Of a stretch of DNA of 64,000 nucleotides, positions 1-64,000 are shown in pieces. Where the stretch lies: contig DAHWKJ010000022.1 in NCBI GenBank assembly GCA_027343695.1, positions 1 through 64,000 of the forward strand, in the 5' to 3' direction. The position numbers and the translations under genes are program-made. The notes beneath the pieces are model-generated. The model made no database searches. It was not told where the DNA came from and saw nothing but the letters and a program-made list of their open reading frames with translations. Position 1 is the stretch's first letter. Each line of letters opens with the position of its first letter. The stretch comes from Sulfobacillus sp. Its GTDB lineage: Bacteria; Bacillota; Sulfobacillia; Sulfobacillales; Sulfobacillaceae.

Positions 1-678
1 GGTTGTCACATACTGAAACTTTCGGTAGAGAGCCACCGAATCCACCATGTAGCCATCTTTAATGGGGACCGCCACCGGTAAGTAAATATCCACGCCGGGG
101 GTGGCCAAACGCACTAAGATTTGCCATAAGCGCACCCCAAAGGCGTCGGTTTGACAGGTATGGCAACTAAACAGCGTGGCAAAGTAGAGACTCGGAAATT
201 TATCTTGAGGCGAGGTGTGATGTAGAAGCTCCTTAATCGAGGTAGGCGAAGCCACCACGAACGGGGTCTTGGCGAGGGTGGGAATCCTCCCGAGTCCATC
301 GAAGGCGCGTTTTAAGTACATGGGCTGTAGATGGGTCGAGATGGCGACGAGTTGCATCTGGCCCAGATAGAGGTCTTTGGAGACTTGCGCTTGAGCCTCA
401 TTAAAGGTCTGTGGAAGATCGGGGCCGGAACCAGTCACGTCAAAGGTATCTTTTGACGAGGAGCCGCCACCAGCCGGGCCGGCACTACTGCTGGTGACCG
501 CCGAAGGAGTGGGAGCCTGGAACACCGTGGTAAATTCCCCGGGATGTTTTGCCGGACCAAACCCCATCGAGAGCACCATGGCTCGCGAGTTGACCGGCCG
601 GTTATCCCAACATCCGGTGACGCCGACTAGAAGGCTCATCAGCAGCATCGTTCGTGCCACGATTCTAACTTTCATCAT
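1..678 (-). CDS. Ger(x)C-type spore germination lipoprotein, 3' end outside window
   Basis: Read on the minus strand from an ATG at 678 (a second ATG follows at 675), this frame stays open to the window edge, about 226 codons. The N-terminus has a short hydrophobic signal ending in a lipobox, LLVGVTGCWDNR, and GCWD right after the signal is the hallmark of GerAC-type lipoproteins. These are the C subunits of nutrient germinant receptors, held on the outer face of the spore inner membrane. The start overlaps the 3' end of the upstream gerA gene by about 14 bases, as in gerA operons. A glycine/serine-rich linker at about residues 60-80 is unusual. The C-terminal GerAC domain lies outside the window. 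Confidence 0.85.
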   Translation of the reverse strand, partial: MMKVRIVARTMLLMSLLVGVTGCWDNRPVNSRAMVLSMGFGPAKHPGEFTTVFQAPTPSAVTSSSAGPAGGGSSSKDTFDVTGSGPDLPQTFNEAQAQVSKDLYLGQMQLVAISTHLQPMYLKRAFDGLGRIPTLAKTPFVVASPTSIKELLHHTSPQDKFPSLYFATLFSCHTCQTDAFGVRLWQILVRLATPGVDIYLPVAVPIKDGYMVDSVALYRKFQYVTT

Positions 679-2494
679 CGAATGTCTCTTGTTGGGCTTG
701 GTGTAGTTGGGGGGTGGCCATCGGGAGATGGTCGTGCGACACTTGTTGGGTAGGATGTACGGTGCGCAAATATGCGGGGCGTTTAGTGAGGCTGGCGCCC
801 GGAAACCGGATCCAGGAATCTTTCAAATCTCGCACGCGAATCGGACCGAATGGGGAGAGATACGGGACGCCGAAGCTTTCGAGACTGGCCAGATGCGATA
901 GAATGAGCAACATCGCCAGGATAATGCCATAAATACCAAAGGCATAACTGGCAATCACGACAAACCAGAAAAGAATCCGCCATGGGGTCGCCATTTCATA
1001 GACGGGTGAAGTGAAAAGCCCCAAGGCGGTCAACGTAATGATCACAATCATGATATCGGAGACGACCGCCGCCTTCACTACGGCTGTACCCACGACGATG
1101 GCGCCGACCGTGCCGAGGGTGGTAGAAAGACCCTTCGGTAAGCGGATCGCCGCCTCGCGCAAGATCTCGATGATCACCCACATGATGAGCACCTCAAAGA
1201 TCGGCGGGAAGGGGATCCCAGTCCGCGATCCGGCAATGGTAATCACCAATTTAGTGGGTAAGAGCTCGGGATCCACCGAACTAAAGGCCACGTACAAAGG
1301 AGGTAACAAGAGTCCCACAAAGAGCCCGGCGAGTCGGGTGACGCGTTCCAAGCCGGCTTCCCAGAAACTTGCCGTGTAGTCGTCTGTCGTCTGATAAAAG
1401 TCCATAAACGTGGAGGGGACTGTCATCGCATAGGGGGTGTTGTCGACCAATATCGCAACCTTTCCCATCGCAATATCCCGCGCGATCAAATCCGCCCGTT
1501 CCGATGATCGTACCTGCGGGAAAAGGGAATTGGGATGGGTCGATAGCGCCCGGTTTAAGGTGTTGGAATATTCCAGGTTAGCAATTTGGACGGTAGCCAG
1601 GCGCCTTTTGACCGCCATCACCAGCTCGGGATTGGTGACCCCTTCGACATGGGCAATGACGACCGCGGTTTGTGACAATTCGCCAAGGTTGATCGTATCG
1701 AAGTGAAGGCTTGGCCCTTTGATACGGCGTCGGATTAGGTTCATTTGGGTCAAGATGACCTCGTTAAACGCTTCTTGAGGACCCTTGACGGCGCGTTCCG
1801 TGGTGGGGGACGAAATGGCCCGCGCCGGATATTTCACGGTGTCCAGCACGAGGACTTCAGGGCAGCCATCGATAAACAGAAGCGTATTGCCGCCCATCAG
1901 GTCGACCAAGATCTTGGACCATTGGTTTTCGACCGTGGCGTGACCAATTGAGGTGATCGAATCGTGAACAATCTGATGCGCGACCGTGGGATCTTTGGCT
2001 AAGTCGTCGGTGTTTTGATAGCGTTGTAGAAGATACACGGTATCTTGGTCAATCATCTGATTGTCGCTCAGCCCATCTTCAAAGGCTAAGAGAGCCGGAA
2101 TCGGGTGATGGCGGCCAATGAGAAAGCGCCGGATGATAATGTCGGGAGATTGACCCACCGTATTTTTTAAACGCTCATAAGCGGCTTCGACACTGCCTGA
2201 GACTACATCTAATGAGATGGGCATGGTGTTGGCTTTAGGCTCGAGTTCTTTGGTGAAGGCGTCGAGTCGATTCGAAAAGGTTTTAGTCTCGGTAATCAAA
2301 TCTTGTAAGAGGCCAATGTCGACGCCCGAGACCTCTTCTAAGGTGTTTTGGGCGGTCGTCAGATTATCCATGAGCTTGGCCGCATCGGCCCGGGTCGGCG
2401 GAGGGGCATCCCCCAAATGGTCTAATATTTCTGGCCCTCGATGCGCTTCGTAATCGGGTCGCGGCTTAGATTTTTTGCGATGAAAAGGCCACAT
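665..2494 (-). CDS. GerA-family spore germination protein (A subunit)
   Basis: About 609 residues. It has a hydrophilic N-terminal half followed by several hydrophobic segments in the C-terminal part (for example LAGLFVGLLLPPLYVAF and ILFWFVVIASYAFGIYGI), the layout of GerAA/GerA-family germinant receptor A subunits in the spore inner membrane. Family motifs include PFPPIFEVLIMWVIIEILREA. I chose the ATG at 2494, giving MWPFHRKK, because a G-rich stretch precedes it. An upstream in-frame ATG at 2527 would add 11 residues but has no visible ribosome site. The gerC lipoprotein follows with a short overlap. No B subunit (permease) gene lies between them, so a gerB would have to be elsewhere. Confidence 0.9.
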   Translation of the reverse strand: MWPFHRKKSKPRPDYEAHRGPEILDHLGDAPPPTRADAAKLMDNLTTAQNTLEEVSGVDIGLLQDLITETKTFSNRLDAFTKELEPKANTMPISLDVVSGSVEAAYERLKNTVGQSPDIIIRRFLIGRHHPIPALLAFEDGLSDNQMIDQDTVYLLQRYQNTDDLAKDPTVAHQIVHDSITSIGHATVENQWSKILVDLMGGNTLLFIDGCPEVLVLDTVKYPARAISSPTTERAVKGPQEAFNEVILTQMNLIRRRIKGPSLHFDTINLGELSQTAVVIAHVEGVTNPELVMAVKRRLATVQIANLEYSNTLNRALSTHPNSLFPQVRSSERADLIARDIAMGKVAILVDNTPYAMTVPSTFMDFYQTTDDYTASFWEAGLERVTRLAGLFVGLLLPPLYVAFSSVDPELLPTKLVITIAGSRTGIPFPPIFEVLIMWVIIEILREAAIRLPKGLSTTLGTVGAIVVGTAVVKAAVVSDIMIVIITLTALGLFTSPVYEMATPWRILFWFVVIASYAFGIYGIILAMLLILSHLASLESFGVPYLSPFGPIRVRDLKDSWIRFPGASLTKRPAYLRTVHPTQQVSHDHLPMATPQLHQAQQETFDDES

Positions 2495-2587
2495 CAGCTT
2501 TGGATCCCCCCGTCTCGTGATGGACATTGGACTGGCTACCCGAATCGTGTCGGTATTGGTACAATGTGGCCCAATAGGCCAGGAGTT

Positions 2588-3595
2588 ATGCGCGTAGAGG
2601 AGGTAGACCAGACGGATATCCGAGAGAGCCAGGCCGTACTGGAGCGAGGAACTTTAGAACCGGTGTATTATTTGGTCGGAGTCCAGGCGTACTGGGCCCT
2701 TAGTTGGATCGAGGGGGTGCGTCGCCGCATCTTGGGTCCAGAACATTGCCAAGATGGATTTTTGCGTGTCGATGAAGGAACGGTCGTGTGGGCAGATGTA
2801 GCCTCGTTCTTACAGACCCCCAGTCTATTTTCTGAAGGTCGAGTGGCGTTAATCCGGGACACGGCTACGTGGAAGACCAAAGAGGCGGATGTTAAGGCAT
2901 GGCTGGGCCATCAACACTTGGCCCACACGTGCCTCATTCTTTGGGACAAGAAAGCGTCGCCCAATCTCACCAAACTCCTGGGGGCGCACCGCGTCATTGA
3001 CCTTGTACCCATTAAAGGGCTAGCCTTTACGCGGTTTGTGGAAGCCACCGCCAAGGCGCGGGATGTCCATCTCGGGCGGGGTGGAGCCGAATATCTTACC
3101 CAGGTGCTCGAGAGCAATGAATTTCAGGTGGAGCACGAACTCGACAAGCTTCGTCTTTACGATGGAGCCCGCACCTGGACCCCACGTGATTTGACTGAGG
3201 TGGTATTGCCGCTTTCCGGTACGGCATTTTGGCAACTGTCCGACGCCGTAGTACGGCGTCAGCGTGAATTGGCGTTGGCTTCTCTTGAAGAGCTTTTGGC
3301 GGCGGGTCACGATCCGTTGCCGCTTCTGGTGACCATAGCGCGCCAATTAATTCAACTGATTCATGCCCTCGAGGCCTTGAATCAAGGGATTCCGGCACGA
3401 GTATTTGCAGAGCAGGAAGGGATTCGTGATTTTGTGGCGACGCGGATTTATCAAGCGGCTAAGGTTTGGAGTCTTCATGAATTAAACCAGGCACTGGACT
3501 TCATAACCCGGGTTGACCTGGCCATGAAGTCGGGGCGCGGAGACCCCGAAAACTGGCTCATGGCTTTAGTCGGCTTAATTTTGCCCTCCGTATGA
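2588..3595 (+). CDS. holA: DNA polymerase III delta subunit
   Basis: 335 residues, the usual size for HolA, the clamp-loader subunit that opens the beta sliding clamp. The N-terminus has the family pattern of a strand and helix around PVYYLVGVQAYWALSWI. The middle carries the helical region with EFQVEHELDKLRLYDG, and the C-terminus is the collar domain (LLVTIARQLIQLIHALE). Walker motifs are degenerate, as expected for delta. It sits next to rpsT, the conserved Firmicute arrangement. The ATG at 2588 has AGGAG only two bases upstream, so the exact start is uncertain; an ATG at 2564 is an alternative. Confidence 0.92.
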   Translation: MRVEEVDQTDIRESQAVLERGTLEPVYYLVGVQAYWALSWIEGVRRRILGPEHCQDGFLRVDEGTVVWADVASFLQTPSLFSEGRVALIRDTATWKTKEADVKAWLGHQHLAHTCLILWDKKASPNLTKLLGAHRVIDLVPIKGLAFTRFVEATAKARDVHLGRGGAEYLTQVLESNEFQVEHELDKLRLYDGARTWTPRDLTEVVLPLSGTAFWQLSDAVVRRQRELALASLEELLAAGHDPLPLLVTIARQLIQLIHALEALNQGIPARVFAEQEGIRDFVATRIYQAAKVWSLHELNQALDFITRVDLAMKSGRGDPENWLMALVGLILPSV

Positions 3596-3634
3596 TGGCC
3601 CCCTATTTAAAAGGCTACCTTTCGAATGCAGGCT

Positions 3635-3680
3635 AAAGAGAGCAAAAACCCCAAACGAGGTTGGGGTTTTTGCTCTCTTT
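3635..3680. terminator. bidirectional terminator between holA and rpsT
   Basis: A perfect 18-bp inverted repeat runs from 3635-3652 to 3663-3680 with a 10-base loop. An A-run on the left and a T-run on the right make it usable for both convergent genes. The right arm ends exactly at the rpsT stop codon. Confidence 0.92.
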
Positions 3681-3949
3681 TATACCGCTTTGGCTTTGTT
3701 AAGCTTTACGGTTAATCGTGACTTTTTGCGGTTTGCCGTGTTGCGATGTAGCGCACCCTTTTGGGCGGCTCGATCTAAACGGGCATGGCAAAATTTTAAT
3801 GCGGATTCTGCTGAAACCACATCGCCCCGCTTCAACGCGTCTTCAAAACGACGAATCGCGGTGCGCACCATGGTTTTGCGAATTTTATTGCGCAAGGTCC
3901 GTACTTCGGTTTGACGGATGCGCTTTTTGGCAGACTTAATATTGGCCAC
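3680..3949 (-). CDS. rpsT: 30S ribosomal protein S20
   Basis: 89 residues, highly basic, starting VANIKSAKKRIRQTEVR. This is the canonical S20 N-terminus that binds 16S rRNA near its 5' domain. The GTG at 3949 is preceded by GGAGGT six bases upstream; the longer reading frame above it has no ribosome site. The gene stands alone on the minus strand, convergent with holA, with its own sigma-A promoter and a shared terminator. The position next to holA is the classical Firmicute order. Confidence 0.97.
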   Translation of the reverse strand: MANIKSAKKRIRQTEVRTLRNKIRKTMVRTAIRRFEDALKRGDVVSAESALKFCHARLDRAAQKGALHRNTANRKKSRLTVKLNKAKAV

Positions 3950-3970
3950 TCGGATACCTCCCGACGCCGC

Positions 3971-3999
3971 ATTATAGCATAAGACAATCTGTGGGTAAA
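3971..3999 (-). promoter_or_regulatory. sigma-A promoter of rpsT
   Basis: On the minus strand, TTTACC (3999-3994) and a perfect TATAAT (3976-3971) are separated by 17 bases. The GTG start of rpsT lies about 20 bases downstream of the -10 box. Confidence 0.75.
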
Positions 4000-4031
4000 G
4001 AGTCGAGGGCTCGGGATCGAGGGATTTTGAG

Positions 4032-4361
4032 ATGTTCACATGGATACTGTTATTAAAATTTTGGCTGGCTGTCGGTCTTATCTATCTGACGTCATGGATT
4101 GTTCCCGGGTTTCATGTCACCGGGTTGGCAGGGATGTTCCTGGCGGTGTTGATGACGGCCCTCGTGGCTATCATCGAGACGACAGCCGGTAGTCAATATG
4201 TACCCAACGCTCACGGCATTTTGGCTTGGGCTTCTGGTGTGGTCATCTTATATTGCGGGCAATGGATACTGCCCGGAATTTATGCCAATTTGCTTGGGGC
4301 GATTCTGGCCGGTACTATTCTGTGGGCGGTCAGCTTTTTGGTTCCCAAAATTTGGGGATAG
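4032..4361 (+). CDS. small four-helix membrane protein (phage-holin-IV/YvlD-like)
   Basis: 109 residues, almost entirely hydrophobic. It has about four membrane segments, broken by short loops such as PGFHVTG and SQYVPNAHG. Size, spacing and the WIVPGFHV motif near the N-terminus resemble the YvlD/superfamily-IV holin-like membrane proteins, whose function is unknown. It lies between rpsT and spoIIP, the position held by yqxA in Bacillus, but it does not look like YqxA. Its promoter region must overlap that of divergent rpsT. The assignment is by hydropathy and motif only. Confidence 0.7.
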   Translation: MFTWILLLKFWLAVGLIYLTSWIVPGFHVTGLAGMFLAVLMTALVAIIETTAGSQYVPNAHGILAWASGVVILYCGQWILPGIYANLLGAILAGTILWAVSFLVPKIWG

Positions 4362-4425
4362 CAGTCTAAATCCCCAGGATTTCCCATAGCATGGAATCAA
4401 TGGATGGGTAGGGAAGGGGATCGCG

Positions 4426-5640
4426 ATGAGTGGGCGACGGAGATGGCGAAGACCACGCGTGGTATGGTTTTTTGGAACTCGGCCGAGGCCAGTGCGACGA
4501 CGACCGCCGCGTGCCTCAAGACGTTGGGCGGGTCCACGTCGCGTGCCATGGAGTAGTGTAAGCCTGTACGGGATTACTTTGGCGCTTGCGACGCTTGTGC
4601 TGTGGCGCACGCCCTCGCGTCCTACCGTAGCGATTCCGGTTACCGGTCACCTCGCGGGCCAAGGGCATCAGTCTTGGTTGGCGAGTAACCTCGGTGCCCT
4701 TCATGTCAGTCGTGGGTCGCTGATCTCATGGATGAACCAAGGGATTCCCCTCTTAGGACTGACCGCAGAATCCGAGCCCTTTCGATGGCGCTGGCGTTCG
4801 TGGGTGCTGACCGGTCTTATCGATTTGTCGGGAGTGCGTCTTACGAGCCTTCCTGCCCTATTGGAACTCGAGATTCCCGCTTTACGGCTGGTGCCGACGG
4901 AGCTTAGAGCGCCCACCACCCCTTCTAAGCCATTACCCCCACCTTCCGGGCAAGACGCGACCCTGTCTGGGTTACCCGGAGCCGGGTCGCGTATTTGGGC
5001 CAAGTTAGGAACAAACCCCTTGGTGGGGATTTATCAGACTCATAGCACGGAGTCGTTTTGGCCGGTGCTACATCCGGGGTCACCCACGGCCAATTCGACA
5101 CACTGGTCGGATACCATTGTTCAAGTCGGGTGGTGGTTGGCCAACGATCTCAATCAGCGCGGAATCGGAGTGGTACAGTCTCGGGTCAACAACATGTCCG
5201 ATGGCCTTTTGGCCAGCTACAACAAATCATATTATACCGCCAAGCAACTGCTGAAATGGTATCCCACGGTGCGGGTCCTCATTGATTTGCACCGGGGACA
5301 GGCTTCTGGATCGGTGACTACCACCACCATTCATGGGACGAAGGCGGCACGCATTCTGATTGTGGTCGGGACCAATAAGGTACTCCCCAATCCTTATTGG
5401 CACCAGAACTTAACATTTGCTATGCGTCTTGCGAAGGCATTGGACGCTATCGCTCCGGGTTTGCTGAGAGGCAATGGCATTGAGTCTGTACCCTACCGGT
5501 ATAACCAACAATTGATGCCTGCCGATGTCCTCATTGAAATCGGTGGACCTGACAATACCCTGGCTGAAGAGCGGGTTGCGGCGGCGGACCTAGCCCGGGC
5601 CTTATCTATCGTGGTGACGTCCAAGGGAGCGGTGCCATAG
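4426..5640 (+). CDS. spoIIP: stage II sporulation protein P (peptidoglycan hydrolase)
   Basis: 404 residues. An Arg-rich cytosolic N-terminus (about 1-42) is followed by one membrane segment (about 44-60), a Pro-rich linker, and the SpoIIP catalytic domain from about residue 195. Visible catalytic-domain motifs are YQTHSTESF near 203, DLHRGQ near 286 and LIEIGG near 370. In Bacillus the enzyme works with SpoIID and SpoIIM in engulfment as an amidase and endopeptidase, on the outer face of the forespore-engulfing membrane. The ATG follows AAGGGGAT. A CATAGCAT element at 4385-4392 resembles a sigma-E -10 box, which would fit mother-cell expression, but the -35 is poor. The Arg-rich head is longer than usual. 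Confidence 0.92.
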   Translation: MSGRRRWRRPRVVWFFGTRPRPVRRRPPRASRRWAGPRRVPWSSVSLYGITLALATLVLWRTPSRPTVAIPVTGHLAGQGHQSWLASNLGALHVSRGSLISWMNQGIPLLGLTAESEPFRWRWRSWVLTGLIDLSGVRLTSLPALLELEIPALRLVPTELRAPTTPSKPLPPPSGQDATLSGLPGAGSRIWAKLGTNPLVGIYQTHSTESFWPVLHPGSPTANSTHWSDTIVQVGWWLANDLNQRGIGVVQSRVNNMSDGLLASYNKSYYTAKQLLKWYPTVRVLIDLHRGQASGSVTTTTIHGTKAARILIVVGTNKVLPNPYWHQNLTFAMRLAKALDAIAPGLLRGNGIESVPYRYNQQLMPADVLIEIGGPDNTLAEERVAAADLARALSIVVTSKGAVP

Positions 5641-5697
5641 GGTAGCGAGAGTAGGCGGAGAAATTATTGCGTGTGATATGCGACAAAGGCTGGTCCT

Positions 5698-5706
5698 TGG
5701 TATACT
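5698..5706 (+). promoter_or_regulatory. possible extended -10 promoter upstream of the small ORF and gmk-like gene
   Basis: TGG followed by TATACT at 5701-5706 forms an extended -10 element. No good -35 hexamer is seen. Transcription would start about 30 bases before the small coding frame. Confidence 0.4.
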
Positions 5707-5742
5707 AAGGATTCATAAGTCGAGAAAAGAGGTGCCGGCCCA

Positions 5743-5871
5743 ATGGATTTATCGCTGCCGGCCAGTAGGCCGCGTAAGCACCGAGATCGTGGGGAGCGAC
5801 ACTCCTCCTACTTGATCCCGAACACTAAATCTCGCAGCGGTTTTCCGGTGCGTAGGAGAGTTCTTTCATGA
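5743..5871 (+). CDS. possible 42-residue basic protein coupled to the guanylate kinase-like gene
   Basis: The ATG at 5743 is preceded by AGAGGTG at a normal distance of about eight bases and opens 42 codons. The frame ends in a TGA that overlaps the ATG of the next gene (ATGA at 5868-5871), a classic coupling arrangement. The product starts MDLSLPASRPRKHRDRGERH, is rich in Arg and Ser, and ends in VRRRVLS. I do not recognise it. The same DNA can fold strongly: GCAC at 5778-5781 with GTGC at 5848-5851, CGAGAT at 5782-5787 with ATCTCG at 5829-5834, and a GCCGGC hairpin at 5734-5762. It could therefore instead be, or also be, a structured leader. Confidence 0.4.
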   Translation: MDLSLPASRPRKHRDRGERHSSYLIPNTKSRSGFPVRRRVLS

Positions 5872-6446
5872 AAGGTCGTCTCTTTGTGCTGATTGGGCCG
5901 AGTGGCGTGGGGAAAACCACGTTGGCCGAAAAAGCTCAACATGATGGACTCGCCAATCGGATTGTTACCTGCACTACCCGATCACCTCGACCGCACGAGG
6001 TATCGGGAGAAGACTATTTCTTTTTGAGTATGGACGAGTTTGCTTTACGTGAAGCGCACGACGAATTTGTCGAAAACGAGTGGATCCACGGCAATCGTTA
6101 CGGGGTGCTCATCAGAGAATTGTCTCGGGCCTTGGAATCGGGACAGGGGGCCATCGTCTCCCTGGGTTATGAAGGGGCCAAACGTGTCAAAGAGCTCTGG
6201 CCCCAGCAATCGACGATTGTAGGGATCTTACCTCCGTCACTAGAGACCCTAAGAGATCGGCTTAAGGACCGTGGGACCAAAGACAGCGAGATTGCCCTGA
6301 GATTGCGCGAGATCGATCGGGAGGCGCCAGCCGTAGAGGCCTTAGCGGACGTCATCATCATTAACGATGACTTAGCCGACGCATATCGCCAATGGCAAGC
6401 ACTTCTAGCACCCGAGAAGGCGCGAGAATCTTTCCGGGATCGTTAA
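5868..6446 (+). CDS. guanylate kinase-like P-loop kinase
   Basis: 192 residues with the Gmk fold signature: P-loop GPSGVGKTT at about 10-18, the GMP-binding loop TTRSPRPHEVSGEDY, and ENEWIHGNRYGV, matching the family HGNxYGT element. Canonical Gmk converts GMP and ATP to GDP and ADP. Here the usual EIDVQGA motif is replaced by VSLGYEGA, losing the conserved acidic residue, so this may be a specialised paralogue rather than the housekeeping enzyme. The housekeeping gene usually sits near rpoZ/coaBC, which is not in this window. It begins the block inserted between spoIIP and lepA. Confidence 0.75.
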   Translation: MKGRLFVLIGPSGVGKTTLAEKAQHDGLANRIVTCTTRSPRPHEVSGEDYFFLSMDEFALREAHDEFVENEWIHGNRYGVLIRELSRALESGQGAIVSLGYEGAKRVKELWPQQSTIVGILPPSLETLRDRLKDRGTKDSEIALRLREIDREAPAVEALADVIIINDDLADAYRQWQALLAPEKARESFRDR

Positions 6447-6484
6447 TCTCGTTCCTAATCCTGGTGAATGCGCAATCTAAAGAC

Positions 6485-6493
6485 TGATATAAT
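6485..6493 (+). promoter_or_regulatory. extended -10 promoter of the paaK operon
   Basis: TGATATAAT at 6485-6493 is a consensus extended -10 element, about 26 bases before the paaK start. The -35 region is weak, as is common for extended -10 promoters. Confidence 0.6.
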
Positions 6494-6519
6494 GGAAAAC
6501 AATGTAAGGAGGTCAGACC

Positions 6520-7803
6520 ATGATCTGGGATCGCGCTATGGAAACCATGGATCGGCAACGACTGCGCCGAGTGCAAGAAATGCGACTGCGCTGGACCCTG
6601 AACTGGGCCCGAGAACGGGTGCCGTTTTACCAAGAACGGATAGACCGCATCATTTCCTCCGACGATCGAGACCCCATTGCTTATCTCAAAGACATTCCCT
6701 TTACTACCAAAAAAGATCTGCGAGCTCAATATCCCACAGGATTCTTTGCGGTTCCTCGCCATGAATTGCGCCGGATTCATGCGTCGTCCGGGACGGGGGG
6801 GAAGCCCACCATGGTGGGCTATACGGCACGTGACTTAGCGATGTGGGCTGAAGTCGTGGCGCGATCCCTCGCCGCTGCAGGAGCTCGACCGGGGGATATG
6901 CTCCACAACGCTTATGGTTATGGACTTTTTACCGGGGGATTGGGATTGCATGCCGGTGCGGAACGTATGGGCCTCACTGTGATTCCCGCTTCGGGAGGCG
7001 GTACGGAACGCCAAGTGGAACTGCTGTGCGACCTGCGGCCGGAAGGACTCGCATGCACCCCGAGCTATGCCTTGAATTTGGCTGAAACCGGACTCCGGCT
7101 TGGCGGGGACCCCAAGACCTGGGGTCTAAAGTTCGCAATATTAGGGGCCGAACCTTGGACCGAGGCGATGCGTCAGCGCATTGAAAACGCTCTCAACGTG
7201 TCTGCGGTCGATATTTATGGGCTATCCGAAATTACAGGTCCGGGGGTTGCTATTGAATGTGACCAAGCCAAAGATGGACTACACGTGTTCGAGGACTTCT
7301 TCTACATGGAAATTGTGGACCCAAAAACAGGGGATGCTGTTTCGCCTGGTACGCTAGGGGAGCTGGTGCTGACGACATTGGCCAAAGAAGCAATGCCGAT
7401 GGTGCGGTATCGGACGGGAGACCTGGTCTCTCTCCTCGACGATCCTTGTGCCTGTGGTCGGACGCATCGCAAGATTAGTCGTGTGGTCGGTCGTACCGAT
7501 GACATGTTAGTGGTCCGTGGGGTTAATGTCTTTCCGAGCGAGATTGAACGCGTGATGCTAAATCTTTCGACCGAACTCGAACCGAATTACCAGTTGGCAT
7601 GGGAAGATGGACCAATGCCACGGTTGGTGTTGGAAGTGGAATCCCAAACCTCTAACGGACTCGATCCGGCGTGGATTGCTCGCCGCTTGAAAGAAGCCCT
7701 AAGGGTATCCCTCGAGGTGCGGCTCTTGCCTCCCGGCACGCTGGTCCGCGCGCCGGGTAAGGCCATTCGCGTGGTCGATCGTCGGTCGACGGAAAGGAAA
7801 TAG
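6520..7803 (+). CDS. paaK: phenylacetate-CoA ligase family protein
   Basis: 427 residues, the normal length for PaaK-type AMP-forming ligases, which activate an aryl or related carboxylate to its CoA ester in the cytosol. Motifs include the ATP-binding SSGTGGKPTMVGY loop (about 87-99), the YGLSEITGPG adenylation motif (about 233-242), and a C-terminal domain with YRTGDLV, CACGRTHRKI and GRTDDMLVVRGVNVFPSEIE. The ATG has a strong AAGGAGGT ribosome site. It is followed within a few bases by an EthD-domain gene and an enoyl-CoA hydratase, so the three probably act in one aromatic or acyl-CoA route. The substrate cannot be read from sequence. Confidence 0.9.
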   Translation: MIWDRAMETMDRQRLRRVQEMRLRWTLNWARERVPFYQERIDRIISSDDRDPIAYLKDIPFTTKKDLRAQYPTGFFAVPRHELRRIHASSGTGGKPTMVGYTARDLAMWAEVVARSLAAAGARPGDMLHNAYGYGLFTGGLGLHAGAERMGLTVIPASGGGTERQVELLCDLRPEGLACTPSYALNLAETGLRLGGDPKTWGLKFAILGAEPWTEAMRQRIENALNVSAVDIYGLSEITGPGVAIECDQAKDGLHVFEDFFYMEIVDPKTGDAVSPGTLGELVLTTLAKEAMPMVRYRTGDLVSLLDDPCACGRTHRKISRVVGRTDDMLVVRGVNVFPSEIERVMLNLSTELEPNYQLAWEDGPMPRLVLEVESQTSNGLDPAWIARRLKEALRVSLEVRLLPPGTLVRAPGKAIRVVDRRSTERK

Positions 7804-7806
7804 ACG

Positions 7807-8103
7807 ATGGTAACGTTCTTGGCGCTCTATAAGCGGCCGCCCGATCCAGACGCTTTTTTGGAACACTATAAAACCGTGCATGTGCCATTAGCCGAAGCGC
7901 TTCCTGGGCTTCAGAACATGTGGTGGGGATTGGCTTCACCGTTGGGGGCAGGCGATGACATTTACTTAGTAGCATCTTTGCAGTTTGGGGACCGGGAGGC
8001 ATTGGACCGGGCCATGGCGTCTCCCGAAGGGCGGGCGGCGGCGGACGACCTGAATCATTTTGCGAAAAATCTCTATCAATTGAAAGTGGTGGATTGCCAA
8101 TGA
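7807..8103 (+). CDS. EthD-domain protein
   Basis: 98 residues matching the EthD ferredoxin-like (dimeric alpha-beta barrel) family: an N-terminal TFLALYKRPPD strand, HYKTVHVPLAEALPGL around residues 20-36, and a C-terminal FAKNLYQLKV. EthD proteins accompany many degradation gene sets, but their exact activities vary and are often unknown. It starts three bases after paaK and its stop overlaps the ATG of the enoyl-CoA hydratase (ATGA at 8100-8103). It is therefore translated as part of that operon and probably helps the same pathway. Confidence 0.85.
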   Translation: MVTFLALYKRPPDPDAFLEHYKTVHVPLAEALPGLQNMWWGLASPLGAGDDIYLVASLQFGDREALDRAMASPEGRAAADDLNHFAKNLYQLKVVDCQ

Positions 8104-8876
8104 CTGAACCCTTAGTACTGCTAGAACAAGGACCAGGGTCGATCCGCATCTTGCGGCTTAATCGGCCTGAGGTTTTAAATGCCCTCAATAGTCCACTCAT
8201 GGAGGCTTTAGTGGGATATTTGGCGCAACTGGATCAAGACGACACGGTCTCGGTGGTCGTGCTGACCGGGATGGGACGCGCTTTCGCTGCAGGAGCGGAT
8301 ATTGCGGAATTAGAGGGGCAAACCCCGATCTCCATGTTAACGTCCCCGCAAATTAATCGGTGGGATCAAATTCGCCACTTTTCCAAGCCCCTCATTGCAG
8401 CGGTGAAAGGCTACGCGCTGGGCGGTGGGATGGAACTCATGATGGCGTGCGACATGGTTGTCGCCGCGGAGAATGCTCGATTTGGTCAGCCCGAGATTAA
8501 AATTGGAGTGATGCCAGGTGCCGGCGGCACCCAACGCCTAACGAAGACGGTGGGCAAGGTGCGGGCCATGGCGATGGTACTCACCGGGGATATGATTACG
8601 GCCGCCGAAGCGAAGGCATTCGGTCTGGTCAACCGGGTGGTCGCGGTGGATGAGGTTGAAACCGAGGCCTTAGCACTTGCAGCGCAGATAGCGTCGATGC
8701 CCCAAGTTGCGGTACGACTTGCCAAAGAGTCAATCCTGACCGCGTTGGATACGCCGCTTGAAGAGGGATTACGGCACGAACGCCGGTTGTTTGGAACGCT
8801 CTTTGCGACCGAGGATCAAAAAGAGGGAATGGCCGCCTTTTTAGCCAAACGTTCACCTAAATTTCAAGGGAAATAA
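8100..8876 (+). CDS. enoyl-CoA hydratase/isomerase family protein
   Basis: 258 residues, full crotonase length. The oxyanion-hole segments are AFAAGADIAELE (about 62-73) and KGYALGGGMELMMACDMV (about 103-120). The catalytic-glutamate region is FGQPEIKIGVMPGAGGTQRL (about 127-146). This supports hydration of trans-2-enoyl-CoA in beta-oxidation-like degradation, probably of acids activated by the adjacent PaaK. The start at 8100 overlaps the EthD stop; a second ATG two codons upstream is possible. Its 3' end overlaps the convergent fdhD gene by 20 bases. Confidence 0.9.
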   Translation: MTEPLVLLEQGPGSIRILRLNRPEVLNALNSPLMEALVGYLAQLDQDDTVSVVVLTGMGRAFAAGADIAELEGQTPISMLTSPQINRWDQIRHFSKPLIAAVKGYALGGGMELMMACDMVVAAENARFGQPEIKIGVMPGAGGTQRLTKTVGKVRAMAMVLTGDMITAAEAKAFGLVNRVVAVDEVETEALALAAQIASMPQVAVRLAKESILTALDTPLEEGLRHERRLFGTLFATEDQKEGMAAFLAKRSPKFQGK

Positions 8877-9657
8877 TGGACGGGATGCGCTCGGGATGGG
8901 AGTACACACTAAACTCTTCGTCCCGAGTAAATCCTATGGTGGTAATGTTGAGGGATTCCGCGAGCTCCAGCCCGAGAGACGTGGGCGCGGCATTAGAGAT
9001 GATCAGGCCCACACCCATGTGGGCTACTTTTATAATCACTTCGCTCGATAAGCGACCCGAAAATACCACGATGCCGTTGGCGGTCGACACATTTTCGATC
9101 AAGCTCCACCCATACACTTTGTCTAATGCGTTGTGGCGTCCCACGTCCATCCGGACTACGTCAAGCTTTTCGTGATGAGCGCTCCACGCCGCGGCATGGA
9201 GTCCTCCCGAATGTTGTCGCCGACTGGCCTGGCTTAATTGAGTAAAGAATGAAAAAATCTCGGGGGGTGCAATCGTCACCGTGGACGTTACCGGCGAAAG
9301 ATCATCGTCGTTCGCAAAATAGAGACTAGGCCGTCCCCGCCCACAACAGCCTGACAAGGTGGGCCGCGAAAAATTGTCCAAGCGTGTGGCATTGACGCCG
9401 GGAATTCGTACCCACACCGCTTGGTCGTCTGAATGATATTGAAATACGGTAATGTCTTGCCGCGAGCCAATAATCCCCTCCATCGCTAAAAACCCGCAGA
9501 CGAGCTCTTCAACGTGGGTGGGAGTGGCAATTAGGGTGGCTAATTCACGTCCATTGACATGGACCCGTAATGGCTCTTCAGACACCACCTCCGTCACTTC
9601 GCTAGTCCAGCGCCCAGCCCGGTAGTGGTGGCGCCCTTGAGAGATGACTTCTGGCAT
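8857..9657 (-). CDS. fdhD: formate dehydrogenase accessory sulfurtransferase
   Basis: 266 residues. FdhD passes sulfur from a cysteine desulfurase to the molybdenum cofactor of formate dehydrogenase. The active cysteines are in SGCCGRGRPSL, the adjacent-CC form common in Gram-positive FdhD rather than the CxxC form. Other family motifs are PTHVEELVCGFLAMEGII, HNALDKVYGW and the C-terminal MGVGLIISNAAPTSLGLELAE. I chose the ATG at 9657 because GAGGGAG lies seven bases upstream; longer frames up to 9747 have no ribosome site. No formate dehydrogenase gene is in the window. It is convergent with the enoyl-CoA hydratase and overlaps it by 20 bases. Confidence 0.93.
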   Translation of the reverse strand: MPEVISQGRHHYRAGRWTSEVTEVVSEEPLRVHVNGRELATLIATPTHVEELVCGFLAMEGIIGSRQDITVFQYHSDDQAVWVRIPGVNATRLDNFSRPTLSGCCGRGRPSLYFANDDDLSPVTSTVTIAPPEIFSFFTQLSQASRRQHSGGLHAAAWSAHHEKLDVVRMDVGRHNALDKVYGWSLIENVSTANGIVVFSGRLSSEVIIKVAHMGVGLIISNAAPTSLGLELAESLNITTIGFTRDEEFSVYSHPERIPSIISLEI

Positions 9658-9812
9658 GGCTAACTCCCTCGTTTCGTTGGTCTTCATTCCAGTATAGAAC
9701 TTTCTACGGAATTTCGCCTGAGCTAAAGATCCAGAACCGGGATCCATGCCGTAATACTACTGACAGTGCGAGTGAGCACGAAAAAATACGATAAAGAGGA
9801 GAGTGGATACGC

Positions 9813-10175
9813 ATGGCCCGGTCATTTATGCGTGTAGTGGGTATTATCCTAGTGTTGGTAGGGCTTGTAGGCTTTGTAGAGCCGTTTAATGGGATTTTCA
9901 ATTTGACTCCGATGCATGATGTGGTGCACCTCCTTACAGGGGCTGTGGCACTAGCCGTGAGCGGCAGTGAAAATGCTAGTCGCATCTATGCATGGATCTT
10001 TGGGGTGGTCTACCTCATCGTAGCCGCTACGGGTCTCCTCACCGCAAACCTCTTAGGCATGATTCCACTCAAGCCCGCCGATGACGTCTTGCATTTGTTG
10101 CTCGGGGTGGCGGGCCTGGTGGTGGCTTACATGGCTACACAAAAAGCTTCACGGACGCATTCATCCGCAGCGTAG
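9813..10175 (+). CDS. DUF4383-type small membrane protein
   Basis: 120 residues with four predicted membrane helices. It begins MRVVGIILVLVGLVGFVEP and has a duplicated pattern: HDVVHLLTGAVAL near residue 37 and DDVLHLLLGVAGLVVAY near residue 91. Conserved His-Leu pairs in such helices are typical of DUF4383 membrane proteins, whose function is unknown. The gene stands alone, preceded by AAAGAGGAGAG and followed by a clear terminator. Confidence 0.75.
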   Translation: MARSFMRVVGIILVLVGLVGFVEPFNGIFNLTPMHDVVHLLTGAVALAVSGSENASRIYAWIFGVVYLIVAATGLLTANLLGMIPLKPADDVLHLLLGVAGLVVAYMATQKASRTHSSAA

Positions 10176-10197
10176 CGGATACAGCCACACCAATTAT

Positions 10198-10236
10198 AAA
10201 AGCCGCCCCATGCCATTTAACGGGGCGGCTTTTTGT
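10198..10236 (+). terminator. rho-independent terminator after the DUF4383 gene
   Basis: AAAAGCCGCCCC at 10198-10209 pairs with GGGGCGGCTTTT at 10222-10233, and further T residues follow. Loop 12 bases. Confidence 0.93.
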
Positions 10237-10483
10237 TTAATGATAATGATAGGATTACCCGGTGGAGGGCCTATGCATCGACGGGCCTTCTTGGAGGGTA
10301 CGATAAAATCATAACCACCGGCATCGTGAGTCGATTTTAAAAGCGTGTGACGTCCTTGAGGTATGGGGCCATCGACCTTCGTTCATCCTCTGACCCGGTT
10401 CGATTGAAGAGGCGTTCTTTCAATTTGGAGTCAGAGCAGGTATGATGAGTGCCATATCGTGTCAATGTGATGGAGGATCGTAC

Positions 10484-12283
10484 TTGGAACCAGAGCGTAT
10501 TCGTAACTTCTCAATTATTGCCCACATCGATCATGGTAAAAGCACGCTGGCGGACCGCCTGATTGAATCTACAGGGGCTTTGACACATCGCGAGATGACC
10601 GCGCAGGTTCTCGATTCCATGGACTTGGAACGGGAGCGTGGAATTACCATCAAGGCTCAAGCCGTGCGGCTTGACTACGAGTATGATGGTCAGAGCGTGG
10701 AGATGAACCTGATCGATACACCAGGCCATGTGGACTTTACGTATGAAGTGTCTCGGGCACTGCAGGCGTGCGAAGGGGCCATTTTGGTCGTGGACGCCGC
10801 ACAAGGCGTTCAAGCGCAGACCCTTGCCAACCTCTATATGGCTTTGGAGCACGATTTAGCCATCATTCCCGTGATTAACAAGATTGATCTGCCTAATGCA
10901 GACCCCGAACGAGTGATTGAAGAACTGGTCGAAATTGGATTGGATGGCACTGAGGCGATTTTGGTGTCGGCGAAACAGGGGATTGGCATTGAGGCGGTAC
11001 TACGGGCCGTGGTCCAAAGAGTGCCATCCCCCAAGGGGGATGGCACGGCTCCTTTGCGGGCGCTCATTTTTGACTCTCGGTTCGATAGCTACAAAGGAGT
11101 CCTGGTGTACATTCGGGTCATCGATGGCGAGTTGAAAGTGGGGGACACCGTACGCTTCATGGCCACCGAGAAGGAATTCGCTGTGACCGAGATGGGAGTG
11201 TTTCGGCCCCACTTGACGGCGATCGACCGCCTGTCTAGTGGCGAGGTCGGCTATTTCGCAGCGGCTATCAAGACGGTTCAGGACACGCGCGTGGGGGACA
11301 CGGTTACGAATGCGCAGCGGCCTGCTCCAGCGGCACTGCCCGGATATCGGCCAGCCCAACCCATGGTCTTTTCTGGACTGTATCCCGTCGATTCCCAAGA
11401 CTATGGCCGCCTGCGTGAAGCGTTGGAGAAGTTGCAGCTGAATGACGCGTCGCTGACCTTTGAGCCTGAGACCTCGGTGGCTCTGGGGTTTGGATTTCGG
11501 GCCGGGTTTCTTGGGCTTTTACACTTGGAAGTCATTCAAGAACGCTTGGAGCGAGAATATGATCTGTCCTTGATTACGACGGCACCTAACGTGGTGTACC
11601 AAGTGACCATGGTCGATAAAACAATTCTCCGGGTGGATAATCCGGCATTGATGCCGACCCCGGGCGATATCGTATCCATTGAGGAGCCAATGGTGGATGC
11701 CAGCATCATCACGCCCACGGATTACATTGGGGCTGTCATGGAACTCTGCCAAGAACGCCGAGGCACCTTCCGAGACTTAAGCTACATGGATCCGAAGCGG
11801 GCGATGATCCAATATCGGTTGCCGTTGGGAGAAATCATGTATGACTTTTTCGATCAACTGAAAAGTCGCACGCGAGGCTATGCTTCTTTCGACTACCACC
11901 TGGTGGGTCTTGAGGCCGCAGACTTAGTGCGCATGGACATTTTGCTTAATGGTCAAATTGTCGATGCGCTTTCGGTCATTGTGCATCGTGATCGGGCGTA
12001 TTACCGGGGTAAAGCGTTGGCGGAAAAACTTCGTGAATTGATCCCGCGTCAAATGTTTGAAGTTCCGATTCAAGCCGCTATTGGCAGTCGTGTCGTGGCC
12101 CGGGAGACCGTGCGTGCAATGCGTAAAGACGTGTTGTCTAAGTGTTACGGCGGGGACATTACGCGTAAACGTAAGTTATTAGAGAAGCAGAAAGAGGGAA
12201 AAAAGCGGATGAAATCCGTGGGTAACGTCGAAATTCCACAAGAAGCCTTTATGGCTATTTTACGTGTGGATGACCCCTCATGA
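10484..12283 (+). CDS. lepA: translation elongation factor 4 (LepA)
   Basis: 599 residues from a TTG at 10484, which has GGAGG seven bases upstream and gives the standard LepA length. The in-frame ATG at 10442 would add a 14-residue tail not seen in the family. GTPase motifs are AHIDHGKST near 13, DTPGH near 80 and NKID near 134. The LepA-specific C-terminal domain contains [25 protein letters not shown]. LepA binds ribosomes and influences translocation and initiation. The stop overlaps the start of hemW. Confidence 0.97.
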
Positions 12284-13449
12284 TAGAGGATGACTTTCTT
12301 CTCACCGACTGGGGGCTCTACGTTCATATCCCTTTTTGCCAAGCGCGTTGTACGTATTGTGACTTTAATACGGTGACCCATATGGGTGTCGACGACCACC
12401 AAAGCTACATGGATGCCTTGGCGGCAGAATGGGAGCGGGCCATCCTTCCTTCAGGACGCCTTATCTCGGTGTTTTTTGGAGGGGGTACGCCGTCATTGGT
12501 CGACCCGAGCCTTATCGGGCGATTTTTGGATGTCGTGCGCGAGCGTGTCAGGGAGTTCGGGCCGGACGTCGAAGTGACCCTCGAAGCCAACCCGGGAACG
12601 GTGACTCGCGAGCATTTCGTGAAGCTTCGTCAAGTCGGGGTGAATCGCCTCTCCATTGGGGCGCAAGCCATGCAAGAAAGCCATTTAAAGGCCTTAAATC
12701 GGATTCATGGGGTAACAGATATTCGCCGTGCGGTTTCCGATGCGCGGGACGCTGGATTTGACAACGTGAGTCTTGATGCTATTTATGGACTACCGGCACA
12801 AAGCTTTGCAGAATGGCAAGAGACTCTGACGGAATTGTTGAAGCTGAAGCCGGACCATCTTTCGCTCTATCGTTTACAGGTCGAGGAAGGGACTCCGTTG
12901 GCGGATGGCGTGCGCAAGGGAACTCTCATCATGCCCGATGATGACCGGATGGCCGATATGGCGGATTTTGCCGAAGCGACGCTGGACGATCGAGGCTTTG
13001 TCCACTACGAGATTTCTAACTGGTCACGACCTGGCTTCGACTCCCGCCATAACCAACTGTATTGGACCCTCAATTCATATCTGGGCTTGGGAGCTGGGGC
13101 GCATTCGTATCACGAGGGACGCCGTTGGTGGAATTATCGGGGGGTGCGCCGATATATTGAGACGCAACGGGCCGGGGAACCCGCGTTAGATGACGGTGAA
13201 ATTTTAAGCCATCTGGAGCAAATGCGAGAATATGTGTGGCTCGGTTTGAGGCGGCAACGAGGTGTCAATCGCGAGCGATTTCACACCAAGTTCCATGAGC
13301 ACCTAGATGAGGTCTTTGAGACAACCGTTGCTGAACTCACTGATTTAGGATTAGTGGAGTCGCAGGATGCGATTCTTAAACTGACGGGGCGCGGCAGAGA
13401 TCTCGCCAACACCGTATTTCGGAAATTCATGGCAGAGGTCGCACCTTGA
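12280..13449 (+). CDS. hemW: HemW, radical SAM heme chaperone-like protein
   Basis: 389 residues. The radical SAM cluster motif is C20-x3-C24-x2-C27 ([11 protein letters not shown]), followed by [15 protein letters not shown] and GAQAMQ, which are HemN/HemW family features. The location directly after lepA, with an ATGA overlap, is the conserved hemW position. In other bacteria HemW binds heme and delivers it rather than oxidising coproporphyrinogen; that role is known from the family, not shown here. Its stop codon lies inside the -35 box of the hrcA promoter. Confidence 0.93.
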
Positions 13450-13486
13450 CATAGAATTCAACCGGGTGCTATGGTTTTTTTATAAA
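13446..13486 (+). promoter_or_regulatory. heat-shock operon promoter (hrcA)
   Basis: TTGACA at 13446-13451 overlaps the hemW stop. CTATGG/TATGGT at 13469-13475 gives a first possible -10 box. TTCAAC at 13457-13462 with TATAAA at 13481-13486 (18-base spacer) gives a second pair directly beside CIRCE. Confidence 0.6.
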
Positions 13487-13487
13487 A

Positions 13488-13514
13488 TTAGCACTCTGAT
13501 ATCTCGAGTGCTAA
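13488..13514 (+). promoter_or_regulatory. CIRCE operator
   Basis: TTAGCACTC (13488-13496), nine bases, then GAGTGCTAA (13506-13514). This is an exact match to the 9-9-9 CIRCE consensus bound by HrcA. It lies between the promoter and the hrcA start, so HrcA should repress its own operon. Confidence 0.98.
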
Positions 13515-13540
13515 TGGCTAGAGTGATCGGAGGAAAGGCC

Positions 13541-14560
13541 ATGGATGCACGCAAGAAAAGAATCTTGGGTATCCTAATCGACGATTACATTGCATCAGCC
13601 GAACCGGTGGGATCGCGGACACTGGCTAAGAAATATGACCTCGGTATTAGTTCCGCCACGATCCGTAATGAGATGGCTGACTTGGAAGAGCTGGGCTATT
13701 TAGAGCAACCCCATACGTCTGCGGGTCGGGTTCCCTCGGACCGTGGATATCGCTATTATGTCGATGAGCTGATGCCAAAGCGATACATCACCAACGATGC
13801 GGTATCCCGGGTGCGGATGGCATTTCAGGCACCCATGCGAGAAATTGCTTGGTTCATCCATCAGACGGCTCGGATGGTGTCTGAAATGACAGGCTATCCG
13901 TCCATGGTCGTGGCCCCTCCCGTGCTTGAGGCGCGTCTCGCTGAAATTCGGGTACTACGTTTACAGCCGGGCACGTTGTTGTTTCTAGTGTCCACGGATG
14001 CTGGTGTGGTAGAGAATCGCGTGGTGTCGGTACCTGAAGAATTGAGTGTCGATGGGCTCGGGGCATTGGCACAGGAATTCTCACGGGAGTTTCATGGGAT
14101 TCCTATTCATGAATTGAAGGACCGTATTTTGGATCCCTTGGCGCACGATGCGGAACGTTACCGGGGTTTATGGGGAACCCTCGGGGGCTGGATGGCAGAA
14201 TGGAACCTTTACGAGGATCGGGTGACTTTGGCAGGACCGCTCAGTATTTTGCAATACCCGGAGTTCCGCGATATTGATAAAGTGCAACGGGTGCTCGGGT
14301 TTCTGGAGCGCGAGGATGCGGTGGAAGAACTCTTAAAGGCGGCCGCCTCGTCGACTGAAAGCGTTCAAGTGATGATTGGCCAAGAATCTTCGGTCGAGGC
14401 CATCTGGGACTGCAGTGTGGTGACGGCCACCTATCAGGTGAGGAGCCATGTGGTGGGCCAGGTGTCTGTTATTGGTCCAAAACGGATGCACTATGCGCAA
14501 GTGGTAGCGACCTTAGAGCTGGTATCTGAAGAACTATCACGTGCCTTAAAATGGGCGTAA
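13541..14560 (+). CDS. hrcA: heat-inducible transcription repressor HrcA
   Basis: 339 residues. The N-terminal winged-helix domain has LIDDYIASAEPVGSRTLAKKY and the recognition region SSATIRNEMADLEELGYLEQPHTSAGR, which is diagnostic of HrcA. It represses the heat-shock operon through CIRCE and is usually tuned by GroEL. The ATG at 13541 has CGGAGGAAA just upstream; the frame extends further back through the CIRCE element, but that is not translated in the family. It heads hrcA-grpE-dnaJ-prmA-rsmE. Confidence 0.97.
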   Translation: MDARKKRILGILIDDYIASAEPVGSRTLAKKYDLGISSATIRNEMADLEELGYLEQPHTSAGRVPSDRGYRYYVDELMPKRYITNDAVSRVRMAFQAPMREIAWFIHQTARMVSEMTGYPSMVVAPPVLEARLAEIRVLRLQPGTLLFLVSTDAGVVENRVVSVPEELSVDGLGALAQEFSREFHGIPIHELKDRILDPLAHDAERYRGLWGTLGGWMAEWNLYEDRVTLAGPLSILQYPEFRDIDKVQRVLGFLEREDAVEELLKAAASSTESVQVMIGQESSVEAIWDCSVVTATYQVRSHVVGQVSVIGPKRMHYAQVVATLELVSEELSRALKWA

Positions 14561-14579
14561 ATGTTGAGGAGGCTATACA

Positions 14580-15158
14580 TTGATGAACGATCCGGAATCC
14601 TTTAAGCCTGGGGAGAACCCCGATTCGGTTGAAGAGGAAGTAGTACAAGAAGAACCGACGGTGTCCCCTGAAGGGGCGGACGTGGAACCTGAAACTAATT
14701 GGGAGGAGGTAGCCCAAGAACGCTACGAACAACTGGTACGGCTGAGGGCCGATTTTGAAAATTTTCGACGCCGCCAGGACCGCGAACGGGAAGAGATTCG
14801 TGCGTTCGTGATGGCCACCGTATTATCGGACTTGCTCCCGGTGTATGACAACTTGGATCGAGCACTGAAGTCGATGCCTACAGAGGATGAAGCCAAATCG
14901 TGGCGGGTCGGAATCGAGATGACGATGAAAGGCTTCAACGAGGCCCTGGCCCGTCAAGGAGTCGACGCCATCGTGACGGAGGGAGAGATGTTTGACCCTC
15001 GGTGGCACGAGGCGATCCAACGAGTTCCTAGCGAGTTGCCGGAAGGTACGATTGTCGAAGAACTGGCTAAAGGCTTTCGATGGAAGGAACGGGTATTACG
15101 TGCCAGTATGGTGCGGGTATCGGAAGGACCATCCGAATCAGCACACGAAGAGGAGTAA
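14580..15158 (+). CDS. grpE: nucleotide exchange factor GrpE
   Basis: 192 residues. An acidic disordered head (1-55) leads into a long coiled coil (YEQLVRLRADFENFRRRQDRERE) and the C-terminal beta domain with GVDAIVTEGEMFDPRWHEAI and GFRWKERVLRASMVRVS. GrpE releases ADP from DnaK. GAGGAGG precedes the tandem ATGs at 14580/14583. The next gene is dnaJ, only 26 bases on; the dnaK gene usually found between them is absent. Confidence 0.96.
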   Translation: MMNDPESFKPGENPDSVEEEVVQEEPTVSPEGADVEPETNWEEVAQERYEQLVRLRADFENFRRRQDREREEIRAFVMATVLSDLLPVYDNLDRALKSMPTEDEAKSWRVGIEMTMKGFNEALARQGVDAIVTEGEMFDPRWHEAIQRVPSELPEGTIVEELAKGFRWKERVLRASMVRVSEGPSESAHEEE

Positions 15159-15184
15159 AGGGGTACCTGGGAGGGAGCTAATCT

Positions 15185-16300
15185 GTGGCAAAACGTGACT
15201 ACTATGAGGTGTTGGGGGTTAGCCGGGACGCGGCTCCCGACGAATTGAAGCGGCAATTTAGGCGTTTGGCTGCCAAATATCACCCCGACGCCAACCCGGG
15301 GAACGCTCAAGCTGAAGAACAATTCAAAGAAATTAATGAGGCCTACCAGATCCTTTCGGATCCGGAAAAGCGAGCCCGTTACGATCAATTCGGTCATCAA
15401 GCGGCGCAAGCCGGGGGTGGTGCCGATTTCGGCGGATTTTCTGGATTTGGCGACATCATTGACATGTTTTTTGGTGGCAACGGTCCCGGAGGTCGGCAGG
15501 GAGGACCGCAACGCGGTCCCGATCTCCGTTATGATCTAACGATTGGGCTCGAAGATGTCATCGAAGGTGTCGAGCAGGAAATCCGCATGGTGCGTGATGA
15601 GGTCTGCCCCCATTGCCGCGGCAACCAAGCCGAGCCGGGGACCCGCCTTGAAACCTGTCCGCAGTGTCGCGGGACCGGACAAGTGGAACGGATTCGAGAA
15701 AGTTTTTTGGGACGCATTCGTCAGGTGGAGACTTGTTCCCGATGCCGAGGGGGCGGTCGTATTGTGCATAACCCATGCACCCAGTGTGCCGGTCGGGGTC
15801 AAATTCGTGCCGAAAAGAAGATGACCGTGAAGGTGCCCCCCGGCGTCGACGAAGGGACTCGACTGCGCGTGGCGGGAGAAGGGGGAGTGGGCCAGCATGG
15901 AGGCCCGACCGGGGATCTCATTGTCTTCCTTCATGTGAAAGAGAAGCCGGGATTTGCTCGGGACGGTGATGATTTATGGTGTGAGATGTCGATCGGGTTT
16001 GCGCAAGCCGCTTTGGGGGCTGACGTGAAAGTGGCTGGTTTGAAGGGGGAAGAATCGGTTCATATTCCACCCGGCACCCAGAATGACACGGTGTTCAAGA
16101 TTCCGAAGATGGGCCTGCCACGACTGGGCAACCCATCCAGTCGTGGCAACCTCAACGTCCGGGTTCGCGTTGCGGTCCCGACCCACCTTACGGCACGCGA
16201 ACGAGAAGTGCTCCACATGTGGGCCGAGATGCGTCAAGAAGAGGTCTTGCCTGTGGATAAAGGGCTTTTGCGGAAGGTAAAAGATGCCTTGGGGCGCTAA
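15185..16300 (+). CDS. dnaJ: chaperone protein DnaJ
   Basis: 371 residues, full type-I DnaJ. The J domain (about 1-68) has the HPD motif in KYHPDANPG. A Gly/Phe-rich segment (GGGADFGGFSGFGDII) follows. The zinc region (about 139-206) holds four CxxCxGxG repeats, starting CPHCRGNQ, CPQCRGTG, CSRCRGGG and CTQCAGRG; the first ends unusually, with N where G is typical. It stimulates DnaK ATPase and binds unfolded clients. GTG start with GGGAGG upstream. It overlaps prmA by 17 bases. Confidence 0.97.
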   Translation: MAKRDYYEVLGVSRDAAPDELKRQFRRLAAKYHPDANPGNAQAEEQFKEINEAYQILSDPEKRARYDQFGHQAAQAGGGADFGGFSGFGDIIDMFFGGNGPGGRQGGPQRGPDLRYDLTIGLEDVIEGVEQEIRMVRDEVCPHCRGNQAEPGTRLETCPQCRGTGQVERIRESFLGRIRQVETCSRCRGGGRIVHNPCTQCAGRGQIRAEKKMTVKVPPGVDEGTRLRVAGEGGVGQHGGPTGDLIVFLHVKEKPGFARDGDDLWCEMSIGFAQAALGADVKVAGLKGEESVHIPPGTQNDTVFKIPKMGLPRLGNPSSRGNLNVRVRVAVPTHLTAREREVLHMWAEMRQEEVLPVDKGLLRKVKDALGR

Positions 16301-17192
16301 TCCCACGTCCCGGGCCGGGATTTATTGGTCGGCAACCATCTACGGTTCGAGCCCGGATTTGATGAGTGATGTGGAGGCGTTTTTCTATGGTCTGGGCGCC
16401 ACGGGATTGGAATGGGAAGATGGCCGCCCGGCTCATGCTCCCTTTACCGATATTGCTATGCCACCGGCGGCACCCTTTGTGCGGGCATATTTTCCGAGTG
16501 ACGACGTGTGGATCGAGCGACGTCGTCAGTTGCACGCACGATTTGGGGATGCCGTGGAATTTACGAAACTTCGGGCTGAAGATTGGGAAAACAGTTGGAA
16601 GCAATATTACGTCCCGGTGCCGGTCGGCGATTGGATGATTATGCCGGCCTGGTATCCTGATAGCCCAAAGTCAACAGATCGGACGATTTGGTTGGATCCG
16701 GGAATGGCTTTCGGGACTGGGACTCATCCTACCACGAGAATGTGTCTGGCTCGGGTGGTATCCGCCATGCCAACCGGGGCACGGGTCATGGACCTGGGAT
16801 CAGGTTCGGGTGTTTTGGCGATTGCGGCCGCCAAAGCAGGAGCCGGGCACGTCGTGGCCGTGGAGCCCGATCCAGTGGCGGTGGCCGTACTGCTAGAGAA
16901 TCTCGAACGCAACCAGGTGATGCATCAAGTTGATGTAGTGTCAGGAACCCTGCAAGATGTAGAGCCTTCAATACCGTTTGACCTCATCGTAGCCAACCTC
17001 ATTGCAGAAATTATCGTGGCCGAGTGGCCACGGCTGTTACGCTACGTCACCCCCCAAAGCCAGATCATTCTTTCCGGCATTGTCGAGGAACGTCTCGCCG
17101 AGGTGAAACAGGTCTTGGATCAACAAGGAGGAATCATCCGGGGGGAAAGTCACCAAGAAGGCTGGGTGGTTTTGGAGGTGTCGCCCCGGTGA
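16284..17192 (+). CDS. prmA: ribosomal protein L11 methyltransferase
   Basis: 302 residues. The N-terminal substrate-recognition domain is followed by a class I SAM-methyltransferase domain: FGTGTHPTTRMCL, DLGSGSGVLAIAAAKAGA, VEPDPVAV and the PrmA-type FDLIVANLIAEII. PrmA trimethylates L11. The ATG at 16284 lies inside the 3' end of dnaJ and the reading is continuous with family N-termini from about residue 14. The stop overlaps the rsmE start by GTGA. Gene order dnaJ-prmA-rsmE is conserved in Firmicutes. Confidence 0.95.
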   Translation: MPWGANPTSRAGIYWSATIYGSSPDLMSDVEAFFYGLGATGLEWEDGRPAHAPFTDIAMPPAAPFVRAYFPSDDVWIERRRQLHARFGDAVEFTKLRAEDWENSWKQYYVPVPVGDWMIMPAWYPDSPKSTDRTIWLDPGMAFGTGTHPTTRMCLARVVSAMPTGARVMDLGSGSGVLAIAAAKAGAGHVVAVEPDPVAVAVLLENLERNQVMHQVDVVSGTLQDVEPSIPFDLIVANLIAEIIVAEWPRLLRYVTPQSQIILSGIVEERLAEVKQVLDQQGGIIRGESHQEGWVVLEVSPR

Positions 17193-17884
17193 TCCGCATC
17201 GTGTGTGACCCCGGCCAACGTGCAGGCGATCGGCTTGTCCTGACCTCAGAACAGACACACTACCTCGAACGAGTAATGCGCCAAAAGATCGGGGATGTGC
17301 TTGAAGTCCATTTCGCAGGGGAAGGCGTACACCGAGCCACTCTGCTGGGAGCTGGGGAGCTTCAAATAGATCCCGCGACTACCCCGGTGCTTGAGCTGCC
17401 GACGCGGATTCTGCTGTATCAGGCCTTATTAAAACACGATCATTTCGCTGAAATCGTAGAACGCGGGACCGAGGCCGGTATTGCAGATTTCATTCCTCTG
17501 GTAACGGACCGATCCATCGTGCGGGAAGTGACACCTAATCGAGATCAACGATGGCGAAAAATTGCCATCGAGGCGACCGAGCAATGTCGACGGGCAGAAG
17601 TTCCTCGTATTCACCCGGTGGCATCGTTGAAAGATATCCGTCCTCCGGAAGCGGGGATCGGGTTGCTCCTCGATCCCTCGGGACTGCCATTACGGACCGC
17701 CGTCGCGAATCATGCGGTGGCGGTTGCGTTGGCGGTAGGGCCCGAAGGGGGCTTTACTGCCGAGGAACGGAGCCTCTTGATCGACCGAGGGTTTTTGGCG
17801 GTTTCGCTTGGGCCGCACATTTTTCGATCGGAAAACGCGGGGGCGTTTGCTGCCGTGATGTTGTTGGGGTTGTGGATGCGGTGA
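17189..17884 (+). CDS. rsmE: 16S rRNA m3U1498 methyltransferase
   Basis: 231 residues, SPOUT-fold RsmE. It has the N-terminal PUA-like part (RIVCDPGQ, THYLERVMRQKIGDVLEV) and the C-terminal knotted SAM site with VALAVGPEGGFTAEE and SLGPHIFRSENAGAFA, both diagnostic. The GTG at 17189 overlaps the prmA stop and has GGAGGTG upstream. A longer frame upstream is a shadow of prmA. Confidence 0.95.
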   Translation: MIRIVCDPGQRAGDRLVLTSEQTHYLERVMRQKIGDVLEVHFAGEGVHRATLLGAGELQIDPATTPVLELPTRILLYQALLKHDHFAEIVERGTEAGIADFIPLVTDRSIVREVTPNRDQRWRKIAIEATEQCRRAEVPRIHPVASLKDIRPPEAGIGLLLDPSGLPLRTAVANHAVAVALAVGPEGGFTAEERSLLIDRGFLAVSLGPHIFRSENAGAFAAVMLLGLWMR

Positions 17885-17965
17885 CTTCCACTTTTGGTCA
17901 ACAATGCTAGAGTTTTGAGCGCGTCTGCGGGCCATCCTAGATTCATAGGAAGGGAGGGCCACCGC

Positions 17966-18115
17966 GTGGGCAAGCTGATTGAATTAAAATTTTGCGATAT
18001 TTGTCATAGACCTGTGGTACAACGCGAAACGGGGACCCTATCTGCTGGATTTTTGGAAAGTACTTTGTGCAAAGAATGCCTGACCAAGTATGGGCACTTA
18101 TATCGCCCGTGGTAA
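17966..18115 (+). CDS. 49-residue double-CxxC (zinc-binding) protein
   Basis: A GTG at 17966 preceded by AGGGAGGG opens 49 codons: VGKLIELKFCDICHRPVV, then a linker, then TLCKECLTKYGHLY. Two CxxC pairs (CDIC and CKEC) separated by about 29 residues suggest a single zinc ribbon or treble-clef site. I do not recognise the family. It sits between rsmE and the rpsU promoter. The frame can be extended upstream to an ATG at 17894, but no ribosome site is there. Confidence 0.6.
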   Translation: MGKLIELKFCDICHRPVVQRETGTLSAGFLESTLCKECLTKYGHLYRPW

Positions 18116-18137
18116 GGCTTTGGCGGCTCTGGTGGGT

Positions 18138-18167
18138 TTGACACTTTTTCCTTGGGACCCGTATAAT
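18138..18167 (+). promoter_or_regulatory. sigma-A promoter of rpsU
   Basis: Perfect TTGACA at 18138-18143 and perfect TATAAT at 18162-18167 with an 18-base spacer. A short GC hairpin (ACCCG/CGGGT near 18185-18198) follows in the leader, just before the ribosome site. Confidence 0.88.
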
Positions 18168-18214
18168 AGGGGGAAGCTGACCCCGACCCGTTCGGGTGGA
18201 GGGGAGGGAGACCT

Positions 18215-18391
18215 GTGTCAGAAGTCAAAGTGGGTAAAAACGAGAGCTTGGAGAGTGCGCTCCGCCGCTTCAAACGCCAAATTCAAAAGGCTGGAGTGCT
18301 CGCCGAGGCCCGTCGCCATGAGCATTATGAAAAACCCAGTGTGCGCCGTAAGAAAAAATCTGAGGCGGCCAGAAAGAAGCGCATAAAGTAA
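18215..18391 (+). CDS. rpsU: 30S ribosomal protein S21
   Basis: 58 residues from GTG at 18215, preceded by GGGGAGGGAG. The sequence begins [20 protein letters not shown] and ends in a Lys/Arg-rich tail ([16 protein letters not shown]), the canonical S21. S21 binds 30S late and helps mRNA base pairing at initiation. It has its own strong promoter and is followed closely by yqeY, the usual Firmicute pair. Confidence 0.96.
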
Positions 18392-18416
18392 TACACCAAT
18401 AAGGAGGAGGTCTCTC

Positions 18417-18872
18417 GTGTCTTTACGAGAACAACTCAATGAGGACCTCAAGGCGGCAATGCGGGCAAAGGATCAAGCCCGCCTTACTGTTATACGGGGG
18501 ATCAAGGCGGCCATGTTGGCCGCCGAAACCCGTTCAGAGCGGATCACTTTGGATGATGAAGGGATTTTCCAGGTGATTGTTAAAGAACTGAAAGAGCGTC
18601 GGGACGCCCTCCCCGATTTCGAACGGAGTGGCCGCCAGGATTTGGTGGACAAGCTGCAATTAGAAATGACGCTACTCTCCGCATACCTACCGACTCCCTT
18701 GACCGAAGCTGAACTCAAAGCATTGGTGGAGGAATCGGTGACGGCGGTCGCGGCTTCGGGGCCCAAAGACATGGGTAAGGTCATGGGCTGGCTATCCCCA
18801 AAGACACGCGGGCGCGCTGATGGTCGACAGGTTTCGGAAATGGTCAAAGCACGTCTTAACGACATGCGATGA
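18417..18872 (+). CDS. yqeY: GatB/YqeY domain protein
   Basis: 151 residues, the stand-alone YqeY family related to the tRNA-binding tail domain of GatB. Motifs: RAKDQARLTVIRGIKAAM near the N-terminus, LPTPLTEAELKALVEE, and the C-terminal GKVMGWLSPKTRGRADGRQVSEMVK. It is presumed to interact with tRNA; the precise role is unknown. GTG start with AAGGAGGAGG. The stop overlaps the next gene by ATGA. Confidence 0.93.
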   Translation: MSLREQLNEDLKAAMRAKDQARLTVIRGIKAAMLAAETRSERITLDDEGIFQVIVKELKERRDALPDFERSGRQDLVDKLQLEMTLLSAYLPTPLTEAELKALVEESVTAVAASGPKDMGKVMGWLSPKTRGRADGRQVSEMVKARLNDMR

Positions 18873-19909
18873 CGGGACAACAGAAGAATGCCTTCTGGCG
18901 GTTTGGAACGCTAGGGGGCATTTTTGTTGCGATAGTCACCGGACTATTCTTAATGAACCCGATTCGAGGACTCACCGCGATGCCCGGTCGCCTCCTGGTG
19001 ATTTATGCGACGGCGTCAGCCACGGGTGGGGAAACCCTCTGGGTGGCCCCGTATAGTGCCCAGGGACATGAGACGGGGTCTCCGATTCGGTTGGGCCGAT
19101 TGGGCTTGGTGGCCCAATCCCAAATCGCAACCTTCGATCAAAACCGGCACATCCTACTCATTACCCTAGGGTCCACGGTTCGCGCCGTTGTGGGTTCGGG
19201 CAGTCAGCTATTCGCATCCGTGCCCAAGCCCTGGGTGGTGCTCTCCATTCATTGGATGCAAGGAAATCTTTATGCAGTGGCAGAACGTCCAGGTCAGTCG
19301 CATGCATCCCTGTGGAAATTTAAGGGTCGCAATTGGAAGGTCGTAGACAACCGGCTGCCCTCGGGTATTGTGACCCTCACAGAGGGGCCGCTAGGGCTCC
19401 CTACGGTTTTTGTCGCGGACCCCCATCATGCGTACACCCTGGTTGTAGGATCTTCACGAAGTGGGCAATATCCAGAATTCATCGGTGCCGCGCCGCAAGG
19501 AACCGTAGCATTTTATAAGACGGCCGAACTGGTTCCTTATGCCGATGGATCCCAGGGGTTTGGCCAATGGATCGGGTATCCGAACCGAGGGCTCGGAATA
19601 AAGCGTCCCTTTGCAAATGCCGGGCAAGCGGTCATTGAGGTTGTCCATGGTGAGCGACTGTGGGGCATTGGTGCCTTTGGCATGATTCCCTATCGGGGCA
19701 TTCATCCCTTGGTCAAGGAAATTCATCGCTGGCCCATGGTAATGCAAACCACATTGGCGCCGGTCGGCTCTGGCGATCCCTGGTTGGTGGTGCTTGATGG
19801 GCCGTCCCAAGGCATCTGGTTTAATACTCAAACCGGACAGTTCGGCCCGCGTTTTCAAATCATCCTGCCATCCGGCGATATTGCCCGGGCGGTGGTGGTT
19901 AGAGGCTGA
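18869..19909 (+). CDS. membrane-anchored protein of unknown function
   Basis: 346 residues. One N-terminal hydrophobic anchor (GGIFVAIVTGLFLMNPIRG, about 15-33) is followed by a large extracytoplasmic domain rich in short beta strands and Gly/Pro/Trp turns (LWVAPYSAQG, QGNLYAVAERPGQ, HASLWKFKGRNWKVV, DPWLVVLDGPSQGIWF). This looks like a beta-propeller-type fold, but no family motif is recognised. It overlaps yqeY by ATGA and so is cotranslated with it. Its 3' end overlaps the convergent rhodanese gene by about 11 bases. Confidence 0.7.
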   Translation: MTGQQKNAFWRFGTLGGIFVAIVTGLFLMNPIRGLTAMPGRLLVIYATASATGGETLWVAPYSAQGHETGSPIRLGRLGLVAQSQIATFDQNRHILLITLGSTVRAVVGSGSQLFASVPKPWVVLSIHWMQGNLYAVAERPGQSHASLWKFKGRNWKVVDNRLPSGIVTLTEGPLGLPTVFVADPHHAYTLVVGSSRSGQYPEFIGAAPQGTVAFYKTAELVPYADGSQGFGQWIGYPNRGLGIKRPFANAGQAVIEVVHGERLWGIGAFGMIPYRGIHPLVKEIHRWPMVMQTTLAPVGSGDPWLVVLDGPSQGIWFNTQTGQFGPRFQIILPSGDIARAVVVRG

Positions 19910-20498
19910 CGGTGGAATAAGCGACATCTTGATATCCCCATTGGATCAGCGCCCAGGCGGCCCATAGTGAACGATAGGGATCGCCCCCCAGGACCAACAC
20001 GGGTTCGTTGCGATCGACAGGTGGCAGCGTTCGCGGCCAGGTGGATAGGGGCGAGAGGTGAGCACATTTGGGCCCCGGAAACCTTTCGGTTTCGTGAGGC
20101 TCTCTAATGTCAAAGGCAATCGTAGCAGGATGGGCCGTAAGATACTGGGGTACATCCTCTAAGAGGACCAATGGAGTGCTCCGGACCCTGAGTCCGGCCT
20201 TTACGAGACCTTCCCGCGAGACAACCCAAGCCCCTACTACCGCAATGTGTGACTGGCCGATGTCTTCGGCGGCAGATTGGGCGACCAAAGGGGTGTCGGC
20301 AATCAACAGCACTCGACGATTGGTGATGGTTTCAGCGGTGAGTAATGCGGCCCACTGAAATCTCCCCCCAGGCAGGGATAAGGAGCCGTCGATGTGGCCC
20401 ATAACATAGGATTTGACGCTCCGAATATCGATTAATTGAACCCCTTGGTGAATAAAAGCTAAAGACTCCCGACTGGACAGAATAGCGAGTTCGCTCAT
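19899..20498 (-). CDS. tandem rhodanese-like protein lacking catalytic cysteines
   Basis: 199 residues in two rhodanese-like halves. The first has VQLIDIRSVKSYVMGHIDGSLSLPGG; the second has IAFDIREPHETERFPG. At the positions of the catalytic-loop cysteine (family CxxGxR) the first half reads LLIADTP and the second LVLGGDPYRS, so neither can carry a persulfide in the standard way. The ATG at 20498 has AAGGAGA nine bases upstream. An ATG at 20522 overlapping the preceding stop is an alternative. It is the last gene of a coupled set with a radical SAM gene, suggesting a binding or regulatory role there. Confidence 0.75.
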   Translation of the reverse strand: MSELAILSSRESLAFIHQGVQLIDIRSVKSYVMGHIDGSLSLPGGRFQWAALLTAETITNRRVLLIADTPLVAQSAAEDIGQSHIAVVGAWVVSREGLVKAGLRVRSTPLVLLEDVPQYLTAHPATIAFDIREPHETERFPGPKCAHLSPLSTWPRTLPPVDRNEPVLVLGGDPYRSLWAAWALIQWGYQDVAYSTVSL

Positions 20499-20518
20499 GG
20501 GCGACGGTCTCCTTGTGG

Positions 20519-21190
20519 TCATCGATACTGAACCGGAAATGGAACGCGATGTACGTTCATGGCAGGTGGATCGGAAATTTTGTAGTGCGGAAGAGGCTCG
20601 ATGGGCTTAGGGTGTCCACGGAGATCGTCCAAATGCACGGGCCGGTCGAGCACTTCAGCGAGTTGTAACAGCTTCCATAATTGTTGATCCGATACACCGT
20701 CAATCTGGACGTGTGGATAGCGCGACACGAAGTGACTGACGGCATCCCACCCGAAGGAGTTCACGTCGAGAAAAATACTGGTGTGGATAGCCGTCGATAG
20801 GGTATCGATGGCGCGGTCTAATGTATCCAAACCGTGGTCGGGTCCCTGGCGCGTTAAGATAACGCGCCGGACCGGAGCCTTTTGATACACGCGATTTAAT
20901 CGGCTCCACGCCGGGTCTTGAACGCCTCGAGGGCACGGCACGACTACGTCAATCGTGGCGGCCTTAAGGACTTTCGGCGTCGTTTCGGTCAGTAATAGAT
21001 GCAGCGGGTGGTCTCGGTGCGACTTGGTGACGGCATAAGAGGCGGCCACCGGGCTCGGCATGGGACCCGGCATAATGAGGTGACCGCGTCCTTGATGCGA
21101 TTGAAGAAACATGGCGACCACGCGGTCATAATACGACGGCGCAATGTTAGAAAGGTTTAAAGTCGGCATAAAGACCAGCGGGTGTTTCAT
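20519..21190 (-). CDS. unknown protein coupled to a radical SAM enzyme
   Basis: 223 residues, soluble, of unrecognised family. It starts KHPLVFMPTLNLSNIAPSYY and alternates strands and helices (RGHLIMPGP, HLLLTE, TIDVVVPCP, RRVILTRQGPD, SIFLDVNSFG, VQIDGV), suggestive of an alpha/beta or TIM-like fold. The ATG at 21190 overlaps the stop of the radical SAM gene (ATGA) and has AGAGGTGAG before it. Its own stop abuts the rhodanese gene. Strict coupling implies that the product works with the radical SAM protein. Confidence 0.65.
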   Translation of the reverse strand: MKHPLVFMPTLNLSNIAPSYYDRVVAMFLQSHQGRGHLIMPGPMPSPVAASYAVTKSHRDHPLHLLLTETTPKVLKAATIDVVVPCPRGVQDPAWSRLNRVYQKAPVRRVILTRQGPDHGLDTLDRAIDTLSTAIHTSIFLDVNSFGWDAVSHFVSRYPHVQIDGVSDQQLWKLLQLAEVLDRPVHLDDLRGHPKPIEPLPHYKISDPPAMNVHRVPFPVQYR

Positions 21191-21963
21191 GAGCTCACCT
21201 CTGCGGCCGTCCGATAAAATCCATCGCATCCGGCGTGGGTCATCAGCAATTTCGCGTCATCAGATAGTTGTCCTTCGGGATCACTGACTAGGAGCGGAAT
21301 CTCGCCCAGATACGATCGGGTCCACTCAATTACGGTCAATAGTTTAAGTAAGTGTGTGGATTCTAGTTCCGGATGATTCGGCACGGGTCGATAGGGTTTA
21401 ATTTCAACCCGATCCCACCGGTAATCCGCTAACCGGCTCAAGTGTTCTCGATAGTCGTCGGCCGAAAACCAGTCGCCTGCCAATATCATAGCGGTGGGAG
21501 GGAGACCAATGTCCCAGCCTAGTTGGGCGATATCAATCCAGGTCTCGCCTGGCATGCGATGGGGAGAGAGCCGATCGCGCCACTCCGGTACCAGACTTTC
21601 TCCACCGCCCGGACCAATGCGGGTAGCCCCTGCCCACTGCAACTCTGCCATTAAATCGCGAATCGGGCGTTGTTCCATGCGATGCCACTGGTAGAGCTCG
21701 ATCGGAGAAAAAGCTTGAATCATTCCATAATGGTGGCTCACCCGATGGACGACGGTACGGAAATAGTCAAACGGTTCTTTGAAGGTCAAGCCGCCACGAA
21801 TTTTTACCAAATCGACCGCGGTTTCGAGGTGATCTACCGCAAGGTCCAGATCCCTAATGGGCAAGAGCGGATCGATGGCTTTGTCTGGATTCATTCGGGT
21901 GAAGACGCTAAAGTCGCAAAAATGACAACCCATCCAACATTGGCGCGTGGTGGTTACCTTCAA
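21187..21963 (-). CDS. short MqnC/MqnE-like radical SAM enzyme, 5' end uncertain
   Basis: At least 258 residues. CWMGCHFCDF gives the radical SAM Cx3Cx2C motif near the N-terminus. FSPIELYQW, GATRIGPGGGESLVPEWR and WIDIAQLGWDIGLPPTAMILAG resemble the SPASM-free MqnC/MqnE group that acts on futalosine-type substrates, but the protein is much shorter than MqnC (about 360). The TTG at 21963 has no ribosome site. The frame stays open upstream to a stop at 22024-22026 and reads plausibly (LELIYPQESAPTWAV) without an ATG or GTG. A good start (ATG 22057, AAGGTGA upstream) exists in another frame, so a frameshift or a non-standard start is likely. Confidence 0.75.
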   Translation of the reverse strand: MKVTTTRQCWMGCHFCDFSVFTRMNPDKAIDPLLPIRDLDLAVDHLETAVDLVKIRGGLTFKEPFDYFRTVVHRVSHHYGMIQAFSPIELYQWHRMEQRPIRDLMAELQWAGATRIGPGGGESLVPEWRDRLSPHRMPGETWIDIAQLGWDIGLPPTAMILAGDWFSADDYREHLSRLADYRWDRVEIKPYRPVPNHPELESTHLLKLLTVIEWTRSYLGEIPLLVSDPEGQLSDDAKLLMTHAGCDGFYRTAAEVSS

Positions 21964-22096
21964 TACAGCCCAAGTAGGGGCCGACTCTTGGGGATAAATG
22001 AGCTCCAGCTGCCCGCCGCCTTTCTACGTGATACCGATTTAAGGATAGATTCGACATCGTAGGTCACCTTCCCTTTCGCGGCTAAAGAATTTCTCT

Positions 22097-22127
22097 GATC
22101 ATTCCAGGCGCTCCCCTGGCATACCAT
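22097..22127 (+). promoter_or_regulatory. candidate sigma-E (sporulation) promoter of yqfC
   Basis: CATACCAT at 22120-22127 resembles the sigma-E -10 consensus CATACAnT. GATCATT at 22097-22103 is a weak -35. yqfC and yqfD are mother-cell sporulation genes in Bacillus, which supports it; spacing is one or two bases longer than ideal. Confidence 0.35.
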
Positions 22128-22184
22128 GAAGATTAGAGATGCCGGACAAGCGCGGTGCTGGCGGTGTAGAGGGAGGATCCAGGG

Positions 22185-22463
22185 ATGAAGGGAAGGACCT
22201 TGGGAAAAGTTTCGCACGCATTGGGAATCCCGCCAGAAGTATTGGTAAACGTTCCGCGGATCGAGGTGATTGGGCACCTTCAACTGCGGTTGGAAAACCA
22301 CTTAGGCATCGAGCATTACGATCCCGAGCGGGTACTCATTCGAGTGGCTGGAGGCTACTTGGTGGTCTTAGGGAACCAGCTTGTGGTGGGGTGGATAGAC
22401 CACAATGAATTGGTTCTGACAGGCCGGGTGCGGCAGGTGACGTTGCAGGAGGGGAAATCGTGA
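22185..22463 (+). CDS. yqfC: sporulation protein YqfC
   Basis: 92 residues of the YabP/YqfC family: LGIPPEVLVNVPRIEVIGHLQLRLENH, then a beta-rich C-terminus (VLIRVAGGYLVVLGNQLVVGWID). It is needed for efficient sporulation in Bacillus; the molecular role is unclear. The ATG is preceded by GAGGGAGGA. It overlaps yqfD by GTGA, the universal pair in spore formers, and precedes phoH. Confidence 0.92.
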   Translation: MKGRTLGKVSHALGIPPEVLVNVPRIEVIGHLQLRLENHLGIEHYDPERVLIRVAGGYLVVLGNQLVVGWIDHNELVLTGRVRQVTLQEGKS

Positions 22464-23668
22464 CCGATTTTCTTTACCGATTCTTGTCGGGTTGGATGGA
22501 AGTCAGTGTGAGTGGCCGGAATGTCGAACCACTCATCTCCCGGGTTGTCGAAGAAGGCTATCGTTTATGGTCGGTGCGACGCCGCGGAGATACTTATATC
22601 TTTTTCGCCACTCTAAGCGCCCTTCCCTCAATCCGGGAGGAGGCCGGGTCACGGGGGCTTGCCGTAAAGTTTTTACGTCGTGGCGGTCTTCCGATTGAGT
22701 GGAGAAAATCCCGTCGCCGTCCCTTTCTTTGGGTGGGCCTCATGACTGCGATAGCCTTAGTGTTTTATGTGACAACCCGAATCTGGGTTGTAGATGCGGT
22801 GACTCCTAGTCTTTCCCCTGCGGCTCGGGCGCAATTGGTGTCGACTGCGGAGCATTCTGGCTTGTCGTTAGGTCGTGTACGCAAGCATTTGGATATCCAG
22901 GCGATTCGGGCTCGGATGATCCGGGCACTGCCCCAGTATTCTTGGATTGGAATTAGCATTCATGGGGTATTAGCCACTATCGAGGTGGTGCCGTTGGTGG
23001 TGCGGCCTCCCTTTCATACGTTTTCTTCTATCACGGCGGCCGAGAGTGGGAAGATCACGAAAATTTTGGTCTACATGGGAGCCCCTGAGGTGTCGGTCGG
23101 AGAGTCGGTCCGTAAGGGTCAAATCTTAATTTCGGGAGCCGTATCGGCGCCGAGCCGAGTCCAACCGGAGGGATCTCAGGAGCCTCAGTTGGAGACGGTC
23201 ATGACCCCGGCTGAAGGAGATGTTTTTGCGAATGTGGCCCATAGTGTTCAGCTGTTCCAGCCATTCGTGCAAGAGACGGCCCAACCTACGTCTCGGGTAT
23301 TTGTCCAGGCGTTCTTGTTTGTGGCGGGACATGGACCCTGGCAATACCGAGGAATGGGCCCCGTTCCATTTCGCCACTATCAACAGCGACGCATCATGAC
23401 CCAAGTGCAGTATCGGGGTGTCAACCTTCCGATTAAAGTGCTTAAGATAGTATATAATGAAACCATCATAACCAGACATCGCCTGTCACGGGCGCGGGTG
23501 CTGGCGTTGGCCGATCGACGGGCGACCGAGCAGCTGTCTCGTGCGCAAAAAGATAAAGGGCCAGTCGTGCAGGTTATTAAGAAGGCCCGATGGACGACAA
23601 AAGGCGTGTGGCTTCGCATGGTATGGGTCGTGAATCAAAATATTGCACGACCCCAGTCGAGACGTTAA
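22460..23668 (+). CDS. yqfD: sporulation protein YqfD
   Basis: 402 residues. The N-terminal domain begins FLYRFLSGWMEVSVSGRNVEPLISRVVEEGY. One membrane helix (about 91-107, VGLMTAIALVFYVTTRIW) is followed by a large extracytoplasmic part (SPAARAQLVSTAEHSGLSLG, AAESGKITKILVYMGAPEVSVGESVRKGQ). This is the YqfD layout, with a biotinyl-lipoyl-like or HlyD-like segment. GTG start overlapping yqfC. Known to be needed in sporulation under sigma-E; function unknown. Confidence 0.93.
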   Translation: MTDFLYRFLSGWMEVSVSGRNVEPLISRVVEEGYRLWSVRRRGDTYIFFATLSALPSIREEAGSRGLAVKFLRRGGLPIEWRKSRRRPFLWVGLMTAIALVFYVTTRIWVVDAVTPSLSPAARAQLVSTAEHSGLSLGRVRKHLDIQAIRARMIRALPQYSWIGISIHGVLATIEVVPLVVRPPFHTFSSITAAESGKITKILVYMGAPEVSVGESVRKGQILISGAVSAPSRVQPEGSQEPQLETVMTPAEGDVFANVAHSVQLFQPFVQETAQPTSRVFVQAFLFVAGHGPWQYRGMGPVPFRHYQQRRIMTQVQYRGVNLPIKVLKIVYNETIITRHRLSRARVLALADRRATEQLSRAQKDKGPVVQVIKKARWTTKGVWLRMVWVVNQNIARPQSRR

Positions 23669-23686
23669 ATAAAAGGGGGACACCGA

Positions 23687-24688
23687 TTGCCGCCTTCTCA
23701 ATGGGTCATCACAGATAATCAAGCGTCATTAGCGGTTGCAGGACGCCGGGACGAGCACTTGAAAGTGATCGAAGAGGCATTGGACGTCAAACTTACGGCC
23801 CGTGGAGATATCATTGCGATTGCGGGCACGGAAGGGGCTCAGAAGAAGACCCAAGAGATCCTGGACTTGTTGACAGAATGGGCTCAGTCCGGTCAGCCGG
23901 TACGGCGGGATACGGTGGATAACGCCATTTTGGCAGTAATTGAAGGGACCCAACGACAATTTCTCCATCTTTTGACGGAATCGATATTTACGACCACGCA
24001 AGGCCGCGTGATTCGACCCAAAACGCTAGGTCAGCAGACGTACATTGAGGCGATTCGGCATAATCTTTTGGTGTTCGGGATTGGTCCAGCGGGGACCGGA
24101 AAAACCTATTTGGCGATGGCCATGGCAGTGCAAGCGTTAAAGCAACATGAGGTAGAGCGCATTATTTTGACGCGACCTGCGGTGGAAGCTGGGGAAAAAT
24201 TGGGATTCTTACCGGGCGATTTAGAGAGTAAAGTTGACCCATACTTGCGCCCATTATATGATGCGCTGTTTGAATTTTTGGGACCGGAAGCCGTTGATCG
24301 GTATCGAGAGAAACAACTGATTGAGATTGCCCCATTGGCCTATATGCGGGGGCGCACCTTGAGTAATAGCTTTATCATCTTGGATGAGGCACAAAATGCG
24401 ACCTATGAACAAATTAAGATGTTTTTGACACGAATTGGCTATGGTTCGAAAATGGTAGTGACTGGGGACCAGACTCAAGTCGACTTAGGTCGGGGCCAAC
24501 GGTCGGGCCTCCGCGTGGCAGCTGATATTGTCTCGGGCATTGGGGGTATCGCGGTAATCCCGCTCGGCGCTCGTGATGTCGTGCGACACCCGCTGGTGGC
24601 ACACATTGTGGATGCATTTCAACAGCATGAAGAGAAAGAAGCAGAATTGCCGCGTCCTGACGGGCGCCGCTGGCAACACCCAGGATAG
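23687..24688 (+). CDS. phoH: PhoH-family ATPase
   Basis: 333 residues. It has an N-terminal KH-like segment (RRDEHLKVIEEALDVKLTARGD), Walker A GPAGTGKTYLA near 131, Walker B FIILDEAQNATYEQ, and VVTGDQTQVDL. PhoH proteins are cytosolic ATPases, proposed to act on RNA together with YbeY. TTG start with AAGGGGGA upstream. The conserved order yqfD-phoH-pgpH-ybeY is intact. A 212-base gap follows. Confidence 0.95.
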   Translation: MPPSQWVITDNQASLAVAGRRDEHLKVIEEALDVKLTARGDIIAIAGTEGAQKKTQEILDLLTEWAQSGQPVRRDTVDNAILAVIEGTQRQFLHLLTESIFTTTQGRVIRPKTLGQQTYIEAIRHNLLVFGIGPAGTGKTYLAMAMAVQALKQHEVERIILTRPAVEAGEKLGFLPGDLESKVDPYLRPLYDALFEFLGPEAVDRYREKQLIEIAPLAYMRGRTLSNSFIILDEAQNATYEQIKMFLTRIGYGSKMVVTGDQTQVDLGRGQRSGLRVAADIVSGIGGIAVIPLGARDVVRHPLVAHIVDAFQQHEEKEAELPRPDGRRWQHPG

Positions 24689-24900
24689 GGCTGCATTAAG
24701 GTTTTATGGGCACTCAAGCACCTGTCCCGCATCGTGGGTCCCTGGCCGTAGTAGGCGAGGGTTGTTGGGTGCCTAAAACAGTGCGTCGTCGTGTTTGACG
24801 GCGAAGGGATTGAGCCTGGGTGTGGTTTCACTCCAGTCCAACATTTGACGAAAGGAGGGAGCGGCGCTTTTAGGGCGAGATTCGTCAGTCGCGAGAAGAG
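24689..24900 (+). other. non-coding gap between phoH and pgpH
   Basis: 212 bases with no convincing gene, unusual in this tightly packed cluster. A long imperfect stem can form between GTTTTATGGGCAC near 24700 and GGGTGCCTAAAAC near 24770. A 30-codon frame starting at the ATG at about 24706 has only a weak ribosome site. Without a poly-T tail this is more likely a processing site or leader than a terminator. Confidence 0.4.
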
Positions 24901-27096
24901 ATGAGAACCATGCTTAAGGGCCCCAAATGGTGGCAACAGTGGCGCAACACCAACCAAGACAGTGCATGGCAAACGCGCCAACTGGCCATTGCGGCGGTGG
25001 TGTGGGTGTTACTCACGGCCATTTTTTCAGTGACGTTATTGGGTCAACGGATCGACGTGTCGGTGGGGGACTACGCCCCACGGAGTGTGGTGGCTCCGTA
25101 TGGGGTCGTGGATTGGGGCGCAACACAAAAAGCCCGGCAAATTGCCGCTGCGTCGATTCCGGAAGTGTACACGTCGAACACAAAAATTTTGGCCGTGCAA
25201 AAGCATATCCTGGTACGGCAATTTGCTTTATTAGAAGCGCTGGCGGAGGACCCTGGGGCTCCTTTGAGTCTACGGGAGGCGGCCGTTGAAAAGGCCATTC
25301 CCGTGAATCTTCCCAGTGCGGTGTGGGGTGAGGTACTGGGGCTTTCGCCGACGACATTATCCCAACTGCAGCAAGATGCGACATTGACATTGGCTTCCGT
25401 GATGGGTCCCGGGAACGGGGTCCGGGATAACTCAGTGGGCGTGGGCGAAGCCAAGGGATTCGTGGCGCAATTGGTGGCCCAAGAAGAGCCCAACCCTGGG
25501 CTTCGTTTATTTTTGACGGATTTTACCCAGAATCTCGTAGTGCCGAATACGTTTCCGAATCGGGCGGCTACCCTAGCCCGGCGTCAAGCGGCGATGAATC
25601 GTGTGCCTGAAGTGAAAATCCTTAAGGGCGAGCAGGTGTTACAAGCCGGGCAAGTCGTGACCGCGACCGATGTTAACGTGCTGAAAGAACTGGGTCTCTT
25701 GAACCAGGGATTTAATCCCGGGCCGATTATTGGGGCTGCATTGTTTTCTGCGGTTATGGTCAGCCTGATTGGAGCCTATTTCTGGCTCCTCCGTCGTAGT
25801 CAGGCGGAAAACGTCTCCGTAGCCCTGATTACGGGGGTCATTTTGGTGGCGTCGGTTATTGCGGCCGATGCCATGTCAGGACTTGGGGTCCTTAATTATT
25901 TAGTGGTACCGACGGCTGCCATTATGGTTAGTGCACTGGTGGATACGGGCATTGGGGTCGTGGTGACCGGAATCCTGTCACTCGCCATTGCGACGTTAAT
26001 TGGTGCGGATCTCAATGTGGCACTGGTATCGTTCTTTGGGGGCATTGCCGGCGTTTTTGGCGTCAGTCGATTGTCGCAACGCTATGATATTGTCCGCGCG
26101 GGACTTATGGTGGGTGTGGTCAATGTGGTGGCATTATTGGGACTGGATGTGATGCAAGGGGCAGGTTTGCTCCAACAGCCCGTCTGGATTCAACTGGTGT
26201 GGGCATTGTTAGATGGTCTTTTGGCAGCCGTTTTCTCGATGGGACTCATCCCCGTGATTGAGGGTCCATTTGGGATTATCACCGCGGTCAAGTTAATTGA
26301 GTTAGCCAACCCGAATCAACCCTTGTTGCACCGACTCTTAGTGGAAGCTCCAGGAACCTATAACCATAGTATTATGGTCGGGAATCTAGCCGAGGCTGGT
26401 ACGGAGGCGGTTGGAGGAAATTCTCTTCTGGCTCGTGTCGGTGCCTATTACCATGATATCGGGAAATCCAAGCGCCCCTATTTCTTTGTCGATAATCAAT
26501 TTGGTGCGGAAAATCCCCATGATAAATTGGCTCCCAGTCTGTCCTCGCTCATCATTTCATCCCATGTACGGGATGGGATAGAACTAGCGCGAGAGCACCG
26601 GGTGCCGGAAGCTGTCGTAAACTTTATACGCGAGCATCACGGGACTACGTTGATCTATTATTTTTACCGAAAGGCATTGGATGCGGATACCGGTGAGGGG
26701 GTGACCGAAGCAGATTTTCGGTATGATGGGCCGAGGCCGCAAAGCAAGGAGACCGCGATTGTTATGCTGGCCGATGCTAGTGAGGCTACCACGCGGACGT
26801 TGAAAACCCCTACACCACAGGCTATCGAGCAAGTGGTGCGCAAGATTATTAAAGACCGTCTGACCGATGGCCAACTGGATGAATCGAATTTGACCTTAAA
26901 AGAATTAGACATCATTGCAAAAACTTTTACGCGGGTGCTGACCGGATTTTTTCACCAACGAATCGAATATCCAGAAAAAGTTTTGAAAGAGATGGAGAGG
27001 AGTCAAGGCCGTGGAAATATGGGTGGAAAGTCATCCCGAAGCATACGGCGCGTTGGAGGCAACGGTACGCCGGGTGGCCCAAACAACGCTAGCTAG
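24901..27096 (+). CDS. pgpH: PgpH-type 7TM-HD cyclic-di-AMP phosphodiesterase
   Basis: 731 residues. An N-terminal membrane helix (AIAAVVWVLLTAIFSVTLLG) and an extracellular 7TMR-HDED domain (about 60-270) precede about seven membrane helices (about 275-450) and a cytosolic HD domain. The HD signature is HSIMVGNLAEAG and YYHDIGKSKRP near 516, followed by HHGTTLIYYFYRKA. In Bacillus and Listeria the family degrades c-di-AMP to pApA. It sits between phoH and ybeY as in Bacillus yqfF. Its 3' end overlaps ybeY by 86 bases. A DarA-type c-di-AMP receptor lies elsewhere in this window. Confidence 0.95.
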   Translation: MRTMLKGPKWWQQWRNTNQDSAWQTRQLAIAAVVWVLLTAIFSVTLLGQRIDVSVGDYAPRSVVAPYGVVDWGATQKARQIAAASIPEVYTSNTKILAVQKHILVRQFALLEALAEDPGAPLSLREAAVEKAIPVNLPSAVWGEVLGLSPTTLSQLQQDATLTLASVMGPGNGVRDNSVGVGEAKGFVAQLVAQEEPNPGLRLFLTDFTQNLVVPNTFPNRAATLARRQAAMNRVPEVKILKGEQVLQAGQVVTATDVNVLKELGLLNQGFNPGPIIGAALFSAVMVSLIGAYFWLLRRSQAENVSVALITGVILVASVIAADAMSGLGVLNYLVVPTAAIMVSALVDTGIGVVVTGILSLAIATLIGADLNVALVSFFGGIAGVFGVSRLSQRYDIVRAGLMVGVVNVVALLGLDVMQGAGLLQQPVWIQLVWALLDGLLAAVFSMGLIPVIEGPFGIITAVKLIELANPNQPLLHRLLVEAPGTYNHSIMVGNLAEAGTEAVGGNSLLARVGAYYHDIGKSKRPYFFVDNQFGAENPHDKLAPSLSSLIISSHVRDGIELAREHRVPEAVVNFIREHHGTTLIYYFYRKALDADTGEGVTEADFRYDGPRPQSKETAIVMLADASEATTRTLKTPTPQAIEQVVRKIIKDRLTDGQLDESNLTLKELDIIAKTFTRVLTGFFHQRIEYPEKVLKEMERSQGRGNMGGKSSRSIRRVGGNGTPGGPNNAS

Positions 27097-27463
27097 CTTG
27101 CCAGACTTGCAATCTGCCGAACTCAGTGTGGTGCTTACGACCGATGAGGAGGTGCACGAACTCAACCGAACCTATCGTGGTATCGATCGCGCCACGGATG
27201 TGCTGTCCTTTCCGCAACACGAAGGCGAGGACTCGGATCTTAGCGATCCACTGTTGGGTGACGTCGTGATTTCCATCGATGCGGTCGAGCGCCAGGCCTT
27301 GGAATATGGACATAGCCGCGAAAGAGAGGTGGCATTTTTAACCGTGCACGGCATATTGCATTTGTTGGGCTGGGATCATGAGGTGCCGGAAGATGAGGCT
27401 CGCATGATGGCTAAAACTGAAGCGATCCTCTCAGGAATGGGACTGACGCGTGAAGCGCGCTAA
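27011..27463 (+). CDS. ybeY: endoribonuclease YbeY
   Basis: 150 residues. The zinc site HGILHLLGWDH (about 111-121) gives the Hx3Hx5H signature. NRTYRGIDRATDVLSFP is the second family motif. YbeY is a metal-dependent endoribonuclease in rRNA maturation and quality control. The GTG at 27011 has GGAGAGGAG upstream, lies inside the pgpH 3' end (86-base overlap), and gives the usual length. It overlaps the next gene by 14 bases. Confidence 0.95.
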   Translation: MEIWVESHPEAYGALEATVRRVAQTTLASLPDLQSAELSVVLTTDEEVHELNRTYRGIDRATDVLSFPQHEGEDSDLSDPLLGDVVISIDAVERQALEYGHSREREVAFLTVHGILHLLGWDHEVPEDEARMMAKTEAILSGMGLTREAR

Positions 27464-27953
27464 CAATCTCGCCGAGTCGTTTCGTTTTGCTTTTCAAGGT
27501 CTTCTGTATGCGCTGAGGACCCAACGCAACATGAGGTTACACTTCTTTACCGCTACCCTGGTGATGGTATTAGGGTGGACGATGCAATTGCCACGACGTG
27601 AGTTCATTGCCGTACTGACCGCCATTATGGTGGTCATGGTAGCGGAGATGGTCAATACCGCGATCGAAGCCGCGGTGGACTTAGCGAGTCCCTCTCTCCA
27701 TCCTTTAGCCCAAACCGCGAAAGATGTGGCGGCGGGAGCCGTGTTGTTGGCCGCCATCGGAGCCCTTTTCTTGGGGATTTGGGTTTTTCTTCCGCGTCTT
27801 AGCCGGATCGCACCGGACTTTATGGTACGATGGAACCACACCCCTGGCGTCACCGTGGTGGTGCTAGCGGGGTTGGTCGCGGTGTTGGGATTAGTACTGT
27901 GGATCCCCAAATCACAACGCGTCCGACGAAGGAGGCCCGAACAGAGCCAGTGA
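27450..27953 (+). CDS. dgkA: diacylglycerol/undecaprenol kinase
   Basis: 167 residues. The N-terminal SFRFAFQGLLYALRTQRNMRLHF and the active-site helix EMVNTAIEAAVDLASP identify the DgkA integral-membrane kinase family; in Gram-positives the main substrate is undecaprenol. After the usual three helices the protein carries an extra C-terminal hydrophobic segment (VTVVVLAGLVAVLGLVLWI) and a basic tail, making it longer than the typical ~120-130 residues. GTG start overlapping ybeY; stop overlapping the next gene by GTGA. Confidence 0.92.
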   Translation: MKRANNLAESFRFAFQGLLYALRTQRNMRLHFFTATLVMVLGWTMQLPRREFIAVLTAIMVVMVAEMVNTAIEAAVDLASPSLHPLAQTAKDVAAGAVLLAAIGALFLGIWVFLPRLSRIAPDFMVRWNHTPGVTVVVLAGLVAVLGLVLWIPKSQRVRRRRPEQSQ

Positions 27954-29221
27954 AGCACATCCCTTGGGGGCCCATCGCGTTTTTGGTGGTAATGGTGGGC
28001 GTGTCTGCATTGTATTCGATGGCGGAGACCGCCATGATGGCCTTGTCGCGCAGTAAGGTTCGGCAGCTAGCCGAAGCAGGTAATTCACAGGCGCATTGGT
28101 TAGAACGGCTCATTCGCGAACCGAATCGGTTGTTGAGTACGGTGTTGGTAGGCAATAACTTAGCCAACATCATTGCGTCGACTGTGGCAGCCGCTTTGTT
28201 TATCCAATATTTTGGCAGCAATGGCATTACGATTTCTACTGTTGTAATGACCCTGGCAATTTTGCTGGCTGCAGAGATTACGCCGAAAACCTTTGCCGCG
28301 CACAACCCGGAGCGGGTCGCGGTGCGTTTGGCACCATTTTTGGAGGTGTCCGCTCGAATTTTTGCGCCGATTGTCAAAGTCCTCACCTGGATTGGAGTCG
28401 GTTTTATTCGGATTCTCGGAGGTAAAGCCGAAGGGGGCCGTATTATTACCGAGGAAGAGATCCGGACCATGGTCGAAGTGGGTGAGGAAGAAGGGCTTCT
28501 CGAAGCCGGTGAACGGCAAATGATTCAGGGTATATTTGATCTAGGGGATACCGTGGTCCGAGAAGTCATGGTGCCACGCATTGATGTACAAGCGCTCCCT
28601 TCAACGGCAACGCTGACTGAAGCCTGGGATGCGGTGATTCAATGGGGGCATTCGCGGCTTCCGGTGTTCCGCACGACCGTGGACGACGTCATCGGCGTAC
28701 TCTATGCACGCGATATCCTGCTGTACATTCGGGAACGGCCATCGGGAACACCGGTCCAGGAGTTGGTGCGCCCGGTCCAGTATGTGCCTGAAACCAAGAA
28801 AGTGGATGAATTGCTGGCGGACTTTCGCCATCGTCGGGCCCACATTGCGGTGGTGTTGGACGAGTATGGGGGGACGGCGGGTATCGTCACCATTGAGGAT
28901 CTTCTCGAAGAAATTGTTGGGGAAATCCAGGATGAATATGATGCCGAAGAACTCTCGATTCGGTTTATCGACGACCAGACTGTGGATGTTGAGGGATTGT
29001 TCTCGTTAGATGAAATCAACGAAATCTTTGATTCAGAACTCCCGAACGAAGATTTTGATACCATCGGCGGGTTGATTTTGCATTTGCTGGGTCGAGCTCC
29101 GGTGGAAGCGGAGATGGTGACTCTGGATGGCTTCGAATTTACCGTGACCAAGGTCACGGGACGTCGCGTCACACGTGTTTTGATTCATCGTAAGCAAGAG
29201 ACCGTAGACGGGGTATCATAA
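27950..29221 (+). CDS. CNNM/CorC-family membrane protein with CBS domains
   Basis: 423 residues. An N-terminal DUF21 domain of about four helices (about 1-185; ETAMMALSRSKVRQLAE, VGNNLANIIAS, AEITPKTFAAHNPE) precedes a CBS pair (VMVPRIDVQALPSTATL; VDELLADFRHRRAHIAVVLDEYGGTAGIVTIEDLLEEIVGEI) and a C-terminal CorC/HlyC domain (DVEGLFSLDEINEIF). The family handles Mg2+ or related divalent cation transport. GTG at 27950 overlaps dgkA. This ybeY-dgkA-corC-cdd-era order is conserved. Confidence 0.92.
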   Translation: MKHIPWGPIAFLVVMVGVSALYSMAETAMMALSRSKVRQLAEAGNSQAHWLERLIREPNRLLSTVLVGNNLANIIASTVAAALFIQYFGSNGITISTVVMTLAILLAAEITPKTFAAHNPERVAVRLAPFLEVSARIFAPIVKVLTWIGVGFIRILGGKAEGGRIITEEEIRTMVEVGEEEGLLEAGERQMIQGIFDLGDTVVREVMVPRIDVQALPSTATLTEAWDAVIQWGHSRLPVFRTTVDDVIGVLYARDILLYIRERPSGTPVQELVRPVQYVPETKKVDELLADFRHRRAHIAVVLDEYGGTAGIVTIEDLLEEIVGEIQDEYDAEELSIRFIDDQTVDVEGLFSLDEINEIFDSELPNEDFDTIGGLILHLLGRAPVEAEMVTLDGFEFTVTKVTGRRVTRVLIHRKQETVDGVS

Positions 29222-29273
29222 ATTGGGTTTCTTCGGTAATCCTAGCTCTAGAGCAAAGAGGAGGCCGACTCCC

Positions 29274-29669
29274 GTGGTGGATGAGGCAGCATTGATTCAA
29301 GCGGCAGTAGAGGTTCGTCAAAAGTCTTACAGTCCCTACTCCCGTTTTGCGGTGGGGGCGGCCTTATGGTGCGAAGATGGGTCGATTGTGGCGGGCTGCA
29401 ACGTGGAAAATGGGAGCTTTCCCTTAAGCTTATGTGCAGAACGGGCGGCTGTTGCGACGGCGGTTGGCCTCGGCCATCGCCGTTTTGTGGCGGTTGCCAT
29501 CGTAGCCGGCGATGCACCGGTGACACCCTGTGGTGGATGCCGCCAAGTCCTCTTAGAATTCGGCGATATGGATGTAATTTGTATCTCGGCAGGGGATCAC
29601 AGCCGTGTGGATCGGTATCGGCTACGTGATCTGTTGCCTCATGGCTTTGACTTGGAGGAATTGCGGTGA
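29274..29669 (+). CDS. cdd: cytidine deaminase
   Basis: 131 residues. Zinc and catalytic motifs are CAERAAV and PCGGCRQVLLEF, and the substrate loop is NVENGSFPLSL. It deaminates cytidine and deoxycytidine to uridine forms in pyrimidine salvage. I chose the GTG at 29274 because GAGGAGG lies nine bases upstream and the length is normal; a TTG at 29223 would add 17 residues. Its stop overlaps era by GTGA. Confidence 0.95.
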   Translation: MVDEAALIQAAVEVRQKSYSPYSRFAVGAALWCEDGSIVAGCNVENGSFPLSLCAERAAVATAVGLGHRRFVAVAIVAGDAPVTPCGGCRQVLLEFGDMDVICISAGDHSRVDRYRLRDLLPHGFDLEELR

Positions 29670-30559
29670 GTTATCGGTCTGGTTTTGTGGCGTTGTTAGG
29701 TCGACCCAACGTGGGGAAGTCCACCTTGTTAAACGCGCTGTTAGGGCGCAAGATTGCGATTACCACCGATAAGCCTCAAACCACCCGAAATCGAATACAA
29801 GGCATCTTGCATCGACCCGATGCCCAATTGGTGCTGGTGGACACACCCGGAGTCCATAAGGCGCACAATCTCTTAGGGCAACGTATGGTAAAAGCATCTA
29901 AGCGCGTGGCTGGCGATGTCGACCTCTTGTGGCACATCGTCGATATTTCCAAACCTCCGAAAGAAGAAGATCAGTGGGTCGCCGCGATGTGCCAAAAAAC
30001 AGGCCTCCCCACCTGGTTGATAGGAAACAAAGGAGACTTGGTGGAACATCTTGAGGGCCGTTTGGATCCTTATTTGGCTTTGATGCCGTATGCGGCACAC
30101 TTCGTGATTTCAGCGACCGAGGAGATGGGGATCACGGCCTTAGTGGACCAGGCGCTAGACGGATTGCCTGAGGGCGATCCGTACTTTCCGCCGGACATGG
30201 TCACAGATCAAAGTGAAGACTTTTATGTGGGGGAAATTATTCGCGAAAAGGCATTGGAACTGACCCGGGAGGAAATTCCGCATTCCCTTGCGGTGGTGGT
30301 GGAAGAACGGACCGCCCGTTCTGAAGACTTAACCTATGTGCGGGCCACCTTATACGTAGAGCGTCCCACGCAAAAGGCTATCGTCATTGGCCAAAAGGGC
30401 CAGATGCTGAAAGAAATAGGGAAGGTCGCTCGCCATGACCTAGAAGAATACTACGGGCATCGGGTGTTTATCGAGTTGTGGGTGAAAGTGCGCCCGAGAT
30501 GGCGGAGCCAAGAGCAATGGCTTACCCGCTTGGGCTATCGGGATCCGGAGAAACCTTAA
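29666..30559 (+). CDS. era: GTPase Era
   Basis: 297 residues. GTPase motifs are GRPNVGKST (about 12-20), TTRNRIQGI, DTPGVHKAH and GNKGD, followed by a C-terminal KH domain with GQKGQMLKEIGKVAR. Era binds 16S rRNA and is needed for 30S assembly. GTG start overlapping the cdd stop; its TAA overlaps the recO ATG (TAATG). Confidence 0.97.
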   Translation: MSYRSGFVALLGRPNVGKSTLLNALLGRKIAITTDKPQTTRNRIQGILHRPDAQLVLVDTPGVHKAHNLLGQRMVKASKRVAGDVDLLWHIVDISKPPKEEDQWVAAMCQKTGLPTWLIGNKGDLVEHLEGRLDPYLALMPYAAHFVISATEEMGITALVDQALDGLPEGDPYFPPDMVTDQSEDFYVGEIIREKALELTREEIPHSLAVVVEERTARSEDLTYVRATLYVERPTQKAIVIGQKGQMLKEIGKVARHDLEEYYGHRVFIELWVKVRPRWRSQEQWLTRLGYRDPEKP

Positions 30560-31323
30560 TGGCGCAATATCAAGAAGCGGCGATTATCCTAAAGTCGCGG
30601 CCCTACCGTGAATCTGACAGTCTCCTGACCCTTTTTGGTCAAACCCATGGTAAAACGGGAGCCATTGCCAAGGGGGTCCGCAAACCCAAAAGCAAACTCC
30701 AGGCGGGGCTCTACCCGCTTTCGTATGTGATGGTTGAACTGTATCAGGGACGAGCATCGATGGTCACCGTGATGGGTGCGGATATCGTTCAGGGATTCGG
30801 GAGGATGCGCGGGGATCTGACGGCATTGAGTTGGGGCATGGTTTTGGCCGATATTGTAGACGGGCTCTGGTCGGATCACGATGCGTCACCCGAGACATTT
30901 CAGTGGTTAATTGTGGGATTTGAGGCTTTGAGTCAAGGGAAGGACCCGGCTACCGTGGGCATGACGGTGGCATGGCGGTGTCTTGAAATTGCGGGCTATG
31001 CACCCGAATGGGGGCACTGTCGGGATTGCGGTCAGGCCATCGGACATAGTGGGCCGATTGCGCTCTCAGTCCAGGAGGGACAAGCACAGTGTAAGGACTG
31101 TGCATCCGCTAAAGACGGCTTCACGATTTCTTTAGGAAGCTTTAAGACGTGGCAGCAGTGGATGACGCTGAATCCGTCTCGCCTCGGAGCTATCGAAGCG
31201 CACGGGGTGGTGTACCGAGAATTATTCGATCTTCTTGACCGTTATGTGGTGGCACAGGTAGGCCGCCGGCCGCGGTCCTTAAGTTTTATTCAAAGCTTGG
31301 TGACCTTATCGAATGAAGAATAG
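30559..31323 (+). CDS. recO: DNA repair protein RecO
   Basis: 254 residues. The N-terminal OB fold starts QEAAIILKSRPYRESDSLLTLFGQTHGK and includes AIAKGVRKPKSKL. The helical domain contains a zinc site CRDCG/CKDC about 20 residues apart. RecO loads RecA with RecR and anneals SSB-coated strands. The ATG at 30559 is fused to the era stop; a longer frame upstream is a shadow of era. Confidence 0.95.
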   Translation: MAQYQEAAIILKSRPYRESDSLLTLFGQTHGKTGAIAKGVRKPKSKLQAGLYPLSYVMVELYQGRASMVTVMGADIVQGFGRMRGDLTALSWGMVLADIVDGLWSDHDASPETFQWLIVGFEALSQGKDPATVGMTVAWRCLEIAGYAPEWGHCRDCGQAIGHSGPIALSVQEGQAQCKDCASAKDGFTISLGSFKTWQQWMTLNPSRLGAIEAHGVVYRELFDLLDRYVVAQVGRRPRSLSFIQSLVTLSNEE

Positions 31324-31340
31324 GGAAGGGGGATGACCAG

Positions 31341-32204
31341 GTGAAGACGTTACAAGATATTGTGGGCGACCTGAAAACCTATTGGAAGAACCAAGGCGTC
31401 CTGATCGCGGAACCCTATGACATAGAAATGGGCGCTGGGACCATGAATCCCCTCACCTTCTTTCGCGCCCTGGGGTCCGAACCCTGGCGAGTCGGCTACG
31501 TTCAACCTTCGCGTCGTCCTGTCGATGGCCGCTATGGGGACAATCCCAACCGTGTGTATCAGCATCATCAGTTTCAGGTCCTATTAAAGCCCGCTCCTGA
31601 CGACGTGGTGGAACTGTATCTTAAGAGCTTGGAAGCCCTCGGTATCAATCGGCGGGATCATGATATTCGCCTGGTGGAGGATAACTGGGAGGCTCAAGCC
31701 ATGGGGGCGTGGGGCGTAGGCTGGGAGGTTTGGCTGGACGGTATGGAAATCAGCCAATTTACCTATTTCCAACAGATGGGTGGGCATGCATGCCACCCGG
31801 TCTCGGCTGAATTAACCTACGGGCTGGAGAGGCTTACCAGCTACTTGGCGAACGTCGACGAAATTTGGGCTATTGAGTGGGCGCCCGGGGTTTCCTATCG
31901 CGAACTCTTTAAAAGAGTGGAATGGGAGCAAGCCACCTATAGTTTTGAAAAGGCGGACCCTCAGGTGTTGTTCCAACTGTTTCAAATCTATGAGCACGAA
32001 GCGCGTCGCCTGATGGACGATCACGTGCTGCGACCCGGTTACGAGTTTTTACTTAAGGCATCCCATATCTTCAATACGTTGGATGCGCGTGGCGTGATCT
32101 CGGTGACGGAACGCCAGGCCTATTTGGGCCGTTTACGCAAAATGGCGCGAAGTGCGGCAGACATCTATTTGGAGTTAACGTCCGGGGTGGAGGTGCCATC
32201 ATGA
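31341..32204 (+). CDS. glyQ: glycyl-tRNA synthetase alpha subunit
   Basis: 287 residues. It has the class II catalytic motifs of the alpha2beta2 enzyme: YDIEMGAGTMNPLTFFRALG, YVQPSRRPVDGRYGDNPNR and QFTYFQQMGG. It makes glycyl-adenylate and, with GlyS, charges tRNA-Gly. GTG start with AAGGGGG. It overlaps glyS by ATGA. recO-glyQ-glyS is a common Firmicute order. Confidence 0.97.
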   Translation: MKTLQDIVGDLKTYWKNQGVLIAEPYDIEMGAGTMNPLTFFRALGSEPWRVGYVQPSRRPVDGRYGDNPNRVYQHHQFQVLLKPAPDDVVELYLKSLEALGINRRDHDIRLVEDNWEAQAMGAWGVGWEVWLDGMEISQFTYFQQMGGHACHPVSAELTYGLERLTSYLANVDEIWAIEWAPGVSYRELFKRVEWEQATYSFEKADPQVLFQLFQIYEHEARRLMDDHVLRPGYEFLLKASHIFNTLDARGVISVTERQAYLGRLRKMARSAADIYLELTSGVEVPS

Positions 32205-34255
32205 TGTCGCGCTCGTTTTTATTGGAGCTTGGGGTCGAGGAGATTCCGAGTCAGTACCTATCTGGCATCCGAGATAGCCTCCAAACCCTCATTACGGCCG
32301 GACTCGAAGACGCGAGGCTCCTAGAGGGAACGGTTGAAGTTTTAGCCACGCCGCGCCGTCTCACGGCCCATGGCGTCGTGTTGGACTATCAACAGGCCCA
32401 ACAGGAGACGATTCGAGGACCCTTGGTGAGTATTGCGTATGATGCCGAAGGCTCCCCGACCCCTGCGTTGAGAGGATTTTGTCGTAAGGTCTCCATGGAA
32501 CCCGATGCCTTGGGAACCCTGGTAGAAGGCACTAAGACCTACGTGGCGGCTGTCGTCGACAAGCCACGCGAATCCGCCGCACAGATCCTGCCTCAGGTGA
32601 TCCAAAGTGCTTTTGGCGCGGTGGTGCTACCGCGCAGCATGCGCTGGGGTGAACAGGATTGGCGCTTTATTCGACCCTTGCGATGGATTGCGCTGTGGCT
32701 GGATGAAAGCCTCTTGCCGCTCACTCTTGCGGGGCTGGCATCGACACCCGTCACCTATGGCAATCGAACAGATCATCCCGATCCGATTCCGTATGAGGGC
32801 ATTGATGGATATTTCTCCGCACTCAAAATGGGTGGGGTGATGTTAAGCGTCGAGGAGCGCGCACAGCGCATTCGTTCAGAAGGGACCCGACTCGCTGCGC
32901 AGATTGGAGCCGCCGTCGACTGGGACAGCACCTTGTTGGACGAGGTTGCGAACCTGGTAGAGTGGCCGACTCCGTTTTTGGGTCACTTCGACGCCGAGTT
33001 TCTTGAGGTGCCGACACCGATTTTAGTGACGGCGATGAAGGTGCATCAACGCTATTTTCCACTGCATAATTCGAAAGGGCAGTTATTGCCCGCGTTTATT
33101 GGGGTGCGTAATGGGATTGGGGAGCACTTGGACTCCGTGATTCAAGGGAATCAGAAGGTGCTCCGGGCGCGACTGGCGGATGCCCAATACTTTTATCAGG
33201 CAGACCTGAGACAACGGCTGGAAGAGCGGCTGCCCCAACTGCGGGCGGTGCTCTTTCATGCGCAACTGGGGACGTATGGGGAAAAGCTCCAACGACTGGC
33301 ACACATTTTAGAGCGAACCCAAGACTGGTGGAAATTTACCTCAGAAGAGCGTGCGACACTCGATCGGATTATCCAGTTGTACAAAACGGATCTGCTGACC
33401 CATGTGGTCCAAGAGTTTCCTGAGCTTCAGGGTGAGATGGGGGCGATTTATGCGCAATATGATGGTGAGTCAGATCGCTTAGTGGAGGCCTTACGCGATC
33501 AATATCGCCCCCAATATAAGGGAGACCGGATTGCATCGACTGTGCTGGGCCAATGGTTGGTGTTAATGGATCGCATGGACACTCTGGTTATGGCTCTCGG
33601 CCATGGGCTGAAACCGACGGGCTCGGAGGATCCATTTGGGATCCGTCGGGCGGCCTTGGCGGTGGGGAGAACCCTACTCGAAGGGGGTTCCTTCTTGCAT
33701 AATCTATCCATCCGTGAAATTATCAAGGAGATGACCGTGGTTGCCAATCTTGGGAATTCTGAGAGTGTCATCGAGGACACGTATGCCCTTGTTGTCCAAC
33801 GACTGACCTCTTATCTAGAGGCCCAGTATCCGTCGTCCCTAGTGCGGGCTACACTAGCAGCCGACTTGCCATGGAGCACGGTGCCCGAACGCATTGTCTG
33901 GTTGCAAGAGCTGATCCAGCGTGACCGCTGGGACGACGTTGGAGCGGCTTATAAGCGCATTGACCGGGTGCTGCCACCAGGAATGGCCGCGATCCAGGTA
34001 CCAAGGGATGCCTATGGGCTCGAAGTGGAGCGTGCTTTGGTGGATGTCGCACAAAAACTTTGGATGGCATCCACGCCGCCGCGAGATTGGTGGGAGGGGG
34101 CTCTGGAAGTGACTGATAGGGTGAATCGATTGTTTGATGAGGTGCTCGTCATGGATCCCGATCTTGCGATTCGAGAGCGTCGTCTGGCACTACTTGCATG
34201 GGTTCGTGCCGGGCTCTCTCGCTACTTTGACATGGGCATGGTAAATGGCGGATGA
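32201..34255 (+). CDS. glyS: glycyl-tRNA synthetase beta subunit
   Basis: 684 residues. It opens FLLELGVEEIPSQYL, the usual GlyS N-terminus. An HD-like region (KVHQRYFPLHNSKGQLLPAFIGVRNG) and DPFGIRRAALAVGR follow, and the C-terminus has an anticodon-binding DALR-type domain. It supplies tRNA binding to GlyQ. Stop and start overlaps (ATGA) join it to glyQ and to the PPDK regulator. Confidence 0.97.
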   Translation: MMSRSFLLELGVEEIPSQYLSGIRDSLQTLITAGLEDARLLEGTVEVLATPRRLTAHGVVLDYQQAQQETIRGPLVSIAYDAEGSPTPALRGFCRKVSMEPDALGTLVEGTKTYVAAVVDKPRESAAQILPQVIQSAFGAVVLPRSMRWGEQDWRFIRPLRWIALWLDESLLPLTLAGLASTPVTYGNRTDHPDPIPYEGIDGYFSALKMGGVMLSVEERAQRIRSEGTRLAAQIGAAVDWDSTLLDEVANLVEWPTPFLGHFDAEFLEVPTPILVTAMKVHQRYFPLHNSKGQLLPAFIGVRNGIGEHLDSVIQGNQKVLRARLADAQYFYQADLRQRLEERLPQLRAVLFHAQLGTYGEKLQRLAHILERTQDWWKFTSEERATLDRIIQLYKTDLLTHVVQEFPELQGEMGAIYAQYDGESDRLVEALRDQYRPQYKGDRIASTVLGQWLVLMDRMDTLVMALGHGLKPTGSEDPFGIRRAALAVGRTLLEGGSFLHNLSIREIIKEMTVVANLGNSESVIEDTYALVVQRLTSYLEAQYPSSLVRATLAADLPWSTVPERIVWLQELIQRDRWDDVGAAYKRIDRVLPPGMAAIQVPRDAYGLEVERALVDVAQKLWMASTPPRDWWEGALEVTDRVNRLFDEVLVMDPDLAIRERRLALLAWVRAGLSRYFDMGMVNGG

Positions 34256-35061
34256 CCAGACAGGAAGCCCGTGTTTATATTGTATCGGATTCCTTGGGGG
34301 AGACCGCGGAGCGGGTCGTCCATGGGGCCGCCATTCAGTTTGAGGATCGGGCCACGATTCGCGTCGAACGCGTATCGCACGTCGCTGACATTGCGGGCAT
34401 TGAGCGTGTCATTCATCGTGCTGCGGATGACACCGCAGCCGTTGTATACACGTTGGTGCGGCCTGAACTGCGTTTGCATTTGCACACCTTGGCGAGTCGA
34501 CTCGGAGTGCCTCATGTCGACGTGATGGGGCCTGTGTTGGACACCCTGGAAGAAGCACTGGGGATTACTCCGCAGCTGGTGGCAGGACTCAGCCACCGCT
34601 TAGATCGCGATTATTTTGATCGGGTTGATGCCATTGAATTTGCTGTAAAATATGACGATGGCAAAGATTCCCGAGGGGTCAAGGACGCAGATGTGGTGTT
34701 GCTCGGGGTGTCACGAACCAGCAAGACGCCCGTGAGCCTCTATTTGGCGAATCATCGATTGAAAGTGGCCAATGTTCCTTTAGTTCCCGAGATTCCCGTT
34801 CCGGCTGAGGTTTTTAGTGTAGGACGGGATAAAGCGGTGGGCCTAATCATCGATCCCGAGCTCTTAATGAGCATCCGACGTCAGCGTCTGAAGACGCTGG
34901 GGCTGGGTGCTTCGGCCCAGTACGCCACGATGGATCGAATAATGGCTGAACTCGACTATGCCTGGGAGATTTTTAGTCGCTTGAAGTGCCCCGTGATTGA
35001 CGTGAGTAATCATGCGGTGGAAGAGACCGCAAGTCGTGTACTCGAACTAAAACACCATTGA
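34252..35061 (+). CDS. PPDK regulatory protein (bifunctional kinase/phosphorylase)
   Basis: 269 residues of the DUF299 family. It has VYIVSDSLGETAERVV at the N-terminus, a P-loop-like GVSRTSKTPVSLYLA near 150-164, and VGLIIDPELLMSIRRQR in the C-terminal half. Family members inactivate pyruvate phosphate dikinase by ADP-dependent phosphorylation of a Thr beside the catalytic His and reactivate it by Pi-dependent dephosphorylation. The ppdK gene is the next one, 18 bases on, which makes the target clear. It overlaps glyS by ATGA. Confidence 0.93.
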   Translation: MTRQEARVYIVSDSLGETAERVVHGAAIQFEDRATIRVERVSHVADIAGIERVIHRAADDTAAVVYTLVRPELRLHLHTLASRLGVPHVDVMGPVLDTLEEALGITPQLVAGLSHRLDRDYFDRVDAIEFAVKYDDGKDSRGVKDADVVLLGVSRTSKTPVSLYLANHRLKVANVPLVPEIPVPAEVFSVGRDKAVGLIIDPELLMSIRRQRLKTLGLGASAQYATMDRIMAELDYAWEIFSRLKCPVIDVSNHAVEETASRVLELKHH

Positions 35062-35079
35062 TCGGAGGAGACCAGACTG

Positions 35080-37710
35080 ATGACTCGTTATGTATTTCCG
35101 TTTGAAGAAGGAAAAGGCGACCAGCGGGCGTTATTGGGCGGGAAGGGCGCCGGGTTGGCAGAAATGAGCCGCATTGGACTTCCGGTGCCCCCGGGATTTA
35201 CGATTACCACGGAGGCATGCAACGCATTTCAAGAGACCGGTAGTTATCCGGATGGCATGATGGATCAGGTATGGGAGCAACTAGCACATTTAGAGAAGAA
35301 GCTCGGCAAACGTTTAGGAGATGTGACACAACCCTTACTCGTGTCAGTGCGGTCTGGAGCCCCAATCTCTATGCCTGGGATGATGGACACCGTACTAAAT
35401 CTCGGCCTGAACCCGGAAACGACCGAAGGGCTAGCGGCCCTGACCGGGGATCGGCGCTTTGCACTCGACAGCTATCGCCGGTTCATCCAGATGTTCGGCA
35501 ATGTCGTGATGGGGATTCCGCACCATGTGTTTGAGGAGATTCTGGGACGCGTCAAGCGTGAGGTCGGAGTGCCCAACGATCCAGATTTAACGGCCGAGCA
35601 TCTCGGCGTAGTCCGCGATCGCTATCACGCACTGGTTAAAGAACACACCGGAAGGGACTTTCCGGACAATCCGAGAGAGCAACTAGAAATGGCGATTCGG
35701 GCGGTGTTTGGCTCTTGGAAGAACCCAAGGGCTATTGTGTATCGTCGACTCAATAAGATTCCTAATGACCTCGGAACCGCGGTCAATGTGCAATCGATGG
35801 TATTTGGCAATATGGGCAACTCTTCGGCAACTGGGGTGCTATTTACTCGTAATCCTAATACGGGAGAGCCTGGGATGTACGGCGAATTTCTCACCAACGC
35901 CCAAGGAGAAGACGTGGTAGCAGGGATCCGAACGCCAAAACCGATTAGCGTGATGGCGAGCGAGATGCCAAAGACCCACGGCGAATTGGTCGAAGTCTGC
36001 CGCGTGCTGGAAACCCATTACCGCGACATGCAGGATATTGAATTCACCGTGGAACAACAAAAATTGTATATCTTACAGACCCGGTCCGGAAAACGCACGG
36101 GAGAAGCTTCGGTGAAGATTGCAGTGGACTTAGTCCGTGAAGGGATTATTAGCCAGGCTGACGCCCTCTTGCGCCAAGACCCGTTGCAGGTCGAACGCCT
36201 CTTGTATCGTCAAATCGATCCGAAAGCCACGCTCGATGTCCTGGCGGAAGGCCTACCGGCATCGCCTGGAGCCGCATCGGGTAAAGTAGTGTTCGACGCG
36301 GACGAAGCGGAACAGCGCGGATCGCAAGGGGAGGCGGTCATCCTGGTGCGGCCGGAAACCACTCCCGATGATATTCACGGCATCGTTGCCGCGCAAGGGG
36401 TCCTGACCAGTCGTGGAGGCATGACCTCGCATGCCGCTATCGTAGCCCGTGGGATGGGTAAGCCTGCGGTGACTGGTTGTGATCAAGTGCGGATTGTGCT
36501 CTCAGAGGGCTATTTCTTGGCCGGCGACCAACGCATCGACCATGACACGGTGATTACTATCGACGGCGGGACCGGACGCGTGGTATTGGGCGTGGTCCCA
36601 ACCATCGAGCCATCGCTTTCGGAAGAATTCAATCAACTCTTGGAGTGGGCGGACCAGCACAAACGATTGGGTGTGGAAGCGAATGCAGACACCCCAGAGG
36701 ATGCGCGTTTGGCCCGAGAACTGGGGGCTGAAGGCATCGGGCTGTGTCGCACTGAGCACATGTTTATGGGACAGGATCGGTTGCCAGCGGTCCAAGAAAT
36801 GATATTGGCTGAGGAGCTAGAGGAACGCAAAGCGGCATTGGCCAAGTTACTGCCGATGCAACAAAGCGATTTCTATGGAATATTGAAGGCGATGAACCCC
36901 TATTCCGTGACAATTCGACTGCTCGATCCGCCTCTTCATGAATTCCTGCCTGACATTGAGGATACCGAACGTGCGTTGTCTATTGCCCGAACCGAGGCGC
37001 GGCCTGACGCGATTAAACGGCTTGAAGCGGTGCTGCGACGTTCGCGAGCACTCTTCGAATTTAATCCCATGTTAGGTTTTCGGGGAGTCCGCTTAGGCAT
37101 TGTGTATCCCGAAATCTATGCGATGCAGGCTGAAGCGATTTTTAGGGCCGAAGCGCAGTTGAAGCAAGAGGGCTTAGAATCAGAGGTTGAGGTGATGATT
37201 CCTCTGGTGGGGACCTTAAAAGAGCTGGAGGTAATGAAAGTTCTGGTGAGTGAAGTAAATGCCCGAGTCAGCCAGGAAACCGGTCTTTCGTTACCCTATC
37301 GGATAGGAACTATGATCGAGATTCCGCGAGCAGCTCTGCTGGCGGGCGAAATCGCCCGGGATGCCGAATTTTTCTCGTTCGGAACTAATGACCTCACGCA
37401 AACGGTGTTTGGATATAGTCGTGACGACGCGGAAAGTAAATTCCTGCCTACGTATCTAGCGGATAAAATTCTTCCGGAGAATCCCTTTATGGTGCTTGAT
37501 CGCGAGGGCGTGGGGCGGCTCATTCAGATCGGATTGGAAGAAGGCCGCCGAACTCGGCCGGACCTCACGGTGGGAATCTGTGGCGAGCACGGGGGAGACC
37601 CGAGTTCCATTGAATTTTGTCATATCGTGGGACTGAACTATGTGAGTTGTTCCCCATATCGGGTGCCGATTGCGAGGCTCGCGGCGGCTCAAGCTCAATT
37701 ACGTCAGTAG
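35080..37710 (+). CDS. ppdK: pyruvate, phosphate dikinase
   Basis: 876 residues. The N-terminal ATP-grasp domain opens YVFPFEEGKGD and GGKGAGLAEMSRIGLPVPPGFTI. The central phosphohistidine domain has LTSRGGMTSHAAIVARG, with the catalytic His near 450 next to the regulatory Thr-Ser. The C-terminal PEP/pyruvate barrel includes GIGLCRTEHMF, IEIPRAALLA and GICGEHGGDP. It interconverts pyruvate, ATP and Pi with PEP, AMP and PPi, in gluconeogenesis or PPi-driven glycolysis. GGAGGAG precedes the start. The operon ends in a strong terminator. Confidence 0.97.
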   Translation: MTRYVFPFEEGKGDQRALLGGKGAGLAEMSRIGLPVPPGFTITTEACNAFQETGSYPDGMMDQVWEQLAHLEKKLGKRLGDVTQPLLVSVRSGAPISMPGMMDTVLNLGLNPETTEGLAALTGDRRFALDSYRRFIQMFGNVVMGIPHHVFEEILGRVKREVGVPNDPDLTAEHLGVVRDRYHALVKEHTGRDFPDNPREQLEMAIRAVFGSWKNPRAIVYRRLNKIPNDLGTAVNVQSMVFGNMGNSSATGVLFTRNPNTGEPGMYGEFLTNAQGEDVVAGIRTPKPISVMASEMPKTHGELVEVCRVLETHYRDMQDIEFTVEQQKLYILQTRSGKRTGEASVKIAVDLVREGIISQADALLRQDPLQVERLLYRQIDPKATLDVLAEGLPASPGAASGKVVFDADEAEQRGSQGEAVILVRPETTPDDIHGIVAAQGVLTSRGGMTSHAAIVARGMGKPAVTGCDQVRIVLSEGYFLAGDQRIDHDTVITIDGGTGRVVLGVVPTIEPSLSEEFNQLLEWADQHKRLGVEANADTPEDARLARELGAEGIGLCRTEHMFMGQDRLPAVQEMILAEELEERKAALAKLLPMQQSDFYGILKAMNPYSVTIRLLDPPLHEFLPDIEDTERALSIARTEARPDAIKRLEAVLRRSRALFEFNPMLGFRGVRLGIVYPEIYAMQAEAIFRAEAQLKQEGLESEVEVMIPLVGTLKELEVMKVLVSEVNARVSQETGLSLPYRIGTMIEIPRAALLAGEIARDAEFFSFGTNDLTQTVFGYSRDDAESKFLPTYLADKILPENPFMVLDREGVGRLIQIGLEEGRRTRPDLTVGICGEHGGDPSSIEFCHIVGLNYVSCSPYRVPIARLAAAQAQLRQ

Positions 37711-37726
37711 GGATACGCTTCGAGAC

Positions 37727-37771
37727 CATCCAGCCGATGACCTTCGGGCCTGTCGGCTGGATGACTTTTTT
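37727..37771 (+). terminator. rho-independent terminator after ppdK
   Basis: CATCCAGCCGA (37728-37738) pairs with TCGGCTGGATG (37753-37763), followed by a run of T. It closes the long core operon before dnaG. Confidence 0.93.
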
Positions 37772-37855
37772 GGGTAATCCCCAGGAAAGATAGAAATCAA
37801 GCAGGAATATCACAATTAATGGCGAATTTTTGTCATGAAGTGGGAGTGATTCCGC

Positions 37856-39673
37856 ATGCCAGATCAACAATACGAAGAATGGATTACCTCGGTTCGCGAA
37901 GCAACCGATATCGTAGAGGTGATCGGTCGGTATGTGGTGCTCAAACGCAAGGGCAAAAACTTTTGGGGTCTATGTCCTTTCCATCAAGAAAAGACGCCGT
38001 CGTTTAGTGTCGATGCGGAGCAAAAACTTTACTATTGTTTTGGATGCCACGCGGGCGGCACCGTGTTTACGTTCTTGGTCCAACAAGAGGGACGGGAATT
38101 TCGTGAAGTGGTCGAAGGTCTGGCCGACCAAGCGGGCATTGCGTTACCACACCGGGATACAGGATCTCCTCAACAGCAAGCCAAACGACGTATCCGGGAA
38201 GTGTTAGAATGGACTCTCGAATACTTTCTGGTGAGTGCTCGAGAATCCAAGGTATTCCAGGACTATTTAGATCAACGCATGGTATCGGAGGCATTGCGAG
38301 AACGATTTCGGATCGGGTATGCACCAGACCAGTGGCAAGGCTTAGTAGACTACTTAGCGGCGCACCAAGTGGATGAGGCTCTTATGGAGAGCGCGGGAGT
38401 GGTCGCACGTCGACGTCAAGGTAGTGGTGTGGTAGATCGCTGGCGAGATCGTGTGATGATGCCGATTTGGGATCGAGATGGAAAGATCGTAGGGTATGGC
38501 GGACGCGCGTTGACCGGACAGCAAGAGCCCAAGTATCTCAACTCACCGGATACGCCGTTATTTCGAAAGGGGACGCTGCTGTATGGGAGCCACTGGGCTC
38601 GTACTGCATGGCGTCGCGGACAGCGACCGTTGTTGGTCGAAGGCTACTTCGATGTGGTGGGGTGTCATAAGGCGGATTTGACCCAGGCGGTAGCGACGAT
38701 GGGGACGAGCTTAACCGATGGGCAGGCCCGCTATGTGGCTCGCTTTAGTCAAGAAGTGGATCTGTTATATGATGCCGATGCGGCTGGACAGGAAGCGATG
38801 GCGAGAGCATTTCTCGTGTTGTCAGGGGCAGGCCTTAAGGTCAACGCTGTAACTTTGCCGCCAGAGGTCAAAGATCCGGATGAATGCGTCGCGAAGTGGG
38901 GCCCTGATGCACTAAGAACGGCTGTGGAAGCACGGACCCCTTACTTGACCGTGGTGTTGAATCGGGTGGCAACGGACCCTACGGTGATGACGCCAAGAGG
39001 GAAGGCTCAAGCGATTGAGACCTTGAAACCGCTATGGAAGGCCATAGCGAATCCGGTGGAGCAAGTCGGATACTTGGAACAAATAGCTCAGAAGCTCAGG
39101 ATAAACCCGAGCATTCTATCACAAAGTTTTGGTGTTTGGCAAGACGTACGGCATACATTCGGAAAAAATAGGCATAATATGGAGAGAACGGAACCGAACC
39201 CAGCACGCCCGTCATCTTATGCCGTCGAGTTATTGCAACTGTTGTTGCGTCACCCGGAGAAAGCCTTGGAAGTCCTGGAACGTGTTCGGGAATGGGCTGA
39301 AGAAGAGGCCTTGGTTCCTGTATTACAGGACATTGCAGCCGGGACTGCGGGACGTGATTCGGCACGATGGATAGAATCGGTGGATCGATCAGTACGCGAT
39401 TTAGTGGTCGCGGCGGTGCACTATCAAGGGCCTGACGGAGGGATTTTGGCTATTAACGACTATCTAGTGGCAATTGAGCGGCAAACCCAATTGAGGCATT
39501 GGAATCAACTCAAAGAACGCATTCGTCAAGGCGATGCGACTCCGGATGTGTTAGAGGCAGTCCGTAAACTGCAGCAAGAGTTAAAAGCACCGAGCATCCG
39601 GTCCAAAGAACCAATGAGACAGGGAAAGGAGGGATCTTATGGCACAGGGGAAACGCACGGTACCTCAAATTGA
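37856..39673 (+). CDS. dnaG: DNA primase
   Basis: 605 residues. The N-terminal CHC2 zinc site is C40, H43, C61 and C64 ([17 protein letters not shown]). The TOPRIM core has [10 protein letters not shown] and [12 protein letters not shown]. The C-terminal helicase-binding part is less conserved. It makes RNA primers at the fork. ATG preceded by GGGAGTG. It overlaps sigA by 35 bases. dnaG-sigA is the conserved macromolecular-synthesis pair. Confidence 0.96.
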
Positions 39674-40757
39674 TGAAGTCCAGGCCCTGATTCGCCGGGG
39701 ACAAGAACGGGGAAAATTGTCTTACGGAGAAATCGTAGATGCCCTGCAGTCGGTCGACCTTCCTCCTGATCAAATTGACGCGATTTACGAGATGTTTGGC
39801 GAGCTTGGGATTGAGTTGGTGGGTGAACAAGTCACATTGGAGCCCGATCACGGGCCGGGTCCCGGACCTGAGGACGTCGAGCCTGAGGTCGAAGATACGG
39901 TGCATGAAGTCGCGGTACCCGATGGGGTTGCTATCGACGATCCCGTTAGGATGTATCTCAAAGAAATTGGGCGGGTTCCCTTGTTGACCGCGGAGGAAGA
40001 AGTGACCCTCGCTAAACGCATTGAGGCAGGCGATGAAGAAGCCAAAAGAAAGCTTGCTGAGGCTAACCTTCGTTTGGTGGTGTCTATTGCAAAGCGGTAC
40101 GTGGGTCGGGGAATGCTGTTTTTGGATCTCATTCAGGAAGGTAACCTGGGCCTGATCAAGGCGGTCGAGAAATTCGACTATCGTAAGGGCTATAAATTCA
40201 GCACTTATGCCACCTGGTGGATTCGTCAAGCTATCACTAGAGCGATTGCCGATCAAGCCCGCACAATCCGGATACCGGTCCATATGGTGGAAACCATTAA
40301 TAAACTTATTCGCGTGCAACGTCAATTGCTGCAGGAATATGGTCGTGAACCAGCTCCAGAAGAAATTGCCAAAGAGATGGGCATTACGGTGGAACGGGTT
40401 CGTGAAATCTTGAAGGTGGCGCAAGAACCTGTATCGCTGGAAACCCCAATTGGGGAAGAGGAAGACTCCCACTTAGGGGACTTTATTGAGGATGAAGACG
40501 CTCCCGCCCCTGCGGAAGCAGCTGGGTATCAACTATTGAAGGAGCAGTTGGAAGAGGTGCTAGACACTTTAACCAATCGCGAGGAAAAAGTGTTGCGGCT
40601 GCGGTTCGGGTTGAATGATGGGCGAGCCCGTACCTTGGAAGAAGTCGGCCAAGTATTTGGCGTTACACGCGAGCGAATCCGCCAAATTGAGGCTAAGGCA
40701 CTGCGAAAACTGCGACATCCGACGCGTAGTAAGAAACTTAAGGATTACCTCGACTAG
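39639..40757 (+). CDS. sigA: principal sigma factor (RpoD/SigA)
   Basis: 372 residues. Region 1.1 is near the N-terminus ([23 protein letters not shown]). Regions 2.1-2.4 include [40 protein letters not shown], region 3 [15 protein letters not shown], and region 4 [14 protein letters not shown] and [30 protein letters not shown]. This is the housekeeping sigma. GGAGGG precedes the ATG, which lies inside the dnaG 3' end. A terminator follows. Confidence 0.98.
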
Positions 40758-40767
40758 TTAGGAATCC

Positions 40768-40805
40768 GAGGAGAGGCGATGCGGTCGTCGCCTCTCCTTA
40801 TCTTT
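40768..40805 (+). terminator. terminator after sigA
   Basis: GGAGAGGCGA (40770-40779) pairs with TCGCCTCTCC (40788-40797), followed by TTATCTTT. Loop eight bases. Confidence 0.85.
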
Positions 40806-40969
40806 GTGTGCCATGGATCATGGGAAAACAGGGACGTCACGAATTCGCATAAAACCACGAACTCTGTATAAGGGCATACTAACCTAGTAAGAAATTTCTC
40901 ATCAAACCTTCAAGTTTTTTACGAGAAGGTCTGTTAGCCTAGAGGCTGAGGCCGAGGAGGCACAAAAAC

Positions 40970-42871
40970 ATGTGTGGAATTGCAGGGGTATGGCGTAAGG
41001 ATCGACCGGTCCAAATAGAAGAACTTCAAGGGATGCTAGGGGCCTTAGTCCACCGTGGACCCGATGACGAGGGGCGATTTGTTGAACGCAATCTCGGAAT
41101 CGGGATGCGACGTTTGTCGATCATGGATGTGGCGCATGGGCAACAGCCATATTTCTCGGAAGATGGTCAAATTGTGGCGGTCTTTAACGGCGAACTCTAC
41201 AATTACCCAGAATTACAAGCCATGGTAACAGATTCCGGCCATCGATTGACAAGCCATGCCGACGGTGAGGTGCTTGTCCATCTCTACGAGGAGTTTGGAG
41301 TCGACTTCGTGCACAAGATATCGGGAATGTTTGCCATTGCGCTATGGGACCGGGGGCGACAACACATGGTGTTGACTCGCGACCGTATTGGGCAAAAGCC
41401 TCTCTATCTATGGGAAACGCCCGAACGCTGGGCATTTGCGTCGGAGATTAAGGCTTTTTTATCGCTACCCGAATTTGATCCGGTTGTCGATCCCCATCTT
41501 TTACCGGCCTATTTGGCACACCGATTCGTGCCAGCTCCTCATACCCTTCTCAAAAATGTAACCAAATTAAGGCCGGGTGAAATTGTGGTGATGCATCGCG
41601 ATGGCCGTCGACAACGCCGTCTTTACTGGGAACCGCGCATCGTCGAACCGGTGCGTTCCCAAGACATGACGTATTGGGTGGATCGCCTCGACGGGCTGCT
41701 GAGCGATGTCGTGACCAGTCATCTAGCATCGGATGTGCCGCTCGGCATATTTCTGTCCGGAGGACTCGATTCTAGTGTTTTAGCGGCGATGGCTGCCAAA
41801 AAGATGGACAACCCGATTGAAGCGTGGTCCGCATCGTTCCGGGATAACTATCCGGGATATGATGAGTTTGCCTGGGCTGAAAAAGTCGCGAGATCTGTCG
41901 GGGTGCCGATACATCGAGTCGAAGTCGATATGTCGATTTCGCCCGAACGGGTCAGAGAATTGGCTTACGTGTTAGATGAACCAATGGCAGACCCTACGGT
42001 GTTGCCGTTAGACGGGGTGGCTCGAGCAGCAGCCACAAAAGAGACGGTCATGATCTCCGGCGAGGGCGCGGATGAAATTTTCGCGGGATACGCCGGATAC
42101 GGAGAATCCCAGAGTCTGCATCGGGTGCGCCAAGTCCCGTCCTGGATCCGTCGGATATGGGCGCGCCAGGGGTGGCCCGGCAGCGGTGCCATGGCGCGAG
42201 CGGATATTCCAGTGGCAGACCGCTATCGAGGTGTAGGGTATACGTTCTCCCCTGAGGAACAGTCGGCGCTGCTGCATCCAGAATGGATGCGATCGGATCG
42301 CCCGGGCGCCGTAGCGGAATATTGGAAGCAGAGCGAAGAATTGCCCGACCTTCAAGCGATGCAAGGATTCGACGTCAAATGGTTCTTGCCTGATGATGTG
42401 TTGCTTAAAGCAGACCGGATCGGAATGCATTATAATCTCGAGATTCGGGTTCCGTATTGCGACCATGATGTGGTCGATTTGGCCCTGGCGATTCCGTTAG
42501 CCTTGCGACGTGGTCGTGGTACCGACAAGCGGGTTCTGCGAGAGGTCGCTCGGCGGCATCTTCCCACTACGGTCGTGAACCGTCCTAAGAAGGGGTTTCC
42601 GACTCCACTCACCTCCCTATTAGGGGGGAAGTTATCGGAGATTTCCTGGGATACCTTGGTCGGCGAGCGTGCGACGAACCGGCATTGGTTTCAAAAAGCT
42701 TATGTGGAAGAACTCCTCAGCCGAGTCGGTCCCGACCACCCGAATGCGGCACGTCAGGTGTACTCCCTATTGATGCTGGAATTGTGGATGCAAGAATTAG
42801 TCGAAGCCGGTCCCTCACAAGTGCGCCAACGGCAAGGCCAATATTATGGGTCTCCCACCTCGCCCATTTGA
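40970..42871 (+). CDS. asnB: asparagine synthase (glutamine-hydrolysing)
   Basis: 633 residues. The glutaminase domain starts with the nucleophile Cys2 (MCGIAGVW) and has VHRGPDDEG and FNGELYN. The synthetase domain has the PP-loop SGGLDSSVLAA near 264 and ISGEGADEIFAGY. It converts aspartate, glutamine and ATP to asparagine. GAGGAGG precedes the ATG. It stands alone after the sigA terminator; the 170-base upstream region is AT-rich with a TATAAG at about 40868. Its 3' end overlaps the convergent DUF2508 gene by 28 bases. Confidence 0.93.
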   Translation: MCGIAGVWRKDRPVQIEELQGMLGALVHRGPDDEGRFVERNLGIGMRRLSIMDVAHGQQPYFSEDGQIVAVFNGELYNYPELQAMVTDSGHRLTSHADGEVLVHLYEEFGVDFVHKISGMFAIALWDRGRQHMVLTRDRIGQKPLYLWETPERWAFASEIKAFLSLPEFDPVVDPHLLPAYLAHRFVPAPHTLLKNVTKLRPGEIVVMHRDGRRQRRLYWEPRIVEPVRSQDMTYWVDRLDGLLSDVVTSHLASDVPLGIFLSGGLDSSVLAAMAAKKMDNPIEAWSASFRDNYPGYDEFAWAEKVARSVGVPIHRVEVDMSISPERVRELAYVLDEPMADPTVLPLDGVARAAATKETVMISGEGADEIFAGYAGYGESQSLHRVRQVPSWIRRIWARQGWPGSGAMARADIPVADRYRGVGYTFSPEEQSALLHPEWMRSDRPGAVAEYWKQSEELPDLQAMQGFDVKWFLPDDVLLKADRIGMHYNLEIRVPYCDHDVVDLALAIPLALRRGRGTDKRVLREVARRHLPTTVVNRPKKGFPTPLTSLLGGKLSEISWDTLVGERATNRHWFQKAYVEELLSRVGPDHPNAARQVYSLLMLELWMQELVEAGPSQVRQRQGQYYGSPTSPI

Positions 42872-43101
42872 TCCGCCGCCAACAACGCGTTGCGCCAAAG
42901 CAACGGGGATGGTAACTGCCCGTGCATCGGAAAGCCTAAGGCGCCTTTGGCCTGGCGTATGATCAGGCCGACTTTCTCTTCTGCCGCGTGTAGTCGATAG
43001 ACAAAGTAATCACAGTATTCCGGATCGCATTGTAAAAAGGCTGTTTCGGCTTGTTGCCATTCCAAAACGGCTTGTCTTAAGGCTTCTCGATAATTGTTCA
43101 T
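42844..43101 (-). CDS. DUF2508 (YaaL-like) small protein
   Basis: 85 residues, all helical. LRQAVLEWQQAETAFLQCDPEYCDYFVYRLHAAEEKVGLIIRQAK (about 8-52) follows the DUF2508 pattern of an early helix, D-PE-xDYAVY and a second helix. Function unknown; in Bacillus yaaL lies near recR. The ATG at 43101 has AGGGGGG upstream with TATAAT just before it; a longer frame to 43191 has no ribosome site. Here it sits alone, convergent with asnB, and not next to recR. Confidence 0.7.
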   Translation of the reverse strand: MNNYREALRQAVLEWQQAETAFLQCDPEYCDYFVYRLHAAEEKVGLIIRQAKGALGFPMHGQLPSPLLWRNALLAADQMGEVGDP

Positions 43102-43253
43102 GTGTATCGCCCCCCTATTATAGGAATATGCGAGAGACGCACCGTGTAGACTAACATTTTGCCGGGACTTCAGGTAGTCTATCAGTGACAAGATAAGGGA
43201 AGGGGCCCGGGACTCGCATGATGGTTCCGGGGCGCGAAAGGGGGACGAACCCG

Positions 43254-43595
43254 ATGACAGTGGTGGAGGCCATGAAAAATGAACACGGCTCCATGCTAAG
43301 AGAACTCAACCAGGCGGGGCCCACGGCATCGATGGACGTTAACGAGGCATTTTTAGGGCACCTCACGGATCATTTTGCTCAAGAGGAACGGGAACTCTAC
43401 CCTATGGCTCAGGCCGCTGGATGGACCGGGGGCAGCGCGGTCACCGAACTTAGGTATCAACATCAAACTTTGCGCCAGAATTTTAAGGAATCGGTGCAAA
43501 ACCGAGAATCCTGGGAGCGGTTCGGCCAACAGGTCCGCGAGCACTTTTCCGCGGAAGAGCTACTGGTATTCCCCTTGGTGGAAGGCCAGGGCTAG
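43254..43595 (+). CDS. hemerythrin-like domain protein
   Basis: 113 residues. The di-iron helix-bundle ligands are visible: KNEHGSM near 10, HLTDHFAQEERELYP near 37-51, RYQHQTL, and HFSAEELLVFP near 97-107. It probably binds oxygen, NO or iron, or takes part in redox sensing in the cytosol. The ATG at 43254 has AAGGGGGA upstream. It stands alone, divergent from the DUF2508 gene and ending at a bidirectional terminator. Confidence 0.88.
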   Translation: MTVVEAMKNEHGSMLRELNQAGPTASMDVNEAFLGHLTDHFAQEERELYPMAQAAGWTGGSAVTELRYQHQTLRQNFKESVQNRESWERFGQQVREHFSAEELLVFPLVEGQG

Positions 43596-43624
43596 GTCAA
43601 GCGCGTGAAGGGGGGGCAAGACCG

Positions 43625-43666
43625 AGCAAAAAACCGGGGCTGAACCATGGCGCCCGGTTCTTTGCT
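43625..43666. terminator. bidirectional terminator
   Basis: AGCAAAAAACCGGG (43625-43638) pairs with CCCGGTTCTTTGCT (43653-43666) with one mismatch. Both arms carry A/T runs, so it can serve the hemerythrin gene and the convergent beta-lactamase-like gene. Confidence 0.75.
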
Positions 43667-43683
43667 GGGTGGGGATATGCGGG

Positions 43684-45462
43684 TTATTCGGCATTCCAGA
43701 CGAATTGTGACACGGTGTCTAAGGTCTGAATGCCATACGCCTCCGACGGGTTATTGTGGGACAGAATGGCCACCACATAGTTCCGCCCGCCACCGACGAC
43801 GTGCCCAATGCTATTGATTTCCCAACCGGCGGCGCCAATGGGTAACCATCCATTTTTAAGCGCCACAGTGCTTCCCTGGACGGGGCCCGTCGACACTCCC
43901 CAGGCTTCCCAGCCAATCACGTGTTGCATCAGGTTCAAGGCATATGTCTGTGACCCGGCGGTCAAGACATTATTGGGATAACTTAATAGTTTAAGTAAAG
44001 CCACCTGGTCGGCTGCGGTGGTCTCGGTCAGGCCCCAATAACCTCCTTTGCCAGGGACAGTAGCCGTCATTCCCGCCGCCTGGAGAAAGGCTTCAATCCC
44101 TGCCGAACGCCCTGCGGCATCCCACAAGGACGTCGCCGCCGAATTGCTACTATCTTCGATCATCGGAATCATAAGAGACTGTTCCTGGGTCGTCAAGGGT
44201 CTTCCCGACTTCTGGGATTGCCAGAGCAGCGTCGACATAATCGTGGCTTTGACAATACTGGCGGTATCGAAGCTCAACCCAGGGTTATACGTATAGGTAG
44301 CCCCCGTGTTGGCATTATAGACCGCTACCGAGACGACGGACTGTCTAGTCGCCAGATATTGCGTAAAGGCACTTCCAAAGGGATTTCCGACTCCGACCGG
44401 GAATGTTAGGGATGGTGCTGTTAGGTCCTTTGCGGCTTCATTAAGTAGTTGGATGATAGCGGAATGCTCGGTAATTTGGGTGAACAGTCCACGATGAAGA
44501 TAAGAGGTTGCCGCGGTGACAGCGGCTTGGGCTTGGCCATAGCCTGACCATTGGCTGGTCGCATGACTTAATTGGGCTTTCAGGCCGGATAAGGCCGTTA
44601 CCACGTCTTGAGGCTGATTACTTTCGAGCCCGTCGCTGACTTGGCCTAATATCTGCAACAGTTGAGCCGTGGTGGGGGGCTGGAGTCCTTGGAGCGCTTC
44701 TGTAAGAGTATTCATCATGGTGTGGTACCCCGAAAGTTCGTGTGGCGGGGACGTCGCCAAATAAGTGTTAGCTTGGGTCAGGGCATCTTTAGCGGTCGTG
44801 ACCCCTTGCCAATAGGCACCGGCACTATTGAGGTGTGTTTGTAACGACTCAACATCTTGGAGAACATTACGGGGCTCATTATTCGTCAAACCACCTCCGA
44901 CTGAGGAAAGCTGATGAAGGGTTGCTTCCCAGGTTTGGTACTGGGACTGCCAGGTTTTAATTTTAGCGGTCAGTTGGGAGGGCGTGGTGGCTGTCGTTAC
45001 TTCTTGGTGGACTTGTGGAGCACTGAGTGTTGCGAACTTGCCTTCTATGGTGACCACACGGTTACCCCACGTCAGGGCGAGTTGACGTTCATTGTGCATA
45101 TCCTGACCCAGCAGATGAGCGCTGGAACTCTGAAGGGTAGAAAGTTTAGCCGGTACACCCGATAGAGCCCCAAAATAGGTGGCGGGTAATAGTAAGACAT
45201 GCGCACTTTGGATGCGCGATAGGTCTTGACGCAGCGTACGCAGGACGGTCGGAGCCACACCTAAACTTTGATCTCGGGATAACCGCGCCTGGATTTGGGT
45301 CTCTGCGGTTAAGGCTTGTGCGGCATTTTGGTGCATCCAGAGGCCGAGGCTGCCTCCTAGTACCGAGACTCCTAACACCGAGGCGGTGACGGGCCAAGGC
45401 CAAGCCGTTTTCTTTTTCGAGCGCACCGAAACCTTGGGTTCTGGGATGCGTGGACTAATCAT
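43684..45462 (-). CDS. membrane-anchored class A beta-lactamase-like serine hydrolase with internal duplication
   Basis: 592 residues. One N-terminal membrane anchor (about 25-42) is followed by a helical extracytoplasmic region (about 50-350) and a C-terminal beta-lactamase/DD-peptidase fold. Active-site motifs: SIVK (S402, K405), SSN (438-440) in place of SDN, and KNG (536-538) in place of KTG. The helical region contains two copies of a ~67-residue unit (about 194-262 and 281-346), each starting N-x-P and containing YW/QW-G and TYL/SYL. GCAGGAGG precedes the ATG. It may act on the cell wall or be a non-hydrolytic binder; no Glu166-type omega loop is obvious. Confidence 0.8.
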   Translation of the reverse strand: MISPRIPEPKVSVRSKKKTAWPWPVTASVLGVSVLGGSLGLWMHQNAAQALTAETQIQARLSRDQSLGVAPTVLRTLRQDLSRIQSAHVLLLPATYFGALSGVPAKLSTLQSSSAHLLGQDMHNERQLALTWGNRVVTIEGKFATLSAPQVHQEVTTATTPSQLTAKIKTWQSQYQTWEATLHQLSSVGGGLTNNEPRNVLQDVESLQTHLNSAGAYWQGVTTAKDALTQANTYLATSPPHELSGYHTMMNTLTEALQGLQPPTTAQLLQILGQVSDGLESNQPQDVVTALSGLKAQLSHATSQWSGYGQAQAAVTAATSYLHRGLFTQITEHSAIIQLLNEAAKDLTAPSLTFPVGVGNPFGSAFTQYLATRQSVVSVAVYNANTGATYTYNPGLSFDTASIVKATIMSTLLWQSQKSGRPLTTQEQSLMIPMIEDSSNSAATSLWDAAGRSAGIEAFLQAAGMTATVPGKGGYWGLTETTAADQVALLKLLSYPNNVLTAGSQTYALNLMQHVIGWEAWGVSTGPVQGSTVALKNGWLPIGAAGWEINSIGHVVGGGRNYVVAILSHNNPSEAYGIQTLDTVSQFVWNAE

Positions 45463-45784
45463 AGGGTATCGCCTCCTGCTGTTCTTACCTCTATAACGTC
45501 AGGAATCCCACGGAGGTTACAGCAAACGGCATAAATGACAAAAATTGGGACAAGCGTGCAGAAACGACTCGACATTGGAGACTGACGTTGACCCCTATCG
45601 TTACTGACGTAACGTTAATCGAGGAGAAAAGGTGACCACCGACGGGAATGTGATGGGATGTCCCGTGCGATCGACAGGATTTGCGTGGGTGCCCGCGTGG
45701 TGAGATAGAGATGGTAAAGCCGGTTAGTACCCGTTAGAATGAGCAGCAAGCGGCACTGGTCACGATAGAGGGGATGGTGTCAAC
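45463..45784 (+). other. intergenic regulatory region upstream of the ABC-F gene
   Basis: About 320 bases without a gene. It shares the divergent promoters of the beta-lactamase-like gene and the ABC-F leader. CTGACGT occurs three times, at 45495-45502 (reverse), 45582-45589 and 45604-45611. The last is part of the inverted repeat GTTAC-TGAC-GTAAC at 45600-45613. TAGAAT at 45735-45740 is a possible -10 box. Confidence 0.45.
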
Positions 45785-45814
45785 ATGAAGTTTTCAGCCC
45801 ACATCAAATCCTAA
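45785..45814 (+). CDS. nine-residue leader peptide MKFSAHIKS
   Basis: ATG to TAA encodes MKFSAHIKS, with AGAGGGGA a good distance upstream. It ends at the foot of a terminator hairpin before an ABC-F gene. This is the layout of ribosome-mediated attenuation in ABC-F resistance genes. Confidence 0.6.
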   Translation: MKFSAHIKS

Positions 45815-45846
45815 GGGGCCACAACGGATGTGGACGGCCCCTTTTT
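45799..45846 (+). promoter_or_regulatory. transcription attenuator of the ABC-F gene
   Basis: Terminator stem AAGGGGCC (45813-45820) with GGCCCCTT (45836-45843), followed by T residues. A competing helix, CCACATC (45799-45805, inside the leader coding sequence) with GATGTGG (45827-45833), would enclose the left terminator arm. Leader translation could thus switch the structure. Confidence 0.65.
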
Positions 45847-45862
45847 GTGGGGTGATAATTTG

Positions 45863-47227
45863 TTGCGATTATCGAATATAACCAAACAGATCGACGGCGT
45901 GAACTTGTATCAGAAGGTTTCTCTGACTGCGGAAGCTGGAGAACCGATTGCCCTTATCGGCGCCAACGGCACCGGTAAGACTACTCTGCTAAAAATCCTC
46001 GCCGGGGCATTGCGTCCCGACCAGGGATCGATCCGGAACCCTTTCGGCGATCCGGCATGGTACCACGACCCCGATCCAGGACTCACTGGCTCGTGGGGAC
46101 AACGAGCCTGGATGACCCTTGAGGCATGCCTCAGAACCGACCCCCGATTCATCTTGCTGGACGAACCGACTCGACATTTGGATGACACCCATCAAGAAGC
46201 GCTAGCCCGATGGCTGTTGCGATTAAGCCATAGCCTACAAATCATTGTCAGCCACGACCTGGCGTTTTTAAACCAGGTGGCTACACGCACTTGGTGGATC
46301 CGCAATCACGTCATTGAAGACTTTGGCGGCCCTCCAGAATTTGCGCTTCAGATGGTGGAACAGCAAGAACAGGCCTATCGACGCGCCTTTGAGGCCCAAG
46401 AACGGGAGACCAGAAGGCTATTTACAGACATTCAAGCGACTAAAGAGCAGGCGAGGCGGACCGAATCCGGGACTATCGACAGTGGTCAACGGCGTCTGGC
46501 AAAAAAGGTTGCCAAAAAAGCTAAGAGTCGGGAGATGCGTTTGACGCATCGCATGGAATCTGAGGAGTACCTAAAAGCGCCCTTAGATGCCCATTCGCTA
46601 CGCTTTACTTGGGACCATATAGAAGTCGTGCCCCGGGTGGTGTGGCGGGTAGAGGATGGGGAGGTGGGGTGGACGCATCCGCTGCTTCGCCATCTCTGGT
46701 TGACCCTTAAGGGCGGTGATCGTGTTCGGGTAACGGGACCTAATGGAAGCGGCAAGACGTCTTTACTCGGCGCCATGTGTGGAAATGTTGGACGCCGCGC
46801 CGGGTATTTTCACGGGCCACTCGGGACCATAGGCCGACTTTATCAAGTGGTAGATGCTGAAACGACGGATGTCTTGACCTATTTTAGACGAGGCATCCGG
46901 CTTCCGATGGGGCGCGACCGCGCCTGGCTGCAAGCCTATGGTTTTAGTGCGAAACACTTGTCCCAACAGGTATCTGAGTTAAGCGATGGGGAACGCATGC
47001 GGTTAAACCTCTCGCGCCTCACCGCGACGGGGGTACCCACGCTCATTCTGGATGAACCGGAACATCATCTTGATGAGGATAGTTTAGAGGCCATTTGCCG
47101 CGGGCTTAGGCGATATCCCGGAACGTTGGTGGTGGTATCTCACCACGAGACGCTATGTAATAGTTTAGGTCTTAGCATTCGATGGCACGTGGATCAGGGC
47201 ACCGTGGCGGTTACCTCGGTACCCTAA
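45863..47227 (+). CDS. ABC-F family ATPase with shortened first domain
   Basis: About 454 residues with two soluble ATP-binding domains and no membrane helices, as in ABC-F ribosome-protection or translation factors. Domain 1: Walker A GANGTGKTT (33-41), Walker B LLDEPTRHLDD near 99. Only about 60 residues separate them and the signature reads LTGSWGQR, so the Q-loop and most of the helical subdomain are missing. The charged inter-domain linker (about 170-230) is present. Domain 2: GPNGSGKTS, LSDGER, LILDEPEHHLDED. Start is TTG 45860 or 45863 after GGGGTG. The attenuator upstream suggests antibiotic-induced expression. Confidence 0.85.
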   Translation: MRLSNITKQIDGVNLYQKVSLTAEAGEPIALIGANGTGKTTLLKILAGALRPDQGSIRNPFGDPAWYHDPDPGLTGSWGQRAWMTLEACLRTDPRFILLDEPTRHLDDTHQEALARWLLRLSHSLQIIVSHDLAFLNQVATRTWWIRNHVIEDFGGPPEFALQMVEQQEQAYRRAFEAQERETRRLFTDIQATKEQARRTESGTIDSGQRRLAKKVAKKAKSREMRLTHRMESEEYLKAPLDAHSLRFTWDHIEVVPRVVWRVEDGEVGWTHPLLRHLWLTLKGGDRVRVTGPNGSGKTSLLGAMCGNVGRRAGYFHGPLGTIGRLYQVVDAETTDVLTYFRRGIRLPMGRDRAWLQAYGFSAKHLSQQVSELSDGERMRLNLSRLTATGVPTLILDEPEHHLDEDSLEAICRGLRRYPGTLVVVSHHETLCNSLGLSIRWHVDQGTVAVTSVP

Positions 47228-47237
47228 ATCGGGGTGA

Positions 47238-47582
47238 CTAGGGCTTTATATAGGCGAATCCGGCCTGTTGCTGCGTCACTAATCGTCCCATGGCCGACGG
47301 CACGACCATGGCGTGCGGCAGCAAGTCGGACTCGTCAATATGTTTGGCCCGCATGGTATTGTGACACACGGAGACCTGGAGCCCCTGCTCTTGAAGGTTT
47401 TGAACCTCTTCTAGGTAGGGATTGCTTTTCATGAGAGCTATGGAGATAGCATCTCCTTGAACGACGAGTTCGACGGGAAGATCGGGCATTTCACGGATTA
47501 AATTCTTTACGTTACGCAACACGGCCCCCTGTTTGGCGGAGCTCGATTCATTAATGTGAACTACAACACCCGGAGATGGCAT
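47238..47582 (-). CDS. DsrE-family protein
   Basis: 114 residues. VVVHINESSSAKQGAVLRNVKNLI, VELVVQGDAISIAL and VSVCHNTMRAKHI match the DsrE/DsrF-like fold of small sulfur-relay or unknown-function proteins. The single Cys in VCHNTM is at the position seen in sulfur-carrying members. GAGGAGG precedes the ATG. It stands alone, convergent with the ABC-F gene. A role in sulfur metabolism is plausible for this organism type but not shown. Confidence 0.82.
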   Translation of the reverse strand: MPSPGVVVHINESSSAKQGAVLRNVKNLIREMPDLPVELVVQGDAISIALMKSNPYLEEVQNLQEQGLQVSVCHNTMRAKHIDESDLLPHAMVVPSAMGRLVTQQQAGFAYIKP

Positions 47583-47768
47583 GAGAGACCTCCTCGTAAG
47601 GAATCCAATGGATCGGCTTCATATTACTCAGAGCAATTATACCGTGCAAGTAGACCATAACTCAAAAACAGTCTCCCCAAGAGGCCTCTGGTGGCTGTTC
47701 CCGGCGTCAATTGGCACCCCCCCTATCGGTGTTGGATAGAATTGGGTAAAATGGAGAGGATAGCATGG

Positions 47769-48293
47769 ATGATCGGGGGATATGGAATGCCTGAAGGGCC
47801 GGACTTAACCATTATTCGCCACTTGAAGTCTAAGGGTCGGTATCAGGAAGCCAAGGATCAGCTGGCTGCATGGTTGGAGGCTGAAGGAGATAATCCACGA
47901 TTGGTGCTGGAGATGGCATTTACTCTGGATAATCTCGGCGAAGAAATGGAGGCCATCGGATACTACCAACGAGCTTTTGATCTTGGACTCGATATCAGCC
48001 AAAGGGCGGACGCTTACATTGGGCTTGGGAGTAGTCTAAAAGTGTTAGGAAGAACCTGGGAATCTCGCAAGGTGCTGGAAGAGGGACTGGCCGAATTCCC
48101 GAGTCATCCCAGTATGCGTGTCTTTTATGGTTTAACGCTGTTTCAAGATGGTAACCCAGCTGATGCGCTCCGCCAAATATTAGAGGTGACCATTCGAGAA
48201 GTCACGCACACGGAGTTCACGCCATACCGCAAAACCCTTCAGTACTATTGCGATCACCTGACGGAATCCTGGCCGGTGCCGTCGAAAGACTAG
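47769..48293 (+). CDS. tetratricopeptide-repeat protein
   Basis: About 174 residues with three to four TPR-like helix pairs (GRYQEAKDQLAAWLEAEGDNPRLVLEMAFTLDNLG; EAIGYYQRAFDLG; ADAYIGLGSSLKVLGRTWESRKVLEEGL; FYGLTLFQDGNPADALRQIL). It resembles the TPR_5-type cytosolic proteins of Bacilli, with protein-protein binding inferred. Two starts are possible: ATG 47769 (GGAGAGG upstream) or ATG 47787 (GGGGGA upstream). It stands alone. Confidence 0.78.
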   Translation: MIGGYGMPEGPDLTIIRHLKSKGRYQEAKDQLAAWLEAEGDNPRLVLEMAFTLDNLGEEMEAIGYYQRAFDLGLDISQRADAYIGLGSSLKVLGRTWESRKVLEEGLAEFPSHPSMRVFYGLTLFQDGNPADALRQILEVTIREVTHTEFTPYRKTLQYYCDHLTESWPVPSKD

Positions 48294-48479
48294 GAATGTC
48301 GCGACGGGCTAAAATCTACTAGCTCTTACTGCGGGTTACTAATTCATTTGGGCCACGGATGCGATCGTGGTGACTGGACTCGCTTACAAATTTTGTGATA
48401 TTTTGGGGGAACGCATAGGATTTCTGTGAGTGCCACACGGCTCATAGTGGCCGTGACCCACACCAGGAGGCCTCAAATC

Positions 48480-48803
48480 GTGAAAATGATCGTCGCCATC
48501 GTACAAAATGCGGATCGAGAAAACCTGACCGCTGCGTTATTAGAGGCTAAAATCCCTCACACCCGACTGAATACTACGGGAGGGTTTCTTCGCGCCGGGA
48601 ATACCACCCTTGTCATCGGAATTGAAGACGACCAGGTGGATACCGTGCTGGGGATCGTCGAAAAATCTTGTAAAGAACGCGAGCAATTGCACCGACCTGG
48701 CCATGGAGCACTCCATGCCGACGCCTATGCGGCTCCAGCAAAAGTGCTCATTGGCGGTGCCACAATCTTCGTGATGAATCTGGACCAATTTCGTAAAATT
48801 TGA
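48480..48803 (+). CDS. darA: cyclic-di-AMP receptor (DarA/PstA family)
   Basis: 107 residues, PII-like. It has VKMIVAIVQNADRENLTAALLEAKIPHTRLNTTGGFLRAGNTTLVIGIEDDQVD; the TTGGFL-x2-GNTT loop is diagnostic of the c-di-AMP-binding PstA/DarA family. The C-terminus GGATIFVMNLDQFRKI closes the fold. The GTG at 48480 has AGGAGG nine bases upstream; the frame upstream to 48426 has no ribosome site. With pgpH in the same window, c-di-AMP signalling is well supported. Its target is unknown. Confidence 0.9.
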   Translation: MKMIVAIVQNADRENLTAALLEAKIPHTRLNTTGGFLRAGNTTLVIGIEDDQVDTVLGIVEKSCKEREQLHRPGHGALHADAYAAPAKVLIGGATIFVMNLDQFRKI

Positions 48804-48815
48804 CGGCCTGATGGG

Positions 48816-49439
48816 TTAGGCACGGAGGTTTAACATCCGCAGTACCTGGTCCTGTTTATTCAGATCATGGTCGTATAGCCCACGTGAAGCCATGGTAATA
48901 GTTTGACTTCCAGGTTTCTTAATGCCTCTCATGGTCATACAGAGGTGCTCCGCTTCAATGACAACCATGACGCCTTGGGGCTCTAGGGTTTCGTGAAGAA
49001 CCGTCGCGATGGTGTTGGTCATGCGTTCTTGTATTTGAGGGCGTTTAGCCACTTGGTCTACGAGGCGGGCCAACTTCGATAGTCCGGTGACCACACCATC
49101 GGCAGGAAGATAGGCGACGTGGGCCTGACCGTAAAAGGGAAGTAAGTGGTGCTCGCACGCCGAATAAAACGTAATATCTTTGACCAGAACCAGCTCATTG
49201 TGCTCGACGTGGAAGCGCGCTGATAGTTCATCGCTTGGATTACTGTGAAGGCCGGAAAAAATCTCTTCGTACATCCGAGCGACCCGCTTTGGGGTGTCCA
49301 TGAGCCCTTCGCGGTCGGGATCCTCACCGATCGCTTCTAAAATTAGACGGACCGCGTGCTCCAATTTTTCGTGGTCTACAGCGGTCACTGGTGCGAGTGC
49401 ACTGGCCCGCGACGGATGTACTCCCAAACGTTGTGACAT
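48816..49439 (-). CDS. folE: GTP cyclohydrolase I
   Basis: 207 residues. Zinc and catalytic residues lie in [21 protein letters not shown] and [17 protein letters not shown]. The N-terminus has [31 protein letters not shown]. It makes 7,8-dihydroneopterin triphosphate, first step to folate (and queuosine precursors). The ATG at 49439 has AGAAGGA upstream; 32 more codons upstream lack a ribosome site. It is convergent with darA, 12 bases apart. Confidence 0.95.
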
Positions 49440-49784
49440 GGAATCTTTCCTTCTCTCTTGGTGTAGTGTATTACGGCATGCCACGCATTTAGATGACGCA
49501 TCACAGTTTCCATGCCACAACGAGCATGGCTTCATGAGATTGGATTCGCTAGGGAGAGTCGTGGCTCAATGTGGGCACTATACGTTCCGAAATCTCAAAC
49601 TCTAACCATACACGTACAACTAGGACGATGACGCTTAAAAATTGTACTACAACTCAAGAGAGGGGTAAATCTGATGGCTTGGTCCTCGGGAAATTCCTCT
49701 CGAGAGAATGTATCCCCATCCTATGCGAATCTTCAAAGAGTTCCACACATCATTCATGAAAACCAGGAATCTAGGAATCCTTCG
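49440..49784. other. intergenic region upstream of folE
   Basis: About 345 bases with no gene I can support. It should hold the folE promoter on the minus strand. A CATG-(10)-CATG hairpin lies near 49513-49533 and the palindrome CTCTCGAGAG at 49697-49706. Confidence 0.4.
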
Positions 49785-50110
49785 TGTCCGACAGGGGGAG
49801 CGCTCCCGACGGTCCGGCCGTGTCGCAGGCTCGGGGGGTGTATGGACTAATGTTGGGAGCCAGCGCCTCCTGAACGGTTTGCGGTAGGTTCGCATCGAGT
49901 CGCGCCGAGAAGACCTGGGTGTCAGGTGATCGGGGTGGGCCGAATCACAGTGCCTACCATCCCCGCTTCGATGGTGTCGGCTAACGCCACGAACTGTGTA
50001 GGGTAAAATTAATCCCCCGCCGATTCCTGCCACATACTCGCCAGGGGCTAGTCCGCGAGTCAAACCAAAGTCCTCGAACACCCCACGCGGGAGTGGCGAC
50101 TCACGCGACC
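49785..50110 (-). pseudogene. decayed protein-coding gene, family not recognised
   Basis: On the minus strand three protein-like segments follow each other in different frames. First FEDFGLTRGLAPGEYVAGIG near 50080-50000, then FVALADTIEAGMVGTVIR near 49980-49925 ending at a TGA, then VFSARLDANLPQTVQEALAP near 49920-49850, running to a TAG near 49784. Codon usage and composition look like real protein in each, but two frame changes are needed to join them. No start codon with a ribosome site is seen. I read this as a frameshifted remnant lying downstream of the methyltransferase gene. Its original function cannot be named. Confidence 0.4.
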
Positions 50111-50118
50111 AGGGTTTG

Positions 50119-50949
50119 TTAAGTGGGTTTGCGCACCCATAGCCATCCGCTATGGCCCGGGACGTCAAAGTAGCCAACTTGACCGATGATGGTGTGTAAG
50201 GTCTTTGCGACGAAATCGAAAAGACAGCGTTTCACACCGGGATCTTGTAGTTCTGGGTCTGTCAAACCCCGTTGCCAAAAACCGCTGCCATAATAGGCTA
50301 GGGCTGAGTTGACATCGGGGAACCGTAGGCCAGATGCCCGGCGCTCCGAAGCCACCATGGAAGGGTCGGGAAAATTATCGGCTCCATGATCCAAGTTGTA
50401 GGTGTGGATGGTTAAGGGAAGCGGGCGGCCGAGGCAATGTTCTACGGCTTGAGTATGGATCGCGAGGAGACTTTGTAGCGAGTTGGATCCATGGGCTAGG
50501 GTCAACACCAAGCCACCGGGCTTAGTCACTCTCCACGCTTCACGCAATGCCACTCGGGGATGCTTTACATGGTAGAGCATGAAGTGTAGACCGACCCAGT
50601 CAAAAGAGTCATCCTCGAACGGTAAATTTTCGGCATCGCCATGACACAGTGTGGACCGGGAATCGCCTGCGGTTTCTTGTTGCATCGTGGATACCATCGC
50701 CATCGACGCATCCAAACCGGTATAGCGTACAGTGGGAGGGCAAAGGCTACGCACGCTTTGGTACCACTTGCCGGTTCCCATGCCGATATCTAAGATGGCG
50801 TGGCAGGGGGCAGCGGCTAAGGCCCATGCTGTCATTTCATCAAAGATCGAGCCTGTTCCGGTCCCGTAGAGTTCTTGAGCCCGGATCCGAATCGTCAGAC
50901 CATCCGTCGTACCGTAGGCTCTTTCTAAGAAATCCGGATCGGTCATCAT
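50119..50949 (-). CDS. class I SAM-dependent methyltransferase
   Basis: 276 residues. Motif I is ILDIGMGTGKWYQSV, motif II YTGLDASMAMV, then LCHGDAENLPFEDDSFDWVGLHFMLYHV and the post-motif WRVTKPGGLVLTLAHGS. This is the UbiE/Methyltransf_11 type. The substrate is unknown; the C-terminal part (PLTIHTYNL, GLRFPDVNSALAYY) is not diagnostic. The start is one of two adjacent ATGs (50949/50946), with a weak AAGGA upstream. It precedes a degraded gene and follows the crcB pair on the same strand. Confidence 0.82.
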   Translation of the reverse strand: MMTDPDFLERAYGTTDGLTIRIRAQELYGTGTGSIFDEMTAWALAAAPCHAILDIGMGTGKWYQSVRSLCPPTVRYTGLDASMAMVSTMQQETAGDSRSTLCHGDAENLPFEDDSFDWVGLHFMLYHVKHPRVALREAWRVTKPGGLVLTLAHGSNSLQSLLAIHTQAVEHCLGRPLPLTIHTYNLDHGADNFPDPSMVASERRASGLRFPDVNSALAYYGSGFWQRGLTDPELQDPGVKRCLFDFVAKTLHTIIGQVGYFDVPGHSGWLWVRKPT

Positions 50950-50997
50950 GAGAGCATCAGTCCTTGTCGTGGGTAGACCCACCACGGGCTTCTAGAT

Positions 50998-51408
50998 TTA
51001 GGTTTCATCAGGATCCTCCGATTCGGATTGACGCCACTCGATCCAGGCTCGGGCTAGTGACATGCCCAGCACCGTGGCCAAGAGCCCACCGAGAATACTT
51101 CCTGCTCCATATAGAATACTCCGCCCTACTAAGTTTTGTAATAGGAGATGGTAGAGCCCATAGGTGAACGTAGAAAACGTGGTATATCCCCCGAGGATTC
51201 CCACCGCAATGAATAGACGGGCATCTTGCGACAGGATCGCGTAATCGATTACGAGCGTCATTACCACACCAATCACGAGGGATCCGGACAGGTTGATCAC
51301 AAAAAAACTCCAAGGGAATGTTTGACTCGGAATAATTAGGCTGAGGCTATACCGCAAGACAGCCCCAATGCCCCCCCCTAAACCTACCCATAAATACGAA
51401 CGGATCAC
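50998..51408 (-). CDS. crcB: fluoride channel CrcB/Fluc, second subunit
   Basis: 136 residues, four helices. Family motifs GGGIGAVLRYSL, FFVINLSGSLVIG and GILGGYTTFSTFTYG are intact, including the N-x2-G turn and the TTFSTF pore motif. Fluc channels export F- as dual-topology dimers. The ATG at 51408 overlaps the stop of the upstream crcB copy (ATGA), so the two are probably made together and may form a heterodimer. Confidence 0.93.
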   Translation of the reverse strand: MIRSYLWVGLGGGIGAVLRYSLSLIIPSQTFPWSFFVINLSGSLVIGVVMTLVIDYAILSQDARLFIAVGILGGYTTFSTFTYGLYHLLLQNLVGRSILYGAGSILGGLLATVLGMSLARAWIEWRQSESEDPDET

Positions 51409-51767
51409 GAAAAATTCCCACCCAACCAGGTGCCCACGACCACCATCAGGAGTCCTAGACCGACACTGAGGATTGGATTTGTTACCGCGGCCCAGAACTC
51501 GCCTTGTTCCACGAGTCGGATCGTCTCATAAGAAAAGGTCGAAAAGGTTGTGAACGCACCCGTAAACCCCACATCGAGCAACAGGAGTCCGACGGTATGC
51601 ACGAGAGGGCTCGCTATAAGAAATCCAATCAGGAGGCATCCGAGACTATTGATGACCATCGTGGCCACAGGCAGGGTAGCGGAGGTTCTTTGACCGACGT
51701 ATTGACTCAACCCAAAGCGTGCCATGGCGCCGCCACTTCCGCCCAAGAACACGTACACGATATCCAA
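51405..51767 (-). CDS. crcB: fluoride channel CrcB/Fluc, first subunit
   Basis: 120 residues from a TTG at 51767 (GGGGG upstream); the frame is open further upstream but overlaps the DUF190 gene. It has GGSGGAMARFGL, TMVINSLGCLLIG and GFTGAFTTFSTFSYE. It is paired with a second copy in an operon, typical of heterodimeric Fluc channels in Firmicutes. A DUF190 gene precedes it. No fluoride riboswitch was recognised upstream. Confidence 0.88.
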   Translation of the reverse strand: MDIVYVFLGGSGGAMARFGLSQYVGQRTSATLPVATMVINSLGCLLIGFLIASPLVHTVGLLLLDVGFTGAFTTFSTFSYETIRLVEQGEFWAAVTNPILSVGLGLLMVVVGTWLGGNFS

Positions 51768-51795
51768 ACCACGGGGCCCCCTTATGTCGTATGCC

Positions 51796-52134
51796 TTAGG
51801 TGTGTGTATATTTATAAATAGTGACGGGGTCCACGGTAACGAGACCAGCGGATACCATCGTGTCGAGAACGGGTAGAAACTTGTTGATATATTCTTCACT
51901 ATCAACGATTTCGATGACGACAGGCAAGTCCGTCGATAAGTCCAAGAGGTTTTGCGTATGAATCCGACTCGAAGGACCGAAACCTTCGAACGCCCGCATC
52001 ACCGTGGCTCCGGCCATACCCATTTCACGAGCCTTTAGGACTATCGCGTGATAGAGGGGTTTATGATGATAGTGGTCGGATTCCCCGATAAAAATTCTTA
52101 ATCGTTGAGCTTGCCCTGAGATTGTAGCCGACAT
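51796..52134 (-). CDS. DUF190 protein of the fluoride operon
   Basis: 112 residues: AQRLRIFIGESDHYHHKPLYHAIVLKAREMGMAGATVMRAFEGFG, then LSTDLPVVIEIVDSEEYINKFLPVLDTMV. This is the DUF190 PII-like fold, often next to or fused with CrcB. The ATG at 52134 has GGAGGTGG upstream. It starts the DUF190-crcB-crcB operon and probably senses or modulates the fluoride channel; the ligand is unknown. The start region is divergent from a lipid kinase gene. Confidence 0.88.
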   Translation of the reverse strand: MSATISGQAQRLRIFIGESDHYHHKPLYHAIVLKAREMGMAGATVMRAFEGFGPSSRIHTQNLLDLSTDLPVVIEIVDSEEYINKFLPVLDTMVSAGLVTVDPVTIYKYTHT

Positions 52135-52222
52135 GATTGCCACCTCCGGTACTCGATACTCGCTCATTGTAGCATGGGGTCTAGGTTGGGTAAAATTCGG
52201 CCTAATTTTGTACAATAGGGAC

Positions 52223-53182
52223 ATGGAACAGAAAATGACAGAGAGACCCGTACTAACTTCCGATACCCCGACCTACTTGGTCGTCAATCCCGGGTCCCGG
52301 AGTGGAAGCGATGCCTATCCTCTCTTGGTGCGTCGGCTATCCAAAACGCTGAACCTCGTGGGCCACTTTTTACCGAGAACCCGAGAAGAATTTCTTGACA
52401 TCATGGGGTCGGGTCTCGAACAGGGGATCGTGCGGTTTTGTATTGGTGGAGGGGATGGCACTCTAAGCCTCGCGGCCAATGTCTTAGCGCATACGTCTGG
52501 CGTCCTGGCAACAATCCCGTTAGGCACCGGGAACACTTTTGCCCTAAACTTGGGGCTAGAACCTGGACCTCAAGCGATGGAATCCCAAGGGTGGAATGGA
52601 TCGGTTGAGGCATTCGACCTGGGGGAAGTCGAAACCTCAGACGGGCGCCGGCTATTTTTAAATGGGGCCCTCATGGGCATTACGGAGCAGTTAGTGACCC
52701 TTTTGACTCCCGAGGCCAAAAAAAGGTTGGGGTGGGGGGCCTGGCCGCTTCAGGTACATGGAGCGTTAAGAGGATCGCTCCCGTTTCAGGTGCATTTGGA
52801 GTATTTGGGCCGGCATCTCTCCTATCGGACACGCCAATTGGTGGTGGCCAAGGGACGCCATCTGGCAGGGCCTATCTTTAGCACTCCTGAGGCTCATCAT
52901 CAGGATGGGCAACTCCATGTGTTCAGTCTGGGGACCCATGATTGGTGGTCGTTAATTCGGGTCTCCTCGTTACTGTTGGCGGGTCGGCACATCAATGATC
53001 GGGCGGCTCATTACTGTGTGGCTCCCGAAGTTCGCATTTCGACCGAACCGCCGTTAGCTATTGACCTAGATGGGGATCTCTATTTGAAGACACCGGCCGT
53101 ATTTCGCGTGCAACGTCAAGCGCTCTGGGTGTTGCAAGGGCCTCAGGCAAGAGCCAGACAGCCGGTGAGGGGAGGACTATGA
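52223..53182 (+). CDS. diacylglycerol/lipid kinase family protein
   Basis: 319 residues of the DAGK_cat family. It has YLVVNPGSRSGSDA, GGGDGTLSLAANVL (nucleotide loop) and PLGTGNTFALNLGL, plus a beta-rich C-terminal domain (AFDLGEV, NGALMGI, IDLDGDLY). It phosphorylates a lipid such as diacylglycerol, but the substrate is not readable. Start is ATG 52223 (short spacing from AGGG) or ATG 52235. It is divergent from the fluoride operon and convergent with the next gene. Confidence 0.85.
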   Translation: MEQKMTERPVLTSDTPTYLVVNPGSRSGSDAYPLLVRRLSKTLNLVGHFLPRTREEFLDIMGSGLEQGIVRFCIGGGDGTLSLAANVLAHTSGVLATIPLGTGNTFALNLGLEPGPQAMESQGWNGSVEAFDLGEVETSDGRRLFLNGALMGITEQLVTLLTPEAKKRLGWGAWPLQVHGALRGSLPFQVHLEYLGRHLSYRTRQLVVAKGRHLAGPIFSTPEAHHQDGQLHVFSLGTHDWWSLIRVSSLLLAGRHINDRAAHYCVAPEVRISTEPPLAIDLDGDLYLKTPAVFRVQRQALWVLQGPQARARQPVRGGL

Positions 53183-53196
53183 GAATCAATATTCTC
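53180..53196. terminator. weak hairpin between convergent genes
   Basis: GAGAAT, CAAT loop, ATTCTC at 53181-53196, covering both stop codons, followed by CTTT. Short stem, so termination is only possible, not certain. Confidence 0.3.
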
Positions 53197-53650
53197 CTTT
53201 GATGACAAAAAATGATCCGCGAATGGTTCCAGCCAGGTTGGACTTCTGCCTAGCAAACTTAAATTTTGCGGCTAACTCGGTTGGGATCTCCATCCCTTCA
53301 GAAAGCTTAAAGCCCACGGCACGCTTGCCAAGATGGTCTACCGTATACAGGACATTTACCACCAGACCATCCTCGTAAAAAACGTAAGCAAATTTAATGT
53401 TTGCCACTTGAAAACGCGACGTTTCTAAGGGCTTGGCCGCAATTTCAATATCACGTTCTTCTTTCAAAACGTGTGAGACATAATCCGTTGTCTCGGGACT
53501 TTCGCTCGCTGGGACAACCGTAAAGTCGTGCTGATATTTGTGTTTAAAGTAACGGGCCTCATGAGCCCGTAAGCCGGCCAGAGCCTGAGCTACCGGAGAA
53601 GATTCCAAACCCACAGCAGACACATTGGTAAAATCTACGATAGAGGACAC
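53186..53650 (-). CDS. unrecognised soluble protein
   Basis: 154 residues from a GTG at 53650 with AAAGGAG nine bases upstream. It mixes helices and strands: VSAVGLESSPVAQALAGLRAHEARYFKHKYQHDF, TTDYVSHVLKEERDIEIAAKPLETSRFQVANIKFAYVFYEDGLVVNVLYTVDHLGKRAVGFKL and TIRGSFFVIKGEY. It contains no cysteine and no membrane segment. I do not recognise a family. It is a stand-alone gene followed by a short hairpin; the upstream 400 bases hold only a gene remnant. Confidence 0.6.
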   Translation of the reverse strand: MSSIVDFTNVSAVGLESSPVAQALAGLRAHEARYFKHKYQHDFTVVPASESPETTDYVSHVLKEERDIEIAAKPLETSRFQVANIKFAYVFYEDGLVVNVLYTVDHLGKRAVGFKLSEGMEIPTELAAKFKFARQKSNLAGTIRGSFFVIKGEY

Positions 53651-54056
53651 TGGGATCGCTCCTTTTATCTCCGCAATTCCTTTCGGAAGCCTCGCTGGAT
53701 GAGTGCCTTTAGGGCACCCCAAGCCTTATGTAACCCACACGGGGTTGGGATCGGGTGAACTAGGGTTCCAGGTCACGCTCCCCAAGGCGAGTCCTTTTAA
53801 GAATACATCAATGCCTATCGCAGAGGCCCCGCCGATACTCAAAAACTTAAAGATTTTCCTCCGATGGATACGGTCAATGGAGCGTGGGGCTAAAATCTGG
53901 TCATACCTCAGGCTGGGTGGGAGGCCTGTCTCTTCTCATCGTGGGGAAGAGTATCCTAGTCGAAATCCGAATGGTCGTGACTCGGTGAAGGCAACCCCGT
54001 CAATAGGCGAAACGACGGTCCAAACGCTTTTGTTGGAGGCACCGTGCAAGAGTGGC
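53651..54056. other. gap with gene remnant between the unknown gene and the diguanylate cyclase
   Basis: About 400 bases. A minus-strand open frame at 53726-53935 (69 codons, no start codon) is annotated separately as a remnant. A plus-strand open frame from 53703 has poor composition and no ribosome site. GTGCC-TTTA-GGCAC hairpin near 53703-53717. Confidence 0.4.
53726..53935 (-). pseudogene. start-less fragment with a twin-arginine-like signal
   Basis: The frame is open for 69 codons between stops and contains HRRKIFKFLSIGGASAIGID, which has the RR-x-F-hydrophobic pattern of a Tat signal, then VTWNPSSPDPNPVWVT before the TAA. No ATG, GTG or supported TTG precedes the RR. It is probably the broken 5' part of a gene for an exported protein. 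Confidence 0.3.
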
Positions 54057-55043
54057 TCACGATAAATGTTTAGTTAATGAAAAGGAATCCGGACTCCCGC
54101 TTACCATGATTCGACCCTTTCCCTGTCTTTTGGCGGCATAAAGGGCCACGTCTGCTTCGAAATATAGGTCGCGGAATTTTTGGCCATTCTTGGGGTACCA
54201 TGAGATCCCGGCAGAACATCCGATGCCATACTGACGCAAATCGAGATTTATTAAGAGCTGCTGGACTTCAGACACGACGTCTGTCGGCCGCTCTCGATGT
54301 TTAAGCCACAGGCAAAATTCATCGCCGCCAATGCGGCCTAACAAATCGCTGGATAACATGGCGGCGGCGATGCGGGTAGCGATTTGACGGAGCACCTCAT
54401 CTCCGGCTGGGTGGCCTTGGGTATCATTAATGATTTTAAAGCCATCGAGGTCAATGAGAACCAGAGCCCCAGGCGGTGATTGGGGGTCGCTGGCATAATG
54501 TTCGATGGCTTCCTCGACGGCCCGGCGATTGGCGACTCCAGTTAGCGGGTCACGATACGCGAAAGTTTCTAGATCCTGCACTCGGTAGGTCATCGCATCC
54601 AGTATGGCCTGGGCATTTTGGTCGTAAGCGTCGAGGGTATCCGCGACGTCAAGCACCCAACGACGCCTGACTAGAGGAAGCGGCGGTAAATCAGTGGCAT
54701 CGGCATCTTGTTCGTCATGGTAGGATTTAAAATAGGTATTGTAAAGGACTAAGTACCATGACGGGGGGATGCCAGCGCGGATGTGAGCCCATCCTACACT
54801 GGCACTCCGGGCCCGGATCTCAGGGGTCCTAGGGTCGCCCAGTAAGGTGGATAGATGTGACGATAAATGGGCCTTAAAGCGATTCGGAGTCATTGTCTTC
54901 AGGGTATCCCTAAAGAGGGGATTGGTGGAGGCGACTTCTAGCGCATGCGCCACAAACTGTTGATGAATTCGCTCTAGACCCGCGCAATATTGGGTGATTA
55001 AGGCCTGGTCCTGGTCTGACCACGGTAACAATAAATTGGACAC
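54057..55043 (-). CDS. globin-coupled diguanylate cyclase (protoglobin-GGDEF)
   Basis: 328 residues. The N-terminal globin-coupled sensor domain (about 1-150) has LFRDTLKTMTPNRFKAHLSSHLSTLL and SASVGWAHIRAGIPPSWYLVLYNTYF, where the His in GWAHIRAGI is the likely proximal heme ligand. A helical linker leads to a GGDEF domain: YRDPLTGVANRRAVEEAI, LVLIDLDGFKIINDTQGHPAGDEVLRQIA, and IGGDEFCLWL near 236, intact. It should make c-di-GMP in response to O2. No RxxD product-inhibition motif is obvious. GTG start with AGAGGTT. Divergent from an ECF sigma gene. Confidence 0.92.
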   Translation of the reverse strand: MSNLLLPWSDQDQALITQYCAGLERIHQQFVAHALEVASTNPLFRDTLKTMTPNRFKAHLSSHLSTLLGDPRTPEIRARSASVGWAHIRAGIPPSWYLVLYNTYFKSYHDEQDADATDLPPLPLVRRRWVLDVADTLDAYDQNAQAILDAMTYRVQDLETFAYRDPLTGVANRRAVEEAIEHYASDPQSPPGALVLIDLDGFKIINDTQGHPAGDEVLRQIATRIAAAMLSSDLLGRIGGDEFCLWLKHRERPTDVVSEVQQLLINLDLRQYGIGCSAGISWYPKNGQKFRDLYFEADVALYAAKRQGKGRIMVSGSPDSFSLTKHLS

Positions 55044-55186
55044 TACGAACCTCTTCTATGAGTTATTTAAAATAAGATCGCGTACTTATTGTAGCGAGAC
55101 GGAAGGCGTCGGATCCATCCCTAAGGTGCAATTAGCATACGGCGATGCCTGTCACGGCATAAACTTAGATCGGAGAGGGCCATCCT

Positions 55187-55213
55187 GTGACATTTTTCGG
55201 GGTTCAAAGCGTC
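55187..55213 (+). promoter_or_regulatory. candidate ECF-type promoter of the sigma factor gene
   Basis: GTGACA at 55187-55192 and CGTC at 55210-55213 have the spacing of ECF promoters (AAC-N16/17-CGTC). Autoregulation would be typical. Confidence 0.3.
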
Positions 55214-55236
55214 TATTGTTATGGAGGCTTGCATGA

Positions 55237-55749
55237 ATGAGTGAATGGCCGGATCAGGAATGGATTTCGGGATGGGTAGAGGCTTGGGGGGACCGGATGA
55301 CCCAATTTGCCTACAGCCTGGTCCAAGACGCCATGGTGGCCCAGGATGTGGTCCAAGAGGCATTCTTACGCCTCTATCAATGGCATGGCAGACATCCTTC
55401 CCAAGAACTTAAGCCGGGATGGCTTTATACGGTGACGCGTAATTTAGCTTATGATGCACTCCGAGATAAGACGCGTAGACCCCTCATCCTGGACGAACCG
55501 GAGGAGATCGAAAATCTCCGCGATTGGTCTACCCGGGGTGGAGACCCGGCGCGAGGTGTGGAAGTATCGGTCTTAGAGGTCCTCGAGACATTAGAAGCTG
55601 AAGACCGGGAGTGCCTCTCTTTATTTTATTATGGAGACTTGTCCACGAAAGAGATCGCGCGGCGTTTAAAGATGTCGGAGGGAAGCGTGAGGACCCGCCT
55701 GTATCGGGCGCGACTACGCTTTAAAGCATTGTGGAAGGAGCATTCCTAA
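55237..55749 (+). CDS. ECF-type RNA polymerase sigma factor
   Basis: 170 residues with only sigma regions 2 and 4. Region 2: TQFAYSLVQDAMVAQDVVQEAFLRLYQWHG and GWLYTVTRNLAYDALRDKTRRP. Region 4: LETLEAEDRECLSLFYYGDLSTKEIARRLKMSEGSVRTRLYRARLRFKALW. TGGAGG precedes the ATG. The following gene starts on its stop codon (TAATG) and encodes a single-pass membrane protein, as expected for a sigma/anti-sigma pair. Confidence 0.93.
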   Translation: MSEWPDQEWISGWVEAWGDRMTQFAYSLVQDAMVAQDVVQEAFLRLYQWHGRHPSQELKPGWLYTVTRNLAYDALRDKTRRPLILDEPEEIENLRDWSTRGGDPARGVEVSVLEVLETLEAEDRECLSLFYYGDLSTKEIARRLKMSEGSVRTRLYRARLRFKALWKEHS

Positions 55750-56507
55750 TGGACGAGGGCCTAACGCCAGAACCATTTGATGAAGAGGAAATGCGCCGCT
55801 GGTTCACGTTATATGGTCCGGGCGTCCTAGCCCCGAGCGCCCGGTTTGACCAGACCCGGTTTTTTAATCAGGAGGCCCCTACTCATCCGAGGCGGCACTG
55901 GATGGAATGGGGGAGTGCGGTGGCTCTGGTCATGGTGCTTCTGGGAGGCGCACACTTTCTCTCCCTCTCGGATCATCGTGCCGCATCGTCTGGGGGGACG
56001 GCGCTTCAGTTCCAACCCCTGCATACGAGGGCGTCGTCGCCGGTCTATGAGCCTCCGGCCGGAGCTGCCAACGGCCCGGCGTTTGCCCCTGTCATGGCAG
56101 CCATCCCCACATCCGTCTACAAAAACTCCCGGTTCCACTTCTCCGTGGCGCTACCGACTTTTTTTACTCGCGTCCCATCCCAGTCGTCCGCTAACGGGGC
56201 CATCTGGCACAGTGTCCACCCGCTGGCCGAAGTGCAAGTATATGGTCAAATTAATGCCCTACACAGGACCACCTCCGCATGGATTCGTCAGCTTGGTCCG
56301 GAAACCTTGTTGCAACGAGGGCGGAACTGGGTGTTGGCGTCGCGTGTCCATGTCGTCAATGGTGTGAAAACCGTGACCGAAGATAAGGTCTTTTTAGGCC
56401 TACAGGTTGAAGATATCTTGCAGATCCAATATCCGCTGAGGGACCAGGGGCAAGACCGGACGTGGGCCCAGAGAGTCGTCCAATCCTTTAGACCGGGTCC
56501 TCTATAA
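55749..56507 (+). CDS. single-pass membrane protein, candidate anti-sigma factor
   Basis: 252 residues. A cytosolic head (1-60, acidic start PFDEEEMRRWF), one membrane helix (about 55-73, GSAVALVMVLLGGAHFLSL) and an extracytoplasmic domain with FHFSVALPTFFTRVPSQ and TVTEDKVFLGLQVEDILQIQYPL. Coupling to the ECF gene (TAATG) suggests that it holds the sigma factor. No zinc HxxxCxxC anti-sigma motif is present, so this is by position and topology only. The outer domain resembles lipoprotein-type sensor domains. Confidence 0.7.
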   Translation: MDEGLTPEPFDEEEMRRWFTLYGPGVLAPSARFDQTRFFNQEAPTHPRRHWMEWGSAVALVMVLLGGAHFLSLSDHRAASSGGTALQFQPLHTRASSPVYEPPAGAANGPAFAPVMAAIPTSVYKNSRFHFSVALPTFFTRVPSQSSANGAIWHSVHPLAEVQVYGQINALHRTTSAWIRQLGPETLLQRGRNWVLASRVHVVNGVKTVTEDKVFLGLQVEDILQIQYPLRDQGQDRTWAQRVVQSFRPGPL

Positions 56508-56515
56508 CGTTGAGC

Positions 56516-56812
56516 CTAGGCATACTGTGGAGGGTTTGCCTGCCCGAGTCCCGTCAGCGCTTCATGTAATACCTGGATGACTTCTTGCACGGTGCTGGCC
56601 CCCACCGAGCGAGGGTGCGTTAGCCAAGTCTCTAATGTATGACGTAGTCGATATACAGTGTCCATCGTGGTGACGGGTAAGTCGTCATCACCCAATTGCT
56701 GCAGGGTTATATAGGTGGGGCGTAGGTTTTCTGCCGGCACTTGGTCTGGGTGTGACGCTAATAAATATTTCAAATAGGTTACTTGATTCGCTAACAACTC
56801 TCTTGCTTGCAT
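56516..56812 (-). CDS. small helical protein of unknown function
   Basis: 98 residues, predicted all-helical (ARELLANQVTYLKYLLASHPDQVPAENLRP; TMDTVYRLRHTLETWLTHP; TVQEVIQVLHEALTGLG). The ATG at 56812 has GAGGTGG upstream; a GTG three codons earlier is also possible. No family recognised. It lies between the sigma operon (convergent) and topB, on topB's strand, 60 bases upstream of the topB stop, so it is not cotranslated with topB. Confidence 0.6.
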   Translation of the reverse strand: MQARELLANQVTYLKYLLASHPDQVPAENLRPTYITLQQLGDDDLPVTTMDTVYRLRHTLETWLTHPRSVGASTVQEVIQVLHEALTGLGQANPPQYA

Positions 56813-56872
56813 CCAAGCCACCTCATCCGATTGTCTTCGTCCCGACTATAACGCTCATCTATTGCAAAAATG

Positions 56873-58978
56873 TTACATCGAGCGTCGGGTCGACGGTTTT
56901 GGGGTAGACTTCGGGGGCGCAGAAAAGATAAATTCGACCTTTCCGGTGGAGGGATCGAGATGAAGTTTGGCGCTGAAGGACTTACCAGCTTTGCTTTTAA
57001 ATCCTTTTAACAGGGCAGTGGTCTTTCCCGCCAAAAGCGTTTTGATTTGTGTCTCGGAGAGCTTTTTTCCCGCTAGTTGGTGCCAAATCGTAAACGAGCA
57101 GCCTTCGCGCCAACGGCTGCACCCGTATCCTTTTTTTCCGGCAATGACCTGCCCGGTTCTACACACAGGGCAGAGCCCGAAATCACTTGCGATGATTTGG
57201 GCTTTTTGTTGCTTAGCTGCGTTGACGATCTGGGTAGTGTAAAGCCGGATGTCCTCGAGGAATGGGGCGGCATCTTCGCGGCCATCGGCGATCGCCTCCA
57301 AACGAGATTCCCAAGTTCCCGTCATGTCTGGATTCTGGATGTCATCGGGGACCAAGGTCAGAAGGGTGCGGCCCTTCTCCGTCGAAACCAGCGTTTTCTT
57401 GCTGCGCTCGATGTAATCGCGCGTCAGGAGCACTTCGACGATGCGAGCGCGGGTCGCTGGAGTCCCGAGGCCGAACTTTTCCATCAGGGCAAGCAGGCTG
57501 GCATCGTTAAGGGCCGGGGGCGCCTTGGTTTCTTTACTCTGTACGTCACTGTGATCGACCGTCACCGCCTGGCTTTTTTTGAGACCGAGAGGTATTTTGG
57601 TGGGGCGACCAGATTTAGCGTCGGCAGATTCCTCGTCGTTATCTTCGGGAAGCGCCTTAAGGGCCGCGCGCCATCCGGCCTCGATGACGGTGGTGCCGCG
57701 GGTTTGAAAGAGTTCGGCAGCCACTTCCGTAATGACCACGGTACGCTCATCGGTTCCTGAGGGCATGAGGCTGGCAATGAGGCGGCGCGCAACGAGGTCG
57801 AAAATCTTCGCTTCTCGGTCAGGCAGTCCGTGGGGTACCGCGCCGGTAGGAATCATGGCATAATGACCCGCCGTTGCCACTTTGGCATCATCGACCAGGC
57901 GTTTTACGCGGAGTGGGTCGGGTAAACTGTCGGCGAGGCTTCGGTAAGCGCTGGTCTCTAAAATGGTTTTCAGTCGACTGCAGAAGCTAGCGGCGATGGC
58001 GTGGGTTACGTGCCGTGCATCGGTACGTGGATAGCTGATGAGATGTTTTTCGTATAAGGCTTGTGCCACGTCCAATGTTTGTTGGGCCGTGAGGCCGAAC
58101 CGGCGATTGGCCTCTTTTTGCAGATCGTTCAGCGAGAAAAGGAGTGGGGGGTGAACGGTTACCCGTTTTTTCTCAATCGACAGGATTTTTCCGTCGTCGT
58201 TTGGATTTATTTTGGCGGCGATGCGGTCCGCTTCCTCGCGACCATTAAAGCGATCCGTGGTGTCTTTGCCGTCGGAACGAAACCAGACGCCCTGGTACTC
58301 GCCTTGTGGAGCGCGAAACGTCACGACGAGCTGCCAATATGGCGTGGGAGTGAACTCGCGAATCGCGCGGTCCCGGTCGACAATGAGGCGTAGCGTAGGT
58401 GTCTGCACTCGGCCGACCGATAAGGCGCCTTGCCCTCGCTGCCCATGGCGAATCGTAAATGCCCGGGTGGCATTGAGGCCGACCAGCCAGTCGGCCTGAC
58501 TCCGGGCTTTAGCGGCTTCGGCGAGTGAATTATAGTGTGCCAAAGGTTTTGCTGCGGCCAGTGCGGTCTGAATACCCGATACGGTGTTTTCGGACAACCA
58601 GAGCCGTTTTACGGGCGCCGTAACGGCGGCCCATTCATAGATATAGCGAAAAATTAGCTCGCCTTCGCGATCCGCATCGGTGGCGCTTAAAATAAGGTCG
58701 GCACCCCGCATTAACTTGGCGATGAGCCGCAATTGCTTTAAGGTTTTGGGTACCGGTTCTAATGTGAAGGGATCCGGGAGCATGGGCAATGTATCAAGCG
58801 TCCAGCGTTTCCATTCCGCCTGATAGGTTTCAGGACTAGCCAGCGTCACGAGATGGCCAAAGCCCCAGGTAATGGTATCGTCACCTACCGTAAGATATCC
58901 GTCGTGCGATGTGACATGCGGCCCCAAAGCGTGGGCAATGTCGCGTCCTACAGAAGGCTTTTCGGTCACGATGAGCAC
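56873..58978 (-). CDS. topB: DNA topoisomerase III (type IA)
   Basis: 701 residues. TOPRIM part: LIVTEKPSVGRDIAHALG and SATDADREGELIFRYIYEWA. Gate and active site: SVGRVQTPTLRLIVDRD and LISYPRTDARH, with the catalytic Tyr near 315. A C-terminal zinc ribbon has CPVCRTGQVIAGKKGYGCSRWREGC, followed by a basic tail. It relaxes negative supercoils and decatenates. GTG start with GAGGAGA. It is a stand-alone gene; TopB in Firmicutes often sits in accessory regions. Confidence 0.95.
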   Translation of the reverse strand: MLIVTEKPSVGRDIAHALGPHVTSHDGYLTVGDDTITWGFGHLVTLASPETYQAEWKRWTLDTLPMLPDPFTLEPVPKTLKQLRLIAKLMRGADLILSATDADREGELIFRYIYEWAAVTAPVKRLWLSENTVSGIQTALAAAKPLAHYNSLAEAAKARSQADWLVGLNATRAFTIRHGQRGQGALSVGRVQTPTLRLIVDRDRAIREFTPTPYWQLVVTFRAPQGEYQGVWFRSDGKDTTDRFNGREEADRIAAKINPNDDGKILSIEKKRVTVHPPLLFSLNDLQKEANRRFGLTAQQTLDVAQALYEKHLISYPRTDARHVTHAIAASFCSRLKTILETSAYRSLADSLPDPLRVKRLVDDAKVATAGHYAMIPTGAVPHGLPDREAKIFDLVARRLIASLMPSGTDERTVVITEVAAELFQTRGTTVIEAGWRAALKALPEDNDEESADAKSGRPTKIPLGLKKSQAVTVDHSDVQSKETKAPPALNDASLLALMEKFGLGTPATRARIVEVLLTRDYIERSKKTLVSTEKGRTLLTLVPDDIQNPDMTGTWESRLEAIADGREDAAPFLEDIRLYTTQIVNAAKQQKAQIIASDFGLCPVCRTGQVIAGKKGYGCSRWREGCSFTIWHQLAGKKLSETQIKTLLAGKTTALLKGFKSKAGKSFSAKLHLDPSTGKVEFIFSAPPKSTPKPSTRRSM

Positions 58979-59093
58979 GAGATCAGTCTCCTCACCAACG
59001 ATTAATGCCCGTCATCCGGGGAGTATCATTGAAGGCATCCTACCATCAAACCCTCTATGGTGACTACTGCTTAACGACCCCACGCGATCGAGT

Positions 59094-59122
59094 TTGCGAG
59101 GATGCCAGGCGTCTCTTATAAT
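59094..59122 (+). promoter_or_regulatory. sigma-A promoter of the 59161 membrane protein gene
   Basis: TTGCGA at 59094-59099, 17 bases, then perfect TATAAT at 59117-59122. The ATG lies 38 bases downstream. Confidence 0.7.
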
Positions 59123-59160
59123 GCTGATGGCTTGGTGATCCTGTGTTGGAGGTGGCATTC

Positions 59161-60249
59161 ATGGATATGAGTAACCATCCCACCGCGTTAATTTTGTGGC
59201 AATTTTACGGGATCTTACTGAAAGAATTGGTGATCATCGGCGTAGCGGTGGCCGTAGGACGGTGGTGGGTGCGCAACCAACGCAAGGCTCGTTTCCAGTC
59301 CGCGCCAGGGACTTCGTTACCGGAGCGCAGGATGCTTTGGTGGGGGTTTGGTGGGCTATGGATCCTGGCTGGTCTCCTGCAGGCACAACCCGCGATGAGT
59401 ACAGAATTTGTTCCGCATTATTTAGTGCCTAATTTAAATGGTCAACCCTTTTGGCTTTTTAATCTCATGGAGGCTGGGGTTGTTCAATGGGCACGGCATC
59501 CGATGTTTTGGGACACCTGTACGGTGTGGTTGCAATTGGGAATCGGCGTAACCATGATATGGGGACGAGAAGGGCGATGGGCCCGTATCGCGCTTTGGGC
59601 GGCGGTTTTATGGTCGTTATGGGTATGGGTTATGGGTGAAGGAATCGGCGGTCTTTTGGTGCCGGGTGAGAATAGTTGGTTGGCAGGGGCACCTGGGGCT
59701 TCGTTATTTTATGGTCTGGCGGCGTTGGCCTTGCTCGTCCCCCCCGAGCGGTTTACCAAGGCGCGTGTGCAACGTTGGATCGCCCGAGGATTTACGATTC
59801 TGTGGGGATTTATGGCGGTGCTCGAAATATGGCCGCCAGATGGCTATTGGACCGGTCGAATACTTTCCAATGCGACCTTTAACATGGCCGAGATGCCCCA
59901 ACCACACTGGATTTCCGCTCCAGTCTATGCGACCGCGCGACTTTTATTGGACCATCCCCACCTAATCAACACGGTAATTGTCCTGATGTTGGTGCTTTTA
60001 GCACTGGGATGGGGATTGTGGCCCAGTAGAGTCGTGGCGTGGGTTACGGCGGTGTGGGTTATCCTCACTTGGGCTCTTTGCCAGGACTATGGAGTGCTTG
60101 GTGGGTTGGCAAGTGATCCGAATACCGGACTCCCTGCATTAATCTTCGTCGTGGTATTTCTGTCTCTGAGAAAATCGGAATCGGTTGGCAAAGACCCGAT
60201 ATCGTGGGCGGCGGACGATTGCGATACGGGTACCCTGGCTCATGACTAG
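59161..60249 (+). CDS. multi-pass membrane protein of unknown function
   Basis: 362 residues with about nine hydrophobic segments rich in Trp (LWWGFGGLWILAGLLQAQ, ALWAAVLWSLWVWVMGEGIGGLL, VIVLMLVLLALGWGLW). Short loops contain EFVPHYLVP, HPMFWDTCTVW and WPPDGYWTGR. No transporter or oxidase motif recognised. The ATG at 59161 has GGAGGTGG upstream and a strong promoter. It begins the region that leads to cytochrome oxidase genes, so a role in respiration or metal handling is possible. Confidence 0.7.
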   Translation: MDMSNHPTALILWQFYGILLKELVIIGVAVAVGRWWVRNQRKARFQSAPGTSLPERRMLWWGFGGLWILAGLLQAQPAMSTEFVPHYLVPNLNGQPFWLFNLMEAGVVQWARHPMFWDTCTVWLQLGIGVTMIWGREGRWARIALWAAVLWSLWVWVMGEGIGGLLVPGENSWLAGAPGASLFYGLAALALLVPPERFTKARVQRWIARGFTILWGFMAVLEIWPPDGYWTGRILSNATFNMAEMPQPHWISAPVYATARLLLDHPHLINTVIVLMLVLLALGWGLWPSRVVAWVTAVWVILTWALCQDYGVLGGLASDPNTGLPALIFVVVFLSLRKSESVGKDPISWAADDCDTGTLAHD

Positions 60250-60363
60250 ATTTTCCTCTTTCGTTAGGCTTCGCAGCGGTTCGATAGGTAGACAACGTTC
60301 TCGCGGAACCCTGCAGTGACCCCGGGGAAATTAGTCCCATCCCTTGTGCGAAAATCCGGAATC

Positions 60364-60394
60364 TCCTATCCTAAACATAGGATCTATTTTTTAA
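60364..60394 (+). terminator. possible terminator or operator hairpin
   Basis: TCCTAT (60364-60369) pairs with ATAGGA (60377-60382), followed by TCTATTTTTT. Weak AT-rich stem; it lies between the membrane protein gene and a 32-codon gene. Confidence 0.4.
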
Positions 60395-60426
60395 GTGATG
60401 GAAACAGGATGAGAGGAGGGCGCACA

Positions 60427-60525
60427 ATGGCCTTTGTCGAGACAGTTTTCTTGACCGCAGTACCACTCTTTGTGGCAGTCGTCGTAATCTTGTCAATTAC
60501 CTTATTGAAGGATTATAAATTTTAG
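60427..60525 (+). CDS. 32-residue single-helix membrane protein
   Basis: ATG 60427 with GAGAGGAGGG upstream. The product is one hydrophobic helix with a charged tail: FVETVFLTAVPLFVAVVV, then LKDYKF. The size and layout are like accessory microproteins of respiratory or transport complexes, but no family is recognised. It converges on another microprotein gene that ends four bases away. Confidence 0.55.
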   Translation: MAFVETVFLTAVPLFVAVVVILSITLLKDYKF

Positions 60526-60528
60526 TCA

Positions 60529-60636
60529 CTAGTCGTCGTCTCGCGCATGTCCGTGTTTACGCTCCCCAATTCCGACAATAATCACCAGGATGAGGGCAGC
60601 TAAGAAGATAAGGGCTGAAACTAGCGTGAAGTTCAT
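60529..60636 (-). CDS. 35-residue single-helix membrane protein
   Basis: The ATG at 60636, with AAAGGAGAG upstream, encodes MNFTLVSALIFLAALILVII and a hydrophilic end GIGERKHGHARDDD. One membrane helix with a His/Arg/Asp-rich C-terminal tail. The ribosome site and clean composition argue that it is real. Convergent with the 32-codon gene, with three bases between the stop codons. Confidence 0.6.
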   Translation of the reverse strand: MNFTLVSALIFLAALILVIIVGIGERKHGHARDDD

Positions 60637-60731
60637 GCAGAGACTCTCCTTTCGGCAGCAACACGAAGACGGCGTGTGTACGTCATTGTAGCCGAAAATA
60701 CGAGGTGTGACGAGACATAAAGGAGCCCACT

Positions 60732-60965
60732 ATGAGTTACTTAGTCTGGACATATTTGGGCTTACTGGCATCGTCAGCCAGTGGTGCATTTTTGTTTTTT
60801 GGGTTTGCGCTGTTTGGTCCACCCAAGCGACGACCCACCAATTCTGGCGCCGTGCCGCTAACACGAAAAACCTTGCCGTTCCGATGGGTTAGCCTGCATG
60901 TGATGTTGGCGACTGTTACATTGGGACTCTTCACGGTGACGGTAATAACGATCCATATCCCCTAA
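60732..60965 (+). CDS. 77-residue two-helix membrane protein
   Basis: ATG 60732 with AAAGGAG upstream. Two membrane helices (YLVWTYLGLLASSASGAFLFFGFALFG and WVSLHVMLATVTLGLFTVTVI) flank a basic loop PPKRRPTNSGAVPLTRKTLP. It shares the LHVMLA/LHLIMA-type second helix with the next gene, suggesting related partners. No family recognised. Confidence 0.65.
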   Translation: MSYLVWTYLGLLASSASGAFLFFGFALFGPPKRRPTNSGAVPLTRKTLPFRWVSLHVMLATVTLGLFTVTVITIHIP

Positions 60966-61048
60966 CACCGCGGTGGTAGTTGATAGAGGACCCAAAGCCA
61001 TCCCATTGGTCTTGAGGCTCGGTGCTCTGAAAGGAAGCGGCTTTTTTC

Positions 61049-61363
61049 ATGAAGTACTGGATCTACGTGGCTTACGGGACATATTTGGTTACTTATTTAA
61101 CGGGATTGAGCTTTTATATTCGATTCGACGCGAAAAGGCGGCCTTTGCGACGCCGCTTATTGGGACTACACCTCATCATGGCCGTATTAACCTTTATCAC
61201 ACTGACATCAGCCATGGGGATTTATGCCTTTCCTCGTGTGGCGTCAAAACCGGAGACCAGCCGTCGCTCTACCATGTGGTATGACGCACGACAGCATCGC
61301 GCGGAACTCAAACAGTATCAGACTACCCATTCCGGTAACCTGCCGTCCGGACTAGGACAATAA
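61049..61363 (+). CDS. 104-residue two-helix membrane protein
   Basis: ATG 61049 preceded by AAAGGAAG. Helix 1 YWIYVAYGTYLVTYLTGLSFYI, a basic loop RFDAKRRPLRRRL, helix 2 LGLHLIMAVLTFITLTSAMGIYAF, then a soluble tail. The LHLIMA-(x)-LT motif with His in the second helix could bind heme, but this is only suggestive. It lies 30 bases before a larger membrane protein, probably cotranscribed. Confidence 0.65.
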   Translation: MKYWIYVAYGTYLVTYLTGLSFYIRFDAKRRPLRRRLLGLHLIMAVLTFITLTSAMGIYAFPRVASKPETSRRSTMWYDARQHRAELKQYQTTHSGNLPSGLGQ

Positions 61364-61393
61364 CAGACATGAAGGCAGATGGGGAGATGTTTT

Positions 61394-62173
61394 ATGAATA
61401 AACCGTGGACAGACTCTTGGGAGCGTTCATCGACTTATTGGCGTGCTGCCTGGAAAAATAATTGGCTCGTCCCCATGGGATTTGCGACGTTGGCGGTGAC
61501 TTTGTGGTCCGTGGTGAATCCTGCCGTCGTTCCGTTTTTGTTTTTTCGGATCCAACCGATAAACGATCCGATAATCGGGTTCGCATTTGAACACAATCTG
61601 ACGGCATTGACGGCATCCTGGGGACGTATCCTCATCAGTAGTGCCGTGCTCATGGCTCTTGGGATCGGGATCAGCCGACGTATTGTGGGGAGTTCTCTTA
61701 AGACTCGGTCCCGCGTAGTGGGAAGCATTATGGCCGGGGTCTTGCTCATGGTGTCGTGGGGTACGTTAGCGATCATGGGGGTGCCGATTTTCCCCGGGAA
61801 TGGGCATTCGGGACTGAATATTGGGGTCAGTAGTGCGTTGGCCATAGTCGTCTTGCCTACGGTGTTTTGGTGGTGGCCGTGGCGTCTCGGGCATCATGGG
61901 GGCTCGGTCATCGAATTTATGGGATGGTTAGGCACAGCGCTCCTAGAAAAGCTTCTGATGGCATGGGCTTGGCTACTGGGAATTGTCGTCGCAGAGATGT
62001 TGGCCGCGGGAGTGGCCTGGACCACCTTTTCCCCGTTGATCGGCATGATTGTGCTTTCAGCGGTATCGATAGGGTTGTGCGGCTTTATGTGGAAGGCAGC
62101 CCACTACTACGTTTTGGGATCGCTAGACGAAAAGCGAACGACGCCACAGGGTGATGTACCGGCCCTTGATTAA
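61394..62173 (+). CDS. multi-pass membrane protein
   Basis: 259 residues with about six helices (NWLVPMGFATLAVTLWSVVNPAVVPFLFF; ILISSAVLMALGIGIS; VVGSIMAGVLLMVSWGTLAIMGV; ALAIVVLPTVFWWWPW; MAWAWLLGIVVAEMLAAGVAW; MIVLSAVSIGLCGFMWKAAHYYVLG). The ATG at 61394 follows GGGGAGA. No family recognised. It precedes the cupredoxin and oxidase genes on the same strand, so membership of the same respiratory unit is likely. Confidence 0.65.
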   Translation: MNKPWTDSWERSSTYWRAAWKNNWLVPMGFATLAVTLWSVVNPAVVPFLFFRIQPINDPIIGFAFEHNLTALTASWGRILISSAVLMALGIGISRRIVGSSLKTRSRVVGSIMAGVLLMVSWGTLAIMGVPIFPGNGHSGLNIGVSSALAIVVLPTVFWWWPWRLGHHGGSVIEFMGWLGTALLEKLLMAWAWLLGIVVAEMLAAGVAWTTFSPLIGMIVLSAVSIGLCGFMWKAAHYYVLGSLDEKRTTPQGDVPALD

Positions 62174-62330
62174 CCTCGGGCGAGAAAAAAACCGGCACCA
62201 CGGGAAGGAGATTGCGAAATTGTGTCGAATTCATCGTGGTGTTATTTAAGTCTATTGCAGGCCATGACACCGAAAGGTGACATGAGGGAAAGAGTACAGC
62301 TCAAGTCTTTCGTGATAGGAGGAGGAATCG

Positions 62331-62972
62331 TTGGACGAGCAGCAGGATCTTAGCCAGGAGGAATTATCGGCATCATTGCCTAATTGGAGTCGCCGCAAAT
62401 TCATACTGGGAAGCGCGGGGATTGCGGTGGCGGGGATGGCGGCATTATGGGCGCGTACACCAATAGTGAGTGCGGCGCGTGGAGTGTTTGGGTCACCCGT
62501 GGACACGGGACTAATCCATGTCTACCAAGAGGACTTTTATTTCGTTCCAAACTACATGACATGGCAAGTAGGAAACAAGATGACCATGCGCCTACATAAT
62601 ATGAGCACCACACGTTGGCACGAGATGCAAATAGGTCGCGATGTCAGTCACGAGAACACCGTGTTTGGAACCTTGACAGCCGATGGGTTTACTGATGACT
62701 TCTGGGCGGGAGTACCGGTAACGTTTAGTAATCCCTACAAAATCGACAACTTGGTGTACAACAAGGCCATTCCAACGTTTATCGGACCCAAATCCGAGTA
62801 TAAGTTGACTACGGGGGGCGCTTTTAGTCCGACACTGAAACCCGGCGGGCATATTGACATTACGTTTGTGGTGCCTGACAAACCGGGGATTTGGCAATAC
62901 GGATGCTTTGTCCAAAATGCCGCCCATTGGCGATTTGGTATGCGAGGCACGCTTAATGTGATCAAGGCGTAG
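62331..62972 (+). CDS. Tat-exported blue-copper (cupredoxin) protein
   Basis: 213 residues from a TTG with GGAGGAGG upstream. A Tat signal, NWSRRKFILGSAGIAVAGMAAL, is at about 18-39. The mature domain has the type-1 copper ligands: His in TTRWHEMQIG (about 100), Cys in YGCFVQNAAHWRFGM, then His seven and Met five residues further on (Cx6Hx4M). This fits sulfocyanin/rusticyanin-like or oxidase-linked cupredoxins that carry electrons outside the membrane. It is directly before coxB, so it probably feeds that oxidase. Confidence 0.85.
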   Translation: MDEQQDLSQEELSASLPNWSRRKFILGSAGIAVAGMAALWARTPIVSAARGVFGSPVDTGLIHVYQEDFYFVPNYMTWQVGNKMTMRLHNMSTTRWHEMQIGRDVSHENTVFGTLTADGFTDDFWAGVPVTFSNPYKIDNLVYNKAIPTFIGPKSEYKLTTGGAFSPTLKPGGHIDITFVVPDKPGIWQYGCFVQNAAHWRFGMRGTLNVIKA

Positions 62973-63041
62973 CGGCGTCACACGATCGATCGTATAAGGG
63001 ATTATTTAGACGAAATATTCCGAGAAAGGAGGCGGTTCCTC

Positions 63042-63863
63042 ATGGGAAGCCTTGTGATGTTTGGGGTGCTTTGGGTCGTGGGTTCATTACTCGCAGAATG
63101 GGGAGCGACCGCGTGGATTGATTCAGCGCCGAACGGAGCTGGTCCGTATTTCGGTACGGCATCCAATCTGGGGATCGTTGGGGTGCATGCATTCGACTTT
63201 TTGGTTTGGGTGGCAGTGCCAATCTTTGTCTTTGTGGTGTTGATGATCCTGTTCGCTATGGTGAAATTTCGTGCGCGTCGTAGTGAGAAGGTAGCGGATG
63301 CTCCCTCTCAAGTACGTAATAACAAAGTGTTCGTCGGGACCTGGATTTTAATTAGTATCCTGTTGAACCTGCTTATTTGGTTACACCCCAACGCGAGCGG
63401 ATTAGAGCAGGTGTTTGCCGCACAACTACCGGCCAACAACCCAAAACCCGTCGTGGTAGATGTAACGGCGCGCCAGTGGGAGTGGATTTTCAGCTATCCT
63501 CAGTATCACATTACACAATCACTGAATGCGAGTGGACAGGACACCTTGTATATGCCGGTTAATCGACCGGTAAAGTTTGTTCTGCGTTCTTATGATCCAT
63601 TTCACAGTTATGCACATCAGGTTGATGTCATCCACGGATTTTGGATTCCCGCATTTGGCGTCAAGTTGGATGTGATCCCGGGTGAGACCCGCATACTGTA
63701 CCTTACCGCCAACAAGCTAATTTCCACCGAGAGTAATCCGATGGCTCGGGTGCAGTGTTCGGAAGTGTGTGGACCGGGTCACCCCTACATGGAAGCCAAC
63801 TTGCACGTCGTGACGGGCTCGCAATTTGCCGCATGGGCTAAAGCTCAGGCTGCGCATGGATAG
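63042..63863 (+). CDS. coxB: cytochrome c oxidase subunit II-type protein with CuA site
   Basis: 273 residues. Two membrane helices (about 40-75 and 105-122) precede a CuA domain. Ligands: His in VIHGFWIPAFGVKLDVIPG (about 202) and CSEVCGPGHPYM, giving Cx3Cx3Hx2M near 238-249. Aromatic WEWIFSYPQ is the electron-entry region. It has AAAGGAGG upstream and is followed by a gene whose first 13 codons are visible. It lacks a fused cytochrome c domain, which suggests an external donor such as the adjacent cupredoxin. Confidence 0.92.
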   Translation: MGSLVMFGVLWVVGSLLAEWGATAWIDSAPNGAGPYFGTASNLGIVGVHAFDFLVWVAVPIFVFVVLMILFAMVKFRARRSEKVADAPSQVRNNKVFVGTWILISILLNLLIWLHPNASGLEQVFAAQLPANNPKPVVVDVTARQWEWIFSYPQYHITQSLNASGQDTLYMPVNRPVKFVLRSYDPFHSYAHQVDVIHGFWIPAFGVKLDVIPGETRILYLTANKLISTESNPMARVQCSEVCGPGHPYMEANLHVVTGSQFAAWAKAQAAHG

Positions 63864-63960
63864 TGAGAACGATGATTCGCGTCTCTGATCGGCAGTTCGG
63901 AGCGCTACAGTGCGAATGCGTTTGCATCCAAAAATAGGTGTTTCAAAGGAGGTTACAGTC

Positions 63961-64000
63961 ATGGCACAACCCTTAACCAAAGACGGGATGACACCAAAAC
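63961..64000 (+). CDS. start of the next gene, probably oxidase subunit I (cut by window end)
   Basis: ATG 63961 with AAAGGAGG upstream opens MAQPLTKDGMTPK before the window ends. The product cannot be identified from 13 residues; the position after coxB makes subunit I most likely. Confidence 0.4.
   Translation, partial: MAQPLTKDGMTPK

Follow-up and report, generated by a model that had tools for sequence, protein, structure and literature searches.

The DNA analysed here is a 64,000-nucleotide stretch from Sulfobacillus sp. (the window, by which we mean the whole of that stretch), and the locus of interest is a gene for an ABC-F protein of 455 amino acids, read on the forward strand from a TTG codon at 45860 to position 47227. 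The nearest relative of the locus (L009), whose ABC-F protein is 73% identical, keeps only the first TTG, which supports this start. A GTG at 45830, given as the start in an ORF-finder listing, was rejected because the TTG at 45860 has a conserved Shine-Dalgarno (SD) site and matches the relatives. The gene is present in a single copy in its own genome, where the next ABC-F paralogue is 33% identical. The curated profiles closest to the protein belong to ribosomal protection families (general, Vga and Msr), all of them scoring below their cut-offs (256 bits against 380 for NF000355, 172 against 725 for Vga). Among sequences of solved structures VmlR is the best match, with Vga(A)LC among the best, and the AlphaFold model (pLDDT 86.7) has two nucleotide-binding domains (NBDs), no membrane domain and a helical linker (helices 159-204 and 208-233) of the two-helix ABC-F type; its best Foldseek matches are VmlR2, Vga(A)LC and VgaL. 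The protein presumably protects ribosomes.

The clade formed by this gene and its orthologues is unusual in sequence. The signature of the first domain is degenerate, reading SWGQ or SWGE where LSGGE is usual, the first NBD is much shortened, and the unusual Walker B motifs DEPTRHLD and DEPEHHLD are invariant in 8/8 members. The divergent neighbour (43684-45462, reverse strand) encodes a protein of 592 amino acids whose C-terminal domain is a beta-lactamase2 (serine hydrolase) and whose N-terminus looks like a membrane anchor. An orthologue of the ABC-F gene occurs in Sulfobacillus harzensis, with others in several Bacillota MAG records of the Sulfobacillus-type order, a kinship from which we infer that the host is an acidophile, as the initial annotation had thought likely.

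Immediately upstream, and also on the forward strand, lies a nine-codon open reading frame, ATGAAGTTTTCAGCCCACATCAAATCCTAA (45785-45814; MKFSAHIKS followed by TAA), which was read directly from the sequence. Its own ribosome site, GAGGGG at 45768-45773, would form a duplex of -11.3 to -13.1 kcal/mol with the anti-SD, the value varying with the stretch chosen. The genes of the window served as background (53-54 genes, 53 being those with a convincing start). An ORF of 5-10 codons with an SD of -10 kcal/mol or better, located no more than 130 nt upstream, precedes just one of the 53, the ABC-F gene itself. A search of the whole window against Rfam at gathering thresholds returned no match.

The leader is followed by a set of segments that can pair in more than one way. 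Within the leader, segment 1 (45794-45803, TCA-CCCACA) serves as an anti-SD: in minimum-energy folds it pairs with 45846-45855, in the region of the downstream SD. Segment 2, AAGGGGCC (45813-45820), is the G-rich 5' arm of a hairpin whose 3' arm is GGCCCCTT (45836-45843, direct read), with a stem of -14.8 kcal/mol and a loop of 15 nt. This loop holds segment 2', GATGTGG (45827-45833), the exact complement of CCACATC at 45799-45805 in the leader and identical in L009 only. Segment 3, GGCCCC (45836-45841), can pair either with segment 2, as an anti-sequestor, or with the SD, as a sequestor. Segment 4, GGGGTGAT (45849-45856), is the ABC-F ribosome site and is invariant in the eight aligned loci of the family. 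A run of five T (45842-45846), read earlier as a terminator tail, falls within the loop that segments 3 and 4 enclose when paired, and GGGGTGATAATTTG, which follows it, comprises the ribosome site and the TTG start. All of these segments lie on the forward strand.

The initial annotation had described the nine-codon leader with its ribosome site and the seven-base complementarity that gives two exclusive folds, and both descriptions stand: helices 1:2' and 2:3 cross and so could coexist only as a pseudoknot. It had also placed the end of the leader at the base of an intrinsic terminator. The first two bases of the hairpin are indeed the final two of the TAA stop codon, but as a terminator it is weak, with its 15-nt loop and five U. 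What the annotation missed is that the 3' arm, taken there solely as part of a terminator, also pairs with the ABC-F SD.

Sequestration of the SD is the common feature of the predicted folds. In the minimum-energy fold (-28.7 kcal/mol), 45794-45803 pairs with 45846-45855, the SD is buried and the 2:3 hairpin is nested inside; a fold combining 1:2' with 3:4 reaches -19.2 kcal/mol, 9.5 weaker, and buries the SD too. Shuffles of the leader interior match the observed burial in 3/200 cases. Across eight related family loci, the leader:SD duplex exceeds that of shuffled leaders with a combined p of about 0.007, which is only moderately significant; one reason is that shuffling leaves the C-rich composition unchanged. 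Burial as such is not unique to this gene, which ranks 5th of 54 in the window when a fixed stretch from -105 to +15 is folded.

We compared the locus with its orthologues. Reading of the upstream regions revealed an SD-led ORF of 6-9 codons before the ABC-F gene at 16/16 order-level orthologue loci. The leaders of the window's family are MKFSAHIKS, MKDLTHIKA, MVNFAPHT, MMKNIPVAD, MKNRVIHY, MKKTPTVC, MKKILVVC, MKNIPVAH and MFHGVKHRK (the last in two near-identical loci), and those of a sister family (f2) are MSHDRTR, MSQDHTR, MSFAVR, MSFSSR, MRFAAR and MRFFAR. At class level, a programmed search recovered a leader with SD in 6/6 evaluable loci of family f33, 3/3 of f9 and one of f10, with the eight-codon peptides MRKTAARI, MRKIAARI, MIKIVAIL, MIRIAARI, MVKIAASR, MDKIAARS, MKATAVSA, MKTTVALA and MHLRTAAR. 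Among 11 remoter ABC-F paralogues taken as controls, several have no leader and the rest have one that is weaker or otherwise placed. The peptides differ so widely between relatives that no drug-specific arrest motif is evident, and none common to the compared leaders was found.

The paired bases behave differently from the peptide. Between the window and L009, amino acids 3, 4, 5 and 9 of the leader differ, whereas CCCACATC, AAGGGGCC, GATGTGG, GGCCCC and GGGGTGAT are kept at every base. Identity in the attenuator block is 80-93%, that in the 140 bases upstream 31-60% and that at the start of the gene 67-69%. As the residues vary while the paired bases stay, it is the leader RNA rather than the peptide that seems to be under selection, judging from these alignments. 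The same pattern suggests a sensor of ribosome position, with no peptide-specific arrest.

Helices 2:3 and 3:4 are present in 8/8 aligned family loci, all of which carry invariant GCCCC and GGGGTGAT, complementary to each other, around unconserved loops of 7-11 nt; the 3:4 helix has at least nine pairs in L041, L039, L016 and L043. The helices were compared locus by locus, MAFFT having offset segment 2 of the window and L009 by two columns. Covariation of both helices in relatives had been put forward as a check of the original proposal. The inner 2:3 stem changes with its pairing kept (ATCCA/TGGAT, GTCCAT/ATGGAT, TCCG/CGGA, GAC/GTC); helix 1:2' is seen in the window's form only in the window and L009. 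The SD side cannot covary because it is invariant. In the sister family (L018, L020-L024) the arrangement is simpler, with leader codons pairing directly with the ABC-F SD in one long hairpin.

Several further features were observed in the relatives. Most relatives (L039, L016, L042, L043, L018, L020-L022 and L024) have a -10 hexamer resembling TATACT, TATGAT or TATAGT some 40-50 nt upstream of the leader start; at the comparable place the window and L009 read TTAGAAT, with no clear -35. In L023, tandem SD-like stretches (GAGAGGCTT and AGGGAGGCG, about 1408-1443) precede the ABC-F start, an apparent attenuator insertion. In L071, L073 and L075-L078, of a class-level family, eight-codon leaders of the form M-x-[KR]-[IT]-[AV]-A-x-x lie about 90 nt ahead of the ABC-F gene's start and are followed by an ATCCCGG hairpin, a second GC-rich hairpin and then a CCCGGGAGG-like ribosome site, which looks like another attenuator layout.

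The direction of control, which the initial annotation had left as unclear from the sequence, can be assigned computationally. We calculated how much energy it takes to open the 8-nt SD in free RNA and with a ribosome masking the RNA up to 15 nt beyond its P site; this footprint is assumed and the energies are for 37 C and neutral pH, and the outcome depends on both. In the free RNA of the window, opening the ABC-F SD costs 8-14 kcal/mol over 20 choices of transcript end. A P site at codons 1-6 is predicted to lower the cost to about 4-8 kcal/mol, with the minimum at codon 5, and a P site at codons 7-10 to return it to 8-12 kcal/mol. At default ends, dinucleotide shuffles of leader plus spacer match the burial in 0/150 cases and the switch in 0/150. 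Among the relatives, the predicted switch is strong in L040 (2/150 shuffles) and moderate against shuffles in L009, L039 and L043; it does not go beyond shuffles in L010/L041 (33/150), L042 (24/150) or L016 (38/150), and in L015, the ninth same-family locus, masking gives no opening of the SD. At most loci of the sister family the predicted cost is 8-16 kcal/mol without masking and about 3-5 kcal/mol with it. The predicted direction of control is thus induction by translation inhibitors.

Taken together, the leader region is probably an inducible, four-segment translational attenuator of the erm/cat type. The resting RNA would occur in two forms, one in which segment 1 pairs with segment 4 and the 2:3 hairpin is nested within, and one in which segment 1 pairs with loop 2' and leaves segment 3 for segment 4; both would bury the ABC-F ribosome site. 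A ribosome stalled at about codons 1-6 by a peptidyl-transferase inhibitor would cover segment 1, hairpin 2:3 would then form and keep segment 3 off the SD, and the ABC-F protein would be made. One stalled at codon 7 or later would hide segment 2 too, letting helix 3:4 form and keeping expression off. Drug-induced stalling on the leader is our inference, and early-stalling inhibitors are the predicted inducers. Such a prediction fits lincosamides, pleuromutilins and streptogramin A, which have been reported to stall at the start codons of ABC-F uORFs (PMC12421871, PMC9226507).

The initial annotation had recognized the architecture of antibiotic-sensing attenuation, and a ribosome-sensing leader, exclusive folds and an ABC-F gene are all present; what did not hold is a switchable terminator as the main mechanism. 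As a terminator, the post-leader hairpin is weak to borderline in the window. The T5 region has 6 T in 8, and scores from a d'Aubenton-Carafa-type formula range from 0 to +15 in the window and are about +5 in L009, which has T4. No U-tract follows the hairpin in 7/9 distinct same-family leaders, that of S. harzensis being one without, and the seven loci that lack the tail score -15 to -58. A terminator scanner limited to loops of 3-8 did not report the 15-nt-loop hairpin AAGGGGCC/GGCCCCTT; it reported instead GCCCC-TTTTTGT-GGGGT, a hairpin overlapping that one, in which the ABC-F SD is buried.

These scores bear first on a mixed mode of control, in which, in this genus, 2:3 and the T5 run end transcription and sequestration of the SD is added as a second layer, much as vmlR and cplR combine both. 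We consider this unlikely, although the tail and the scores of the window and L009 speak for it and a minor terminator layer may exist in the window's own genus. Apart from the rarity of the tail in the family, the logic of the folds runs against it. When the leader is masked, 2:3 is favoured, and were it an efficient terminator the drug would shut the gene off; a ribosome that had moved on far enough to disrupt 2:3 would release segment 3 to bury the SD. In constrained folding, 2:3 survives a stall at the inducing codons, and a stall that breaks 2:3 buries the SD; the combination expected of a VmlR- or MsrD-type system, in which the stall blocks the terminator and the gene stays translatable, did not appear.

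Transcription attenuation alone, with the pairing of 45799-45805 and 45827-45833 as antiterminator, is the model originally put forward for the locus and strikes us as very improbable. The pairing is exact, the helices are mutually exclusive and both are kept in L009. However, the alternative fold is the weaker one by the 9.5 kcal/mol given above, its helix is found in this form just in the window and L009, and the buried SD is left out of the model altogether. The reading is also internally awkward: if the antiterminator lies in the leader, stalling would trigger termination; masking favours 2:3, and breaking 2:3 from downstream buries the SD.

The leader might instead sense stalling in general, as in amino-acid starvation or slow peptide-bond formation, and the wide variation of the peptides, with no drug-specific arrest motif evident, would suit such a role. 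This too is highly improbable, given that the leader lacks the single-amino-acid run of biosynthetic attenuators and that the closest characterised relatives of the downstream ABC-F protein are ribosome-protection factors. Finally, a chance short ORF beside an ordinary hairpin, with no regulation at all, is barely credible: at a lax SD threshold 8/53 window genes have an SD-led ORF of 5-10 codons within 130 nt upstream, but only this gene has one with an SD of -10 kcal/mol or better, the leader recurs at all 16 orthologue loci, and the attenuator block is better conserved than the gene itself.

Translational attenuation of the erm/cat type, the preferred reading, has close parallels. In those attenuators (ermC leader; PMC10219788), as proposed here, a short SD-led leader is translated, and a ribosome stalled on it changes the RNA fold so that the SD of the downstream gene becomes accessible; the ermC-type logic appears as four segments in the window's family and, in the sister family, as a hairpin formed directly between leader and SD. 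They differ in having a methyltransferase or acetyltransferase gene downstream rather than an ABC-F gene, and in our case the leader peptide is not conserved and stalling is predicted. Control of ABC-F genes by stalling on short uORFs is known for VmlR (PMC9226507), CplR (PMC10201436), MsrD (PMC10314930) and TiaA/Are5sc (PMC12421871), cases mostly described as transcriptional, some with an extra translational layer.

vmlR of Bacillus subtilis shares with our locus the ABC-F gene, the uORF, the alternative RNA folds and an SD-sequestering hairpin, but it has a proven terminator/antiterminator and a three-codon uORF (MIN) in a 219-nt leader (PMC9226507), compared with a nine-codon uORF, a 78-nt element and a marginal terminator here. 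cplR of Clostridioides difficile likewise combines a uORF with a hairpin that buries the ABC-F SD, and translational attenuation alone is enough for repression there; unlike here, the terminator stem itself holds the SD, the polyU tract is real and the uORF is MRI (PMC10201436). In Streptomyces, tiaA (TiaA/ARE5) has a nine-codon uORF (MVGDDDISG) before an antibiotic-resistance ABC-F gene and shows control in a translational reporter while the transcriptional reporter is constitutive; it differs in its 194-bp 5'UTR with a predicted terminator/antiterminator and in its unrelated leader sequence and lineage (PMC12421871). msrD also has a short leader (MsrDL) before an ABC-F gene, where macrolide arrest is peptide-specific (MYLIFM) and occurs at the stop codon, with transcription attenuation proven (PMC10314930); a stall at the leader stop codon here is, in contrast, predicted to keep the gene off.

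We also entertain, tentatively, a wider picture in which one orthologous ABC-F family of Sulfobacillus-type bacteria uses two mechanically different drug-sensing leaders, the four-segment form and the direct leader:SD hairpin of the sister family. Both would be selected as anti-SD RNA and not as peptide, making each a broad sensor of early-elongation stalls, with an old anti-sequestor hairpin perhaps drifting into a terminator in one genus.

In the open-access literature we found no report of ABC-F or leader-peptide attenuators in Sulfobacillus or its relatives, and the present locus would extend ABC-F attenuators to an acidophile lineage. The analysis gives the question of direction a computed answer, predicted induction, and points to SD sequestration in place of a switchable terminator as the mechanism. 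The comparative set presents one gene whose switch persists through changes of leader peptide and fold. If correct, this suggests that acidophile communities have an inducible defence against drugs that target the ribosome; the occurrence of such drugs in these communities would follow.
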